Shown: positions 1 to 44,016 of the stretch, piece by piece
Numbering within the stretch: the first letter of the stretch is position 1
Layout of the letters: every line of letters starts with the position of its first letter
Source: a virus
IMG/VR virus record: IMGVR_UViG_3300009034_000079
Coordinates: 1-44,016 of that record
DNA length: 44,016 nucleotides
Direction: 5' to 3' (one strand)
Notes under the pieces: model-generated
Seen by the model: the letters and a program-made list of their open reading frames with translations, nothing else
The model's database searches: none
What the model was told of the DNA's origin: nothing
Position numbers and translations under genes: made by a program

Positions 1-212
1 CCCTTCGCCTTGAGTTTCTCCATAAGGCCAATGAAAAAGTCGTGTGTCTTTGGACTCAGTGCCTCGTGCTCGGCGTATACGTAGATGGTGCGAACTATAT
101 TGCGGGAGATCGTAGCGAGATCGTATCGTGACATCTTGGGGTACGTGTCCTGCAGCATGTCCATCACTTTCCCAGCTACATAGAACGGACTGCCTTTCCG
201 TGGTCTGGCCAC
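1..212 (-). CDS. hypothetical protein, partial (C-terminus outside window)
   Basis: Reading leftwards from a GTG at 212, about 70 residues are open to the window edge. The start is chosen because AAGGAGGT lies 7 bases upstream. The protein begins MARPRKGSPFYVAGKVMD and continues as an apparently helical, basic sequence (YDLATISRNIVRTIYVYAEHE, written here only as positions 38-58). I do not recognise a family. A short basic N-terminus followed by helices would suit a small DNA-binding or regulatory protein, but this is only a guess. A good promoter lies 50-80 bases upstream and a palindromic operator-like site lies beyond that. Confidence 0.6.
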   Translation of the reverse strand, partial: MARPRKGSPFYVAGKVMDMLQDTYPKMSRYDLATISRNIVRTIYVYAEHEALSPKTHDFFIGLMEKLKAK

Positions 213-260
213 TGTGGTTACCTCCTTGTCAAGAGTTCGTTCTGTTCCGGTCATACCCAC

Positions 261-289
261 ATGGTATCATGGCTCCTCTCTCTTGTCAA
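261..289 (-). promoter_or_regulatory. sigma70-type promoter for the leftward gene ending at 1
   Basis: On the minus strand TTGACA (284-289) is followed after exactly 17 bases by TACCAT (261-266), which matches four of six positions of the -10 consensus. The start codon at 212 lies about 50 bases downstream. The spacing and a perfect -35 make this a credible host-type promoter. Confidence 0.6.
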
Positions 290-332
290 CAAAATAACAC
301 ACAGAAGGAGAGGTCTGGGTATTTAATGTGGT

Positions 333-360
333 GAGAAGCATATCACGATGTGATATTAAT
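333..360. repeat. dispersed palindrome, copy A (operator-like)
   Basis: Core ATATCAC-GAT-GTGATAT (340-356), flanked on one side by the GAGAAGC outer arm. It overlaps the stop codon of the leftward gene 356-922 and sits about 50 bases upstream of the -35 of the next leftward promoter. The same element recurs at 2261, 14363, 18710, 25118 and 36569. Confidence 0.85.
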
Positions 361-922
361 CTGCCGGTTCGTCCTTGGTGAGACTGTCAATGAAGTCCTC
401 GTCGGGTTCCCTCTCGTCCAGAGGGGTGATGGAGGGGCTGGGGTCAGTCGTGAGTCCAAAGTGTTTCTGGACAGCCTTCTTAATAAAGGGCAATGTTTCG
501 GGATGCCCGAGACATTTCGTGATGGCCTCAGCCATGTCTTCCGGAGTCATTCCTTCGAGGTGTTCGATGGTGAGTCTCACGAGGTCTGCCTGGCTGCCTG
601 TGAGGAGGTCAGCCGGTCCTCCTTCTGCCGACTCGAAGGATTGAGGTGGACCTTCAACGATTGCTTCGATTGGTTCTATCGGGGCGGTTGGCCTTCGAAG
701 AATCGTGAACGTGGCCCTGGGCATGTCCATGCTGAGCCTATACTCATGTGTCTTGCCGATCCATTGCAGGGTTTTGTACCATTGCCACTTGCAGGCTTGC
801 AGTTCGTGCGTGGGGATCTTGAGGACAAGCGAGTGGCCTTCGCGGAGGTCGAGCATCTTCCCCATGTTTTCGTCCCCGACATAGCGATACCATTTATCTG
901 TTACCGGAAATTTGCTGGTCAT
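356..922 (-). CDS. hypothetical protein, acidic, 188 aa
   Basis: The start ATG at 922 is preceded by GAAAGGAG; an upstream in-frame ATG at 964 has no such site. The N-terminal 100 residues look like a small globular beta-containing domain (WYRYVGDENMGKMLDL, WYKTLQWIGKTHEYRL), and the C-terminal half is acidic and probably flexible, ending in EPDEDFIDSLTKDEPAD. I do not recognise the family. It is separated from its neighbours by non-coding DNA on both sides. A phage regulatory or accessory protein is possible, but nothing in the sequence fixes a role. Confidence 0.7.
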   Translation of the reverse strand: MTSKFPVTDKWYRYVGDENMGKMLDLREGHSLVLKIPTHELQACKWQWYKTLQWIGKTHEYRLSMDMPRATFTILRRPTAPIEPIEAIVEGPPQSFESAEGGPADLLTGSQADLVRLTIEHLEGMTPEDMAEAITKCLGHPETLPFIKKAVQKHFGLTTDPSPSITPLDEREPDEDFIDSLTKDEPAD

Positions 923-1091
923 GTTGTTCTCCTTTCGAGGTGGTCGTGGTGGTTGAGGTTGCAATCACCATACCACACAACCGTCAACTCGCCTAGACAA
1001 TTATCACCTTTCTTGCTTGAAAGTGGTGAATTTTCTGGCCTTCCCCTAGTGTTGTTCGGTGTTGGTAGGTAATTGTATGTAATATTGCTCT

Positions 1092-1132
1092 GGCTGTAAA
1101 TGGTCTACAGCCTGTGAGCGAGCCTGTGAGCT
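1092..1132. repeat. inverted repeat followed by tandem 12-base repeat
   Basis: GGCTGTA (1092-1098) and TACAGCC (1106-1112) form a perfect 7-bp inverted repeat with a 7-base loop. The right arm runs into two direct copies of AGCCTGTGAGC (1109-1119 and 1121-1131). This sits beside the A-rich tract at 1151-1168. Confidence 0.6.
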
Positions 1133-1190
1133 CTATCTGCCCTTTAGTAGAAAAAAAAAATAAAAAACTAAACATATAAGAACCAGGAGC

Positions 1191-1217
1191 CTCGCTCTGA
1201 AGCGAAACAAGAGCGAG
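1191..1217. repeat. 8-bp inverted repeat
   Basis: CTCGCTCT (1191-1198) and AGAGCGAG (1210-1217) are perfectly complementary with an 11-base spacer. No T-tract follows directly on either strand, so a terminator is not supported; a protein-binding site or RNA hairpin is possible. Confidence 0.5.
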
Positions 1218-1359
1218 ATCACGTAAAATTACTCGCCAACAGCAAACAACGATGGGGCTGGGCACTAGATCTGACCACTTTCAAGCAGTTGTAGCAATAG
1301 AATAGTAATTGTGGGCCCCTACAATGAAAGAAACCCTCTCGGCGGTGATTTCTGGGCAT

Positions 1360-1393
1360 AAAAAAACCCCGGACAGGGCTTCGGTATCCGGGG
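1360..1393 (-). terminator. rho-independent terminator of gene 1415-1918
   Basis: On the minus strand CCCCGGA and TCCGGGG (1387-1393 and 1367-1373) pair perfectly and are followed by seven T residues (1366-1360). It begins 22 bases after the stop codon at 1415 and closes a one-gene transcript. Confidence 0.85.
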
Positions 1394-1414
1394 TATCGGT
1401 CTGGGCGGATTCGC

Positions 1415-1918
1415 TTACTCCTCTAGCGAGAAATCGTCGGGCAGCAAACCTTTTGCGATCAGTGCAGCGATCATTGCGTCGGGGTCTTCGTCGGCAAGCT
1501 GTTCAGCTTGTTCTGCCGTCGTAATTGCTTTGCGCTCGCGTACGCCGGGACGCCAGGATTCAAACTTCGTCTGCATGGCAATGTGTTTTTCTGCGGAGTA
1601 GTCGTCGTCATGGTCAAATTGCCCAGAAATCAGTCCTAGCTCTAGCTTTGCCGCATTATCCGCTTTCGTGGCGAAATTCAGAACACCGTATTTCAGAAGC
1701 ATATCTAGGGAGCATGCATCGCCAAAAAGCCGCTTTGTGTCTGCGTCCAGTTCTTCTACGGTCGATCCGACCGGGACAGGCATTCTGTACTCGTAAGAGT
1801 AGTCGAATTTTTGGCCCGGTTTTACGTATCCACGTAGAAAGAGCTGTTCACCTTGGCAAATATAACCGCCGGGTGGAAGTGAGATCCTCTGCACTTTTGT
1901 TGCTTTTTCTTCAGCCAT
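1415..1918 (-). CDS. hypothetical protein, 167 aa, monocistronic (moron-like)
   Basis: Start ATG at 1918 is preceded by AAGGTGGTGAT; an earlier in-frame start at 2017 would run through the promoter and hairpin and is rejected. The protein starts MAEEKATKVQRISLPPGGY and has a probably beta-rich N-terminal half and an acidic helical C-terminus (EQAEQLADEDPDAMIAALIA). No family is recognised. It has its own promoter (2001-2030) and a strong terminator (1360-1393). Its arginines are mostly CGN codons (five of seven that I read), unlike the AGA/AGG-rich genes around it. Together these suggest an independently acquired and independently expressed gene, for example one acting in the host cell. Confidence 0.75.
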   Translation of the reverse strand: MAEEKATKVQRISLPPGGYICQGEQLFLRGYVKPGQKFDYSYEYRMPVPVGSTVEELDADTKRLFGDACSLDMLLKYGVLNFATKADNAAKLELGLISGQFDHDDDYSAEKHIAMQTKFESWRPGVRERKAITTAEQAEQLADEDPDAMIAALIAKGLLPDDFSLEE

Positions 1919-1944
1919 TATTTTATCACCACCTTTCCGTGATT

Positions 1945-1969
1945 TTGGCACATTCTTTGCATGTGCCAA
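1945..1969. promoter_or_regulatory. inverted repeat in 5' leader of gene 1415-1918
   Basis: TTGGCACA (1945-1952) and TGTGCCAA (1962-1969) are a perfect 8-bp inverted repeat with a 9-base spacer, lying between the promoter and ribosome-binding site. A related sequence TTGCATGTGC occurs both here (right part) and at 2081-2090. A repressor site or a leader hairpin would both fit. Confidence 0.55.
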
Positions 1970-2000
1970 GATTTCGGGTATTCCCCGAACCACTCTGCGA

Positions 2001-2030
2001 ATTGTACCATGACGCATTTCGCCGTGTCAA
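2001..2030 (-). promoter_or_regulatory. sigma70-type promoter for gene 1415-1918
   Basis: On the minus strand TTGACA (2025-2030) is followed after 18 bases by TACAAT (2001-2006), a perfect -35 and a five-of-six -10. It lies about 85 bases upstream of the start codon at 1918. Confidence 0.7.
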
Positions 2031-2152
2031 CCAAAAAATGCACTTGTGAATCTTTTTACATTCAGCCGCAATGGTATGGTTCTTGCATGTGCAAAGTCTG
2101 TTCCCACCATTCCCACAGGTTTAGTATGTATTCCCCGGACGTGCATGACGGA

Positions 2153-2177
2153 CCAAGGGGGGGACCGACCCCCCTGG
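2153..2177. repeat. GC-rich hairpin in the divergent control region
   Basis: A run of G (2157-2163) and a run of C (2169-2174) are separated by five bases and framed by CCA/TGG, giving a very stable stem. There is no T-tract on either side, so I call it a structural element rather than a terminator. Confidence 0.5.
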
Positions 2178-2253
2178 GGCTATTTGAAGACAATCTTCAA
2201 GACTACAGAAACCTTCTGAGGGTGGCTCCTTTCCCTCGGCACCGTGACAGGGC

Positions 2254-2284
2254 GAGAAGTGTATCACATCGTGATATGGCTCTC
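2254..2284. repeat. dispersed palindrome, copy B (operator-like)
   Basis: Core GTATCAC-ATC-GTGATAT (2261-2277) with outer arms GAGAAGT and GGCTCTC. It is located in the region between the leftward gene 1415-1918 and the rightward late genes, about 180 bases before the terminase small subunit start. Confidence 0.85.
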
Positions 2285-2311
2285 CGTCGACTCTGCGTTT
2301 GGCGTAGTGTT

Positions 2312-2329
2312 GCCAAATCACGATATGGC
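2312..2329. repeat. second inverted repeat with related half-sites
   Basis: GCCAAATCACGATATGGC is an imperfect 18-base palindrome (16 of 18 positions) that reuses the ATCACGATAT portion of the dispersed palindrome but with different symmetry. It lies 35 bases from copy B, so the two may bind the same protein with different affinity. Confidence 0.45.
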
Positions 2330-2382
2330 ATCATTGCGCTCTTCGCCGAACTTTTTTTCCTCCCACTAAAGAAAATTTCCTT

Positions 2383-2427
2383 GCCTAGTTCCAAAAGTTG
2401 TGTTATCGTGTATGAGTAGAACTAGGC
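2383..2427. repeat. 9-bp inverted repeat upstream of the terminase genes
   Basis: GCCTAGTTC (2383-2391) and GAACTAGGC (2419-2427) are perfectly complementary with 27 bases between. They bracket the region where the late promoter or transcript start would be expected, 27 bases before the start codon at 2454. I could not identify a convincing -35/-10 pair here. Confidence 0.5.
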
Positions 2428-2453
2428 ATGGATCTAAAGAGCGAGGTGAAACA

Positions 2454-2966
2454 ATGGGTAGGATAGCTGCAGAGGACCGCAGCGACAAGATTACCATAAA
2501 GGCTCTGAAGCCCCACCACCGGGCGATGTTCCGGTACGCAGCGGCGGGGAAGACGGCGACAGAAATTTCGGAGATCTTTGGCATGTCTGTTACACAGGTC
2601 TCCATCATCATGAACTCACCCCTGTGGCTTGCCGAGCTCAACCGACTCATCGAGAACCTTGAGCTTTCTATGGTAGACGCCGCCGACGAACTTCGCTCCC
2701 TGACCGGGAGGGCCATTGAGGTCCTGGCCGAGGAAATTTACGCCCCGACCCCTCAAAGCAAGATACGTGCCAGAGTTGCCTTCGAGATCCTCGACAGAAC
2801 CGGGCACCCCAAGCAGAGTGACGTTCACATCGGAGATAAGGTCATTCACTTTCACAGCTACACCCCAAGACCGGGCGAAGACCCGAAAGAGGTGGAGAAG
2901 AAGCTCAAAGACCTGAGGGAGGGCGGCTTTGAGATCTTCACCGTAGATGAAGAGGAGGAAGACTAA
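2454..2966 (+). CDS. terS: terminase small subunit
   Basis: The 170-aa product should recognise phage DNA and load the packaging motor. Residues about 27-55 (AAGKTATEISEIFGMSVTQV and following) form a helix-turn-helix of the kind found in small terminases. A central helical region (LIENLELSMVDAADELRSL) is followed by a 'RVAFEILDRTGHPKQSDVHI' stretch common near the oligomerisation part of this family, then an acidic tail. The ATG at 2454 is chosen because GAGGTGA precedes it; a GTG at 2400 lies inside an inverted repeat. Terminase large subunit follows two genes later, which supports the call. Confidence 0.85.
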   Translation: MGRIAAEDRSDKITIKALKPHHRAMFRYAAAGKTATEISEIFGMSVTQVSIIMNSPLWLAELNRLIENLELSMVDAADELRSLTGRAIEVLAEEIYAPTPQSKIRARVAFEILDRTGHPKQSDVHIGDKVIHFHSYTPRPGEDPKEVEKKLKDLREGGFEIFTVDEEEED

Positions 2967-2967
2967 C

Positions 2968-3303
2968 ATGGCGATCCACAAGTATCTAGACGGTAAGGGT
3001 CCCCTCATGGTCAACATAGACGCTGCAATCGCCGCGAAGACAGCGATCTTCGGGGATGGCGAGCACGGCACGATCAGGCATATCTTCTGGTGCGGTGCTA
3101 CCAACGCTCACAAAGTTTCCCTCGTCAACGACGACGGAGCCCCGATTTTCAAGTTTACTGCTGCAACCGGCGATCTGAGTCCTCACTTCGAGAATATTGA
3201 TCTCAATTTCGGCAACGGCCTTTATTGCGACGATCTCGATGGCGGGGATTTTTGGCTTGTACTCAGTGCCATAATGCCGAGTCCTAAAGATCTAAAGGTA
3301 TAG
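2968..3303 (+). CDS. hypothetical small virion-type protein, 111 aa
   Basis: Starts one base after the terminase small-subunit stop with GAGGAGG upstream. The sequence reads as a compact beta-sandwich: LDGKGPLMVNIDAAIAAK, HIFWCGATNAHKVSLVNDDG, IFKFTAATGDLSPHFE, ending LVLSAIMPSPKDLKV. Short all-beta proteins of this kind occur in phage structural modules, but I cannot name the family. Its position directly before a fibre-like protein suggests a virion or fibre-associated role. This is inference. Confidence 0.75.
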   Translation: MAIHKYLDGKGPLMVNIDAAIAAKTAIFGDGEHGTIRHIFWCGATNAHKVSLVNDDGAPIFKFTAATGDLSPHFENIDLNFGNGLYCDDLDGGDFWLVLSAIMPSPKDLKV

Positions 3304-3306
3304 CCT

Positions 3307-4422
3307 ATGACAACCCAAGCTAAAAGGGGGAAGCTCGGCTACGAGGATGTAGAGCTTGGTCTTGGCACGTTTCAGCGCTACGGGCCGACTGGGGCTCTGG
3401 AGACGAAGACACAACTCCGAGCCAGCCATATCCCCATACTGGACGCTCTAAGTCTCTATGAGGCCGATGAGATAGAAGGGGCGTTGGCAGAAATCCGGGC
3501 TATCATTGACGTGGCGGGCCCTCCGGAGACCGTACAGAGAGTTGAGGTTCTGTGCACAGCCCCCTGGGAAGCTGAATATGCAGGTGTCGGTCTTATACAC
3601 AAGAACGTCAGGGAGATGAATGACCTTCTGCAGGCCGCCTACACCTTCCTCGCCTCTTGCGATCTTACGGACCACGGTGTTCTCGTCGGTTCTGGAGTAG
3701 GAGCTATTACCCCGCTCGCGGCTATGACCGACGGCCAACTCGTGGTTGGCGCGACTGGAGCCGATCCTGTTCCTAAGACCATGAGTAGTGATGCTACCTT
3801 AGCCGCCAGTGGGGCACTAACCATCGCCAATCTGGCTGTAACAGCGGCGAAGTTGGCAGCCAACGCGGTGGAGACAGCAAAAATAAAAGCGGGCGCGGTT
3901 GAAGGGTCCAAGTTAAATGCCAATGTAGTTGACGGGGTAGGCATAGAGCTTTCTGGAAACACCCTTACTCTGAAAGATGTTTTCGCCCTACTAAACCACG
4001 AAGTCGCTTCTGGAGTAGATGGAGGCGCGACTACTGCAAACACCTGGCTAGTTTGCCCGTACAATGTAGAGAAATTTGATCCGGAAGGCATAGTGACTCT
4101 AGCCTCTAACCAGTTTACGCTACAAGCCGGGACCTACGTGATAATAGCTACCCACAATATTTACACTTCCACGTCCGGGAGGTTGAGGATCAGAAACATT
4201 ACAGATGGTACGACGCTAACAGGCGGGCCAATTGGATACTGTAGCACGGCGCAGCACGTTTCTTTGGAAGTGAAGGGTATAGTCACTATAGCGGCTCAAA
4301 AAGTGTTTGAAATCGACTACTATTGCAAAGGCACTCACGCGTCAGGTCTAGGTGAAGGTTCTATCATAAATAGTGGCGAGAACGAAGTTTACGGACAGGT
4401 TTATATCAGGAAGATAGCTTGA
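3307..4422 (+). CDS. tail fibre / receptor-binding-like protein
   Basis: 371 aa. Residues about 1-110 are helical and may attach the protein to the virion. Residues about 115-215 are a repetitive, Ala/Gly/Thr-rich shaft-like segment (LTIANLAVTAAKLAANAVE, AGAVEGSKLNANVVDG) of the type seen in phage fibres that trimerise. Residues about 225-371 resemble a C1q/TNF-like jelly-roll head: NVEKFDPEG, LQAGTYVIIATHNIY, and a closing beta strand VYGQVYIRKIA. Its place between the two terminase genes, far from the tail genes, is unusual, and its DNA looks slightly more AT-rich than its neighbours, which would fit horizontal exchange of host-range genes. An alternative is a capsid-bound head fibre. Confidence 0.65.
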   Translation: MTTQAKRGKLGYEDVELGLGTFQRYGPTGALETKTQLRASHIPILDALSLYEADEIEGALAEIRAIIDVAGPPETVQRVEVLCTAPWEAEYAGVGLIHKNVREMNDLLQAAYTFLASCDLTDHGVLVGSGVGAITPLAAMTDGQLVVGATGADPVPKTMSSDATLAASGALTIANLAVTAAKLAANAVETAKIKAGAVEGSKLNANVVDGVGIELSGNTLTLKDVFALLNHEVASGVDGGATTANTWLVCPYNVEKFDPEGIVTLASNQFTLQAGTYVIIATHNIYTSTSGRLRIRNITDGTTLTGGPIGYCSTAQHVSLEVKGIVTIAAQKVFEIDYYCKGTHASGLGEGSIINSGENEVYGQVYIRKIA

Positions 4423-5921
4423 TGGACATTCACAGCGACTACATACCCAACGAGAAGCAGGTCCTAGCTCACTGTGCTGAGGAGCAGTTCATCCTCTACG
4501 GCGGCGCAATGGGCGGAGGGAAGTCTAGGTTCTTGTGCGAGGCTGGGAAGCAGCTCTCTACAGACTTCCCAGGGAATTTCGGGGTTATAGCAAGGCAGAG
4601 TGGTCCTGCTCTCAAGCTCTCTACAATGGAGGTTTTCTTCGATGAGGTACTCATTCCCGGTTCGAAGGAGTGGAGGGGGCTGGGTTGCGTCTTTAACAAA
4701 GCAGAAGGGCTTCTTACACTTACAGCTCTGGACCCCCCTTCCAAGATTTGGTTTACGGGTCTTGACGCTGATAACGTTGAGCGGATCAAGTCTCTCAACT
4801 TGGGGTTTTTCTGTATTGACGAGGCGACGGAAGTCAGCGAGGGAATTTTCCTTATGTTTGTTACTCGCCTCCGTAGAAAGGGCGTTCCGAGGATCAGCAG
4901 AAAGGGCCTTCTCAGCGCGAACCCCGAGGCTGGGTGGATCAAGCGGAGATTCGTAGATCAGAAGCTGTCCAACCACCTCTTCATAAGTGCCAACTACAAA
5001 GACAATTTTGCGCTTCCTGAGGATTACCCAGAACTCTTTGTCACGTTTCCGCAAAGGTGGAGGGACAAGTACCTCGATGGGAGATGGGAAGCTGCGAGTG
5101 GCATGATCTACAAGGAATTCGACCCGAACTTTCATATTATTCCACATAGAGAGCTGCCGCCGGAATGGAAGAGGGTTAACGGTCTCGACCACGGCCAGCA
5201 GAACCCGACTGCCTTTCTGAGGGCTGCTGCTGGCCTTTCAGACAGAATTCAGCTTGAACAGATCCTTGGCGAGGATAGAGTAGAGAAGATGGACCCGCTC
5301 TACGACCACTACCCTGTTATTGTCTGTAACAGGCTTTATTACTCTCCCGGCCTCGTGAGTGACCATAGGAAGGGGATTCATAAGACCTTTGGGTTGGGAG
5401 AGAAGCCTGGTCCTATCTATGCTGATCCGAGGATCTGGGACAGGGACAGGTCGAGGAAGATTGTGGTAGAGGCGGGGAAGAACAGGGAGGTCCAGTACAG
5501 TATCGCCGACGAGTACAAGGAAGAGCCCTATGCGGTGAAGGGTATTACTAGGGCGAATAATCAGGTAAATGTTGGTATAGACAGGGTGGCCACGCTGCTT
5601 TTGATGGGCCACCTCTTCTTCATGGATCATCCCTCGATGGAGCCCCTCGTAGGGGAGGCCGGGGAAATCAGGAACTATGCCTGGAAGGAGCCAGCGAGGG
5701 AGGAAGACGATTGGCCGGAAGAGCCAATCAAGAGGAACGATCACGGCTGTGACGGACTCCGCTATCTGGTGATGAGCTTCCCTGCTCCGAAGCCAAAAGG
5801 CAAAGTCATTCCCTACAATACCTTTGAAGCTGCTAGGAAGAGGGCTATAAAATGGAGGAAGTCTGGGAACTACGACAGGGAGGCAATCATCCATAAAGGG
5901 AGATTGATTCACTTGAGATGA
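4422..5921 (+). CDS. terL: terminase large subunit (packaging ATPase/nuclease)
   Basis: 499 aa. The N-terminal ATPase has a Walker A motif GGAMGGGKS (about residues 27-35), a Walker B motif FFCIDEATEV (about 130-139) and a coupling motif LLSANPE. The C-terminal RNase-H-like nuclease shows acidic motifs GLDHG, IYADPRIWDRD and DHGCDGLRYL. It drives DNA into the prohead and cuts the concatemer. The start ATG overlaps the previous stop (TGATG), with AGGAAG upstream; a TTG three bases earlier is less likely. The next gene starts inside its stop codon (ATGA). Confidence 0.95.
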   Translation: MDIHSDYIPNEKQVLAHCAEEQFILYGGAMGGGKSRFLCEAGKQLSTDFPGNFGVIARQSGPALKLSTMEVFFDEVLIPGSKEWRGLGCVFNKAEGLLTLTALDPPSKIWFTGLDADNVERIKSLNLGFFCIDEATEVSEGIFLMFVTRLRRKGVPRISRKGLLSANPEAGWIKRRFVDQKLSNHLFISANYKDNFALPEDYPELFVTFPQRWRDKYLDGRWEAASGMIYKEFDPNFHIIPHRELPPEWKRVNGLDHGQQNPTAFLRAAAGLSDRIQLEQILGEDRVEKMDPLYDHYPVIVCNRLYYSPGLVSDHRKGIHKTFGLGEKPGPIYADPRIWDRDRSRKIVVEAGKNREVQYSIADEYKEEPYAVKGITRANNQVNVGIDRVATLLLMGHLFFMDHPSMEPLVGEAGEIRNYAWKEPAREEDDWPEEPIKRNDHGCDGLRYLVMSFPAPKPKGKVIPYNTFEAARKRAIKWRKSGNYDREAIIHKGRLIHLR

Positions 5922-6184
5922 CGGAAAAAGAGAAGTTGGAAGATTTCATGGTCAGGGAACATAGTCTGACCAAGCCAACGGGTAAGGGGTTCACGCTTGG
6001 TTTCAACGATCCTAGCGGAAGCTCCTACGTGCACGTCTGTGGTGGCTGCGGTTCCTTTAGCGATTTTCACAAGCACACGAGCGGCGACTTCTATTTCTGC
6101 GGCAAGTGCAACAAGATACAAGCACTGAAGTGTGGGTGTCCCGACCCGAACTGTCCGAGGTGCAAAGGTGCCAAGACCCCGTAG
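5918..6184 (+). CDS. zinc-ribbon protein, 88 aa
   Basis: The start overlaps the terminase stop codon. Two CxxC pairs (CGGC near 41 and CGKC near 62) make a zinc-ribbon, followed by a Cys-rich tail CGCPDPNCPRC. No catalytic domain is present. It is translationally coupled to the large terminase, so it may assist packaging, but this is only positional. It is one of many tiny Cys-pair proteins in this phage. Confidence 0.75.
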   Translation: MTEKEKLEDFMVREHSLTKPTGKGFTLGFNDPSGSSYVHVCGGCGSFSDFHKHTSGDFYFCGKCNKIQALKCGCPDPNCPRCKGAKTP

Positions 6185-7160
6185 AACGGACTATATGAGG
6201 AGGCCCAAGCCTGCCTCGGAGGAGGAGAGGAAGAGGCTTATCGCGGACCTTATAGAAAGTTTCAGGTTGGCTGGAGAGAAAGTTGGAGATCCTGAGCAAG
6301 CTGCATTTGGACTTGGTCCTGGGGCTATTGCAAAGAAGGATGTGCACAAGATTCTGGCTAAGGCTTTAAAGCACCGCCTTGAGAGCAGTGGGATGTTCGT
6401 CTCTGAACTTAAGAGACACGCAACTGGAATGCGGAAGCTACGAAGGGCCATCCCGAGAGAGTTCTGGAGGGAAGCAGTCGACGAGCTTCACCTCCAACCT
6501 GGTCTTGGAAGCAGGGGCGAGTGGAGCCCGGCTCAGAAGATGATACGGCTGGAGCCGGAACTCTACGGCCCAGGGACTATGACACATGAAACAGGACATG
6601 CACTGTCCTCCTATCTAAGTTCGGAGAGCGAGCCTGGGTCGGCACTTAGGGACTTGATGTCCGAGAGGATGTCCCTGTCGAGAAGAATGTACGCACTTCG
6701 GAAACGATTGTTGAAGCTCCCTGGCGGCAGCCGTCTCGGTCACACTGCTTGGAAGACCAATCCGGAGGAATTCTTCGCACAGGCTTTCGAGCGGGCGATC
6801 AACGAGGGGAAGAGCTTCAGAGAGGCCGCAAAGATTTCTGCCGAGGGAATGAGGAGGAACTGGCCGAAGTTCGAGAGTGCCCATACAAAGATGAAGGGCG
6901 CTTTGGAAGCAACTCGGCGTAGGGGGAAAACTCTCGAGCAGCTTGCAGAGGCGGAGAAGGAAACTGCAGGTCTTTCTCGTCTGCTTCGCTCTTGGGGGCC
7001 GGGTCTGGTCAGGCGGAGGGCTATGGTAGACCGCATCTTGGAAGCTATGAAGAAGCAAGGAGCCACACCTGCGGAGTTAACGGAGCACGGTGATCTCCTG
7101 CGGTTCCTCAGCGAAAAGAGGCTCCGAAGGCTCTCGGAGAAGGCAAGGAAGGGTGGATAG
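6168..7160 (+). CDS. zincin-like metallopeptidase domain protein
   Basis: About 330 aa. A central HETGH motif (in TMTHETGHALSSYL) matches the HExxH zinc site of metallopeptidases, and EEFFAQAFERA about 60 residues later offers a third glutamate ligand. The rest is highly basic and helical. Proteins of this type are common in phage head regions and could act in prohead maturation or on host proteins. Start is uncertain: GTG 6168 has GAGGTG upstream and is used here; ATG 6195 has no clear ribosome site. It overlaps the previous gene by 17 bases. Confidence 0.7.
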   Translation: MPRPRRTDYMRRPKPASEEERKRLIADLIESFRLAGEKVGDPEQAAFGLGPGAIAKKDVHKILAKALKHRLESSGMFVSELKRHATGMRKLRRAIPREFWREAVDELHLQPGLGSRGEWSPAQKMIRLEPELYGPGTMTHETGHALSSYLSSESEPGSALRDLMSERMSLSRRMYALRKRLLKLPGGSRLGHTAWKTNPEEFFAQAFERAINEGKSFREAAKISAEGMRRNWPKFESAHTKMKGALEATRRRGKTLEQLAEAEKETAGLSRLLRSWGPGLVRRRAMVDRILEAMKKQGATPAELTEHGDLLRFLSEKRLRRLSEKARKGG

Positions 7161-7162
7161 AG

Positions 7163-7342
7163 ATGCCAAAAGCGTTCGAGGCCTGCGTGAAAGCAGGCGG
7201 GAAGGTTCGGAGGATGCGGCTTGGCAAAGGCGGCAAGAGAAGGTGGATGAACGTCTGCGTCAGGCCTGGTGGGAAGAAGGGTCCCAGAGGGGGGAGGACG
7301 GTGAGCGGAGAGGTTCACACTTATAAGAGGCACGGTGGCTGA
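7163..7342 (+). CDS. very small basic protein, 59 aa
   Basis: ATG at 7163 follows the previous stop by two bases and its TGA overlaps the ATG of the endolysin gene. The product begins MPKAFEACVKAGGKVRRMRL and is rich in Lys, Arg and Gly with two cysteines. The out-of-frame reading through this region lacks the coupling and gives an implausible composition. Family unknown. Short basic proteins like this are frequent in phage late operons and may bind nucleic acid. Confidence 0.7.
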   Translation: MPKAFEACVKAGGKVRRMRLGKGGKRRWMNVCVRPGGKKGPRGGRTVSGEVHTYKRHGG

Positions 7343-7773
7343 TGGAAAGTTACCCGTATAGCGAGAGCTCGAAGAGGGAATTGGAGACCTGCCACCCGAA
7401 GCTCCAGTCTGTGTTCTACACAGTTTCCAAGTATGTGGACACTACGATCATAGAAGGGCACAGGGGGAAGGCCAGGCAGAATAGGCTCTTCGAGGTTGGG
7501 CAGAGTACTAAGAGATGGCCGGAGAGTAAACACAACACGCTCCCTGAAGAGGAACCGCTCTCCGAGGCAGTCGATGCTGCCCCTCACCCTATAGAGTGGG
7601 GGGACACATACAGGTTCTATCTCTTTGCTGGCTTCGTCCTCGGCATAGCCACCCAGCTTGGAATTAAGCTGAGGTGGGGTGGCGACTGGGACGGAGACTT
7701 TACTTGGAAGGATCAGAAGTTTCACGACCTCGTACACTTCGAGTTAATTAATCCTGGAGGGGAGGGAGAATGA
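7342..7773 (+). CDS. endolysin, L-alanyl-D-glutamate-type peptidase (M15 family)
   Basis: 143 aa, the usual size of single-domain phage M15 peptidases. Zinc ligands are visible: H64 in the SKHN motif, D78 in AVDAAP and H132 in LVHFEL, with the acidic region GGDWDGDF between. It begins with the family-typical S.s...L..CHPKLQ. It would cut peptide stems of peptidoglycan at lysis. It is directly followed by a holin-like gene with an ATGA overlap, giving a lysis pair placed between packaging and portal genes. Confidence 0.88.
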   Translation: MESYPYSESSKRELETCHPKLQSVFYTVSKYVDTTIIEGHRGKARQNRLFEVGQSTKRWPESKHNTLPEEEPLSEAVDAAPHPIEWGDTYRFYLFAGFVLGIATQLGIKLRWGGDWDGDFTWKDQKFHDLVHFELINPGGEGE

Positions 7774-8219
7774 GTTTCATCGGGAAAATCTTTGGAACGG
7801 CAGGGGCGGAGACCGCCAGGGGATTGGCTAAGGGTATCGGCGGCCTTGCTCTGGATATAAGATCTGCGATAACCGGGGACATGAGACCGGAGACCAGAGC
7901 TAAGCTGGAGGAGCTGGCGCAGAAGGGCGACCAGATGGCTCAGCAGGGCCAAGCTGATGTCAATATGGTGGAGGCCCAACACAGATCGCTGTTCGTTGCC
8001 GGGTGGAGGCCTTTCATCGGTTGGATCTGTGGCATCTCAGTCGGCTACCACTACTTAGTGTATCCCAACCTTATATGGGCTATGACTATCTGGTTCACCG
8101 AACTGAAGCCGCCGCCGCCTATGGGCTTGGAGGACTTGTGGCCTGTGATTGTCGGCATGCTCGGCCTGGGTGTCTATCGAAGTTACGAGAAGGCGAGGGG
8201 CGCTCAGAACAGGCATTGA
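7770..8219 (+). CDS. holin (3TM, GTA-holin-like)
   Basis: 149 aa. A soluble, Ala/Gly- and charge-rich N-terminal half is followed by hydrophobic segments at about 72-110 (WRPFIGWICGISVGYHYLV, then LIWAMTIWFTE) and 121-138 (LWPVIVGMLGLGVYRSY). The GWRPFIGWICG motif and arrangement match the holin family with three membrane segments found in gene transfer agents and many phages. It should open the inner membrane for the endolysin, whose gene it overlaps. Confidence 0.85.
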   Translation: MSFIGKIFGTAGAETARGLAKGIGGLALDIRSAITGDMRPETRAKLEELAQKGDQMAQQGQADVNMVEAQHRSLFVAGWRPFIGWICGISVGYHYLVYPNLIWAMTIWFTELKPPPPMGLEDLWPVIVGMLGLGVYRSYEKARGAQNRH

Positions 8220-8231
8220 GGGGAGAGGTGA

Positions 8232-10082
8232 ATGGCCGTCTATAAGAGATATGAAAGGAAACTGAAGGTCAAGAGGAAGGAGCGCTCCCGAAAGACCCAA
8301 CTGCAACAGCTGTGGGAGTGGCGCATGGCTGAGGCCGAGCACGAAAAGAGGAGGTGGGCGGAGGAATTCCAGTTAGATGCGTTGGAGAAGCTCTACGAGG
8401 GCCACCAAATGCCTAGCTGGTGGAAGAGCCAGGAGACTTGGTTCAGTATCAATTTGCTCTTCGCTGCCTTTAAGATTCTCAAGAGAACCGTAGTGCCACG
8501 CCGCCTGAATGTAGCTGTGAGGCCGCAGAGGACCTTCCGTGCGGACGTGAATCTCGTCCAGCAACTGCAGGCCCAGTCGGAGCTTAGGGAGGCTGTTCTC
8601 CAGTACTTGGTCGGGACACTTGGCTTGTCCAAAGAGGCGTCGATGTCCTACCTAAGTGCCATGTGGGCCTTCGGCTGCATCAAGGTGGGCTACATGGCGG
8701 AGATGGAGGACAACGCAGACGCTGGAAGGCCGGTCAGGGATTCGAGGGGTGACTTTGTCTACGATGGGGCCCAGATGTTGCTGCAGGGGGACAAGAGCGT
8801 TGTAAAGGAGGACTTTTTCATAGACTGGGTCGACTATGAATGCGTCCTCGTTGACAGGAATTGCTCCAACGATGTGGACAAGACAGGGAAATGGGTCGCC
8901 CACAAGATCTTCCGGAGTGTCCAAGACGTGAAGGACGATCCTCTTTATGCAGGGACGGTCGAGCTGGGTCCGTCTGCGCTTGAAGAGGTGGAAAAGGTAT
9001 ATCTGAAGCACGACGAGTTCAAGATGCCCTATCTGAGGTTCGGCGACCCAGGACCACCTCTTGACGAGGACCAGGTGGTAGTCCTTTACGAGATCTATGA
9101 TCTCCGACGCGGAGAAGTGACCACTATCGCGAGGGGACACGACAGGCCATTGAGGGGGCCAGAAGAAACGCCTCCAGGAATAGATGGCCATCCCTTTGAA
9201 TTTCTGAAGTTCTCTGAAAGAAGGGGCAGTTTCTATCCCATTCCTGGGTTCTTCAACTGGATGGGGCCTCAGCTTGAGTACAATGTCCGAAGGAACATGA
9301 TGGCTTTGCACTTGAAGCGCTATGGCCGGAAGTATATCTATTTCAACTTCGACGATGAGGAGATTAGCAAACTCGAGGCGGCGGAGGACGGAACCTACGC
9401 GAGGGCAGAGGGTACTGATTCAAGGCTCGAGCCTATAAAGGACGCCCCTCTCGACCAGGCTCACTACTTTGACACTTCTAAACTCCGGATGGAATTCGAC
9501 GAGATAAGTGGGGTAGGGACCCTGCAAAGGAATGTGCCACAGGCGGAGAGTGCCACGGAGGCTGAGATCGTGGAGAGAAGAGCACGGGAGGGTGAGCTCG
9601 ATGACCACGAGATAGTAATGGAATTCATCTGCAGGGTAACGGCCAAGCTCCACAAGTGCGTTGAGGCCAATCTTACCCAGGATGGGGCAATAGAAGTCAC
9701 TGGGCCAGCTGGTGCTGCTTGGGTGTTCTTCGGCCCAGAGGACTTTGAGAAGATTGAAGGGGAGTTTCTCTTCGAGGTCAGAGCGGACGAAGAGAGACGC
9801 TATACCTTGATGGTAGAAAGGGCTCAGTTGCTGCAGTTCCTGGACCTCATTGCCAAGAATCCTCTCCTGGCACTGAGCGATACATTGCTAAGAGCTACCA
9901 TGGACAAGTTTCCGGCTATTTCTGGGAACGAAGCCCTCGTACAGGAAGTGAGGCAGCTCGCCATCTTTGCCATGCAAATGCAGACAATTCAGGGTGGGCA
10001 GCAGGGGCGAGGTGGGCAGCAGCAGGGAGCAACGAGGCCTCGGGAGGTGGCTGAGCAGAGTCGAAAGGTGGCTGCGAAATGA
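8232..10082 (+). CDS. portal protein (head-to-tail connector)
   Basis: 616 aa. The charged, helical N-terminus and the stretch KEDFFIDWVDYECVLVDRN around residue 195-215 are typical of podoviral and related portals, as is the helical barrel-like C-terminal part with a Gln/Gly-rich end (GGQQGRGGQQQ). It would form the dodecameric ring through which DNA enters and leaves. GGAGAGGTGA precedes the ATG. The next gene overlaps its stop codon. Confidence 0.85.
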   Translation: MAVYKRYERKLKVKRKERSRKTQLQQLWEWRMAEAEHEKRRWAEEFQLDALEKLYEGHQMPSWWKSQETWFSINLLFAAFKILKRTVVPRRLNVAVRPQRTFRADVNLVQQLQAQSELREAVLQYLVGTLGLSKEASMSYLSAMWAFGCIKVGYMAEMEDNADAGRPVRDSRGDFVYDGAQMLLQGDKSVVKEDFFIDWVDYECVLVDRNCSNDVDKTGKWVAHKIFRSVQDVKDDPLYAGTVELGPSALEEVEKVYLKHDEFKMPYLRFGDPGPPLDEDQVVVLYEIYDLRRGEVTTIARGHDRPLRGPEETPPGIDGHPFEFLKFSERRGSFYPIPGFFNWMGPQLEYNVRRNMMALHLKRYGRKYIYFNFDDEEISKLEAAEDGTYARAEGTDSRLEPIKDAPLDQAHYFDTSKLRMEFDEISGVGTLQRNVPQAESATEAEIVERRAREGELDDHEIVMEFICRVTAKLHKCVEANLTQDGAIEVTGPAGAAWVFFGPEDFEKIEGEFLFEVRADEERRYTLMVERAQLLQFLDLIAKNPLLALSDTLLRATMDKFPAISGNEALVQEVRQLAIFAMQMQTIQGGQQGRGGQQQGATRPREVAEQSRKVAAK

Positions 10083-10282
10083 CCCCAACTGAGATAGCCA
10101 TAGGAGCTGTGCTTATAGGTGTCCTTGGGATAGGTGGCGGTAAAATGTGGAGCAACAGAGGCAAGCTGGATAAGAGGACCCACGACGAGTTCTGTGCTCT
10201 GAAGCTCAAGCCTATCACAGATGGGCTGGATAGGATTGAGGGGAAGGTTGACAGGTTGCTAAAGGAGGATAGGGATGGATAG
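10079..10282 (+). CDS. small membrane protein with one N-terminal TM segment
   Basis: 67 aa. Residues about 5-24 (EIAIGAVLIGVLGIGGG) form a membrane anchor; the remainder is a charged amphipathic helix (LDRIEGKVDRLLKE). The layout resembles small holin-like or spanin-like proteins, and the lysis genes are close, but no lipobox or partner gene is seen. It is coupled on both sides: ATGA with the portal gene and an 8-base overlap with the next gene. Confidence 0.7.
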   Translation: MTPTEIAIGAVLIGVLGIGGGKMWSNRGKLDKRTHDEFCALKLKPITDGLDRIEGKVDRLLKEDRDG

Positions 10283-10715
10283 GGTAATCAGTGTAGCTGT
10301 GTATCGTCCACACCAGATGGACGCTATACACATAGTGATTTACAAGGATTGGGGCGAGCACCTTGAGGTGCTCAATCCCGTGGCTGTCAAGAAGGGCGAG
10401 GTAGCTTGGAGCTGGGTCGAATATGATATAGGAAGCATACCAGACCCGACCTTCGTCATTCCGAGGGTTCTAGACAGACTCGCCACGGCGGGTGTAGCCA
10501 AGCAGCTCGTCGATGGCTTTGCGGAGCTTGGCATTATCTCGGACAAGGTGAAAGAAGCAGAGGGCATCCTGGAGGCAAAGAGGGAACATCTGGAAGATAT
10601 GCGCCAGCTCGTCTTCGGGATGGACTGGATGAACATACAAAAAGGTCTTCCAGTAGAGCTTGAAAAGGAGGGGCGTCCTCCCCTGATAGTGGAGGAGGAG
10701 GTCAAGGAGGAATAA
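10275..10715 (+). CDS. hypothetical protein, 146 aa
   Basis: Preceded by AAAGGAGG within the end of the upstream gene. The N-terminal 60 residues look beta-rich (ISVAVYRPHQMDAIHIVIY) and the central part is a likely coiled coil (DKVKEAEGILEAKREHLED). The tail is acidic. Not recognised. Its place between portal and scaffold genes suggests a role in head assembly, by position only. Confidence 0.75.
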   Translation: MDRVISVAVYRPHQMDAIHIVIYKDWGEHLEVLNPVAVKKGEVAWSWVEYDIGSIPDPTFVIPRVLDRLATAGVAKQLVDGFAELGIISDKVKEAEGILEAKREHLEDMRQLVFGMDWMNIQKGLPVELEKEGRPPLIVEEEVKEE

Positions 10716-10716
10716 A

Positions 10717-11838
10717 GTGCCTGAAGAGGAATGGGGATACCAAGTAGATGGCCGTCGCTTCGACTGGGAGCCTGGTAGGGCTTACCCTGAATGGGCCTTG
10801 AACTGGAGGGAGCCTTACATGTTCCATCTGACGCACCCAGGCCCAGTTAGCATCCCGACCCCTACCCCGAGGGAGACGGGGCCCTATGGGTACGACCCGA
10901 GGCTGCCGATGGAGTGGTTCAACCCTCATCCGGCGACGGATCTGTGGAGCTTCACCGATCCGAGGATGGAGGCTCCCACTGGCGAGCCACCTCCCTATCG
11001 GGGACCTTGGACCAGAGAACAGTGGCTCTCTACTGTGGCCCCGGCTCCCCCTGCGCCGATGGGGCCTGGGAGGATCGCGCCGAGGGAGGCCTTGTGGAAC
11101 CTCAATCTTGGCCGGGCTGGGGCTGTCGCCGAGGGAGGCCCGCTTCGAGGGCTCGTGCCGGAGAGGTTTAGAGGCACAGGTGAAGAGGGGCGCTACGCCC
11201 TGCAGGCGCTTCAGGAGCTCTATCCGGAGAGAGCGAGGGGACTTTTAGGCGAGTTCACTGGCGGGGAGACTGGTTGGGAAGGGACGGATCTTTATAGAGG
11301 TACGAGATGGGACCCAGAGGCAACGGGATGGCTCACAACTGAACTTGGCCGAGGGGACCTCCCAGCAAGCAGGTTTGCTGAGGCCTTCAGCAGAGTGTTC
11401 GAGGGCCCAGGCTATGCCATGGGTGAAGGAAGGTTCCAGCCGTGGCCAGAGGGGTACTATCTAAGGCCACAGATAGGGGGCGGAGAGTCTCCGGAGATCA
11501 CGTACCCCGAGTTCGGAAAACCGGACCCCTTCACCTTCGAAACTCCTATGGAATGGATGGAGCCGCAGATGAGGACGGCTGGAGGTGAAGAGTTCAACAT
11601 CGTCTACCCTGAGGCCAGGGAGGAATATGAAAGACTCCATCGCATAGAACAATGGGACGAATGGGTAAGGAAGCTGCAGATTGAAAGGCAGAGACTTCGT
11701 CGAGAGTACGAGGAAGAGCAGAGACTAAAGAGGCAAAGGGAGCGGAGCGGCGCGGAAGGTGGAAACGGAGGCGAAGGTGAAGGAGCAGGTGATGGAGACG
11801 GGGCCGGAGCCCCAGGGGACTCGGCGGGGATTGCATGA
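10717..11838 (+). CDS. hypothetical Pro/Trp/Gly-rich protein, 373 aa
   Basis: GTG start with AAGGAGG 7 bases upstream. Composition is strange: many Trp-Glu-Pro and Pro-Arg-Glu patches over residues 1-300 (for example WEPGRAYPEWALNW), then a charged helix (LQIERQRLRREYEEEQRLK) and a low-complexity tail of Gly, Glu, Asp and Ala. Long disordered segments are likely. No family is recognised. It could be a minor head or scaffold-associated protein because the scaffold and capsid genes follow. Confidence 0.75.
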   Translation: MPEEEWGYQVDGRRFDWEPGRAYPEWALNWREPYMFHLTHPGPVSIPTPTPRETGPYGYDPRLPMEWFNPHPATDLWSFTDPRMEAPTGEPPPYRGPWTREQWLSTVAPAPPAPMGPGRIAPREALWNLNLGRAGAVAEGGPLRGLVPERFRGTGEEGRYALQALQELYPERARGLLGEFTGGETGWEGTDLYRGTRWDPEATGWLTTELGRGDLPASRFAEAFSRVFEGPGYAMGEGRFQPWPEGYYLRPQIGGGESPEITYPEFGKPDPFTFETPMEWMEPQMRTAGGEEFNIVYPEAREEYERLHRIEQWDEWVRKLQIERQRLRREYEEEQRLKRQRERSGAEGGNGGEGEGAGDGDGAGAPGDSAGIA

Positions 11839-12128
11839 TGCCGATCTATGAATACGAGTGCAAAAAGGGCCATCTGACAGAGGAGATCTTCCCTATTACG
11901 GATTTCCCGGAGGAGATCACGTGTCCGGTCTGCAAATCGAGGTCTAAGAAGATTATCTCCCTGTCTGTGAGAAGGGACATTTCCGGCTACCCTTATGTCG
12001 AGGAGCACCTCGGCGAAGTGCCGGTTCTTGTAGAAAGTCCAGAGCACAGAAAGAAGCTTATGAAGGAAAGGGGACTCCGGGAGTACAGAAGCAACAGGTT
12101 GAAGGGATTCCCTGGGTCTTGGTATTAA
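11838..12128 (+). CDS. FmdB-like zinc-ribbon protein, 96 aa
   Basis: The N-terminus MPIYEYECKKGHLTEE is the hallmark of the FmdB-type putative regulatory zinc ribbon, with CPVC as the second cysteine-pair at about residues 33-36. The protein is larger than the basic motif and has a basic C-terminal tail. Function is not established in the family. ATG 11838 is preferred because it starts the family consensus MPIYEYEC; ATG 11835 directly before it is also possible. The start region overlaps the previous stop. Confidence 0.8.
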   Translation: MPIYEYECKKGHLTEEIFPITDFPEEITCPVCKSRSKKIISLSVRRDISGYPYVEEHLGEVPVLVESPEHRKKLMKERGLREYRSNRLKGFPGSWY

Positions 12129-12145
12129 TCCGATAGGAGGAAATC

Positions 12146-13192
12146 ATGACTGAGAAGGATTTCGAGGGCGAGGAACATGGTGGTGAAGAAATGGGCTACC
12201 GTACCCCACTCGCCGTAAGACAAGAGGGCACTGGTCCCGCACCGGCAACTCCTGCTGAGGAGGGTGCTGAACCAGGTCCTGGGGATGAAGAGGGCGAAGG
12301 CGTTCCTGCGGGAGAGGAGGTCTCGGTTGACGGGGAGAGCTTGTTAAGTCTCGAAGGCAACGATCTTGATCTCCTGATTGACCAGGAGGAGCTGAGCGTC
12401 GACAAGGGACTCGATCTGGAGGACAAGAGGATCGAGGTCGCTAAGGCACTTGGTTTCGAGGTCGTCATCGAAGAGGACGAGGGAGCCCCAGGCCCGGAAG
12501 GGGAAGGTGTTGAAGAGCTGCAGGGGAGGATCAAGGATCTCAACAGGGAGCTTGCAATGTTGAGGCCAGCCCAGGAACTCATGAGGGTTCTTGAAGAAGA
12601 TCCCGCAGCGGCTCTCCAGGATCTTGCAGGGTATTACGGAGTGGAACTTAGCGCAGGAACACCGGCGGCAGCAGCTCCAGCCGCTGAAGTTGCGGTTGAG
12701 ATTCCTGCCGAAGAGCCACGTCCCGGAGAAACTATGCCTCAGTATTTGGCACGTCTGATGCAGGCTGGCTTCGCGTCCATGCAGAAAGGCTTGGCTGCGA
12801 AACCAGCGGCAGCACCCGCGCGACCGGCAAAGCCGGCAGCTAGGAGGCCGCACCCTCAAGTGGTGGCTACTCTACAGTATCTGGACAAGAATTACCCAGA
12901 TTGGGAACAGTTCGAGAGGAAGATGCTTGAACTTGTTCGCGTAGATCCAACCCTCATGAACAACCCTGACCTTCTTTATGAGAGGGCCTCAGGGAGGAAG
13001 GGAGGACCTGGTGCGCGGGCCAAGGCAAGGGAGAGGAAGATCACTCTGAAGAGGGCGAGTACGGGCGAGAGAGCTGGTAGAGCTCCTCTCCGCTTGGCTA
13101 GGAAAGGCAAGGTACTTGACCCTTCAAGAGGGGCCGACTTCGCCAAGGCCTGGGACCTGGCAAAGAAGCAGGTAGCTGAAAGGGGAGGTTAG
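12146..13192 (+). CDS. scaffolding protein
   Basis: 348 aa, directly before the capsid gene with a strong site (AGGAGG). It has an acidic, disordered N-terminus rich in Glu, Gly and Pro, a coiled-coil segment (VEELQGRIKDLNRELAMLR) near residues 118-136, an Ala/Pro-rich hinge and a highly basic C-terminus (ARAKARERKITLKRAS). This charge arrangement, with a basic end that binds the capsid protein, and the gene order are typical of phage scaffolds. There is no detectable protease fused to it. Confidence 0.75.
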   Translation: MTEKDFEGEEHGGEEMGYRTPLAVRQEGTGPAPATPAEEGAEPGPGDEEGEGVPAGEEVSVDGESLLSLEGNDLDLLIDQEELSVDKGLDLEDKRIEVAKALGFEVVIEEDEGAPGPEGEGVEELQGRIKDLNRELAMLRPAQELMRVLEEDPAAALQDLAGYYGVELSAGTPAAAAPAAEVAVEIPAEEPRPGETMPQYLARLMQAGFASMQKGLAAKPAAAPARPAKPAARRPHPQVVATLQYLDKNYPDWEQFERKMLELVRVDPTLMNNPDLLYERASGRKGGPGARAKARERKITLKRASTGERAGRAPLRLARKGKVLDPSRGADFAKAWDLAKKQVAERGG

Positions 13193-13193
13193 A

Positions 13194-14327
13194 ATGGCAA
13201 TTCCCTCTACCAGATCCATAAGCTATGACGCCGTCCTGTCTCTCTCCTTCGAGAACGTCCGTGAAGGTTTGTTCGACAACATCTTTACATCTTCGTCCTT
13301 TCTGAGTGCGCTCTACGGAGCGTGGGGAAGGAAAAAGACCAAGAGGAAGGGTATCAGAATGGTCAACGGAGGTGAGAGAATCCGTTGTCAGCTCCTTTAC
13401 GGCAAGAACACGACCGTTAAGAGCTACAGTGGCTATGACCAGCTGGACGTCACCCCGCAGGATGGCATCACAGCGGCCTTCTTCACTTGGAGGCAACTGG
13501 CCGGTTCTGTAGCCATTTCTCGTAAGGAAGAAAGGCAGAACGCCGGAGAGAGCAAGATCCGAGATCTGTTGCAGGCCAAGATCCAGCAGCTCGAGCTGTC
13601 TCTCCGTGATGAGGTAAACCTTCAACTTCTTGGCAAAACAGTGGCGGCGGGAGTTTGGAGTGCTGGGGACGGCATGTCCGCGAGCTCCGATCTCGACCCT
13701 CTCCCGCACCTCATTCCCAAAGACCCAGGCGGTTCCGTAGCTGTTGGGAACATCAACCAGAATACCTACTCCTGGTGGAGGCCCAGGGCTGTGGACGGGA
13801 GGTCTACCCACGCTGGGAGAGGCCACAACGCTGATAGGGGCTTCGGCTCCATCACGACGTGGATTCTCCTGCAGACAGCTATGAGGTGGCTCTACAACGC
13901 CTGTGGTCGTGGTGCTGGTGGCTTTCCAGATGTTGTACTGGCAGATCAGCTCACTTATGAGAGTTACGAAGCTTCGCTGTTCGACAAGCACAGGTACACC
14001 AACGACACAAGGGGTCCGGTGTCCCTGGGCTACGAGAGTGTGCGTTTCAAGGGTGGAGATATGATCTGGGACGAGATGATGCCGGACATCGAAGGCGGCT
14101 ACAAGTACGACAGCGCGAACTGGGCTTATGGGACATTGATGTTCCTGAACACCGACTTTCTGGAGCTAGTGATAGATTCGGCGACGGACTTTATCACGAC
14201 TCCGTTTGTGAGGCCGGAGAACCAGGACGCCAGGGTGTCGCAGATCCTTGCGATGATGAACCTGACCTGTACCAACAGGAGAAAGCAAGGTGTCATTTAC
14301 GGGATCACAGTGCCGATCACGGCATAA
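13194..14327 (+). CDS. major capsid protein (HK97-fold)
   Basis: 377 aa. The arrangement is that of podovirus-type major capsid proteins: an N-terminal arm, a long helical spine region, and a C-terminal domain carrying FPDVVLADQLTYESYEASL and FITTPFVRPENQDARVSQI, which are typical of this group. It is the only good candidate for the coat subunit, sits after the scaffold and has a strong ribosome site (GGGGAGG). The palindrome copy C lies just after its stop codon. Confidence 0.85.
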   Translation: MAIPSTRSISYDAVLSLSFENVREGLFDNIFTSSSFLSALYGAWGRKKTKRKGIRMVNGGERIRCQLLYGKNTTVKSYSGYDQLDVTPQDGITAAFFTWRQLAGSVAISRKEERQNAGESKIRDLLQAKIQQLELSLRDEVNLQLLGKTVAAGVWSAGDGMSASSDLDPLPHLIPKDPGGSVAVGNINQNTYSWWRPRAVDGRSTHAGRGHNADRGFGSITTWILLQTAMRWLYNACGRGAGGFPDVVLADQLTYESYEASLFDKHRYTNDTRGPVSLGYESVRFKGGDMIWDEMMPDIEGGYKYDSANWAYGTLMFLNTDFLELVIDSATDFITTPFVRPENQDARVSQILAMMNLTCTNRRKQGVIYGITVPITA

Positions 14328-14354
14328 CTTTAACCCTCTTAACAAAACGCATTT

Positions 14355-14387
14355 CGAGAGGCGTATTACATTGTGATACGCTTCTCG
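14355..14387. repeat. dispersed palindrome, copy C (operator-like)
   Basis: The longest copy: a 33-base palindrome with 15-base arms, CGAGA...TCTCG outside and GTATTAC-ATT-GTGATAC in the centre (14363-14379), with two mismatches in the arms. It is located 27 bases after the capsid stop and about 55 bases before the next gene. Confidence 0.85.
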
Positions 14388-14405
14388 GAATGGTCAGTCA
14401 AAAGG

Positions 14406-14422
14406 CCCCTCTTGGAGAGGGG
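14406..14422. repeat. 7-bp hairpin between capsid and next gene
   Basis: CCCCTCT (14406-14412) and AGAGGGG (14416-14422) pair perfectly around a 3-base loop, a short way after palindrome copy C. Only a short weak T/A tract follows, so it may slow or process the transcript rather than end it. Confidence 0.5.
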
Positions 14423-14442
14423 TTAAAAAGGGAGGAAGCAAG

Positions 14443-14886
14443 ATGTTGTTTCAGAGAGTGAACCGGAGCGATCCGGAGAAGGTGTTCGTCGTCGGCTACA
14501 ACTCCAGTGGAGATGCCTGGAGCAATGGCTACGCAGTGCGGTGGGACTACACTACGGACGCTGATGGCGTGGGCATGGAGAAGCCAGCCGCTGATGGAGT
14601 TCATGGTATTGGCTATGCGGCCATCGCTGGCGTGGTGGCTGAGAGTATCGCATCTGGGGCCTATGGCCTTGTCCAGGTGTGGGGCTACCATAGCGCCGTG
14701 AGGCTTCGCCAGAACACAGCAACCAAGCTGCTTGCTGGTATGGCCCTTCAAAGTGCAGGTGCTCTGTACTGCATGGAGGGAGTGACCGGAACAGGCACTA
14801 ACGCCCATACCTACTACAAGGGCTTCGCCTTTGGCAGTGTGGTCTGGACGACAGCAGCCACCGCTGCGTTCATCATGTGTCTTTAA
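14443..14886 (+). CDS. possible capsid decoration or head protein, 147 aa
   Basis: Start has GGGAGGAAG upstream. The sequence is small-residue rich (Ala, Gly, Val, Tyr) and probably all beta: VFVVGYNSSGDAWSNGYAV, VWGYHSAVRLRQNTATKLL, FAFGSVVWTTAATAAFIM. The size, position straight after the capsid gene and predicted abundance (isolated by regulatory elements on both sides) suggest a decoration protein on the head, but no family motif confirms it. Confidence 0.7.
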   Translation: MLFQRVNRSDPEKVFVVGYNSSGDAWSNGYAVRWDYTTDADGVGMEKPAADGVHGIGYAAIAGVVAESIASGAYGLVQVWGYHSAVRLRQNTATKLLAGMALQSAGALYCMEGVTGTGTNAHTYYKGFAFGSVVWTTAATAAFIMCL

Positions 14887-14893
14887 CCCTAGC

Positions 14894-14924
14894 GGGAGAT
14901 TCCCTTCACCGAAGGGGATCTCCC
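14894..14924. repeat. 14-bp hairpin after the decoration-type gene
   Basis: GGGAGAT-TCCCTTC and GAAGGGG-ATCTCCC pair over 14 bp with one G-U and a 3-base loop. No T-run follows. A very stable hairpin here could protect the 3' end of the upstream capsid-region mRNA or act as an RNase processing site. Confidence 0.6.
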
Positions 14925-14940
14925 CTCCAGGAGAGAAGCT

Positions 14941-15429
14941 ATGCAGGAGAGTGGGAGAGAAAAGGTGTTCCTTCCTGGTGAGGGGAAAGGGAGGGGGACA
15001 GAGAAGAGACTCCACAAGAAGTTTATGTTTGTAAGGTGTAGCTATCCAGAGTGCTTCGCTATACTAACGAAGGAAAATAAGGATAAGGGCGGTTGCGAGT
15101 GCGGCCTCAATAAATTCAGGGGGGTCCCACTCGGAGCTGGTAAGATAACTCCGGAGGAAGAGAAGCTTTTCGAGCTCGGCCTCGTGCACTTGATCCAGGC
15201 CGATATGGTCCCGCCAGACCCCGACCTTCTCAACATCGACAACGAGAAATACTGGGGGAGAGTGAACAGGGAACATGGGAGGCAGCGGTCGAGGGCGAGG
15301 AAACGTAAGGCTGAGAAGAAGAGGGGGGAGCTCGAGAAGTGGCTCAAAGAGCAGGAGAGGATCAGTGGACTCAACATTGAAGAAATCGTCGCAGAAGCGA
15401 CGAGTCCTGATAGGGATAGTCGCCTTTGA
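14941..15429 (+). CDS. hypothetical zinc-binding-like protein, 162 aa
   Basis: Preceded by CAGGAGAG. A Cys cluster (CSYPECFAIL, then CECG) near residues 33-55 may bind zinc, like the N-terminal part of many small phage zinc proteins. The C-terminal half is highly charged and helical (RSRARKRKAEKKRGELEKWLKEQE split around 118-141). The last 65 bases overlap the next gene in a different frame. Unknown family. Confidence 0.75.
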   Translation: MQESGREKVFLPGEGKGRGTEKRLHKKFMFVRCSYPECFAILTKENKDKGGCECGLNKFRGVPLGAGKITPEEEKLFELGLVHLIQADMVPPDPDLLNIDNEKYWGRVNREHGRQRSRARKRKAEKKRGELEKWLKEQERISGLNIEEIVAEATSPDRDSRL

Positions 15430-16759
15430 TGGTATTATTGCCGAGGCGCAGCAAGCTGCTTTGAAGGCGTTCTACACCTTGGGCAAGTATCACTCTGGGG
15501 ACTATGAGTTCTTTTTCGAGATAGAAATGAAGAAGGAGCAGTTCCGAGCGAAGAATCGCCTTACGGTGACCGCGCTGAACCTCAATTGTGAGTTTATGTG
15601 GCAGATAGACGATGACACGGTGCTCAGCCCGAATACGTTTGAGGTGCTTATGAAGATGCTCGACGATGAGCCGGATGCGGGTGTCGCAGGGTGTCTCTAC
15701 CAACACAAGGGGGGTGACGAGCACCCAGTTGTCATGTGGGTGAAGATGACTCCGATAGGGACTTCGGTTGCGGACTACTATCAACCCCACGAGTTGACAG
15801 GCGAGGTTATGGAGGTTGGAGTTACTGGAGGTGGATGCATGCTCTTCCGCATGGCCGCCTTCAAGGACATGATGGAACCATACTTCTGGAACGAAGCGGA
15901 CCTTGGGACTGATGTGCAGATCTGCCTGAGAATGCTCGAGAAAGGTTGGAAGGTCCTCTGCCACACGGGCCACGAGGTTGGACATGTAGGGGAAAGGAAA
16001 GTCTGGTATCCGTCTGTCATAGATCCAGAAATGGCGGCCATGCACAGATTCAATGAGAAGCTCTACTACGACATGTTAGATTTCTTGGGTGTCCAAAGCG
16101 ATGAGTACTACACCCTTGTCATAAAATCTATGGCAGGGCTCCAGGAGAAGTGGCTTGAGATGAAGCCAGAAACGGCATCTGAGATGAAGGGCGTTTACGA
16201 AGATGACTCCATCCAGGACCTCTCCGTGGCTAGGAATGTTTACTACAACAGCAAAAGGAGGAAGGACTGGGGGCAGTTCACAACCTATGTGAGGGAGGTG
16301 AAGCCTAAGCGCGGACTAGACTTCGGTTGTGGAGTTGGGATAGGGGCCCAGATCATGGCCCAGCATGGGGTGAGCGTGCTGGCGATAGACCTCGACATCA
16401 GGCCTATGGACTTTCTGGAGTGGCGAGCCGAAAGGCATGGATTTGCGGAGAACCTCGAGGTGGTGAGGATGGAAGGAGCAGACGGCAGGGAGTATCTGCC
16501 GGACGAGGTCTTCGATGTTATCGTAGTCAAGGACGTTCTCGAACACCTCACGAATCCTGAGGAAGTTCTGAGAGAGCTTCTCGTGAGACTTAACCTTGGA
16601 GGGTTGATGGTCTGCAATGCACATATAGCAGAGTTCAAGGGGGCGGAAGATGGTCACCCTCAGCATCTAGACTTGCTGGGAGCCGAGCGTTTCGGCGAGG
16701 TGTGCTATGAATACGGCGTCAAGCCGTGGTTTGGATGTCTCTTAAGAAAGGAGGCTTAG
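15365..16759 (+). CDS. glycosyltransferase (GT-A) fused to SAM methyltransferase
   Basis: 464 aa. Residues about 14-230 form a GT2-like domain: RVLIGIVAFDG near the start, a DDD metal-binding triplet (82-84, in WQIDDDTVLSP), GGGCMLFRM and a late acidic patch (NEADLGTDVQICLRML). Residues about 310-440 are a class I methyltransferase: GLDFGCGVGIGAQ binds SAM, then VVKDVLEHLTNPEEVL. The protein probably adds and methylates a sugar. GTG 15365 is chosen because AGGAGAGG precedes it; it overlaps the upstream gene by 65 bases. Substrate is unknown: a virion protein, host surface glycan or DNA base are all possible. Confidence 0.8.
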   Translation: MDSTLKKSSQKRRVLIGIVAFDGIIAEAQQAALKAFYTLGKYHSGDYEFFFEIEMKKEQFRAKNRLTVTALNLNCEFMWQIDDDTVLSPNTFEVLMKMLDDEPDAGVAGCLYQHKGGDEHPVVMWVKMTPIGTSVADYYQPHELTGEVMEVGVTGGGCMLFRMAAFKDMMEPYFWNEADLGTDVQICLRMLEKGWKVLCHTGHEVGHVGERKVWYPSVIDPEMAAMHRFNEKLYYDMLDFLGVQSDEYYTLVIKSMAGLQEKWLEMKPETASEMKGVYEDDSIQDLSVARNVYYNSKRRKDWGQFTTYVREVKPKRGLDFGCGVGIGAQIMAQHGVSVLAIDLDIRPMDFLEWRAERHGFAENLEVVRMEGADGREYLPDEVFDVIVVKDVLEHLTNPEEVLRELLVRLNLGGLMVCNAHIAEFKGAEDGHPQHLDLLGAERFGEVCYEYGVKPWFGCLLRKEA

Positions 16760-16761
16760 AA

Positions 16762-17112
16762 ATGGCAACGAGGAGTACGGTAATCCTGCACAGGTCGATG
16801 TTCTACGATCCTCGCTGGGAAAGGGTGAGGATATTCCCTTTCTACGTTGTGGAAACTAGCTTGGGGACTATGTGGGAGCCAAGATCATTCATGGATCTCC
16901 GAGTGCCTGGTTCCTACAACATCAAGCAGGATGACATTATGTGTCTCGTAGACGAACTCCGCTCTCTCGACGGCAGGGAACAAGACCATATCTTGAATCC
17001 TTCTAATAGAGGGAACGTAGAGTGGATGAAGCTCCACGCGTACAGAGCGAACGATATGTACGAGGGCTATGAGCACTTCGGTGAGCGGAGGGTTGGCGTG
17101 GCAGGAGGCTAG
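16762..17112 (+). CDS. hypothetical protein, 116 aa
   Basis: Start chosen at ATG 16762 with AAGGAGG upstream, three bases after the previous stop. The sequence has beta segments (TVILHRSMFYDPRWERVRIF, FYVVETSLGTMWEPR) and an aromatic-rich end. It is not recognised. Tight packing between a sugar-transferase fusion and a sulfotransferase-like gene suggests it belongs to the same modification cassette. Confidence 0.7.
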   Translation: MATRSTVILHRSMFYDPRWERVRIFPFYVVETSLGTMWEPRSFMDLRVPGSYNIKQDDIMCLVDELRSLDGREQDHILNPSNRGNVEWMKLHAYRANDMYEGYEHFGERRVGVAGG

Positions 17113-17113
17113 C

Positions 17114-17761
17114 ATGATCTGGGGGATAGGGGCTGGCAGATGTGGCACAGCCACTTATGCCTTCGAGAACGGTGGGCTCCACGAGCCCTACCCGCTCATT
17201 GTAGAAGAGGCGGCCAGGTACTGGAGAGGGGAGAGGAGTCCTGAGCTGCTACAGAGGTTGGAACACAGACTCAGGGCGAGGCTGTGGGCCCCAGTAGACC
17301 TTGTAGTCGATCTCAAGCAAAGTCTTGTGATCCCGGCGATCTGTGAACTCGACCCCCAGGCTGAATTCATATGGCTTCTTAGAGACCCGGAGTCGAGTGT
17401 GAGGAGCATGCTCTCTATACGCTACTACAACCCGGACCCCTCTTGGCCGCTCGCCGTGCAGCGCGCAGAGCAGTGGAGAATCCGGCCATCGACGAGATTC
17501 TGGGATGATTGGAGCTTGACGGAGAAGTGCTGTTGGTATTGGCTAGAGATGAACAAGGCCTGTGATGTGGGGCTCGCGGACACCGGGGCTCCCTTCAGGG
17601 TCGTGGACGTAGAGAGCCTAGGACCGAAGAAGTGGAACCCAGGGATCAAGAGCAATCGCTATACACCTATTGAGGGCCCGATTGAAATCTGGCCGAGGTG
17701 TTGGGAAGCCTATAAGAAGTGGAGGCGGCTCGGGTCTTCGATCCGCGAGGTAGAGGCGTAA
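17114..17761 (+). CDS. sulfotransferase-like P-loop protein
   Basis: 215 aa. The N-terminal GIGAGRCGTATYAF (residues 4-17) matches the 5'-phosphosulfate-binding loop of PAPS-dependent sulfotransferases, and LLRDPESSVRSML (88-100) matches the 3'-phosphate-binding motif, with R90 and S98 at the usual spacing. Such enzymes move sulfate from PAPS to a hydroxyl of a sugar or other acceptor. The start ATG 17114 follows GGAGG. It lies two genes after a sugar transferase and one small gene before an APS-kinase-like gene, so the group may make sulfated glycans. It could be a distant P-loop kinase instead, but the paired motifs are good. Confidence 0.65.
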   Translation: MIWGIGAGRCGTATYAFENGGLHEPYPLIVEEAARYWRGERSPELLQRLEHRLRARLWAPVDLVVDLKQSLVIPAICELDPQAEFIWLLRDPESSVRSMLSIRYYNPDPSWPLAVQRAEQWRIRPSTRFWDDWSLTEKCCWYWLEMNKACDVGLADTGAPFRVVDVESLGPKKWNPGIKSNRYTPIEGPIEIWPRCWEAYKKWRRLGSSIREVEA

Positions 17762-17824
17762 GCGCAGGGCCGACCCTATCCGTCCCTCGGCCAGAGCCGC
17801 TGCCTCCAGGAGGGGGGAAAACAT

Positions 17825-18004
17825 GTGGAGTGGTGGGGAATGTGGGAAGAGTGCCTTTACTGCTCTCACAACCGTCGGATTCACTGGTTCTGGTGCGACC
17901 AGGCCATCAAGGATGGGACTTGTGCCAGGTTGAAAAGGAGGGATAGGGATGGTAATCTGGATAACGGGAGAGAAGAACAAGGTGGAGGAGAGAAGACTCG
18001 GTGA
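17825..18004 (+). CDS. small Cys/Trp-rich zinc-ribbon-like protein, 59 aa
   Basis: A GTG reading frame with GGAGG about ten bases upstream gives a short protein containing CLYC, then two more Cys (positions 10, 13, 24 and 33), with many Trp and His. An ATG two bases earlier in another frame gives a featureless short peptide and is less likely. The end overlaps the next gene by 56 bases. It resembles the other tiny Cys-pair proteins of this phage. The frame choice is uncertain. Confidence 0.45.
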   Translation: MEWWGMWEECLYCSHNRRIHWFWCDQAIKDGTCARLKRRDRDGNLDNGREEQGGGEKTR

Positions 18005-18359
18005 GGCTATCGCCGGTGCTTATGAGAAGGCTGTGATGCTTCACGGCGGAGAGTTTGTGAAGGAGTTCAAGCTTCCTCCGAAGGATGACAGGACAGAGCT
18101 CTTGCTACAGTATCGCCTTGCTGTGACGGCGAGAATCCTAGAAAGGCAGGGTTGCCTCGTGGTCATCGCCTATACAGGGCAGCAGGTAGTCATCCAGTCC
18201 CTTCGCAAGCTTTTTTTGAAGAGTCTTCCGGTGATCATTGACGAGACCGTTGATTCAGCGGTCGAAATGCCCTTTATGCTTTGGCACAAAGGCGATACCG
18301 TCCACGACAGGGACGACATGGTAGAGGAGATGTTAAGACGGATCAAGAAGGAGGGATAA
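17949..18359 (+). CDS. APS-kinase-like (CysC-like) P-loop protein with degenerate Walker A
   Basis: 136 aa. The order of elements follows adenylylsulfate kinase: an N-terminal VIWITGE strand-loop, LHGGEF where the family has LDGD, a DDRTE...QYRLAVTARIL helix where the family has an Arg-rich helix, and GCLVVIAYTG in the position of the IlvI.a.isPy strand. The P-loop itself is altered (GEKNKVEERR in place of a GxSGSGKS type), so ATP binding is doubtful. It sits next to a sulfotransferase-like gene, whose donor PAPS is made by APS kinase. The assignment is by pattern only; a nucleotide or sugar kinase remnant is the alternative. Confidence 0.5.
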   Translation: MVIWITGEKNKVEERRLGEAIAGAYEKAVMLHGGEFVKEFKLPPKDDRTELLLQYRLAVTARILERQGCLVVIAYTGQQVVIQSLRKLFLKSLPVIIDETVDSAVEMPFMLWHKGDTVHDRDDMVEEMLRRIKKEG

Positions 18360-18360
18360 A

Positions 18361-18705
18361 ATGCCTTGGCAATACGGAACAGAAGATGACCACATAGTCC
18401 ACAGGGTCATGTTCTATGAGAGGAGGAACTTCCACGGTAGGCTGCTTTGGGTTTTCAACACTCCCTTCAATCTGGTGAGGACGGGAGGGGAGCTTGACTT
18501 GATAGGCGGCAACACCTTTCTGGAGCCTAAGAGTATCATGAGTGAGAGGAACATCCCCTCGAGCTGCAGAGAGGGTCGCACCTGCCTTCAGTTCATCCAC
18601 GAGGACAGGGTGGACGAGATCGCCCCTTATGACTCGGTCCTTCTGCACAGCGGGAACGGGACAGAGGAGCAGCTACACAGGTTCGACTGGTGGCCGGAAT
18701 CGTAG
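18361..18705 (+). CDS. hypothetical protein, 114 aa
   Basis: Starts one base after the previous stop with AAGGAGGG upstream. It appears beta-rich and compact (HRVMFYERRNFHGRLLWVF, GGELDLIGGNTFLEPKS). Not recognised. It closes the accessory cassette; palindrome copy D follows its stop immediately. Confidence 0.7.
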   Translation: MPWQYGTEDDHIVHRVMFYERRNFHGRLLWVFNTPFNLVRTGGELDLIGGNTFLEPKSIMSERNIPSSCREGRTCLQFIHEDRVDEIAPYDSVLLHSGNGTEEQLHRFDWWPES

Positions 18706-18732
18706 AGTAGTATCACAATGTGATATGCTTCT
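18704..18732. repeat. dispersed palindrome, copy D (operator-like)
   Basis: Core GTATCAC-AAT-GTGATAT (18710-18726) with outer arms AGAGTA and GCTTCT. It fills the whole gap between the stop at 18705 and the next gene's ribosome site. Confidence 0.85.
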
Positions 18733-18744
18733 GTGGAGGGTTCG

Positions 18745-19392
18745 ATGGCCTCGATCAACTTGACCGAGCAGATCATCCTTGAGATGATCGACGAAGACTT
18801 GGTGACTCCGGACAACTGGGATGGCACAGATGAAGTGAGGAGCTGGGTAGCCGATGGGATTGATGAGCTCTGTGCCTTTGGGAAGTTCTACCGAAGACTT
18901 CTCAATATCCCTTTAAGAGGTGGTGCTCCCATCTACCGGTTTTCCCCCACTGAGGATGTGGTTATCTCCGTTCGAAGTGTGTGGCTCAGGGGACAGGGTA
19001 GAATGCTCGAGTGCATAGACTTTGGGAAGCTCATTCGGAGGGACCCGAGGTGGCTTAGAACGAGGGGGAGTCCTTGGGAATACTTTGTTCTTGACTTCAC
19101 AAAGTTCGGCGTCTATCCTTGCTACAGCGACGACGAGGACATCGTGGAGGTTGACGCAGTCATGTTCCCAGATCCGTACATTGGCGACGAGGGACCCATC
19201 GAGGTCCGAAGTGACTATATGGGAGCCCTTACTTCCTATTGCCGTAGCATGCTCTACATAAGGCTGCCAGGCAGGGTGGACGATGCAATGGTGCAGTACC
19301 GTGAGTTCCTCCAGCTTGCAGGTGCTGCTAAGCGTTTCATGCAGGACATTGACAAAGTACGGATCAAGCGGAAGTTGGGGATAGAGGAGTAA
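18745..19392 (+). CDS. head-tail adaptor-like protein, 215 aa
   Basis: ATG 18745 is chosen because GGAGGG precedes it; a GTG at 18733 lies inside palindrome D. A helical N-terminal part, a beta-rich middle (DVVISVRSVWLRGQGR, PWEYFVLDFTKFGVYP) and a helical C-terminus (DAMVQYREFLQLAGAAKRF) match the style of podoviral adaptor proteins that dock on the portal. Position between head genes and the large tail protein supports this, but there is no diagnostic motif. Confidence 0.6.
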   Translation: MASINLTEQIILEMIDEDLVTPDNWDGTDEVRSWVADGIDELCAFGKFYRRLLNIPLRGGAPIYRFSPTEDVVISVRSVWLRGQGRMLECIDFGKLIRRDPRWLRTRGSPWEYFVLDFTKFGVYPCYSDDEDIVEVDAVMFPDPYIGDEGPIEVRSDYMGALTSYCRSMLYIRLPGRVDDAMVQYREFLQLAGAAKRFMQDIDKVRIKRKLGIEE

Positions 19393-19394
19393 GA

Positions 19395-20483
19395 GTGGCG
19401 ACTGTAGCGACAAGCATAACGAGGGTCAGGAGGCTCGCGAAGGATACTGGGAGCGCAGTGTTCGTCGATGCAAGGCTCTTGCGGCTCTACAACAGAGCAA
19501 GGACGAGATTCTTCAGGGAAACGAGGCTCCGGGTGAGGGGAGCCGTGCTGCCTAATCCAAGCGTCATCTTCTACGGGGTCTGTCACAGGTGGGAGAAGGG
19601 CCATGTGAGTGGGCTCTCTTGCTGGGAACCTTTCTTCATAGAAGCGGTGAACATGTACATCTGCACCCAGCCCTGGGAAGTCCAGACTGGTGTGGCGTCT
19701 GGAAGCGTGGACGCGGAGGGGGGCTACGTGGTCTCCTCTACACATGATATTATCCATGCACAGCAACAGAACCTCATCCCTCATGAGCTTCCGAGTGACT
19801 TCCATTCCCTTCTCTATGTAGCCTGGCTCGACAAGTGCGTCTATGTAAAGCGCAAAGACTGGATTATGGACTATGATACGAATTGGAAGACAAAACAGGG
19901 TGACGAGGTGCTTTTTGCTTACCTCGATCTGCACCCGGCGGAGAAGAAGTTTGTCCCTTTCCCGTGTCCAACTCATGAGAGTACTGAGATCAGCCGAGAT
20001 GGGGCAATTGGGGCTGGCTTCCTTACCTACGTGGCGAGTGGCGACCCGGACGACCTCGATTGGGATGCTGGGAGCGTCGGTGCTGTATATGACATCACGA
20101 AGATTAATCCTGAAGACGAAGGGTCAGGCGTGGTTATGGAGATTTCCACTTCGAGTGAAGGTTTCACTGTTTTCTTTGTTTGTGTGCCCGAGGACATTGC
20201 AGCAGCTACGGAAACAGATATACTGCCAAGACCTTTCCGAAAATACGTTGAGTTTCTTGCAGCAGCAGAGGCTCTGGAAAGCGACACCGATCTCAAGGAC
20301 AAGGCGAAGGCGCAGTTTTTGAGAGCGAGATACAGGATGGGGGTTCAACTGACCAATGAGCTGAGGCAGAAGCTCCGTGCAGCGAGGGTCTACAGACTGG
20401 AAGCGATTGGGGAGAGCGAGTACCCCTCGGTCGGGAGGAGAAGGCCAGTGCTTCCAGCGCACTACCCGAGATTGAGGTGGTAG
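19395..20483 (+). CDS. phage structural protein, possible adaptor or tail tube-associated, 362 aa
   Basis: GTG start with GGAGTAAGA upstream. It has the two-part character of many podoviral mid-tail genes: a beta-rich body (residues 60-250) and a C-terminal helical domain with ILPRPFRKYVEFLAAAEAL and AKAQFLRARYRMGVQL. Similar C-terminal helical domains occur in a family of uncharacterised phage proteins found beside adaptors. It is packed between the adaptor-like and nozzle-like genes. Confidence 0.6.
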   Translation: MATVATSITRVRRLAKDTGSAVFVDARLLRLYNRARTRFFRETRLRVRGAVLPNPSVIFYGVCHRWEKGHVSGLSCWEPFFIEAVNMYICTQPWEVQTGVASGSVDAEGGYVVSSTHDIIHAQQQNLIPHELPSDFHSLLYVAWLDKCVYVKRKDWIMDYDTNWKTKQGDEVLFAYLDLHPAEKKFVPFPCPTHESTEISRDGAIGAGFLTYVASGDPDDLDWDAGSVGAVYDITKINPEDEGSGVVMEISTSSEGFTVFFVCVPEDIAAATETDILPRPFRKYVEFLAAAEALESDTDLKDKAKAQFLRARYRMGVQLTNELRQKLRAARVYRLEAIGESEYPSVGRRRPVLPAHYPRLRW

Positions 20484-20765
20484 ATGGCCATAGAGGACTT
20501 TAAAAGAGAAGCCAAGAAGAGAAGGCTGAGACGCTGGGGGGAGAGTTGGGAGAATATCCCCAGGGACCAGCGCATCGGGGACATCATAGAGACCATTCAT
20601 GGATTGGAGCCTCGGAAGAGTGATCCCTTCCCCCGTGAAAGTGTGATGCTGATCCTCGATATGGCCAGGCAGGGACTGCCCCCAAGGGTGATAGACAAGA
20701 CCTTGGTGGACCTCCTGAAGAGAGGGAGAATGTGGCCAAAGTGGAGAATGAAACTTTCTGATTGA
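20484..20765 (+). CDS. hypothetical protein, 93 aa, basic
   Basis: The ATG follows the previous stop directly; GAGGTGG lies upstream. It is basic and helical (FKREAKKRRLRRWGESWENI) with a Pro-containing middle and a short helix (IDKTLVDLLKRG). No family is recognised. Position suggests a small virion or assembly protein. Confidence 0.7.
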   Translation: MAIEDFKREAKKRRLRRWGESWENIPRDQRIGDIIETIHGLEPRKSDPFPRESVMLILDMARQGLPPRVIDKTLVDLLKRGRMWPKWRMKLSD

Positions 20766-20772
20766 GGGGAAG

Positions 20773-22758
20773 ATGCCGGTAAAAGAGTTCACAGATTTCT
20801 CTGGTGGCCTTGTTAATGTGAAGGCGGCAACGGAGATCGAGCCAAAGGAGCTCCAAAAGAGTCGAGCTTGTGACAGCTCCCAGGGTGGTGTGCTTCGCTG
20901 CAAGAAGGGCTGGGTGAAGGTCAACTCTGCTGCTATGGATGCGGACATAGACGACTGCTTCTTCCAGAGCGTCTTCGACATCGAGGGCTTTCTGGTGAGG
21001 GCTGGTCTGATTCTCTACGATGTAGACGTAGCAACCGGGACTCCTTATCCTATCCGCTACTATGTACCGGACGCGGAGCACCGTTTTGACGTCTTCGGCG
21101 ATTGGATCATCATAGTAGATGGGACTGGAAACTGGAAGTATGTACAGGACGGGACTGCGGTGATGTGGCACACGGGCTATTGCTATCCCTGGGAAGGGTA
21201 CCTGCATCTCGATACCGCTACCATGTACGCTTGCATTCTCACTTTCATTTGGAGCGCGGCTGGTTACTGGTGCTGCTACGAGTGGGAGCAGGAGTGGGTA
21301 GACCATAGCTATTTCACTGCAGAGGGCTTCGACAGGGTAACTTCCACCGTGTATCTTGCTTTCAGCACCGACGATGTTTCGATTCAGAACTACCAGAGGC
21401 CAGTGCAACTAGGAATAGATGCCCCTGCGACAGCCCCTACACTAGCAGATAGCTGCGTGGCTGGGAACCCTAATGGGGTCTATCTGTACAAGGTTTCCTT
21501 CGTGAATGCTGACGAGTTCGAGTCGAATATGGGTGACTCCGCTACTATCACCGTAGTGAACAAGCAGATCGACCTGACCGCCATTCCGCTCTCCGATGAC
21601 CCCCAGGTCGTGGCGAGAAGAGTCTACAGAACGGTTGCTGGTGGGGCCACCTATAAGCTGCTGGTCGAGATTGCAGATAACCATACTACGAGCTATCGGG
21701 ACAACATAGCGGATGCCGACCTTGGCGCGACCGTAGACACCCAGGACCACGACCCTCCTCCGGCAGCCATAGATGTGACAGAGCACCTGTCCCTGCTCTT
21801 CCTCTTAGTAAGCCCGAACTTCATCTATTGGTGCAACGCCTTCGACGAGTGGGAGTACTTTGAGGTTACGAACTATGAGCCCCTCGGTAGCTCTGCCAGG
21901 ACCGGGAGGAAGGTCCAGACCCTTGGAGACCACCTGGCTGTGATACTCGACACTGAGATCTGGAAGTGGACTGGGTCCTCGGAGGCGGACTTCGCTAAGG
22001 AAAAGAGCCTCTCCAACAGAGGGTCGGTTGGATCGAAGGCAGTGTTCCCACGAGGCGATGTTATCCTCTTCGTGGACGGAGCCGGAGTCTTTATGTACGG
22101 CACAGAGAGCCCGTTGGTAATGGCAGGGGTTCCGACAAAAGATCTCTACGCCTCAGAGAAGGTCGAGGCTCTCTTCAGACCAGAGTGGGGAAGTGCCGAC
22201 AGGATCGAACTTTTGAGCAAGAGCATGGTCGCCATAGCCTACCTCGACGGCGAGTGTCTTGTGGCCTATCCTGCCTACGGATCTGCCACGAACAACAGGC
22301 TCTTGAGGTGTGATATGCTCCGCCAAAGCTTCGATCTAATGGAGGTAGCCTTTGCCAACCTCATGGTAGACCAAGCGGGGAAGAAGTTCTATGCAACCGC
22401 AGGTCCCTATATCTATGAACTGTGGACAGGCAGCTATAGAGGGGACGGAGCCACGGTAGTCAGCTTCGAGGCCCAGACAAAGGACTTCGGGAAGGAATTC
22501 GGGGCCCTTTCTGCCCGCAAGGAAGTGGAATGGATCAAGTTCGACTGTGATCCGAAGAACGGACAGATTGATGTTACCATTTATATAGACGGAGTAGCTG
22601 CTGGGAGCTGGACCGTCGACTCTGGCAACAGGGAGATGAACAGGAAGCGGGCCAGCGTAGACAGGTCGGGCTACAGGATCAAGGTCAAGATTGAAGGGAC
22701 CAGCGATGCCGAGTTCTACGCCTTGGCCATGAAGGTGGAGCCGAAGGAGTCTATCTGA
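20773..22758 (+). CDS. tail nozzle / DNA-stabilisation-type protein
   Basis: 661 aa. The N-terminus FTDFSGGLVNVKAATEIEPKEL... is the usual opening of large podoviral tail proteins of the P22 gp10 / nozzle type, followed by repeated beta-propeller-like blades (for example FDVFGDWIIIVDGTGNWKY and FPRGDVILFVDGAGVFMYG) and a small beta-sandwich near residues 590-650 (GQIDVTIYIDGVAAGSW). It probably forms the distal tail tube that seals the packaged DNA. It is coupled to the next gene by TGATG. Confidence 0.75.
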   Translation: MPVKEFTDFSGGLVNVKAATEIEPKELQKSRACDSSQGGVLRCKKGWVKVNSAAMDADIDDCFFQSVFDIEGFLVRAGLILYDVDVATGTPYPIRYYVPDAEHRFDVFGDWIIIVDGTGNWKYVQDGTAVMWHTGYCYPWEGYLHLDTATMYACILTFIWSAAGYWCCYEWEQEWVDHSYFTAEGFDRVTSTVYLAFSTDDVSIQNYQRPVQLGIDAPATAPTLADSCVAGNPNGVYLYKVSFVNADEFESNMGDSATITVVNKQIDLTAIPLSDDPQVVARRVYRTVAGGATYKLLVEIADNHTTSYRDNIADADLGATVDTQDHDPPPAAIDVTEHLSLLFLLVSPNFIYWCNAFDEWEYFEVTNYEPLGSSARTGRKVQTLGDHLAVILDTEIWKWTGSSEADFAKEKSLSNRGSVGSKAVFPRGDVILFVDGAGVFMYGTESPLVMAGVPTKDLYASEKVEALFRPEWGSADRIELLSKSMVAIAYLDGECLVAYPAYGSATNNRLLRCDMLRQSFDLMEVAFANLMVDQAGKKFYATAGPYIYELWTGSYRGDGATVVSFEAQTKDFGKEFGALSARKEVEWIKFDCDPKNGQIDVTIYIDGVAAGSWTVDSGNREMNRKRASVDRSGYRIKVKIEGTSDAEFYALAMKVEPKESI

Positions 22759-23279
22759 TGAGAATGAAGGGCGTCTACGGGAAGGGAAGGTTCACACTGG
22801 GTCCCTTTTACATGAGTGATATAAAGAAGATAGTGAAGCTCGCCGGGGAGTACCCACTCTCGCTTGAGGACGGGCTGGGAGATCCCACAGAGTTCTTCCA
22901 TGTCCTGGCCAAGAGCAAGGATGCTCTCTTGATGACCGGAAGGGACGGAAAGAAGGTAGGCGGCTATATCACCTTCAACCTCATCCATCCGGGAAGGGAT
23001 GTTTTCTTCGGGGGCTACGCCTACAGGGGGAACCACGAGGGAGTCGTGGCCTGCTCCCGGCTCGCCTGTCGCTACGCCGTAGACACATGGAACGTCCTTA
23101 GGATAACGGCTATGCACAGTGTGAAGAACAGATCAGCTACGTTGGCTGATCTGAGGACGGGCTTTAAAAAGGAGGGGATTCTCCGTCATGCCATGCTCTT
23201 TGGCGGGGAGCCTCATGACGTGCAAGTGTTAAGCGTCTTGAGGGAGGAGGTGAAGAAATGGCAGTTGGAGCTGCAGTAG
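22758..23279 (+). CDS. GNAT-like acetyltransferase-fold protein
   Basis: 173 aa. The pattern is that of a GNAT fold: strands around LLMTGRDGKKVGGYITF, VFFGGYAYRGNHEGVVACS followed by a helix, then LRITAMHSVKNRSATLADL and GFKKEGILRHAMLFGG, which is the usual end of RimJ/RimL-like folds. The acetyl-CoA-binding loop is weak. GNAT-like genes occur commonly beside podoviral tail genes, but their substrates are unknown. Its end overlaps the next start by 22 bases. Confidence 0.65.
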   Translation: MRMKGVYGKGRFTLGPFYMSDIKKIVKLAGEYPLSLEDGLGDPTEFFHVLAKSKDALLMTGRDGKKVGGYITFNLIHPGRDVFFGGYAYRGNHEGVVACSRLACRYAVDTWNVLRITAMHSVKNRSATLADLRTGFKKEGILRHAMLFGGEPHDVQVLSVLREEVKKWQLELQ

Positions 23280-23992
23280 TCGCAGCAATTGGGACCGCCT
23301 ACGCGATATATTCTTCAGAGAGGGCTCATTCGGAACAGCAGAAGGCGGAAAGGGAGGAGCGGAGAAGATACCAAGCCTCCCAGGAGGAGCAAAGGCGTCA
23401 GACAGCCGAGGAACAGGCCCGCTACGAGGAGGCCCAGTCCAAGTTCGAGGAAGCACTCGCGAGGAGCCGGGAGGCCTACCAGGTAGATGTTGGCAAAGCC
23501 AAGAAGTGGACGGATTACTGGAGGGGAATTGCGGAAGATCCGACGGGCAAGGCTCCAGAGTGGGGAGGCTGGGAGTCTCAGGTCGAGAAGAGCTTCCAAC
23601 AGGCCATGACAAGTGTTCAAGCTGGTGCGGCCAGGAGAGGCGGCCTCAGGGGTGGAATGCCCACAGAGGCACTTCGCGGTCTGGAAACAGCGAAGAGCGA
23701 GAAGCTTGCGGATACTCTTTCCTACCTTGTCAAGGAAGCCAAGGCAAAGGAAGCCGCTGTGCCAACACCTCGCTTCCAAGAACCGCCGTTCCAGGGAGTG
23801 GGGACTCCTCCACCTGTCTACAATCCACTCTACTTCCAACCGATCTCGCCTCTTGCAGCGCCACAGCTTGACCTGAGTGGCTTCGGTGCCTTCGCGGGGA
23901 GCGAGAGCGGAGAGGCAATGGACAAGAGAATCTGGGCCTGGCTGATGAGCCTTGGAGGCGAAGGTGGTGCCACAGGCCAGAGGGAGATATAG
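23258..23992 (+). CDS. internal virion (ejection) protein, small
   Basis: 244 aa. Hydrophobic N-terminus (VGAAVVAAIGTAYAIY), then a long charged, Glu/Arg/Ala-rich coiled coil (about 25-75), and a Pro-rich C-terminus. This form (membrane-insertion-like start plus coiled coil) is typical of podoviral DNA-ejection proteins. It is the first of three successive genes between the tail and the end of the late region, the usual place of such proteins. Confidence 0.65.
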   Translation: MAVGAAVVAAIGTAYAIYSSERAHSEQQKAEREERRRYQASQEEQRRQTAEEQARYEEAQSKFEEALARSREAYQVDVGKAKKWTDYWRGIAEDPTGKAPEWGGWESQVEKSFQQAMTSVQAGAARRGGLRGGMPTEALRGLETAKSEKLADTLSYLVKEAKAKEAAVPTPRFQEPPFQGVGTPPPVYNPLYFQPISPLAAPQLDLSGFGAFAGSESGEAMDKRIWAWLMSLGGEGGATGQREI

Positions 23993-24004
23993 AAGGAGAA
24001 GGCC

Positions 24005-24994
24005 ATGCCAGATAAAGGTTTAGCAGGAGCGGGTGGCGCCCTCCAGGCCCTCAACAGCTTCATGCTCGGCTTCGCTGGAGAGAAGGAACGGAGGCGGAGG
24101 GACGCTATTGAGCAAAGGAGGGTCACGGAGCTCGAAGAGCGCACTGGTATAATGCAAGCGGATGCGCGGTGGAAGAAGGAAGAGAGGTGGAGGCTCAAAA
24201 GGCAAAGAGAGGAAACCCACAATGCCCTCGCCAGGATGATTGGGAAGCTCGGCGAGATGAAGTCCCTTGACAAAGATCCGCAAGCTATGAGGGCGGAGGT
24301 CATGCTCAATCTCTTCGACGTAGTAAGGGACAACCCTGATGTAGATCTCGGAACTATATCGACTTTCGCTACAGGTGCTGCTGACTTTCTGTTTCCGAAG
24401 AAAGATGTGAAAACGACTGTAGTAGAGTCCATAGGCGATGACGGGTTGAGGCACAACTTCCTCATTAATATGGAGACAGGAGAGAAGATCGAGGACCTTG
24501 GGGCTGTGGAGAAGGGTGTAGGTACTGCTGGAACCAAGCTGGAGCCTGGGGACTTCAACAAATGGTACAGCGATATGTGGGCAGCCTATCTCAAAGAATA
24601 CAACCAAGCGATAGAAAACATAATAGCTTCGGGGAAGTTCCTCCACGGAGTCCCGCTGATGGTGAGTCCGCCGGGAGATACTGAAAAGAATTTCCAGAGA
24701 CAACGGGAAGCCTATGCAATGATGAGAACAGCAGCCCTCGAGAAGGTCGGCACCTTTAGGGACTACCTTGCGAGATTCTCTGTGGGGCTCGTCGGCAAGC
24801 CGGGGGACTTCGAAAAGTTCCTCAATGCCGTTGCTCCCAAGCTCCCAGACAAGCCAATGGTCACCTTCCAGCAGTACCTGGAACGCTTCAACGGGGCCAT
24901 AAACGCGCAGGGTTGGACCCCGGATACCCTCAGGACGCTTCTTCGCTCCACAGGGGCCTCGGCAGACTCGTGGAGCCGGAACGCCCCTCTATAA
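24005..24994 (+). CDS. internal virion (ejection) protein, mid-size, with possible +1 extension
   Basis: 329 aa, with GGAGAAGG upstream. Mostly helical: an N-terminal charged segment (FAGEKERRRRDAIEQRR) and long helices over 60-300. The stop codon comes 51 bases before the next gene. In the +1 frame the reading continues YNEIQQRLQEEFPDAFRSR and ends in a TAA that overlaps the next ATG exactly as other coupled genes here do. This suggests a frameshift extension or a single-base indel in this sequence. Confidence 0.65.
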   Translation: MPDKGLAGAGGALQALNSFMLGFAGEKERRRRDAIEQRRVTELEERTGIMQADARWKKEERWRLKRQREETHNALARMIGKLGEMKSLDKDPQAMRAEVMLNLFDVVRDNPDVDLGTISTFATGAADFLFPKKDVKTTVVESIGDDGLRHNFLINMETGEKIEDLGAVEKGVGTAGTKLEPGDFNKWYSDMWAAYLKEYNQAIENIIASGKFLHGVPLMVSPPGDTEKNFQRQREAYAMMRTAALEKVGTFRDYLARFSVGLVGKPGDFEKFLNAVAPKLPDKPMVTFQQYLERFNGAINAQGWTPDTLRTLLRSTGASADSWSRNAPL

Positions 24995-25048
24995 TGAGAT
25001 CCAGCAAAGATTGCAGGAAGAGTTCCCTGACGCGTTCAGGAGTCGCTA

Positions 25049-27967
25049 ATGCCAGAGACACCCTTAGACATTCTGGAAAGAAGGCTGGGGCTTCCTCCAG
25101 TGAGAGAGGCGAGAGACATATCACATCGTGATACGCCTCTTGGAATTCTCGAACAGAGGATTGGCCCAGCACAGGGGCAGAATGCTCTTCAGGAGACCGG
25201 TCTCCACGAAACCGAGGAGGGCGGAACGCTCTGGAAGATTCTCGATTTCCTGCAGAAAGGACAATATGCTACGGTAGGGGCAGCTGAGGCAGCACGACGT
25301 GGAGGGGATATCTCTGCTGGGTTTTGGGCAGGGCTCCGTGGAGAAACTAAGGGCTCGTGGGTGCATATCATCGAGGACCTAGTCCCCGGAAGGCATCCAT
25401 GGGTCGAGAAACCCCTCGGCTTCGCTGGCGACGTCGTCTTAGATCCTTTGAACTTGCTCCCCATGGGCTGGGTGAGCAAGGTTTCGAGGCTCCTTAAGCT
25501 GCCCCGCTTTACTTCTGCCCTTGGCAAGGTTGCTTTCGTAGACAGGCAGATGCGGAGGTTCAAGCCTGGGTGGGCTCTTCGCGACGTAAATATATGGAGA
25601 CTTGGCGATGACATAGTGGCTGAAGGAACGCCGGGCGCAGTCAGGGAGAACGCCTATGAAGTCTACAGGAGCCTTCAAGAGGAACTCGGTGCGATTAGAA
25701 GAACGACTCAAGAGGAGCTGAGAGCGAGGCTCGTTGAGTTCAACAAGGTTGCGAAGAGGCTGGGTGAAGATCCCCGCGTTGCCGAAGCCGAGCTCATAAG
25801 GCTGCGTGAGCTGGGCCTTGACGATTTGGTGAAGGCAGACTATAGGGAATTCTACGACGATGTCGTCGCTGGGCTCGAGAAGCTCAAGGAAAAGGAGATT
25901 GCAGCGGGCATCCTCCACCCAGACAAGGTCATTGAAGGCTACTTCCCTCACATCTTTGAGTTCACTGAAAGAGGTACCTTCTTCACCAAGCTCGCCATCC
26001 GCACACAGCCCTTCTTTGCAAAGGCAAGGGAGTTCAAGACGATACAGGAGGCGAAAAGGGTCATCGAGGGGTGGAGGAAGAAAGGCTACGCGAAGGACTG
26101 GGCCCCGGTCGAGGATTTCTTTCGCGGCTATGCTATCCGAAGCTACGTCAGTGACAGTGTCTTTGCCTGGAGGGGCTTCGTGGACAAGATCTTGACGGAC
26201 TACGGAACCTCTTTCAGGGAGGTACTGGAGAGGCATGTAGGGAAGGAGCTATGGGACCTCACTCCAGACGACCTCGCTAAGCTTGCAAGAGATCCTCTTA
26301 AGTTGACGAAGGGGCAAAGCATCGTGATGAGGGTTCCCAACCTCCGTGCCCCTGCCATGGTAGGGATGGAGCTCAAAGCGGTGAAGGAAGCACTCCAAGA
26401 GATCCCTACAAGTCCGCTCTTCTCGAGGATGCAGTCCAAGATGCGGGACGCCCTCATAGAGCTTCCATTCAGCACGGCCATGAAGATAGGGGCTAAGAAG
26501 CCCAAGTTCGATATGTACTTCCTGCCAAGTGAGCTCGCCCATGAGGTCAAGAAGACCTTTAAGGTCTTTACGAACGAAGAAACGGTAAGAGGCTTCTTCC
26601 GAAGCTATGACCAGGTGCTCCATGGCTGGAAGAGCATGGCCACCTCCTTGAGGGTTCCCTTCCACTCTCGTAACGCCCTCTCTAACTTCTGGCTCATGTA
26701 CCTGGGCGGGGTCAAGGTCGCTGACATGCCGAAGAGAACTTTCCAGGCGATGAGAATACAAATGAAGGCCGGGGAGTACTTCGGTAAGCACGGAGAGACC
26801 ATGCTTGCTCTTGCTGATAGGTATGGAGCGAGGGGCTATGGCTGGCTCGCTTCAGATGTCCCTACGATGTTCCACAAAGAAATGAGGCTCATTCAGGAGG
26901 CACCGACTACCTACAGGTGGGGTGGCACTGGAAGGCCTCTCACTGCTCCCTCTCTTCCTGGGATGGGAAGGCTCGCAAGGGCAGGGAGAAGAGCTGGGAC
27001 CTTCGTAGAAGACAACGCTAGAATCGCTCTCTGGATCGACAGGATGGAAGCGATGGGAGCAAAGGCAGGAATGGGCGAGAAGGCATTCAGAGATACGGCT
27101 TCCAGGGCTGCGACCCATATGAAGCGCTATATGTTTGACTATACTGAACTAACCCATTTCGAGCGGACTGTTATGAAAAGGATCTTTCCATTCTACACCT
27201 GGATGCGGAAGAACATACCACTTCAAATCGCCAGTGTTGTCGAGCAACCCTGGAAATATGCTCGCCTCGCAAAATTTCATCAGGACATTGGGCCACTCGC
27301 CCTCGGAGATCCCTCTGAGACTCCGACGGAAAAGTACCTCAAGCCGGAGTACATGAGGGAGATGAAGTATATCCCAACGAGGTGGTACGACGACGCTGGC
27401 AGCCGTGTCTATACTCATTTCGATCTCCCTACTGAAGAGCTTACAAAGATGTGGAGCCTGAAAAACTGGCTCGGAGCCCTCACACCTGCGAAGGCCCTCT
27501 ACGACATCCTTGCTAACGTAATGACCTTTCCTACGGAACAGCAGATAAAGAAATTCCCTGGTCAAAGAGTTCCCGCCCCTTTCTGGGCGGCCTGGGTTCC
27601 CGAGAAACTTGGCAAGTTCGCTGACGTAGGGCCGACGGTTTATAGCAGAACCGGCGAAGTCGTAGTAGGAATGGACCCCCTCTGGCGCTATGGTCTGGAA
27701 CAAGCCTTTCCCTTTCTGAACGAATGGTCAAGGAGATTTCCGCAACGCGGAGCGATGACCGTGGAGGACAAGGCCACGGGGAAGTGGAAGACCCTCTCTT
27801 ACTTCACCGGGATCAAGTGGAGGCCTCTTGATGTCAAGAAGGAAGCTATTCGCAAGCACTTCAGGATTCAGGAGGCAAGGGGAGCAGTGAAGAAGATCAT
27901 GAGGTCGAGAGCGGGGAAGGTCACACGAGAAGAGGTTCTGAGGTACCTAGAGGAAATGCTAGATTAA
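25049..27967 (+). CDS. large internal virion / DNA-transfer protein, 972 aa
   Basis: The largest gene of the late region and its last. Helical almost throughout, with amphipathic and membrane-prone segments and a motif rich in aromatic residues (MKRIFPFYTWMRKNIPL, about residues 709-725) seen near the C-terminal third of giant phage virion proteins of this type. It is likely injected with the DNA. Near the start the peptide TPLDILERRLG is repeated as TPLGILEQRIG; between the two repeats lies palindrome copy E. Its 3' end overlaps the convergent gene 27921-28148 by 47 bases. Confidence 0.7.
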   Translation: MPETPLDILERRLGLPPVREARDISHRDTPLGILEQRIGPAQGQNALQETGLHETEEGGTLWKILDFLQKGQYATVGAAEAARRGGDISAGFWAGLRGETKGSWVHIIEDLVPGRHPWVEKPLGFAGDVVLDPLNLLPMGWVSKVSRLLKLPRFTSALGKVAFVDRQMRRFKPGWALRDVNIWRLGDDIVAEGTPGAVRENAYEVYRSLQEELGAIRRTTQEELRARLVEFNKVAKRLGEDPRVAEAELIRLRELGLDDLVKADYREFYDDVVAGLEKLKEKEIAAGILHPDKVIEGYFPHIFEFTERGTFFTKLAIRTQPFFAKAREFKTIQEAKRVIEGWRKKGYAKDWAPVEDFFRGYAIRSYVSDSVFAWRGFVDKILTDYGTSFREVLERHVGKELWDLTPDDLAKLARDPLKLTKGQSIVMRVPNLRAPAMVGMELKAVKEALQEIPTSPLFSRMQSKMRDALIELPFSTAMKIGAKKPKFDMYFLPSELAHEVKKTFKVFTNEETVRGFFRSYDQVLHGWKSMATSLRVPFHSRNALSNFWLMYLGGVKVADMPKRTFQAMRIQMKAGEYFGKHGETMLALADRYGARGYGWLASDVPTMFHKEMRLIQEAPTTYRWGGTGRPLTAPSLPGMGRLARAGRRAGTFVEDNARIALWIDRMEAMGAKAGMGEKAFRDTASRAATHMKRYMFDYTELTHFERTVMKRIFPFYTWMRKNIPLQIASVVEQPWKYARLAKFHQDIGPLALGDPSETPTEKYLKPEYMREMKYIPTRWYDDAGSRVYTHFDLPTEELTKMWSLKNWLGALTPAKALYDILANVMTFPTEQQIKKFPGQRVPAPFWAAWVPEKLGKFADVGPTVYSRTGEVVVGMDPLWRYGLEQAFPFLNEWSRRFPQRGAMTVEDKATGKWKTLSYFTGIKWRPLDVKKEAIRKHFRIQEARGAVKKIMRSRAGKVTREEVLRYLEEMLD
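25108..25140. repeat. dispersed palindrome, copy E, inside a coding region
   Basis: Core ATATCAC-ATC-GTGATAC (25118-25134), 69 bases after the start of the 972-aa gene. It is the only copy inside a clear reading frame; it encodes DISHRDTP. Its position just downstream of a gene junction fits the others. Confidence 0.8.
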
Positions 27968-28148
27968 CTTCCTCTTCGATTCTCTGCTTACAGGCATAGC
28001 AGCTGAGGACGATTTTCTTGTCGCTCGCCGCAGGGACGATATGATCTCCGCGACCACATCTGCAGCAGACAACAAAGAAGCCCCTTGACCTTCCGTCCCC
28101 AAGGCCCATCGTCTTGTTAATCTCCTTGACTGTCACTCCCAGCAGCAT
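27921..28148 (-). CDS. zinc-ribbon protein, 75 aa
   Basis: First gene of the leftward series to meet the late genes. A CCRCG pair (about residues 28-32) and a CYACKQ pair (about 50-55) form a zinc-ribbon. GAAGAAGGA precedes the ATG at 28148. Its 3' end overlaps the 3' end of the large virion gene. Possible nucleic-acid binding; unknown role. Confidence 0.65.
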   Translation of the reverse strand: MLLGVTVKEINKTMGLGDGRSRGFFVVCCRCGRGDHIVPAASDKKIVLSCYACKQRIEEEVNLAFPLGTSEPLLV

Positions 28149-28335
28149 CGTCCTTCTTCCACTCCCTTTTAAAGAGTTTGTCGAGCCTCCTCGTCACTAC
28201 GTCCGTGGCCACGCACTCTATCAGCATTTTGAACTGTCGGGCCATGTGCTCTGACACCTCTTCATCTGTGCCGTCTTGGAGGATTCCCCAGCACAGCTTA
28301 AGTGTATAAACAACATTGCCTCTCCCGCAGGTCAT
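28117..28335 (-). CDS. hypothetical protein, 72 aa
   Basis: Start has GAGGAAGAG upstream and overlaps the previous gene's stop (ATGA). Mostly helical (SEHMARQFKMLIECVATDV, then VTRRLDKLFKREW). Overlaps the following gene by 32 bases. Unknown function. Confidence 0.6.
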   Translation of the reverse strand: MTCGRGNVVYTLKLCWGILQDGTDEEVSEHMARQFKMLIECVATDVVTRRLDKLFKREWKKDDAAGSDSQGD

Positions 28336-28583
28336 TTCTCTTCCTCCTTAAAGAACTCGCAGGCCCAATCCCAGGGAAGCTCTCTCATCATCGTTACCTT
28401 CCCGAGGGAACAGCCTTCATAGTTATACTTCTTCGCCCTCTCCGGAGGGTGGTGTCTCCTCAACATCGCGTACCTGCACTTCTGGCATGAGCGCTGAGAG
28501 GGACGCGACCGCCCTGAGCAGTTCCGCAGTGGAGGGTTTGTAATCAAGCAGAAGCCCCCGGAGTTGGGCTTTGAATTCCTCAT
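28332..28583 (-). CDS. small Cys-rich protein, 83 aa or shorter (start uncertain)
   Basis: The convincing part is the last 50 residues: CQKCRYAMLRRHHPPERAKKY, GCSLGKVTMMRELPWDWAC, whose four Cys fit one zinc site. The first 30 residues look like read-through of the overlapping gene 28423-28599, and no internal start has a clear ribosome site, so the true start is unknown. Confidence 0.45.
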   Translation of the reverse strand: MRNSKPNSGGFCLITNPPLRNCSGRSRPSQRSCQKCRYAMLRRHHPPERAKKYNYEGCSLGKVTMMRELPWDWACEFFKEEEK

Positions 28584-28599
28584 ACTCTATTTCTCTCAT
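28423..28599 (-). CDS. hypothetical acidic protein, 58 aa
   Basis: ATG at 28599 lies just after the previous stop (28601-28603). The product MREIEYEEFKAQLRGLLLDY... is helical with a flexible Pro/Glu-rich end. It overlaps the Cys-rich gene 28332-28583 in another frame; either or both could be real. Unknown function. Confidence 0.55.
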   Translation of the reverse strand: MREIEYEEFKAQLRGLLLDYKPSTAELLRAVASLSALMPEVQVRDVEETPPSGEGEEV

Positions 28600-28600
28600 C

Positions 28601-28819
28601 TCAGCAGTTCACCTCAGGGTCTACAAATATATAGCCTCTCTGTCTGTAACAGCCTGGCAATCGCTCTGGCTTGGCCTTCCACGGTGGCCTCTCGTCGATG
28701 TGTACCCTCTTCACCATGGCGAGCTTTGCACCATCCAAGAGCCAGCACTTCTCGATGCCATGAGGGTTCTTGCCATTATAGAAGTCGTCCCGACAGCCCA
28801 CACAATATTTCTTGTCCAT
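28601..28819 (-). CDS. zinc-binding small protein, 72 aa
   Basis: ATG at 28819 is preceded by GGAGGGGTG. It begins MDKKYCVGCRDDFYNG and has CW and C residues later, giving a possible four-Cys site. An in-frame ATG at 28852 lacks a ribosome site. Its start overlaps the previous stop (TGATG). Unknown role. Confidence 0.65.
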   Translation of the reverse strand: MDKKYCVGCRDDFYNGKNPHGIEKCWLLDGAKLAMVKRVHIDERPPWKAKPERLPGCYRQRGYIFVDPEVNC

Positions 28820-29106
28820 CACCCCTCCCCTTTTTTCTCCTCTACCACCCATCTGATCTTCTTCTTCTTAATCTTCACATATCTTGGCGCTCCGCTCTTG
28901 CCAGGAATCCTGGCGACCCACATGTAGGTAAATGCCTTGGCGAGGCACTCCCTGGCCAAGGACGTGTATCCGTGTTTTTCAGGATCACGCCCAGCCATCT
29001 GTACCAGGTTATACTTATTGAGTGGCGTGTACTCCTTGGCCTTCTCCAAGATCCTCATCATCTCTTTCCGGATCTTCGAGGTCTCATCTGCTTTGTTCGC
29101 TGTCAT
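28819..29106 (-). CDS. hypothetical protein, possible winged-helix-like, 95 aa
   Basis: GGAGGATAG precedes the ATG. Helices at 8-25 and 32-42, then a beta-like C-terminus (APRYVKIKKKKIRWVVE); overall charge and length would suit a small winged-helix DNA-binding protein, but this is not certain. It follows the ATPase gene closely. Confidence 0.6.
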   Translation of the reverse strand: MTANKADETSKIRKEMMRILEKAKEYTPLNKYNLVQMAGRDPEKHGYTSLARECLAKAFTYMWVARIPGKSGAPRYVKIKKKKIRWVVEEKKGEG

Positions 29107-29110
29107 GTCC

Positions 29111-30319
29111 CTATCCTCCTTCCTCTACCCTTTCGTAGATTTCCATCCCTGTCAAGGCCCCTGCTGTCTGCACCGGTCTCTTCTTGATAAAGCCCATTCC
29201 CACCAGTGTGGCAAGGACCTCGCCAAGGACTCTGTCCGAACAGTGCCTCCAGTTCCTTCTATAGAGCTCTTCCTTCGTCATCTTCCTCTTCTTCCTGAAT
29301 TGGTCCATCACTCTTTGGACATCTGGTGCTTGGGCACTACGTCCAAGAGGTCCAAAGGCTTCTGGCAGTGAGGGCAGTACGTCCTCAACAAGCTCAATCG
29401 CACTAGACATGTCGCTGCCCACAAGAGTAAGATCGTCGGAAGAGCTAACACGCAGCGCCATACAAACTTTAAGGACGACCACGTGCATTCTCTCAAGGAA
29501 CCCGTGGAATCTTTCATCCTCGATCTTCTCATAATACGCATCAATCCCTTCGTACCATGCATCGAAGACCCGCTTGGCCTCTTCGCTCCATTGGAAAGGA
29601 CCTTTGAGAAGGTTGACGACTCCGAGATCATGTACGAGATCTCGATAAAGAGCTCTTTGTGCAGCCGACAGTTCGGGTCGTGGTACTCTCGTCCGCTTAG
29701 CATCCCCCGTAACCATGACAATGCGAGAAGCAAATCCATCCCCGATGGCTTCATAGGGGAGGTTATTGGCCATCCAGCTAGGTGTAGTTGCTGCAAAAAC
29801 GCTGACACATGGACCGTAGATCTCATCCTTTCCAGCTCCTTTTGTTTTATACTCCCACGTTGGGTGGTGATAGTCATAGATGTCCGTAAGACAATCGACC
29901 ATATTCCTGAGGTCAATCATCAACGAAGAAAGCTCCTTGGAGACGAGGGCCATCGAGGAGTGCGTCATGAACTCCCCATCTGGCATCTGCTCTATCCCAG
30001 TGCACCTGGAAAGTTCCTGCGTGAATGACGGCTTTGTGGAGGAATCCACCCCGACGTGGCACTTGATCTCCACGAGCATCTTCTTCGACAGGCTGATTGC
30101 CGCTGCCTTTCGGCACCTTCCTGGAGTGGCAACTAGGAAGATGTAGAGGTTAGGCAGGACCTTCTCGAAACCGTAGTCCAACCAGACCTTCCTCTGCATA
30201 GCAGAGCTGAGTGTGTAGACCCCGCTCCACATCCAAAAGTGGGCGGGGGTCTCCGTGTTCTGTGTCAGTTCCTCCAGGGCAGCCAGCCAGTTAGGAAGCC
30301 TGCGCTGGGGGAGTTTCAT
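29111..30319 (-). CDS. DUF3987-like P-loop ATPase (probable replication helicase)
   Basis: 402 aa. NLYIFLVATPGRCRKAAAI (about residues 57-75) stands where the P-loop should be: the Lys is kept (K71) but GxGKS/T is changed to GRCRKA. SMALVSKELSSLM resembles the family's Walker B region with its glutamate, and FAATTPSWMANNL a sensor-like segment. The C-terminus looks like a winged helix (TKEELYRRNWRHCSDRVLGE). Members of this group act as phage replicative helicases or primase-helicase partners. No DnaB- or T7-type helicase is seen elsewhere in the window, so this could be the replication ATPase. Confidence 0.65.
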   Translation of the reverse strand: MKLPQRRLPNWLAALEELTQNTETPAHFWMWSGVYTLSSAMQRKVWLDYGFEKVLPNLYIFLVATPGRCRKAAAISLSKKMLVEIKCHVGVDSSTKPSFTQELSRCTGIEQMPDGEFMTHSSMALVSKELSSLMIDLRNMVDCLTDIYDYHHPTWEYKTKGAGKDEIYGPCVSVFAATTPSWMANNLPYEAIGDGFASRIVMVTGDAKRTRVPRPELSAAQRALYRDLVHDLGVVNLLKGPFQWSEEAKRVFDAWYEGIDAYYEKIEDERFHGFLERMHVVVLKVCMALRVSSSDDLTLVGSDMSSAIELVEDVLPSLPEAFGPLGRSAQAPDVQRVMDQFRKKRKMTKEELYRRNWRHCSDRVLGEVLATLVGMGFIKKRPVQTAGALTGMEIYERVEEGG

Positions 30320-30542
30320 CCTCGACCTCTTTCTCCAGTGTCACTGCCGGCTTCTTCAGTTCCCACATGCTGGTATCGACAAGGATGAGGCTGTCACATA
30401 CTGAGCAGCGGTCAATGAAGTGAGCGAGGAGCTGGATACCAGTGGGTGAGGGCCTCAACGTATGGACTACCTGGGCGACGAAGCCGGAAATCTTTGCCTC
30501 TTCTTCTCTCTTTCCAGCAAAGTAGCAGTCTTGACAGAGCAT
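30291..30542 (-). CDS. zinc-ribbon protein, 83 aa
   Basis: CQDC (residues 3-6) and CSVC (about 46-49) form a zinc ribbon-like pair; a helix sits between and a disordered acidic tail follows. Its end overlaps the ATPase gene by 29 bases. Its start ATG overlaps the stop of the upstream gene. Probably co-translated with the ATPase. Confidence 0.65.
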   Translation of the reverse strand: MLCQDCYFAGKREEEAKISGFVAQVVHTLRPSPTGIQLLAHFIDRCSVCDSLILVDTSMWELKKPAVTLEKEVEDETPPAQAS

Positions 30543-30745
30543 TAGTCTTCTCCTTCTTCTACCGGTAGAGGTTGGTAGAGGTCAAAGCCTTTGAAGTGCT
30601 TGCAGTACCTGCAAATGTCTATCGTCGGGGCCATTCCTGGGGCGTCCTGCGATCTCTGGAAGAAATTCCCCCCGGAGAAGTACCACGGCCTGCAATAGAT
30701 GCAAAGGTTATTGGAGCAAGGCATCAGTTCTTTAAGTTCAGGCAT
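30542..30745 (-). CDS. zinc-ribbon protein, 67 aa
   Basis: ATG 30745 is chosen because GAAAGGAG is upstream; a longer frame to 30988 would cover the neighbouring gene. CIYC and CRYC pairs (about residues 15-18 and 45-48) make a clear four-Cys site. Unknown function. Confidence 0.65.
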   Translation of the reverse strand: MPELKELMPCSNNLCIYCRPWYFSGGNFFQRSQDAPGMAPTIDICRYCKHFKGFDLYQPLPVEEGED

Positions 30746-30776
30746 TTTTCTCTCCTTTCGGCCTGTTGGGCCGGGC

Positions 30777-31013
30777 TCAGAATTTTGGTGGCGTCGTTGC
30801 CTCGATGTAATTATCGTGCTGTTGGAAATGAAGACAGGTAAGACAACGGAGGAAAGTCGCAATAGCATTGGAAGAAGCACTGCTCCCTGGTTCTGATTTC
30901 CTCCTTTCCATCGCAACGACAGCTCTATAAGAGGTGACGCTGCTAAGGAGGAAGAACTTCCGGTAGTTGCTGCAGTTATCCTTGTCACAAGGCCACCATA
31001 TCTTCTCAGCCAT
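30777..31013 (-). CDS. small Cys-containing protein, 78 aa
   Basis: Begins at 31013, its ATG overlapping the polymerase stop region, with GGAGGGGATG upstream. CDKDNC near the start and CLTC near residue 57-60 may bind zinc. Basic middle. No family recognised. Confidence 0.6.
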   Translation of the reverse strand: MAEKIWWPCDKDNCSNYRKFFLLSSVTSYRAVVAMERRKSEPGSSASSNAIATFLRCLTCLHFQQHDNYIEATTPPKF

Positions 31014-33427
31014 TACATCCCCTCCATCTCCCCCCAGTTCTCTCCCACTTTAAAGTCCACAGGGATTGTAAGCTCGCGCCCGTTCACCTGGTGAGAGATC
31101 GTCATCAGCTCCCTCATCATGGGGATGAGCCGCTGTACGTCACTCGGGTCAGCCTGCACAACAACTTCGTCGTGAATGTTGAGCAGAATCTCGCAGATCC
31201 TCTCTTGACACTCAAGGATACTGTGGATCTCCCGAATTGATATACAAAGTAATTCCCCCACGGTAGACTGAGGGACGAAAGCAATTGCTTTTCTATACAG
31301 ATCTGGTCCTCTTCTCCCATAAAAGATTCTCTTTCTCCCCAGCGGGGTAACGAGGGTTCTATCCGTGTCTATCTTCGCTTTCACCTGCCTCTTCCAGCCC
31401 TCGATCATCGGCCTCTTCATACGTATCTTCGCCAAGACATTCACACATTCCGAGTATTCAAAGTCGAAACCCTCTTTGAGGAGGCGGCTTTGCAGCTGGC
31501 GGGGGCCTATTTCATAGTTGTATCCATACTTCATGTGCTTCGCTGGTTGTCTCACCTCCTTCCCGAAGAGCTTCCTCACATCGTTAGGGTCTGTGTCCGG
31601 AGGCACGAGTCCGAGGTCCACAGCACTGATCCCGTGAATGTCGTCCCCTCTTAGAAAGGCTTCGATCTCCGCCTTCTCGTTGGCGAGCCAGGCTACTTCC
31701 CTGGCTTCAGCCTGACTAAAATCTGCGGAGATGAGGACTTTTCCTGGATCTGCAATGAATAGTTTACGAATCTCTGCTCCCTCCTCTCCACGGACTGGGA
31801 TATTTTGTAGATTGCCACCCCCTCCGAAAGGTGACTCAGAACTAGAGAGTCTCCAAGTTGTAGTTCCAGCTGGATTGTAGGTAGTGTGAAATCTTCCATC
31901 TTTGCTCACCTCCATTTCTACGTTAGTGGAAAGAAGCTTGAGAAATTTCCTCCTTCGACGGATCAGTTCTATCACAGGGTTAGTTGGGTGCAACCTCTTC
32001 AGGCGAAGGAGGGCCGCATCCTCCGTTGTAAGCTTCCCTCCTTTGTACTGCGGGGTGAGGCCCATGTCGACGTAGAGAAGTTGAACAAGATCCTTCGTGT
32101 AGGCTGTTGATACCTGATAAGAGCGGCCCATCAGCTTTTCGATCTCGACCGAGCACTCCTCTGCCCCTCTTGAGAAGAGTACACGAAGCTCCTCCCTCTT
32201 CTCCATGTCACATTTGACTCCACGGATGGTCATAGCGAGAAGGCTTGGATAGTATGACATGGACCGCTTGTACCCTTCCCACATGCCCAGTTGGCGACAA
32301 TCCTGTGAGATGATAGGCCATGCCTCGCGAGGGACGCAAACGTCTTTACCGTTGTAAATCGAGAGAGCGTGATCTCCAATCCTCTTCCCCCAAAGCTTAC
32401 CATCGTCCTTATAGTAAGGTTCCCACGTGTAAGACGAAGCGATGAAGTCGAGACCCTTAGGTAGGTGTGGGTAGGTGGCATGATGGCAAACCATAGTGTC
32501 ATCGACAGTGCCTTGCGCACACCGAAGGCCCCAAAATTTCCCCAGAATAGGTAAGTCATACATACCTCCTTGGAAGTTCTTCTGAACATCGTCGCGGAGG
32601 AAGAGCTCGGAGAGTGCAAAGAGGATTCTTCCGAACTCGCCTGCCGTCCAGTAAGGTCTTCCTTCCCAAATGAAGGGAATTGAGATGGCACTGACAGCGA
32701 GAGGGTCCCAGCAAAGGCCGAGCCTAGTGATAAGAGGGCCGGGAGGCCTCGTTTCAATGTCAACGGTACAGGTAGAACCACTTGGAATTTCTGAGATGAA
32801 GCGGATGACCTCGGTAAGAGTTTGCGGCAGAGTGATGTTGCGGTTAGGAGTAGGAAACATTGGCGTCAAACTCTGTTCTTTCACCCTTTGAAAGTCCCGG
32901 ATCGAGATCGGCAGAAGGTTCATCGCCTTCTTTTCGCTCTTTCTCTGCCCCTTTTCTTGAAGATGTTTCCTCACGTATTCTGGGTGATAGGTGCAGTAGA
33001 CCTTTAAACCAGGTGCTAGGACGCATGGCAGTAAACTTCCTCTCCACTTCGTTATCCTCCTCTTCCCCGCAAGAACCCACATGGCCTCGGCTCCAAGGGC
33101 CACTACTACATTAGGACGGTGTTCCTCGAGAAGCCTTCGAAGCCTCTCTACGTGTTGGGCTCCAAGGTCGTTGAGATATTGTTTCTTGGTATCTATGTAG
33201 AAGAAACCCGTATCGTCGCGAGGGGGTCTTTCTTCGAATAGGTTCTCCAGGCGAACCTCTGCTCGAAGGAGGCCGACTTGTCGGAGGACGAGGTCAAGGA
33301 GGCCACCCGCTCCTCTTGGATTAGCGAAGGGATGACCGGCCTTTATCTCCTCACGAGAAGGGGCCATGCCCACGAACCAGAGATCAGAATCAAGAGGGCC
33401 GCTCCCCTTTACAAGTACTTTGGTCAC
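31013..33427 (-). CDS. DNA polymerase I (family A) with N-terminal uracil-DNA-glycosylase-like domain
   Basis: 804 aa. Residues about 12-155 resemble family 4-type uracil-DNA glycosylase: FVGMAPSREEIKAGHPFANP, a NLFEERPP motif and YHPEYV. The 3'-5' exonuclease follows: DIETRPP (D223, E225), NFQGGMYDLPIL, and a later acidic site in DHALSIYNGKDV. The polymerase has motif A DFSQAEAREV, motif B (R626, K630, Y634) and motif C IHDEV (about 751-755). Tyr at the position of E. coli Phe762 would lower discrimination against dideoxynucleotides. It is the replication polymerase of this phage. A GTG start follows GGGAGGAG. A glycosylase-like N-terminal domain is known in the SPO1 polymerase. Confidence 0.9.
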   Translation of the reverse strand: MTKVLVKGSGPLDSDLWFVGMAPSREEIKAGHPFANPRGAGGLLDLVLRQVGLLRAEVRLENLFEERPPRDDTGFFYIDTKKQYLNDLGAQHVERLRRLLEEHRPNVVVALGAEAMWVLAGKRRITKWRGSLLPCVLAPGLKVYCTYHPEYVRKHLQEKGQRKSEKKAMNLLPISIRDFQRVKEQSLTPMFPTPNRNITLPQTLTEVIRFISEIPSGSTCTVDIETRPPGPLITRLGLCWDPLAVSAISIPFIWEGRPYWTAGEFGRILFALSELFLRDDVQKNFQGGMYDLPILGKFWGLRCAQGTVDDTMVCHHATYPHLPKGLDFIASSYTWEPYYKDDGKLWGKRIGDHALSIYNGKDVCVPREAWPIISQDCRQLGMWEGYKRSMSYYPSLLAMTIRGVKCDMEKREELRVLFSRGAEECSVEIEKLMGRSYQVSTAYTKDLVQLLYVDMGLTPQYKGGKLTTEDAALLRLKRLHPTNPVIELIRRRRKFLKLLSTNVEMEVSKDGRFHTTYNPAGTTTWRLSSSESPFGGGGNLQNIPVRGEEGAEIRKLFIADPGKVLISADFSQAEAREVAWLANEKAEIEAFLRGDDIHGISAVDLGLVPPDTDPNDVRKLFGKEVRQPAKHMKYGYNYEIGPRQLQSRLLKEGFDFEYSECVNVLAKIRMKRPMIEGWKRQVKAKIDTDRTLVTPLGRKRIFYGRRGPDLYRKAIAFVPQSTVGELLCISIREIHSILECQERICEILLNIHDEVVVQADPSDVQRLIPMMRELMTISHQVNGRELTIPVDFKVGENWGEMEGM

Positions 33428-33597
33428 CTTCTTCTCCTCCCGCAGGTCGGACAGAAGCGATGCCTAGGCCACTCGCCGCAGCAGTGCCACCGCTTCCGTC
33501 CTTCTCGCATCTCCCTTTCCCGCTTTAGTTCCCTCATTTCCTTTTCCCTTGCGTGTGACAGATATGGTTCACATTGCTCTCTTGGTGGTCCACACAT
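33424..33597 (-). CDS. very small zinc-finger-like protein, 57 aa
   Basis: ATG at 33597 follows GGGGAGGTGAG. A charged coiled middle (REKEMRELKREREMREGRK) is followed by HCCGEWPRHRFCPTCGRRRR; the CC plus CPTC form a zinc site. Its stop overlaps the GTG of the polymerase gene. The end is closely similar to the partial gene at 43971-44016 (CPTCGRR), so the phage may carry two related copies. Confidence 0.65.
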   Translation of the reverse strand: MCGPPREQCEPYLSHAREKEMRELKREREMREGRKRWHCCGEWPRHRFCPTCGRRRR

Positions 33598-33601
33598 ACT
33601 C

Positions 33602-33784
33602 TCACCTCCCCTGCGCCCTTCTGTAGATCTCTTCTAGGATCTCGATCTGGTCATAGCTGAGCTTCCCCTTCCTCTGGAACTGGTTCCCGAAGCTCTCCAA
33701 GAGATCGAGCTCTCTGTCCGTGAACTGATCAGGGTGCATTGTCTGTATAGACAGAAAGACGTGCTTGATCCTCTCAATACTCAC
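33602..33784 (-). CDS. hypothetical protein, 60 aa
   Basis: The GTG at 33784 has GGAGGTG seven bases upstream, inside the preceding gene. Product MSIERIKHVFLSIQTMHPDQ... is helical, ending QIEILEEIYRRAQGR. An upstream in-frame start at 33826 lacks a ribosome site. Unknown function. Confidence 0.6.
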   Translation of the reverse strand: MSIERIKHVFLSIQTMHPDQFTDRELDLLESFGNQFQRKGKLSYDQIEILEEIYRRAQGR

Positions 33785-34004
33785 TAAGCACCTCCACTCC
33801 CTCACTCCCGGGCCCGAAGCAGGCATCGAAACAGATCTCGCACATTCCGCTTATCTGATATTCCTTCCTACCAGCCTCACTGTAGAACCTGTTCTCTGTC
33901 GCGGGATTCCTGCACTCGATACAGATCCCCTTTTCCATGGCCTCGGCTTTCGTCATGCCGAAGGCCTTCCTTGCCGTTTCATCTTTCAGCTTCTCCAAAG
34001 ACAT
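33774..34004 (-). CDS. zinc-finger-like protein, 76 aa
   Basis: ATG 34004 with GAAAGGAG upstream. A charged N-terminal helix, then CIEC (about 28-31) and CEICFDAC (about 54-61) give a treble-clef-like or zinc-ribbon arrangement. Lies between the methyltransferase fusion and the polymerase cluster. Confidence 0.65.
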   Translation of the reverse strand: MSLEKLKDETARKAFGMTKAEAMEKGICIECRNPATENRFYSEAGRKEYQISGMCEICFDACFGPGSEGVEVLSEY

Positions 34005-34005
34005 T

Positions 34006-35394
34006 TCATTCTCCTTTCGCTGCTCCAACTGCTTGCAGCAGGTTGAGCAGACTCTTCTGCCTATTCCCTATTACATTCTCCCAGCCATACCACATCGGCC
34101 TCAACTTAGGGTTCATTTCGCAAGCAACAAAAGCCGGTCCTGTGCCGTACATCGGGTCGAGAACCACATCTCCGGGATAGCAACTTCTTTTCAGAAGATT
34201 GTCATAGAGCTGCCAAGGCTTAGCGCTTGGATGCCCTTTCTTCTGCTCTGGGGTCAAGGCTTTGACATCAGTGATTGAATCCCCGATTTTTTCGACGAGA
34301 TCCCGTGAGCCTTTTCGAGCAAACGCAATAGGCTCATAAGAAGCACCCGGCCACTTTTCCGGCTGCCGAGTGGACTTAATGCCGGGCTTAGCCCAAATAA
34401 TAGGCCGTCGGTTAACCTCGAAGCCAGCGCGAGCAAGATGGAAATAGACAAAGCGATGATGAACAATGCCAAAGAACACATAAAGATGACTGTCAGGACG
34501 CATCGCTTCGTAGAGGAGGCGAGCGTAGACAGGAAACTCCGCCTTGAACTTCTCCTTGGTATCTTCATAAGATATTCCTTGCAAAACCCCATCCTCGACC
34601 TTCTCATGGAGGCCCACTCCCCAGGGAGGGTCAAAGAATACGAGACCGGGTGGTCCCAAGTAGAGCTCTTTCTTGTGGAGCATTTCCATAGCATCTGCCA
34701 CAATAAGCCTCTTGTCCCAGGCACTCACCTTGCCCTTGAGAAGTTGTTCCCTCGTCAAAGATGGCCTTTCCCCAGGCATCCTCTTCTCTTCTACCGCTGC
34801 TAAGCTCTCCGCCTTCTCTGCCTGTACGTGCCATTGCGCTTCCTTCTTCAACTTCTTCATCACTTTCTTCATATCAGTCAGGGTCTTCGCTTTTTGCATC
34901 TCTGGGGAGTGTGGCAGGATCTTTGCCATGATAAGCTCTTCGCTCAGGAGGGCTTGGGACTGGCCGAGCATCTTCGCTGTGTCCTCTTGCCTCCAGCCTT
35001 CACCGTATCTAAGCGAAGAGGGGTCGGTGGGGTCTCCGAATTGTTTCTGTTTTATAGCATGGAGAGCTTCCTTTGCAAGGACTCTTTCCTGAGGGGTGTA
35101 CTGCTCGCGATAGATGTTCTCATGGAATTCCATCTCCCTAAGCATCAATTCATCCACTTCGTCTATGTAGACTGCCTCGATCTCTCTTCCAAGATGCTTA
35201 CAGGCGCGAAGCCTCCGCTCTCCTACTACAAGTTCTCCCTCCCTTGTTATAACAACTGGCTGGATTTGGCCCAGCTCAAGTATCGACTTTATTAAAAGCT
35301 GCAGTTCGTGCTGATCGAACTCCTTCCTGAATCGCCCCTCCGGCACCTGCACCTCCGAGGGGTCGAGTAGAATCAGATTGCGAGGCTTTTTCAC
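34006..35394 (-). CDS. ParB-like domain fused to N6-adenine DNA methyltransferase
   Basis: 462 aa. Residues about 9-90 are a ParB/sulfiredoxin-type domain with the VVGERRLRACKHLG motif; a ParB-like HTH region follows (about 95-165). The methyltransferase has catalytic DPPW (255-258) before the SAM-binding motif (VLDPMYGTGPAF, about 423-434), the beta-class order. It could methylate phage DNA at sites chosen by the ParB part, protecting it from host restriction, or modify the host's DNA. A GTG start is used, with GGAGGA upstream. No restriction enzyme partner is seen. Confidence 0.85.
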   Translation of the reverse strand: MKKPRNLILLDPSEVQVPEGRFRKEFDQHELQLLIKSILELGQIQPVVITREGELVVGERRLRACKHLGREIEAVYIDEVDELMLREMEFHENIYREQYTPQERVLAKEALHAIKQKQFGDPTDPSSLRYGEGWRQEDTAKMLGQSQALLSEELIMAKILPHSPEMQKAKTLTDMKKVMKKLKKEAQWHVQAEKAESLAAVEEKRMPGERPSLTREQLLKGKVSAWDKRLIVADAMEMLHKKELYLGPPGLVFFDPPWGVGLHEKVEDGVLQGISYEDTKEKFKAEFPVYARLLYEAMRPDSHLYVFFGIVHHRFVYFHLARAGFEVNRRPIIWAKPGIKSTRQPEKWPGASYEPIAFARKGSRDLVEKIGDSITDVKALTPEQKKGHPSAKPWQLYDNLLKRSCYPGDVVLDPMYGTGPAFVACEMNPKLRPMWYGWENVIGNRQKSLLNLLQAVGAAKGE

Positions 35395-35600
35395 TCCTCA
35401 TCCTCCTCCTCCGGTCTATGGCCGGGAGGATACGTCCCAATGATCTCGTGATAGACCTGGGTTGCAACCCCTTCTCCGACCACCTTGCAGTGCATGTCAA
35501 AGACCACGACCAGCAAGTAGGCTATCGCGTGGTCCGTGGAGACAACCTGCTTTGCCAGTTCCTTCACTTGCTCCTTCACCTTCTCCTTTTCCTCAGCCAT
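35391..35600 (-). CDS. hypothetical protein, 69 aa
   Basis: Helical N-terminus rich in Lys/Glu, then a short hydrophobic strand (IAYLLVVVFDMHCKV) and an acidic tail. GGAGGAGG directly before the ATG. Overlaps the methyltransferase start. Unknown function. Confidence 0.6.
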   Translation of the reverse strand: MAEEKEKVKEQVKELAKQVVSTDHAIAYLLVVVFDMHCKVVGEGVATQVYHEIIGTYPPGHRPEEEDEE

Positions 35601-35862
35601 CCTCCTCCTCCTTTATCATGTCTATATACTGTTGAGGTGTCATGCCTGCTGCACTCAAGATTCGAAGGACCTCCTCAGTCTTCCTCTTCTTCTCTGCCTG
35701 CTCAGCACTTCTCGTACCCTTACGCTGGCCCTTCACTTGCAGAGGCTGCTTCAATCCTTCCTGTATTCTCTCCATCTCCTCATAGACCTTCGCAACGAGC
35801 TTCCCATCCGAAAGCTCAGAAGGAGCCTCGCCTATGACGAGACGGAGGCCATCCATGCTCAT
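35593..35862 (-). CDS. hypothetical protein, 89 aa
   Basis: The ATG overlaps the upstream stop (ATGA). A small globular start (LRLVIGEAPSELSDGKLV), then a charged helical C-terminus with a Lys/Arg-rich stretch and the ending GMTPQQYIDMIKEEEDG. Not recognised. Confidence 0.6.
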   Translation of the reverse strand: MSMDGLRLVIGEAPSELSDGKLVAKVYEEMERIQEGLKQPLQVKGQRKGTRSAEQAEKKRKTEEVLRILSAAGMTPQQYIDMIKEEEDG

Positions 35863-36059
35863 CCTTGGAGAACCTCCTCCCTCGTTTCCTTCCTTAGCTC
35901 CTTGATCGTCTTTTCGTCATCCTCCACCACCGCTTCGAGACATTTTCTTATGAAGAGCTGTGTCTCTCCGTACCACGGTAGTTTAAGGCGAAACTTCTCG
36001 AAGAGCTCTGGGGAGATGCGGGCGCATACCCTTCGTTCCTTCCCTCTCATTCCGAACAT
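35859..36059 (-). CDS. ribbon-helix-helix-like DNA-binding protein, 66 aa
   Basis: RRVCARISPELFEKFRLKL followed by LFIRKCLEAVVED is the beta-strand, helix, helix pattern of small RHH/Arc-type repressors, where the second helix dimerises. AGGGAGGAAG precedes its ATG. It is the only RHH candidate near palindrome copy F and therefore one possible binder of the dispersed palindromes. Confidence 0.6.
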   Translation of the reverse strand: MFGMRGKERRVCARISPELFEKFRLKLPWYGETQLFIRKCLEAVVEDDEKTIKELRKETREEVLQG

Positions 36060-36077
36060 CCTTCCTCCCTATCAATC

Positions 36078-36452
36078 CTATTTAAGTGCCAAGAGGAGTT
36101 TTTCTTCGTCTACCTCGTTGGCTATCTCGACGAAGTCAATGTCCTCGATGCCAGACGTCACTGCGTCAGCCGGGACCAGCCTTATAGGGGGCCCGAGCCA
36201 CCCGAAGCAGTGCTTCTTACCTCCCGCGATCCAAGCATCGACCTCTCCCAAGTCGTCGCCGACTCTTTTTAGTCCTCTGAGAAGCTCCAACGCTTCTCTG
36301 CTAATTCCCAGGCGAGTGCCCGTGTCAGTCACCAGGCACCCTATTCTGTTTCCTCCCATCGGGAGATAATTCCTGTCCGCCGTCTCGTCGATGGTCCAAA
36401 TCAGGATGTCCCCCTTGTACGCGAGCACCTTTACCTTTAAATCTACCAACAT
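36078..36452 (-). CDS. hypothetical protein, 124 aa
   Basis: ATG 36452 with AGGGAGGAAGGA upstream. The sequence shows a beta-rich N-terminal half (LVDLKVKVLAYKGDILIWTI) and a C-terminal half with GPPIRLVPADAVTSGIED. No family recognised. It is the first gene after palindrome copy F. Confidence 0.65.
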   Translation of the reverse strand: MLVDLKVKVLAYKGDILIWTIDETADRNYLPMGGNRIGCLVTDTGTRLGISREALELLRGLKRVGDDLGEVDAWIAGGKKHCFGWLGPPIRLVPADAVTSGIEDIDFVEIANEVDEEKLLLALK

Positions 36453-36509
36453 ATCCTTCCTCCCTATCACCTGCGAAATGAACCAGACTCCCCCCGAGCA
36501 ACTAGCCCC

Positions 36510-36552
36510 CTCCTTGCTGAGAAACCGAGAGCTGTTGATACATAGCAAGGAG
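36510..36552. repeat. 9-bp inverted repeat in the leader of gene 36078-36452
   Basis: CTCCTTGCT (36510-36518) and AGCAAGGAG (36544-36552), perfectly complementary with a 25-base spacer. In the leftward RNA one arm reads AGCAAGGAG, which resembles a ribosome-binding sequence, so the hairpin could mask it. Function is a guess. Confidence 0.45.
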
Positions 36553-36563
36553 TCCAGTCCACA

Positions 36564-36592
36564 GACACATATCACGATGTGATATGCTTCTC
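36564..36592. repeat. dispersed palindrome, copy F (operator-like)
   Basis: Core ATATCAC-GAT-GTGATAT (36569-36585), identical over 17 bases to copy A, with outer arm GCTTCTC. It lies directly after the end of gene 36597-37049 and about 115 bases before the start of gene 36078-36452. Confidence 0.85.
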
Positions 36593-36596
36593 GCTG

Positions 36597-37049
36597 CTAT
36601 ATTGTGTAAGGCATAAGTATTCCGGAGATCTCGTTCCAGATGTCTTCCGGGTCCTCGGGGTTGATCCTTTGGATGACATTAGCCTTGCACATGGCGTCCT
36701 CTGGGATCGTGAAGCTCGAGCCCTCGATTGTGCCCCCCAGGGCCCGGACGTTCTTCTCGATCTGACTCATCTTGAAGTCCGCGACGGTTCCTCCTCTTCT
36801 GGTCTTTCGGGAGAAGTCCTCTGTTTCGTGTGAGGGCAAGGACATCCAGATCATGAAGGGGCGTCCGTTGTGGTCTGGGTCACTCTCACCGAAGACTTCG
36901 AGTTCCAGAATACAGTTCTCCCCGTTGTCGTTCTTGTTCCTCTCCAGGTAGGCAGGCTTTGTGAGCCTCATTCCATAGGGAGCGACGGGGAGGGGTTTCG
37001 GCGTTTCGATCTCGTCGAAAGCCTTTCCAGTGATGTCAAAAGTTACCAT
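36597..37049 (-). CDS. single-stranded-DNA-binding-like protein
   Basis: 150 aa. Beta-rich with an acidic, Pro-containing C-terminal part; ERNKNDNGENCILELEVF and the small-residue GRPFMIWMSL fit an OB-like fold of phage DNA-binding proteins. It precedes a Sak4-like recombinase (two genes upstream in the transcript), and SSB/Sak4 pairs are common. No strong motif; the call is from fold impression plus context. Confidence 0.5.
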   Translation of the reverse strand: MVTFDITGKAFDEIETPKPLPVAPYGMRLTKPAYLERNKNDNGENCILELEVFGESDPDHNGRPFMIWMSLPSHETEDFSRKTRRGGTVADFKMSQIEKNVRALGGTIEGSSFTIPEDAMCKANVIQRINPEDPEDIWNEISGILMPYTI

Positions 37050-37067
37050 CTTTTTCCTCCTTCTTTT

Positions 37068-37325
37068 CTAGAGCCCTAAGGCCCTTGTTATTATGCACTC
37101 GACGACGGGCAGGTCTTCGAGGGGCCAGCCCGAAGTGCGTATGAGCATTATGATGTCCAGTGCAACGTTCAACTTCCTGGTCCCTTCGTCCAGTCTGCTG
37201 AGCCTCCGTGCCTCGATCTCCTGGGGGCTGAGGGTCCTCGGATGAATCCTGCCTGGCCTCCCGGCCCCCTCGCCAAGCTGCTCAGCAGCCGTTTCCGGTC
37301 GGAACATCTCTTCATTCTCTGCCAT
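37068..37325 (-). CDS. hypothetical protein, 85 aa
   Basis: ATG 37325 with GGAAGGTGAT upstream. Disordered N-terminus, then helices (EIEARRLSRLDEGTRKLNV, ALDIIMLIR). Lies between recombinase and SSB-like genes, so possibly a recombination accessory protein. Not recognised. Confidence 0.6.
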   Translation of the reverse strand: MAENEEMFRPETAAEQLGEGAGRPGRIHPRTLSPQEIEARRLSRLDEGTRKLNVALDIIMLIRTSGWPLEDLPVVECIITRALGL

Positions 37326-37330
37326 TTCTA

Positions 37331-38113
37331 TCACCTTCCCTTCAGCTGTAGGTTAATGCCCCTCTTCGCGAGGAGCTTTGTGAAGCTAGGATCTGGCCCA
37401 ACGATAGCCTTCCAATACTTCTGCCCTGTGTTGAGTGAACTCTTCAGATAGGGACGTTGGGGTTCTACGCTTGTCCTCCAATAAAACTCTGTAATCTCTT
37501 TCCCATCCTTGTCCTTGGCGGGTACACCGTAGCATTGGTAGACCTCGCGGAAGCGGCGCACGATGAGTGGGGCGTCTTGTCCCCTGACCGTTGGAAAGTA
37601 AAAGATTCGGTTAAGGAATTCGTCCTTGTCGTGATACTCATGAACTGTGCCGATGAAGTTGATCGGAGCGTGAAGGAAATACTCCCAGACTGCCCGAGCT
37701 TCTCTTTTCTCTACTCTGTAATGGTTGGAGACCTCCGAGCCTCCAGGTCCCCTCGTAGAGTCAGTCATAAGGGCATAGCCCATAGCCATTTCATAGAGCA
37801 TGGAGAGAGAATCTCCTACAACGGTGTCGTAGGGAAGAGTTCCCTTAGTAATCTCTGTTCTAAGTTCCTTCATTACCTGGACATTCTGCATCCAGCGCTT
37901 GAAGGGCTCGGGGTCTTTGTACTGGATGATCTCGATGTTGGGCAAGCCGTATAGGACTTCTCCGCCGTTGTCCCAGTCAAGGAACAGGGTCTTTCCAGGC
38001 ATTGTGGCAGCTGCCGTTGTCTTGCCACCTCCAGCCTCGCCTATGAGAAGGGCCTTTAGATAGAAACCGGCCCCGTACTTGAGATCACTTGCCTTCACTG
38101 GTTCCAGTGACAT
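37331..38113 (-). CDS. Sak4-like RecA-type ATPase (AAA_24), single-strand annealing
   Basis: 260 aa. Walker A GEAGGGKTT is near residue 24-32 (LLIGEAGGGKTTAAATMPG), followed by LFLDWDNGG and a Walker B-like VVGDS. The length and the start with strand-P-loop match the phage Sak4/AAA_24 ATPases that pair homologous DNA. AAGGAGGA precedes the ATG. An SSB-like gene and a Cas4-like nuclease gene flank it, forming a recombination module. Confidence 0.8.
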   Translation of the reverse strand: MSLEPVKASDLKYGAGFYLKALLIGEAGGGKTTAAATMPGKTLFLDWDNGGEVLYGLPNIEIIQYKDPEPFKRWMQNVQVMKELRTEITKGTLPYDTVVGDSLSMLYEMAMGYALMTDSTRGPGGSEVSNHYRVEKREARAVWEYFLHAPINFIGTVHEYHDKDEFLNRIFYFPTVRGQDAPLIVRRFREVYQCYGVPAKDKDGKEITEFYWRTSVEPQRPYLKSSLNTGQKYWKAIVGPDPSFTKLLAKRGINLQLKGR

Positions 38114-38303
38114 CTTCTATCCTCCTTAGCTCGGCGTTTACAATGTCGCGCAGGTGGCGGAGCAAGATCACCCTGGATTTCGAGAAGAGGGCAATTCCGT
38201 GGGCTCGCTCGTCCCACTCCCTGATGAACAGTTCCACCCATTCTGCGTCGTCAGCGGTGTCGCTCTTTAGTTCCACGCTTACTCCGTGAAGGTTCATAAA
38301 CAT
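38085..38303 (-). CDS. hypothetical protein, 72 aa
   Basis: GAAGGAGGAC upstream of the ATG. A beta start (MFMNLHGVSVELKSDTA) and a long helix (VILLRHLRDIVNAELRRIED). Overlaps the recombinase gene by 29 bases. Unknown. Confidence 0.6.
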   Translation of the reverse strand: MFMNLHGVSVELKSDTADDAEWVELFIREWDERAHGIALFSKSRVILLRHLRDIVNAELRRIEDVTGTSEGK

Positions 38304-38307
38304 TTCC

Positions 38308-38583
38308 CTAGTCCTCCTTCAGCACTTGAAAGAGATGCCAGACAAACGGTCCCTGCTGGAATGTGCCTTGATGGTACAGAGTGTCATACTCGTCATCTTC
38401 GATGGGGTGGCCAGTCCCGACCACTCGAAAGTCCGTTGGCTCCGTGGCGACGTCCGGGTCTACGATCGCCCAGATACAGGGTGTGCCGTCTTGGCACTCG
38501 ACATGGACGATCTCGTTTACCATCGGCAGGTTCAGGCTGAACCTCTTTTCTATCTCGAATTCGTACTTAAAGATTTTCCTCAT
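38308..38583 (-). CDS. DUF7352-like small protein, 91 aa
   Basis: ATG 38583 with GGAAAGGATAG upstream. The sequence follows a family of small phage proteins: KIFKYEFEIEKRFSLNLP, then EIVHVECQDGTPCIWAIVDPD, then a conserved GTGHPI element and a final aromatic strand (FVWHLFQVL). These are strongly beta-rich and of unknown role. Confidence 0.65.
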   Translation of the reverse strand: MRKIFKYEFEIEKRFSLNLPMVNEIVHVECQDGTPCIWAIVDPDVATEPTDFRVVGTGHPIEDDEYDTLYHQGTFQQGPFVWHLFQVLKED

Positions 38584-38587
38584 TTCC

Positions 38588-39562
38588 CTATCCTTTCCTT
38601 TCCCAGGGTTTCCACTGTTCCCTGTAGGTGTAAAGATTCCCTGGTACATGTGTCTTCTCCGGGGGTGTATTCATCGCGCAGAGAAGGCTATACATACAAG
38701 ACTTGAGCCCATAACCTCCATGACAGAACCTCCCTGTCATGGGCCAGGACCATTCTGGCCAATGGGAATTCCAGGTAGGCCTGATCGGCCTCCCGAGGTG
38801 GGTCGAGTACTTCTTGCGCCATCTGTCAAAGGGATGCCCCCACTGCGCCCTGATTCCTTCCACCCTACCCTTCCATTCCTCCTCGAAGCGGAGAAGCTCA
38901 AAGGAACTCCGCTGCTCTATCCCTCTTATAAAGAGCTCTCTTTCTGTTGTTTCCTTCTTCGGGATCAGGAGTGAGGCGATGTTCATAAGACAGCCCCACG
39001 GCTCCTCTTCTATAGTCCGGTGAAGTCCCCAAATGTACTGCGTTGGCTGCAGGTGAAGCCGGAACTGTGGAAGAGTGTTGTCCGTGATATAGAACTTCAT
39101 TGTCTTGTTTTCCAGGACGAGCGGCCCGTAGGGCTCCCATCTTATATAGCCATCCATCGCGCCGCCTAGGGAGAAGTCGGAGAGGGGATAGGCCCAACCG
39201 AGCTCGCACCTCACAAAGAGCCAAGGCTCTATGGGGAATTGCATAATGTAGAGGGAAAAAAGGTTGAGAAGATTGGCGTGGCTTCTTGCTTCATCAAGGA
39301 TGGGTGTCTGGCAGGCCGCGTAGGTTTTAAGAATGGCCGCTTGTCCCTGGGCTAGGCGTTCGCCCTGAGTGCCCTCGCTATTGTACCACTTCGTAAGGGC
39401 CGCTTGCCATGCTCGGCCAGCCGTGAAGTAATCCGGTTCTTCGAGGGGAACAACTCCTCGGAGGAACCAGTAGAGTTTCCTGGGGCAGTCGTCCCAATGG
39501 TCTCCCATTGTGTAATCGAAGATAGAAGGTGGACCTTCTTCTCTAAGTTGCTCGTCTGTCAT
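38588..39562 (-). CDS. Cas4/RecB-like PD-(D/E)XK nuclease with Fe-S-type cysteines
   Basis: 324 aa. N-terminal CPRKLYWFLRG (Cys26) is typical of this superfamily; GGAMDGYIRW and VLENKTMKF carry the metal-binding Asp and the E-x-K. The C-terminus has RFCHGGYGLKSCMYSLLC, three Cys which with Cys26 would bind a 4Fe-4S cluster as in Cas4 and AddB. The enzyme probably cuts single-stranded or double-stranded DNA ends for recombination or host DNA breakdown. GGGAGGTGA precedes the ATG. Confidence 0.8.
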   Translation of the reverse strand: MTDEQLREEGPPSIFDYTMGDHWDDCPRKLYWFLRGVVPLEEPDYFTAGRAWQAALTKWYNSEGTQGERLAQGQAAILKTYAACQTPILDEARSHANLLNLFSLYIMQFPIEPWLFVRCELGWAYPLSDFSLGGAMDGYIRWEPYGPLVLENKTMKFYITDNTLPQFRLHLQPTQYIWGLHRTIEEEPWGCLMNIASLLIPKKETTERELFIRGIEQRSSFELLRFEEEWKGRVEGIRAQWGHPFDRWRKKYSTHLGRPIRPTWNSHWPEWSWPMTGRFCHGGYGLKSCMYSLLCAMNTPPEKTHVPGNLYTYREQWKPWERKG

Positions 39563-39840
39563 GATGGGTCACCTCCCTTAATGTTGTCCCTGAGCACCAT
39601 CGTCCCTGCTGCTGTTTCCCTTTCCATAATATCTGGCATGTACTCAAGGGCAGAAGCAACTGCCTCGGCGAACTCTGGGCTTCGCACCATAGCTGCCACG
39701 ACGCCTTCGGCTGCTTCGCCTACCTTCCAGTTCATACGCACGGCCAGATCAGTTCCTTTCCGTTTGCAGATAAAAAGATAGCCGTCTATTCCACTAGAGG
39801 CAGCGAGTAGATCGAGGGCTCTGCTAAGCTCGTCACTCAT
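39559..39840 (-). CDS. hypothetical protein, 93 aa
   Basis: ATG 39840 with AAAGGAGAG about 12 bases upstream. Helical start (SDELSRALDLLAASSG), beta middle (YLFICKRKGTDLAVRMNW) and a helix-rich end. Its stop overlaps the nuclease start (ATGA). Unknown. Confidence 0.6.
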   Translation of the reverse strand: MSDELSRALDLLAASSGIDGYLFICKRKGTDLAVRMNWKVGEAAEGVVAAMVRSPEFAEAVASALEYMPDIMERETAAGTMVLRDNIKGGDPS

Positions 39841-39844
39841 AGCG

Positions 39845-40039
39845 CTACTCTCTCCTTTCAAGTGTCTCCCACCTGTCACTCAGAACTGTCCCCTTCCTCG
39901 TTTCCTTCACCACTATTATGAGGTGGCGTGGAGGCGACTCTGCCTTCCGTGGGAGGGCTAAGAGGATGAGGACCGTTAGCAAGGAAACGCATAACACTGT
40001 CAAAGCGACGGACAGGGCAGTCTTCAGGGTCACTTGCAT
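39845..40039 (-). CDS. possible single-TM membrane protein, 64 aa, overlapping another frame
   Basis: Residues about 5-29 (LKTALSVALTVLCVSLLTVLI, split) are strongly hydrophobic; the rest is charged. GGAG is located eight bases before the ATG. It overlaps gene 39876-40070 in another frame over most of its length. The arrangement resembles embedded lysis genes, but no lipobox partner is visible. Only one of the two frames may be real. Confidence 0.4.
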   Translation of the reverse strand: MQVTLKTALSVALTVLCVSLLTVLILLALPRKAESPPRHLIIVVKETRKGTVLSDRWETLERRE

Positions 40040-40070
40040 GGTAGTCTCCGCACCATATACATGGAACCAT
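39876..40070 (-). CDS. small Cys-pair protein, 64 aa, overlapping another frame
   Basis: Has the better ribosome site (GGGAGGTAGAT) right after the previous stop. Begins MVPCIWCGDYHASDPEDC, a CxxC plus C zinc-type cluster like that of gene 43810-43974 (ALECIWCPND). The C-terminus is Pro/Ser-rich and flexible. Confidence 0.55.
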   Translation of the reverse strand: MVPCIWCGDYHASDPEDCPVRRFDSVMRFLANGPHPLSPPTEGRVASTPPHNSGEGNEEGDSSE

Positions 40071-40072
40071 AT

Positions 40073-40279
40073 CTACCTCCCGTGGCCGATCTGCTTAGAG
40101 ATCTCTGGTGTCATACCTCCGAAGCTCATGAACCTCTCCTTAAAGTGCCGAAATGCCTTTGAGTCGTACTCGAATATAGGTTCACCAGCGGGAGCAAATC
40201 TCCAGAGCCTAGCCATTTCAACGTGGCTCATCTTGTCGATCCTCTCCATCAATGCTCTTGCCGATTCTTCGTTCTCCAT
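40073..40279 (-). CDS. hypothetical protein, 68 aa
   Basis: TAGGAGGT before the ATG. Helical (SARALMERIDKMSHVEMARL) with an aromatic middle (FEYDSKAFRHFKERFMSF). No family. Between membrane-related genes. Confidence 0.65.
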   Translation of the reverse strand: MENEESARALMERIDKMSHVEMARLWRFAPAGEPIFEYDSKAFRHFKERFMSFGGMTPEISKQIGHGR

Positions 40280-40288
40280 TTTGACCTC

Positions 40289-40825
40289 CTAAAAGCTGTA
40301 CCTCACTGATAGCGAGGGCACTTGAAAGACCTTGACGTTGTCCCAGACGTAGAGGAACATACCTTCAAGTGACCAGTTCTTGTCGATCTCATAGGCGATC
40401 CCGCCTCCAACCAAGGTACAGGCGTTGGTCCCGTCAGAGAAGTTAGCCCCAATCCCTAGCATTGCGAAGGGCCTGAGGTGCTCAGTCAAACGAACGCCGG
40501 GCTTGGCGTAAACGGCTGCAATGCTGGAATCTACTGAGCTCCGCCCCTGTCCGGGAGGGTTCTCCCGCCTTTTGTAGTGGGAGGATATACAGAGAACGCC
40601 CACATTCGCATCCCATCTGTCATTTTCATAGAAGTGATCTTCAACCGAAACTGAGAAGTGCCAGCCCCTGTCGAGGCCATAGCTGCTTGAGTAGCTGTGC
40701 GGAGCCACCTGCCCGCCTCCGAGTGAGAACGAGGACCCACAAGCCTGGCCTGCGAAGATCCAAGGAATTGTAAGGCCGAGGGCCAGGCCGACGACCATCC
40801 AGAAGACTCTTCTGATTGTCTTCAT
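40289..40825 (-). CDS. phage-encoded outer-membrane beta-barrel protein
   Basis: 178 aa. A Sec signal peptide (basic MKTIRR, hydrophobic FWMVVGLALGLTIPWIF, cleavage after AGQA near residue 28) precedes amphipathic beta strands (YGLDRGWHFSVSVEDHFYE, SSIAAVYAKPGVRL, LRPFAMLGIGANF, WSLEGMFLYVW). It ends with VRYSF, a terminal Phe being the usual outer-membrane insertion signal. The size matches eight-stranded barrels such as Lom/OmpX. It could alter the host surface during infection, for example to block other phages, and it shows that the host is diderm. Confidence 0.7.
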   Translation of the reverse strand: MKTIRRVFWMVVGLALGLTIPWIFAGQACGSSFSLGGGQVAPHSYSSSYGLDRGWHFSVSVEDHFYENDRWDANVGVLCISSHYKRRENPPGQGRSSVDSSIAAVYAKPGVRLTEHLRPFAMLGIGANFSDGTNACTLVGGGIAYEIDKNWSLEGMFLYVWDNVKVFQVPSLSVRYSF

Positions 40826-41319
40826 TTCCTCCCTCCCGTTGCCAGTTTCTGCAGTTCATGTAGGGAGGTATAGCTCCCGCCCTTCTCGTTCACAAGTTTG
40901 TTGATCCTCAGCTTGAGCTTGTCCAGCTGTTCACCAAGCTGCCTGTTCACCTCGACGAGTCTCACCTGGTCCTCTTTACACTCGCGAAGCTCCGCTGCGA
41001 GGACTTTAATTTGGTCTGCTTGCACTCGAATGATGCGTAGGATACTCTTTCCGAGTTGGGCATCTGTGAAGTGACCCGGTGGCACCTTTTCCGGGGTACT
41101 CTCCCGCCTTATGTCTTTGAAGGTCCAAAGGGTTCTGTTCCTTCGGCGTGTATCATGTCTGTTGATGCTATCGGTCCTGCACATGTTTTGCAGTCCAGTT
41201 TGGATCTGCCTTGCCGTGAAGCCTTCTGCCCTTGCCAACACGTCTTCGAAGGTGAATAGCTCAGGCAAGTCCTTCCTCACGGTCTCCATCATTTTTAGGA
41301 AATCTGTTCGTCTTGCCAT
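40822..41319 (-). CDS. hypothetical protein, HTH-like N-terminus and coiled coil, 165 aa
   Basis: The N-terminal 70 residues (FTFEDVLARAEGFTARQIQTG, then NRHDTRRRNRTLW) look like a winged helix-turn-helix; the C-terminal part (residues 100-150) is a strong coiled coil (LAAELRECKEDQVRLVEV). A small DNA-binding regulator is plausible. It overlaps the next and previous genes. GGAGGAAGG precedes the ATG. Confidence 0.6.
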   Translation of the reverse strand: MARRTDFLKMMETVRKDLPELFTFEDVLARAEGFTARQIQTGLQNMCRTDSINRHDTRRRNRTLWTFKDIRRESTPEKVPPGHFTDAQLGKSILRIIRVQADQIKVLAAELRECKEDQVRLVEVNRQLGEQLDKLKLRINKLVNEKGGSYTSLHELQKLATGGRK

Positions 41320-41464
41320 TTCCTTCCTCCTCTCCTCCGAGGTCCCACGCCCACCACAGAGTACACGGGATGCACCAAAAGAGGCCCGACGGCCTCCTGA
41401 CCATGTATTCTATACTGCGGGCGTTGTGGCAGCCTCGGCGTTGGCACTTGATCACTAGGCCCAT
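41261..41464 (-). CDS. zinc-ribbon protein, 67 aa
   Basis: GGGAGGTCAAG before the ATG. C7, C12 and the CIPC pair (about 31-34) make a four-Cys site; the tail is charged. It is the first gene after the RNA region and its terminator. Overlaps the next gene by 59 bases. Confidence 0.6.
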   Translation of the reverse strand: MGLVIKCQRRGCHNARSIEYMVRRPSGLFWCIPCTLWWAWDLGGEEEGNGKTNRFPKNDGDREEGLA

Positions 41465-41494
41465 CTTGACCTCCCTTCTATAGCTAGAAGGTGG

Positions 41495-41515
41495 AAAAAG
41501 GGGAGCCCCCTCCCC
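41495..41515 (-). terminator. rho-independent terminator of the leftward RNA
   Basis: On the minus strand GGGGAG (41515-41510) pairs with CTCCCC (41505-41500) around a short G loop, followed by five T (41499-41495). It ends the leftward transcript of the structured RNA before gene 41261-41464. Confidence 0.75.
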
Positions 41516-41610
41516 ATCGTAGCTCTTAGCCGTGGCGTCCGACGAGTCAGGGGCTCCTTGGACCCTGCTGCTCTTGCCCTTTTACTTTGAACGGTGTTGT
41601 TAAGGAGTAT

Positions 41611-41706
41611 GCCAGCGACTTTACCCTTTGTCCACGTTCCCCCCGTAAAGACCCTTCTGGAGATCCTTACGGCGGGAACGCTGGGATTCGAACCCAGGAC
41701 TCTGGC
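41611..41706 (-). ncRNA. circularly permuted tRNA-like RNA
   Basis: Leftward order: anticodon-stem 3' strand GCCAG (41706-41702), variable AGTC (41701-41698), T-arm CTGGG-TTCGAAT-CCCAG (41697-41681), acceptor 3' strand CGTTCCC (41680-41674), G73-like base, a hairpin linker (41672-41642), acceptor 5' strand GGGAACG (41641-41635), TG (positions 8-9), D-arm GAC-AAAGGGTAAA-GTC (41632-41617), G26, anticodon-stem 5' strand CTGGC (41615-41611). Acceptor (7/7), anticodon (5/5), T (5/5) and D (3/3) stems are all perfectly paired, and U8, A14, GG and the T-loop signature are present. The order is permuted, and the anticodon loop is split, so the anticodon cannot be read. No CCA is encoded. Confidence 0.6.
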
Positions 41707-41730
41707 TCCATCCGTCCAGGGTAGGCATTG

Positions 41731-41765
41731 TGCACAGCAGTCGTGGTCGTGATGCTGTGGGTGCA
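41731..41765. repeat. hairpin upstream of the permuted tRNA half
   Basis: TGCACAGCA (41731-41739) pairs with TGCTGTGGGTGCA (41753-41765) with a small bulge; the loop holds a tandem GTCGTG. It lies just before the first tRNA half in the transcript and could be part of a larger folded RNA. Confidence 0.5.
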
Positions 41766-41914
41766 TAACACTCAGTCTGATAGGACCTTTTAGGCTGGGG
41801 GTGGCTAAGAGATCCAGAGTCTCTCCCTTCCCCTCCTCATATTTGAGGTTCGCCTGGGCGTCCCTTTTAACAGCAACAACAAGTCTGAGACTACACCCAA
41901 TTTCTTCCATGCTC

Positions 41915-42670
41915 CTATTTCCCTGTGTTGATGTACTCGGAGAGGCGTTTCGCCACCTCCAGGGGCTTCACCTCTACGGTATTCGCCCTTTGCCTCGCCC
42001 TCTTTATCGCTCGGATAAGTTTGTCCAGCCTAACGAGCTTGTCCAGCTTCTCGGCTTGAGGCACTGCTCCCGACCAGACTTCCATAGTAAAAGTTCCTAT
42101 CATCTCGTCCACCGACCACGACTCAATCTGGGCCGGGTGGTCAGGCGTAGCATCATAGAGAACCTTGTGCCTCACTACCTTTTCCGTTTTTCTCTTGACA
42201 GAGGGCCTCACTGCTTTCCAAGCGCCTTCCCTTTTCTGCTCGTCCTTCTCCCACTCCGTGCCCGGAGGGAGGGTGGGGATGGCTTCGTAGACGACTCTGA
42301 GGGCGTTGAGTCTGGTTTCCATACCGAGCAAAAAGGTGGCGGGGAGGCCTTCGAGGAGGGTCTTTTCACCCACTACAATATCCGCTCTCGCTTCCTGGTT
42401 GGCCGATTCCTTCTGGATAAGGGCGTCGTAGTACCTCCCGACCGCGATCCAGACAGCTCCGAGGATTTCCCCTGCCGTAGTAGTAAGTTCCCTGTACTCC
42501 TCTGCCTCCCTTTCTTCCGCTTCCCGTCCCTCTTCGCGCATGTCGAGCCTCTTGTGGATTCCTTCAAAGAGTTCTTTCCTCCTGAAGACCTCCACCGCTT
42601 CGTGGATGACTTTCTTAGTCTCCTTTACGAGGTCCTGCTCGACAGCAAGCAATTCATGCAGTTTCCCCAT
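41915..42670 (-). CDS. DUF7873-like phage protein, 251 aa
   Basis: The start MGKLHELLAVEQDLVKE and the internal ADIVVGEKTLLEGLPATFLL and DKLIRAIKRARQRANTVEV follow a family of uncharacterised phage proteins that begin with KLNELLAVE. They are helical with a beta middle domain. Function unknown. The ATG at 42670 has GGAGGATAC upstream. The gene directly precedes the tRNA-like RNA region. Confidence 0.65.
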   Translation of the reverse strand: MGKLHELLAVEQDLVKETKKVIHEAVEVFRRKELFEGIHKRLDMREEGREAEEREAEEYRELTTTAGEILGAVWIAVGRYYDALIQKESANQEARADIVVGEKTLLEGLPATFLLGMETRLNALRVVYEAIPTLPPGTEWEKDEQKREGAWKAVRPSVKRKTEKVVRHKVLYDATPDHPAQIESWSVDEMIGTFTMEVWSGAVPQAEKLDKLVRLDKLIRAIKRARQRANTVEVKPLEVAKRLSEYINTGK

Positions 42671-42784
42671 CTCTGTATCCTCCTCTCTATAAAGAATGGA
42701 GGCCCCATCGACCTCGGCGACAAGGAGGTCTACGCAGCCCGTGCTGCTCTTGGACCGAGATCGGAGGGGCCGTGGCTTTGCGCC

Positions 42785-42982
42785 TTAGGTGTCCAAGGCC
42801 CCAAAGTCGAAGGTGACGCAAACAACTTCGAGGGGTTCGCCAGCTGCCCTGCTATATCTTTGGTCGATATAGATGGCTTCCGCTGGCGGCTTTGACTTTG
42901 AGCCCTTGTCTGTGGGTTCATACTTGTCCCCGCCCTTCCTCCTGGCAGGTCTTGTGAGCCTGTACCAAGTGATGACTTTCAT
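42785..42982 (-). CDS. hypothetical protein, 65 aa
   Basis: ATG 42982 with GGGAGGACGAGAG upstream. MKVITWYRLTRPARRKGGD... and AEAIYIDQRYSRAAGEPLEV look like a small beta-containing protein. Not recognised. A second frame here (42730-42921) has no ribosome site. Confidence 0.6.
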   Translation of the reverse strand: MKVITWYRLTRPARRKGGDKYEPTDKGSKSKPPAEAIYIDQRYSRAAGEPLEVVCVTFDFGALDT

Positions 42983-43001
42983 TCTCTCGTCCCTCCTTCC
43001 T

Positions 43002-43223
43002 TCAGTTCTCTGAGGGCTCCTTCACGGTGAACTCTGTAGCTGCTGTGATCTCTTCGAGGGAGAGTCCTGCTCCGTAGACAAGTTTCCCGTCCTTGTCGTA
43101 ACCGTGGAAGCCTACGATTTCGTGTGGATCTTGCTCGCGACCGCTACCCTTCATAAAGAGATGAATTTGAACGACGGGTGGCGAGACGTCATAGACGAGC
43201 TTAACTATCTTCACTTCTGGCAT
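43002..43223 (-). CDS. hypothetical protein, 73 aa
   Basis: GGAGGCCATGAGAT precedes the ATG, inside the upstream gene. Beta-rich with VQIHLFMKGSGREQDPHEI and a KDGKLVYGAG turn. Unknown. Confidence 0.6.
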   Translation of the reverse strand: MPEVKIVKLVYDVSPPVVQIHLFMKGSGREQDPHEIVGFHGYDKDGKLVYGAGLSLEEITAATEFTVKEPSEN

Positions 43224-43374
43224 ATCTCATGGCCTCCTCTTCTACGATGTCGAGGGTTGATTTGACTGTGCGACAGAACTCAAGCCAAGAGAGAAAATGG
43301 TCTTCGATTGGGTATTGTTTCACAAGCCTGTTTATTTTCTCGTTGACGGTTCCAGAGTCTATATATCTCTTCAC
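43201..43374 (-). CDS. hypothetical protein, 57 aa
   Basis: GTG 43374 is preferred because GGAGGTAACC lies immediately upstream; a TTG 12 bases earlier would place the site inside the gene. Helical (VNEKINRLVKQYPIEDHFL, CRTVKSTLDIVEEEAMRYA). Unknown. Confidence 0.6.
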   Translation of the reverse strand: MKRYIDSGTVNEKINRLVKQYPIEDHFLSWLEFCRTVKSTLDIVEEEAMRYARSEDS

Positions 43375-43376
43375 GG

Positions 43377-43553
43377 TTACCTCCAATGTGGTCTGAATCC
43401 AGCGTCGCTCCCTGGCTCGATAGTGCCGAGGTCAATGTCGATTGACAGCAAGAGAACAAAGGCAATGAGCCAGCAGAGGAGGCCCCAAGATGTGTCGCCG
43501 TCGTAGAAACAGACGAGGCCTGCGATGAGGAGGAGGACGATAAGGAGTTCCAT
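43377..43553 (-). CDS. small two-TM membrane protein, 58 aa
   Basis: ATG 43553 with GGGAGGAG upstream. Two hydrophobic segments: 2-16 (LLIVLLLIAGLVCFY) and 24-39 (LLCWLIAFVLLLSI). An in-frame start at 43637 lacks a ribosome site. Possibly a holin-like or membrane accessory protein expressed early. Confidence 0.6.
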   Translation of the reverse strand: MELLIVLLLIAGLVCFYDGDTSWGLLCWLIAFVLLLSIDIDLGTIEPGSDAGFRPHWR

Positions 43554-43555
43554 CG

Positions 43556-43753
43556 CTACTCCTCCCTTTCCACTTCGAAGACCTGTCTTATAGACTCCAC
43601 CGAGATGCCTGTGATTTTCGGATGTGCACGGCTCCACCCAGGTCTCTGCAGTCTCAAGTCTACGACTATGTTACCGTTCTGGGCCCTGTTCAGCAGCTGG
43701 TTGAGTCGGTCCACGGCTGTATAGATGGACCTAGCTGTCACCTTTGGTCGCAT
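43556..43753 (-). CDS. hypothetical protein, 65 aa
   Basis: AAAGGTGG before the ATG. N-terminal helix (SIYTAVDRLNQLLNRAQNG) followed by beta (NIVVDLRL, GISVESIRQVFEVER). Not recognised. Confidence 0.6.
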   Translation of the reverse strand: MRPKVTARSIYTAVDRLNQLLNRAQNGNIVVDLRLQRPGWSRAHPKITGISVESIRQVFEVEREE

Positions 43754-43809
43754 GACTATTCCACCTTTCTGAAACTGATGTTTCTCACGCCCATGAGAAA
43801 TTCCTCACG

Positions 43810-43974
43810 TCAGTGCCTGCACACGGGCGTCTCGAAGTCGTCCTCCTCAGCCTCGATGATGAAGTCGGCGTCGTTCGGGCACCAGATGCATTCCAGTGCA
43901 GTTCCGTATTGGTCCTCGCCGTAGTTCCCTGTGATGTGCCTGTCGAGGGCTTCTCTTGTCCTTTTGTCCATCAT
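43810..43974 (-). CDS. very small Cys-pair protein, 54 aa
   Basis: ATG 43974 (or 43971) follows GGAGGAGG and overlaps the previous stop. Contains CIWC (about 30-33) and a C-terminal VCRH, an arrangement similar to the small zinc proteins in the series. Acidic end. It is followed by 56 bases without a gene. Confidence 0.55.
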   Translation of the reverse strand: MMDKRTREALDRHITGNYGEDQYGTALECIWCPNDADFIIEAEEDDFETPVCRH

Positions 43975-44016
43975 AGTGTCCTCCTCCCGCAGGTTGGACA
44001 GACCCTGCGCTCTTCC
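43971..44016 (-). CDS. zinc-finger-like protein, partial (N-terminus outside window)
   Basis: Only the last 14 residues are present: EERRVCPTCGRRTL. The CPTC motif and following arginines match the end of gene 33424-33597, so a related small zinc protein probably begins beyond the window edge. Confidence 0.5.
   Translation of the reverse strand, partial: EERRVCPTCGRRTL

What the first reader, a model, noticed from the sequence alone, without database searches (positions are those of the whole stretch)
41611..41706. Circularly permuted tRNA-like gene in a phage
All four tRNA helices can be drawn with perfect pairing (acceptor 7 bp, anticodon 5 bp, T 5 bp, D 3 bp), with T-loop TTCGAAT, a GG-containing D-loop and TG at positions 8-9. 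But the gene order is T-half first, then a linker hairpin, then D-half. The base at 70 pairs as C with G3 and the discriminator is G, so the alanine-tRNA-like G3-U70 and A73 of tmRNA are absent, which argues against a two-piece tmRNA. Permuted tRNA genes are known in some archaea and algae; permuted tmRNA is known in bacteria. A permuted tRNA in a bacterial phage needs an explanation for joining the two halves, such as a permuted self-splicing intron, which I could not recognise in the flanks. An attP copy of a host tRNA 3' end is another explanation for the T-half but not for the matching D-half.
Basis: partly seen in the sequence, partly recalled or inferred. Interest (0 to 1): 0.92.

Follow-up and report, generated by a model that had tools for sequence, protein, structure and literature searches.

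The report
Phage RNA mimicking a rearranged tRNA
A bacterial-type virus carries a short non-coding stretch whose RNA would fold like a transfer RNA with its halves in swapped order and its amino-acid end sealed by a hairpin; it looks like a tRNA mimic related in design to bacterial Y RNAs rather than a real tRNA that must be cut and rejoined, and similar mimics turn out to be common in phages.

Summary
On the minus strand, 41706-41611 holds a T-half, a 12-bp linker hairpin and a D-half whose acceptor, anticodon, T and D stems pair 20/20 Watson-Crick. The 96 nt fold exactly this way (z -5.2). A dedicated finder gave 1 hit in 1500 Markov copies of the window. The rejoined halves are called a tRNA by ARAGORN.

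The order T arm - closed acceptor arm - D arm is the known design of bacterial Y RNAs (YrlA, Ro60 partners). I found the same layout just upstream of Ro60 (TROVE) genes in four phage contigs, over 100 times in Ro60-less phage loci, and, closed by a GNRA tetraloop, in one of the nearest relatives of this phage. None needs splicing.

Best reading: a stand-alone, non-decoding tRNA mimic with a YrlA-like module. I found no Ro60, RNA ligase, RtcB or integrase, no bulge-helix-bulge, no CCA and no tmRNA D-domain; the T-half plus acceptor is absent from 84,980 species genomes, against attP. Strict Y RNA membership is not established. No close homologue of the site was found, so covariation here, expression and partner remain untested. 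New variant of a known kind.

The parts
41611..41706 (-). whole permuted tRNA-like element (T-half, linker, D-half)
41702..41706 (-). 3' strand of the anticodon-position stem, GCCAG
   Evidence: pairs with 41611-41615
41681..41697 (-). T arm CTGGG-TTCGAAT-CCCAG
41674..41680 (-). acceptor 3' strand CGTTCCC, followed by G (position 73) and CCG, no CCA
41642..41673 (-). 32-nt linker forming a 12-bp hairpin that extends and closes the acceptor arm across one G-G mismatch
41635..41641 (-). acceptor 5' strand GGGAACG
41617..41632 (-). D arm GAC-AAAGGGTAAA-GTC with GG in the loop; preceded by T8 G9
41611..41615 (-). 5' strand of the anticodon-position stem, CTGGC
41588..41717 (-). possible outer stem GGACGG (41717-41712) with CCGTTC (41594-41589), extended by one U-A pair in the folded RNA; weak, no conservation evidence
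   Evidence: fold of 41588-41726
41500..41515 (-). terminator-like hairpin with T tail about 100 nt downstream of the element
   Evidence: 1 found, 0.8 expected by chance
41320..41914 (-). about 595-bp gap between two minus-strand genes; the ORF 41455-41910 inside it has no coding signal (0.00 bits/codon against 0.08-0.40 for the reference genes)
41915..42670 (-). upstream neighbour gene, DUF7873 (PF25283)
40822..41319 (-). downstream neighbour gene, 165 aa, unknown

Best explanation
The locus encodes a stand-alone structured non-coding RNA that mimics tRNA. Its T arm, acceptor arm and D arm are built in permuted order, and the acceptor arm is sealed by a hairpin, so it has no free CCA end and no intact anticodon loop. 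It works as one continuous RNA; nothing is spliced. Like the tRNA-like module of YrlA Y RNAs, it probably folds into a tRNA elbow that docks onto host proteins recognising tRNA. For YrlA the literature names TruB, DusA and PNPase (PMC8394870). The helix at the anticodon position would hold the module together or carry a second partner. Shown here: sequence, pairing, order, chance level, the same layout next to Ro60 genes in other phages, and the missing splicing parts. Inferred: transcription, tertiary fold, mimicry as the function, and the partner. Because no Ro60 gene is in the record, the partner is either a host Ro60/Rsr or, as I think likelier, a tRNA-handling host enzyme that is titrated or redirected during infection.
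For: Isolated 96-nt fold equals the permuted cloverleaf with a continuous 7+12-bp closed acceptor arm. Tertiary-core letters of tRNA are kept (T8, R9, A14, GG in D-loop, TTCGAAT; sequence). Model R1, built from 19 other permuted elements and not from the window, ranks this site first of the window at 21.8 bits, E about 2e-5; next site 7.2 bits. The same layout lies 87-252 nt upstream, same strand, of Ro60-family ORFs in four phage contigs. A nearest-relative phage (L009, DNA polymerase 42% identical) has T arm - TACC[GAGA]GGTG - D arm, i.e. a 4-bp acceptor arm capped by a GNRA tetraloop that cannot be a tRNA end; L075 and L226 have the same design. Known YrlA structure: large end stem plus T, acceptor and D arms mimicking tRNA (PMC8394870); Rfam's YrlA model has this order. 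Relatives also carry non-decoding tRNA-like elements in normal order, e.g. L088:913 whose anticodon hairpin can be drawn as TGGG-ACTT-CCCA.
Against: Rfam YrlA gives no match in the window even at E <= 10; it also misses the gathering score in the Ro60-linked phage loci scanned (L122, L187, L221), so this is weak. No TROVE gene in the record. No recognisable Ro60-binding stem; with flanks the predicted fold rearranges. No close homologue of the site was found, so no covariation at this site. The core is good enough to be read as a real tRNA after rejoining. Model R1 also scores ordinary tandem tRNA pairs highly, so its E-value supports the order and pairing, not the function.
Confidence: 0.6

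Rival explanations
1. A genuine circularly permuted tRNA gene as in algae and Thermofilum: the ends are joined in the anticodon loop, then RNase P and 3' processing remove the linker. The 7-nt loop would be ATACGGA (anticodon ACG, Arg) or ATATGGA (ATG).
For: All four helices and the tRNA core letters; ARAGORN calls the rejoined sequence a tRNA at 120. A second phage contig, L006, rejoins to a tRNA-Asn with anticodon GTT, U33, G73 and encoded CCA.
Against: No bulge-helix-bulge at the junction; bacteria lack the splicing endonuclease (established knowledge); no ligase found among the scanned ORFs; no CCA; a strong linker hairpin seals the acceptor end; two sister bridged elements lack U33 (L128:8142, L149:2391).
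Confidence: 0.08
2. A two-piece RNA: the linker is cut out by tRNA-end enzymes, leaving T-half and D-half held by base pairs, as in permuted two-piece tmRNA, perhaps a tag-less tmRNA derivative.
For: Best Rfam matches are beta_tmRNA (21.5 bits, E 1e-4) and tmRNA_permuted (15.8 bits) over T arm and acceptor. 72 permuted tmRNAs without tag are on record (PMC11915505). Phages do carry two-piece tmRNA (PMC9004378).
Against: Both far below gathering (84 and 47 bits); the match stops before the D region. A paired D arm, 5-bp anticodon stem, G3-C70 and G73 are tRNA-like, not tmRNA-like. No short tag frame is evident; the frame open across the D-half is the long non-coding ORF 41455-41910.
Confidence: 0.1
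3. A bona fide Y RNA (YrlA) that binds a host-encoded Ro60/Rsr through its outer stem.
For: Layout identical to YrlA; Ro60-linked phage Y RNAs have it; a possible outer stem exists.
Against: No Ro60 gene in the record, no shared end-stem motif (neither the GTTACTTC seen in Ro60-linked phages nor ACAGCAA), host unknown.
Confidence: 0.12
4. A relic: captured or rearranged tRNA fragments, such as the interval between two tandem tRNA genes or an attP copy, now without function.
For: Tandem copies of one tRNA would give T-half then D-half with matching acceptors. Only one window has this exact element.
Against: 20/20 Watson-Crick pairs; no integrase found; T-half+acceptor 23-mer absent from 84,980 species genomes; the 12-bp linker hairpin is not explained.
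Confidence: 0.1

Closest known systems
YrlA-type bacterial and phage Y RNAs (Rfam RF02553), partners of Ro60/Rsr
   Same: Order T arm, closed acceptor arm, D arm; enclosing stem at the anticodon position; tRNA mimic without CCA or anticodon loop; found in phages.
   Different: No Ro60 gene in the record; no recognisable Ro60-binding end stem; acceptor arm much longer (7+12 bp); D arm diverged; no Rfam match.
Circularly permuted tRNA genes (Cyanidioschyzon, other algae, Thermofilum pendens)
   Same: 3'-half, intervening sequence, 5'-half, all cloverleaf helices; break in the anticodon loop.
   Different: No bulge-helix-bulge at the junction, no splicing enzymes, bacterial-type phage, hairpin-sealed linker.
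Permuted two-piece tmRNA (RF01849/RF01850/RF01851, merged RF04321)
   Same: T arm and acceptor first, linker, then 5' part; weak covariance match to that half.
   Different: tRNA-like D arm and anticodon stem, no G3-U70, no A73, no tag, below gathering.
T4 RNA C (species 1 RNA)
   Same: Small stable phage RNA with T arm and acceptor-like end, not matched by the tRNA model.
   Different: Canonical order with a long insert; no permutation.

Membership tests
YrlA / bacterial Y RNA | tRNA-like module in the order T arm - closed acceptor arm - D arm | tested here: met
YrlA / bacterial Y RNA | Ro60/Rsr (TROVE) gene nearby | tested here: not met
   control detects it in Deinobacterium and in 6 of 23 phage contigs
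YrlA / bacterial Y RNA | long 5'/3' end stem with Ro60-binding motif | tested here: inconclusive
   only a 6-7-bp candidate stem in the predicted fold; no motif
YrlA / bacterial Y RNA | match to RF02553 | tested here: not met
   but Ro60-linked phage loci scanned also miss the cut-off
Circularly permuted tRNA gene | 3'-half before 5'-half with all cloverleaf helices | tested here: met
Circularly permuted tRNA gene | bulge-helix-bulge at the junction | tested here: not met
Circularly permuted tRNA gene | circular intermediate and mature tRNA | not testable with these tools
   needs RNA from infected cells
Permuted tmRNA | covariance match at gathering score | tested here: not met
Permuted tmRNA | G3-U70 and A73 | tested here: not met
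   G3-C70, G73
attP copy of a host tRNA 3' end | identity to a host tRNA | tested here: not met
   (held species only)
attP copy of a host tRNA 3' end | integrase in the phage | tested here: not met
   no integrase among the ORFs scanned
Permuted group I/II intron-exon construct | intron core in the flanks | tested here: not met
   no intron family at gathering or in relaxed scans

The most novel reading that the evidence does not exclude
Phages carry a broad, Ro60-independent class of permuted, unchargeable tRNA mimics, of which this is a bridged-anticodon-stem variant, used as decoys or sponges for tRNA-targeting enzymes such as anticodon nucleases of host defence. A narrower and still bolder reading is that some (this one, L006) are the first permuted tRNA genes of bacterial viruses, matured by RNA circularisation.
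Probability: 0.25. Interest if true: 0.85.

Novelty: new variant of a known kind. Interest (0 to 1): 0.55.

Why it matters
It turns an apparent impossibility (a permuted tRNA in a bacterial-type phage) into a testable member of a group of tRNA mimics. It shows that the Y-RNA-like layout exists in phages without Ro60, which suggests a use of tRNA mimicry by phages that does not depend on that protein. Standard annotation tools miss such RNAs: ARAGORN and Rfam gathering cut-offs report nothing here.

Tried and rejected
Close relatives by DUF7873 protein: none in viral contigs. blastn of the region against phage records: none. T-half pattern: two contigs, one (L005) an ordinary tRNA-Asn in a tRNA array, the other the useful L006. 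D-loop-specific pattern: only tRNA arrays. Terminase relative L239 (61%) is a fragment without this region; its R1 hit lacks a T arm. YrlA model on the window: nothing. Protein-coding explanation (ORF 41455-41910): no coding signal. attP: no host match, no integrase found. Group I/II permuted intron: no match. An early idea that the Ro60-less phage elements were all Y RNAs was dropped when Ro60 proved absent from 39 of 40 contigs. MAFFT alignment A2 misaligned acceptor hairpins of some members and was replaced by A3.

Full report
What is there. The element lies on the minus strand, 41706 to 41611, inside a gap of about 595 bp between two minus-strand genes: the DUF7873 gene (41915-42670) and a 165-aa gene (40822-41319). 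The only ORF covering it (41455-41910) has no coding signal: 0.00 bits per codon against 0.08-0.40 for the reference genes. The order is anticodon-stem 3' strand, variable AGTC, T arm, acceptor 3' strand, a 32-nt linker, acceptor 5' strand, TG, D arm, G, anticodon-stem 5' strand. All 20 pairs are Watson-Crick. The 96 nt fold exactly like this, 5.2 standard deviations below shuffles, and the linker makes a 12-bp hairpin stacked on the acceptor stem, so the 'end' of the tRNA is sealed. With flanks the predicted fold keeps this long arm but rearranges the rest; the cloverleaf in context is therefore likely but not proven.

Chance. A finder requiring T-loop, 5-bp T stem, 7-bp acceptor, T8 and R9, D stem, GG in the D-loop and at least 4 anticodon-stem pairs found this site and none in 100 Markov-1 copies of the window, and one hit in 1500 copies with linkers up to 100 nt. 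ARAGORN sees no tRNA in the window but calls one, score up to 120, once the halves are put in normal order. In controls 0 of 20000 random 95-mers were called, and 5.9% of constructs in which only the T arm, acceptor and 3' anticodon strand were kept.

What it is not. tmRNA: the best Rfam matches are the T arm plus acceptor of beta_tmRNA (21.5 bits, gathering 84) and tmRNA_permuted (15.8, gathering 47), and they stop before the D region. attP: the 23-mer TGGGTTCGAATCCCAGCGTTCCC does not occur in any of 84,980 bacterial and archaeal species genomes, and no integrase was seen in the Pfam scans. Permuted introns: no intron family matched. Permuted tRNA in the algal or archaeal sense: these mature by splicing of a bulge-helix-bulge into a circular intermediate (PMC3978253). 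No such motif can be drawn here (best central helix 3 of 4 pairs), and no RNA ligase or RtcB was found in the ORFs scanned.

What it resembles. A second permuted element turned up in contig L006, and Rfam matched that one to YrlA, the bacterial Y RNA, below its cut-off (39 bits, E 6e-7). YrlA has a long end stem and a tRNA-like domain mimicking the D, T and acceptor arms. The domain is modified by DusA and TruB, and YrlA bridges Rsr and PNPase (PMC8394870). A tRNA-like domain of YrlA acting as a competitive inhibitor of an anticodon nuclease has been suggested (PMC7790460). Y RNAs near Ro60 in phages were reported by Chen et al. 2014 (RNA 20:1715; known to me from its abstract, not held here). 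A pattern scan of viral contigs returned, besides ordinary tandem tRNA genes, about twenty further permuted T arm - acceptor hairpin - D arm elements that ARAGORN does not call. Six of 23 contigs tested carry a Ro60-family (TROVE) gene above cut-off. In four of them the element lies 87-252 nt upstream of the TROVE-sized ORF on the same strand. In nineteen such elements 98% of pair cells are standard pairs and 12 of 16 pairs show changes on both sides; the acceptor part of this is inflated because my finder required pairing. A covariance model built from these nineteen, without the window, ranks the window element first at 21.8 bits (next 7.2). The same model also scores ordinary tandem tRNAs, but the window has no tRNA gene.

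The phage and its relatives. The window is a 44,017-bp IMG/VR record with a UDG-DNA polymerase A fusion, terminase and T7-like internal virion protein, and no end repeat. Its nearest polymerase relatives are 39-43% identical. This polymerase family is rich in tRNA-like structures outside called tRNA genes: about 14 GGTTC-type T-arm elements in the fetched relatives, against 5 T arms of a looser type in a similar amount of random sequence. L009, a nearest relative, has T arm - TACC[GAGA]GGTG - D arm, and L075 and L226 have the same design with other GNRA-type loops. A 4-bp acceptor arm capped by a GNRA tetraloop cannot be a tRNA end, so in this lineage the permuted layout is used without being a tRNA. 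Two other bridged elements (L128:8142, L149:2391) lack U33 and could not decode. L006, however, rejoins to a clean tRNA-Asn with encoded CCA, so a true permuted tRNA is not excluded for that one, nor fully for the window.

Most likely working. I infer one continuous, non-coding RNA whose T, D and acceptor arms make a tRNA elbow with a sealed, unchargeable end. It would bind host proteins that recognise tRNA and either divert or recruit them. Ro60 is not encoded in the record. Ro60 is also missing from the L006 contig, the near relatives tested, and 39 of 40 contigs of the large ACAGCAA class. A Ro60-independent role is therefore plausible. Expression, fold and partner are untested.

Limits. 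No close homologue of this exact element was found, so covariation for the window itself is missing. The host is unknown. The Pfam scans covered the larger ORFs, not every small one. 

Noticed in passing
Viral contigs, e.g. L199:2106-2187, L149:2975-3064, L257 (two), L272, L244-L283: Large phage RNA class: outer stem, motif ACAGCAA, partial anticodon arm with real anticodon-like loops (CTTGTAA, CTGTTAA), T arm, 7-8-bp acceptor hairpin, D arm. Possibly undescribed.
   Followed up: partly
L006:1335-1425 (IMGVR_UViG_3300048855_000175): Permuted tRNA-Asn-like element: T-half ending GCCA, 3-nt ATG linker, then the D-half, followed at once by a strong terminator; rejoined anticodon loop CTGTTAA, G73.
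   Followed up: partly
L088:880-1580 (contig G023:27,000-28,100): Chain of tRNA-like elements where each T-half's acceptor pairs with the next D-half (CCCCGCC/GGCGGGG; ATCGC[TAAG]GCGAT), next to two D-arm-less elements.
   Followed up: no
L008:5950-6120, L024:1870-2000 and 5650-5780, L040:3310-3600, L043:500-620, L070:290-400, L015:7840-7905: Canonical-order tRNA-like elements with abnormal or inserted anticodon regions, not called by ARAGORN, several directly upstream of an ORF start.
   Followed up: no
L359:1409-1547 (phage T4 rnaC): T4 RNA C reads as a canonical-order tRNA-like RNA: acceptor ACGGAACG/CGTTTCGT and T arm CCGGG-TTCGAAT-CCCGG with a long abnormal middle, like the elements of the relatives.
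   Followed up: no
window 31013-33427 (-): DNA polymerase A fused to an N-terminal uracil-DNA-glycosylase domain; three other phages have polymerases 29% identical to it.
   Followed up: no
window 15275-16759 and 17069-17761 (+): Glycosyltransferase-methyltransferase fusion and a sulfotransferase-like protein among the late genes.
   Followed up: no

Follow-up and report, generated by a model that had tools for sequence, protein, structure and literature searches.

We found a complete, circularly permuted tRNA cloverleaf on the minus strand of the window (the whole stretch of DNA analysed here, a virus record of about 44,017 bases). Read from 41706 to 41611, its parts follow in the order anticodon-stem half, T arm, acceptor strand, linker hairpin, acceptor strand, D arm and anticodon-stem half (Table 1). 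The RNA is probably a phage non-coding RNA that follows, in divergent form, the plan of YrlA, the bacterial Y RNA, and it has no recognisable Ro60/Rsr partner.

By gene content the virus is a tailed phage, with recognised genes for terminase, portal, major head protein, a ParB-methyltransferase and a Sak4-like ATPase, and judged by its relatives it looks to be of bacterial type. It also encodes a family A DNA polymerase with a fused uracil-DNA glycosylase domain (31013-33427, minus strand), and an unassigned protein (38588-39562) stands where the relative MW202489 has a PD-(D/E)XK nuclease. A predicted outer-membrane beta-barrel protein (PF13505; 40289-40825, minus strand) suggests a Gram-negative host. 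The permuted element lies in a 595-base gap with minus-strand genes on either side, 42670-41915 (DUF7873) and 41319-40822. No tRNA or tmRNA was reported in the window by ARAGORN, and Rfam gave no match there at its gathering thresholds. A minus-strand ORF of 151 codons (41910-41455) runs through the RNA; its codon use is gene-like in the first 30-45 codons and not in the remainder, the score for the whole ORF being -0.014 compared with 0.04 to 0.38 in reference genes, and a search against the phage collection gave no match. A coding ORF through the element was rejected on these two grounds, and a short gene may end just 5' of the RNA.

The hairpin on the acceptor ends is real and beyond chance. 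The positions given for the two acceptor strands in the earlier note proved correct when read on the minus strand, where CGTTCCC and GGGAACG form seven of seven pairs, all of them Watson-Crick. That note had described a 17-bp arm with a 12-base loop; the long hairpin was confirmed, and its actual size is 19 bp with a 6-base loop. The linker of 32 bases pairs better than had been described: one G-G mismatch (41673/41642) is followed by 12 bp (CCGUAAGGAUCU/GGGUCUUUACGG) containing three G-U pairs, and by the loop CCAGAA. The arm folded at -31.7 kcal/mol compared with -13.6 ± 2.6 kcal/mol in dinucleotide shuffles, a value reached by none of 1000 shuffles, and the linker alone was equally exceptional (-16.4 versus -6.4 ± 2.1 kcal/mol; 0/1000). 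The pairing probability of the arm was near 1 in all stretches folded.

Table 1. Parts of the permuted tRNA-like element and of its surroundings, in window coordinates (R1 and R2, see text)
Feature	Position	Strand	Basis
Permuted tRNA-like module, whole	41611..41706	-	Sequence, folding, shuffles, Markov-genome search
Predicted basal stem, 5' strand, irregular (CTGCTGT, TGCCT.., TGGACGG, GGA)	41707..41740	-	Constrained fold, duplex energy
Anticodon-type stem, 3' half GCCAG	41702..41706	-	5/5 pairs with 41615-41611
Variable region AGTC, 4 nt	41698..41701	-	Sequence
T arm CTGGG-TTCGAAT-CCCAG	41681..41697	-	5/5 pairs, canonical T loop; aligned also by models R1 and R2
Acceptor 3' strand CGTTCCC	41674..41680	-	7/7 Watson-Crick pairs with 41641-41635
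Linker closing the acceptor ends: G-G mismatch, 12-bp helix, 6-nt loop	41642..41673	-	-16.4 kcal/mol, 0/1000 shuffles
Acceptor 5' strand GGGAACG	41635..41641	-	7/7 Watson-Crick pairs with 41680-41674
D arm GAC-AAAGGGTAAA-GTC, GG in loop	41617..41632	-	3 bp, weak in energy-only folding
Anticodon-type stem, 5' half CTGGC	41611..41615	-	5/5 pairs with 41706-41702
Predicted basal stem, 3' strand (TCC, CCGTTCA, AGGGCA, GCAGCAG)	41565..41610	-	Predicted pairing with 41740-41707
Intrinsic terminator GGGGAG gggg CTCCCC, then TTTTT	41500..41515	-	Consensus scan, 0.8 expected in shuffles

The remaining parts of the cloverleaf are joined by short spacers, T-G between the acceptor 5' strand and the D arm and a single G between the D arm and CTGGC. 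A search with the full set of cloverleaf criteria, which were chosen after the element had been seen, fired once in the window and in none of 400 Markov-resampled genomes of equal size; the T arm and the 7-bp acceptor alone fired four times in 400 such genomes. With the cloverleaf imposed, the RNA folded at -75.0 kcal/mol compared with a free minimum of -77.7 kcal/mol. In the free minimum of longer stretches, which was ahead by these 2.7 kcal/mol, the T and D arms are re-paired, and it should be noted that the energy models do not count D-loop/T-loop contacts.

Outside the cloverleaf, the two ends of the RNA are predicted to form an irregular basal stem, which would take the place of the anticodon loop. 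The predicted duplex has an energy of -28.8 kcal/mol compared with -21.2 ± 3.6 kcal/mol in shuffles, 3.2% of which equalled it; with longer flanks 1.3% were as good, so that overall the predicted stem was better than 97-99% of shuffles. This likely stem would enclose the cloverleaf, and a terminator hairpin with a T tract comes after it at 41515-41500. No second copy of the window RNA was found in the loci searched, and no close relative was found via the neighbouring proteins; a DNA-polymerase profile search yielded 80 relative loci, none of which contained the permuted module. At 5955-6130, the closest relative found (L150, 43% identity in DNA polymerase) has an RNA resembling tRNA-Leu (GCCGCAG ... 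CCAGGTTCGAGTCCTGGCTGTGGC) whose parts stand in the normal order; ~100 extra bases separate its D and T arms, and ARAGORN does not call it.

A scan for the permuted T arm and acceptor led through another viral contig, L004, to Rhizobium plasmids, where the match sits between an RNA-binding-protein gene and rtcB, beside rtcR. Rfam assigns these matches to YrlA (RF02553), and the RNA-binding protein may be Ro60-like, judging only from its place in the rtc operon. On the plasmids L014-L016 (about 2470-3040), tandem YrlA copies adjoin the RNA-binding-protein and rtcB genes; the best of them score 60-64 bits, just below the Rfam gathering score of 69, and would therefore be missed by pipelines with that cut-off. 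YrlA is described as modular: its two ends form a stem that is bound by Rsr, and its tRNA-like domain has D, T and acceptor arms; DusA and TruB both act on it, and the Y RNA tethers Rsr to PNPase (PMC8394870). We extracted 119 cellular YrlA copies, which show the order T arm, acceptor strand, linker, acceptor strand and D arm, with a T-to-D-arm stretch of 14 to 98 nt and long hairpins in L105, L132, L070 and L075. Furthermore, the sealed acceptor arm covaries in 41 aligned YrlA RNAs, with one pair changed on both sides in up to 25 of them. Given this covariation and the long linker hairpins among YrlA copies, a hairpin that seals the acceptor ends is a normal part of the Y RNA class and not a sign of pending processing.

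The window RNA shares with YrlA the part order of T arm, acceptor, closed linker, acceptor and D arm. The likeness extends to the permuted tRNA-like domain itself, sealed by a loop or hairpin, and to a similar size; the predicted basal stem, in which the two ends of the RNA would pair around these parts, would be a further likeness. On the other hand, the near-invariant YrlA motifs CGAATGC, AACTACA and TTGTCG, presumed to be the Rsr-binding site, are absent from the window RNA; a search for a TROVE (Ro60/Rsr) gene in the phage window found none; RF02553 does not detect the RNA, which stays below the gathering score; the D arm is not of the TAGCTCA type; and the linker is a long hairpin. R1, a YrlA model from whose construction the window RNA had been left out, aligned this RNA from end to end (41720-41588) with 23.3 bits (E 3.6e-7 for 466 bases, filters off), or 15.1 bits with filters and a larger search space (E 0.1-0.4); since ordinary tandem tRNAs reach 26-30 bits with R1, this score is not proof of YrlA membership. 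A phage-type model (R2) aligned only the T arm. Across 2.63 Mb of fetched loci, a strict cloverleaf search fired almost only in YrlA-fetched loci, in L004, in a jumbo phage with an Rsr gene next to its Y RNAs and in the window, and it gave nothing across 1.31 Mb of loci taken from relatives of the phage. Because the defining features of YrlA were tested in the window RNA and not found there, we do not claim that it belongs to this family.

Viral contigs gave at least 121 pattern matches in at least 120 loci. A closed acceptor arm was present in 53 of the 121 matches listed, a minority of these 53 being ordinary tRNA neighbours, and phage RNAs of the sealed-arm plan are common. About half of the sealed-arm viral RNAs among the matches listed carry the 5' motif GTAGA..GGTTACTTC. 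These phage Y RNAs resemble the window RNA in that a phage genome encodes a tRNA-like module with a sealed arm; they differ from it in their shared 5' motif and, mostly, a TROVE gene, both of which the window lacks. A TROVE protein is encoded in 15 of the 18 searched contigs bearing related phage RNAs (L238-L357, IMG/VR). The exceptions are L267, L285 and L336, with the motif missing in L267 and L336; L351 has a motif variant and a TROVE gene. Four further contigs (L318, L355, L357 and L256), each about 40 kb long or longer, have a sealed arm without the motif, and TROVE is absent from them. The group with neither motif nor TROVE consists of the window, L004, L256, L267, L318, L336, L355 and L357, and long basal stems occur in the window, L256, L267 and L357, not in L318, L336 and L355. 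Among comparison contigs with open arms or tRNA clusters, TROVE was found in 2 of 22. Absence of the motif thus seems to go with absence of TROVE, which is an association and not proof, because some contigs could be incomplete, each group has few members, and both the motif and the grouping were in part assigned by eye.

Several individual loci deserve mention. In L004 (IMGVR_UViG_3300048855_000175, 1305-1440), the only match of an exact permuted-pattern search, a permuted tRNA-Asn-like gene consists of a 3' half (TTAATCCTC...), a 7-base linker and a 5' half (...GGGGACTG); a strong terminator hairpin follows the split anticodon loop within a few bases, and the contig has no TROVE gene. In a jumbo-phage contig of 358 kb (IMGVR_UViG_3300017963_000188, G002, about 327972-330086; L143), a TROVE/Rsr gene lies upstream of clustered YrlA-type RNAs, which share GGCAGCAGCGTAG..GATACTTCG. 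A Microbacterium phage (L017, 1466-1720) has two tandem, unannotated Y-RNA-like elements with the common sequence GAGCCGAAGC....GATTATCTT.

The hairpin had previously been read as the mark of a precursor in which tRNA halves, transcribed head to tail, await processing. The permuted order of 3' half, linker and 5' half is supported; cutting by RNase P and RNase Z is not, and neither is the hairpin as a pre-tRNA mark, considering that YrlA shares the order with a fixed, covarying sealed arm. A circularly permuted tRNA gene would require the halves to be joined in the anticodon loop and the linker to be removed by RNase P and by RNase Z or exonucleases, giving an active tRNA. The cloverleaf is indeed complete once the halves are joined, with a 5-bp anticodon stem, GG in the D loop, a canonical T loop and G73; a junction after ATAC would give the loop AT-ACG-GA, with an Arg(ACG)-like anticodon, and in L004 another virus has such a permuted gene, its halves still CTG|TTAA. 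We nevertheless consider this explanation improbable. Twelve base pairs, past one mismatch, hold the would-be 5' leader to the would-be 3' trailer; with a leader that can make just two pairs to the 3' end, the kcat/Km of RNase P is already about 13-fold lower (PMC9433436), which leaves RNase P cutting unsupported here. CCA is not encoded, GCCG following the acceptor, no RNA ligase was recognised among the proteins scanned, and the splicing endonuclease is not expected in a bacterium. Known permuted tRNA genes have a bulge-helix-bulge at the junction and depend on the splicing endonuclease of archaea and eukaryotes (PMC3978253). Those of algae and crenarchaea likewise have the 3' half ahead of the 5' half and are spliced through a circle; no bulge-helix-bulge motif was seen when the sequence at the split anticodon loop of the window was read by eye, and an archaeal-type permuted tRNA was rejected for this reason and for the bacterial look of the phage by its relatives. 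We also rejected a group I intron with permuted exons at the split loop: Rfam showed none with E values up to 5, and L004 leaves no space for one.

Descent from a permuted tmRNA in two pieces (RF01850/RF04321), as a relic or a variant, is more doubtful still. Such RNAs also have the order T arm, acceptor, intervening segment and acceptor, and the best weak Rfam match of the window RNA was beta_tmRNA (21.5 bits, E 1.2e-4 in 801 bases), together with tmRNA_permuted at 15.8 bits; both matches span only the T arm, the acceptor strands and the linker, and both lie far under gathering (84 and 47 bits, respectively). The intervening segment of the window RNA is instead a stable hairpin, a D stem and a 5-bp anticodon-type stem are present, and CCA is absent. 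Pair 3:70 is G-C and not the G-U required for alanine, and no resume codon, AA-ending tag or stop was found by eye in the three frames after 41611; tmRNA identity was rejected for want of the tag and of G3-U70. Least credible of all is a chance or decayed tRNA/attP fragment within the ORF that covers the element. The region is open over 151 codons and begins with gene-like codon use, whereas the ORF as a whole is not gene-like and has no match in the phage collection, and four helices and a linker hairpin together are beyond chance expectation. We also rejected an attP site copied from the 3' end of a host tRNA, the 5' half being present as well. A better candidate, to which we still give only a minor share of belief, is a sealed tRNA mimic outside Ro60/Rsr, serving as an uncleavable decoy for host factors that target tRNA, for example anticodon nucleases. 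This is the Rsr-free form of our preferred explanation, with which it overlaps. The window has neither an Rsr gene nor the Rsr motif, and the same applies to seven other viral contigs of at least 40 kb with sealed-arm RNAs, some of which have long basal stems (L256, L267 and L357). However, the lack of Rsr on the contig is also compatible with a host Rsr.

If the window RNA is a divergent phage RNA of the YrlA plan, as we favour, it would stay whole, stable, unprocessed and uncharged, and would offer a sealed tRNA elbow and acceptor arm to tRNA-binding proteins of the host, in the manner of the tRNA-mimic module of a Y RNA. Its basal stem might be held by another protein or merely protect the ends, and the RNA might be a tether, or else a decoy to enzymes that read the tRNA shape. 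With no Rsr of its own, the phage might use that of the host, or the mimic might work alone. Y RNAs are known as Ro60/Rsr partners. Their presence in phages has already been reported (PMC12282133, PMC7765460), and the tRNA-like domain of YrlA is not cut by a Salmonella anticodon nuclease, for which it has been proposed as a competitor or competitive inhibitor (PMC7790460). We tentatively suggest, as a possibility well short of probable, that phages carry sealed, permuted tRNA mimics outside the Ro60/Rsr system, as uncleavable and uncharged decoys or tethers directed at host proteins that handle or cut tRNA, and that the window RNA with its 19-bp arm is a member. With a sealed mimic that has neither Rsr gene nor motif, the tRNA-mimic role would be separable from the Ro60-tether role, and the proposed competition of such RNAs with tRNA-cutting nucleases would have a small, testable case.
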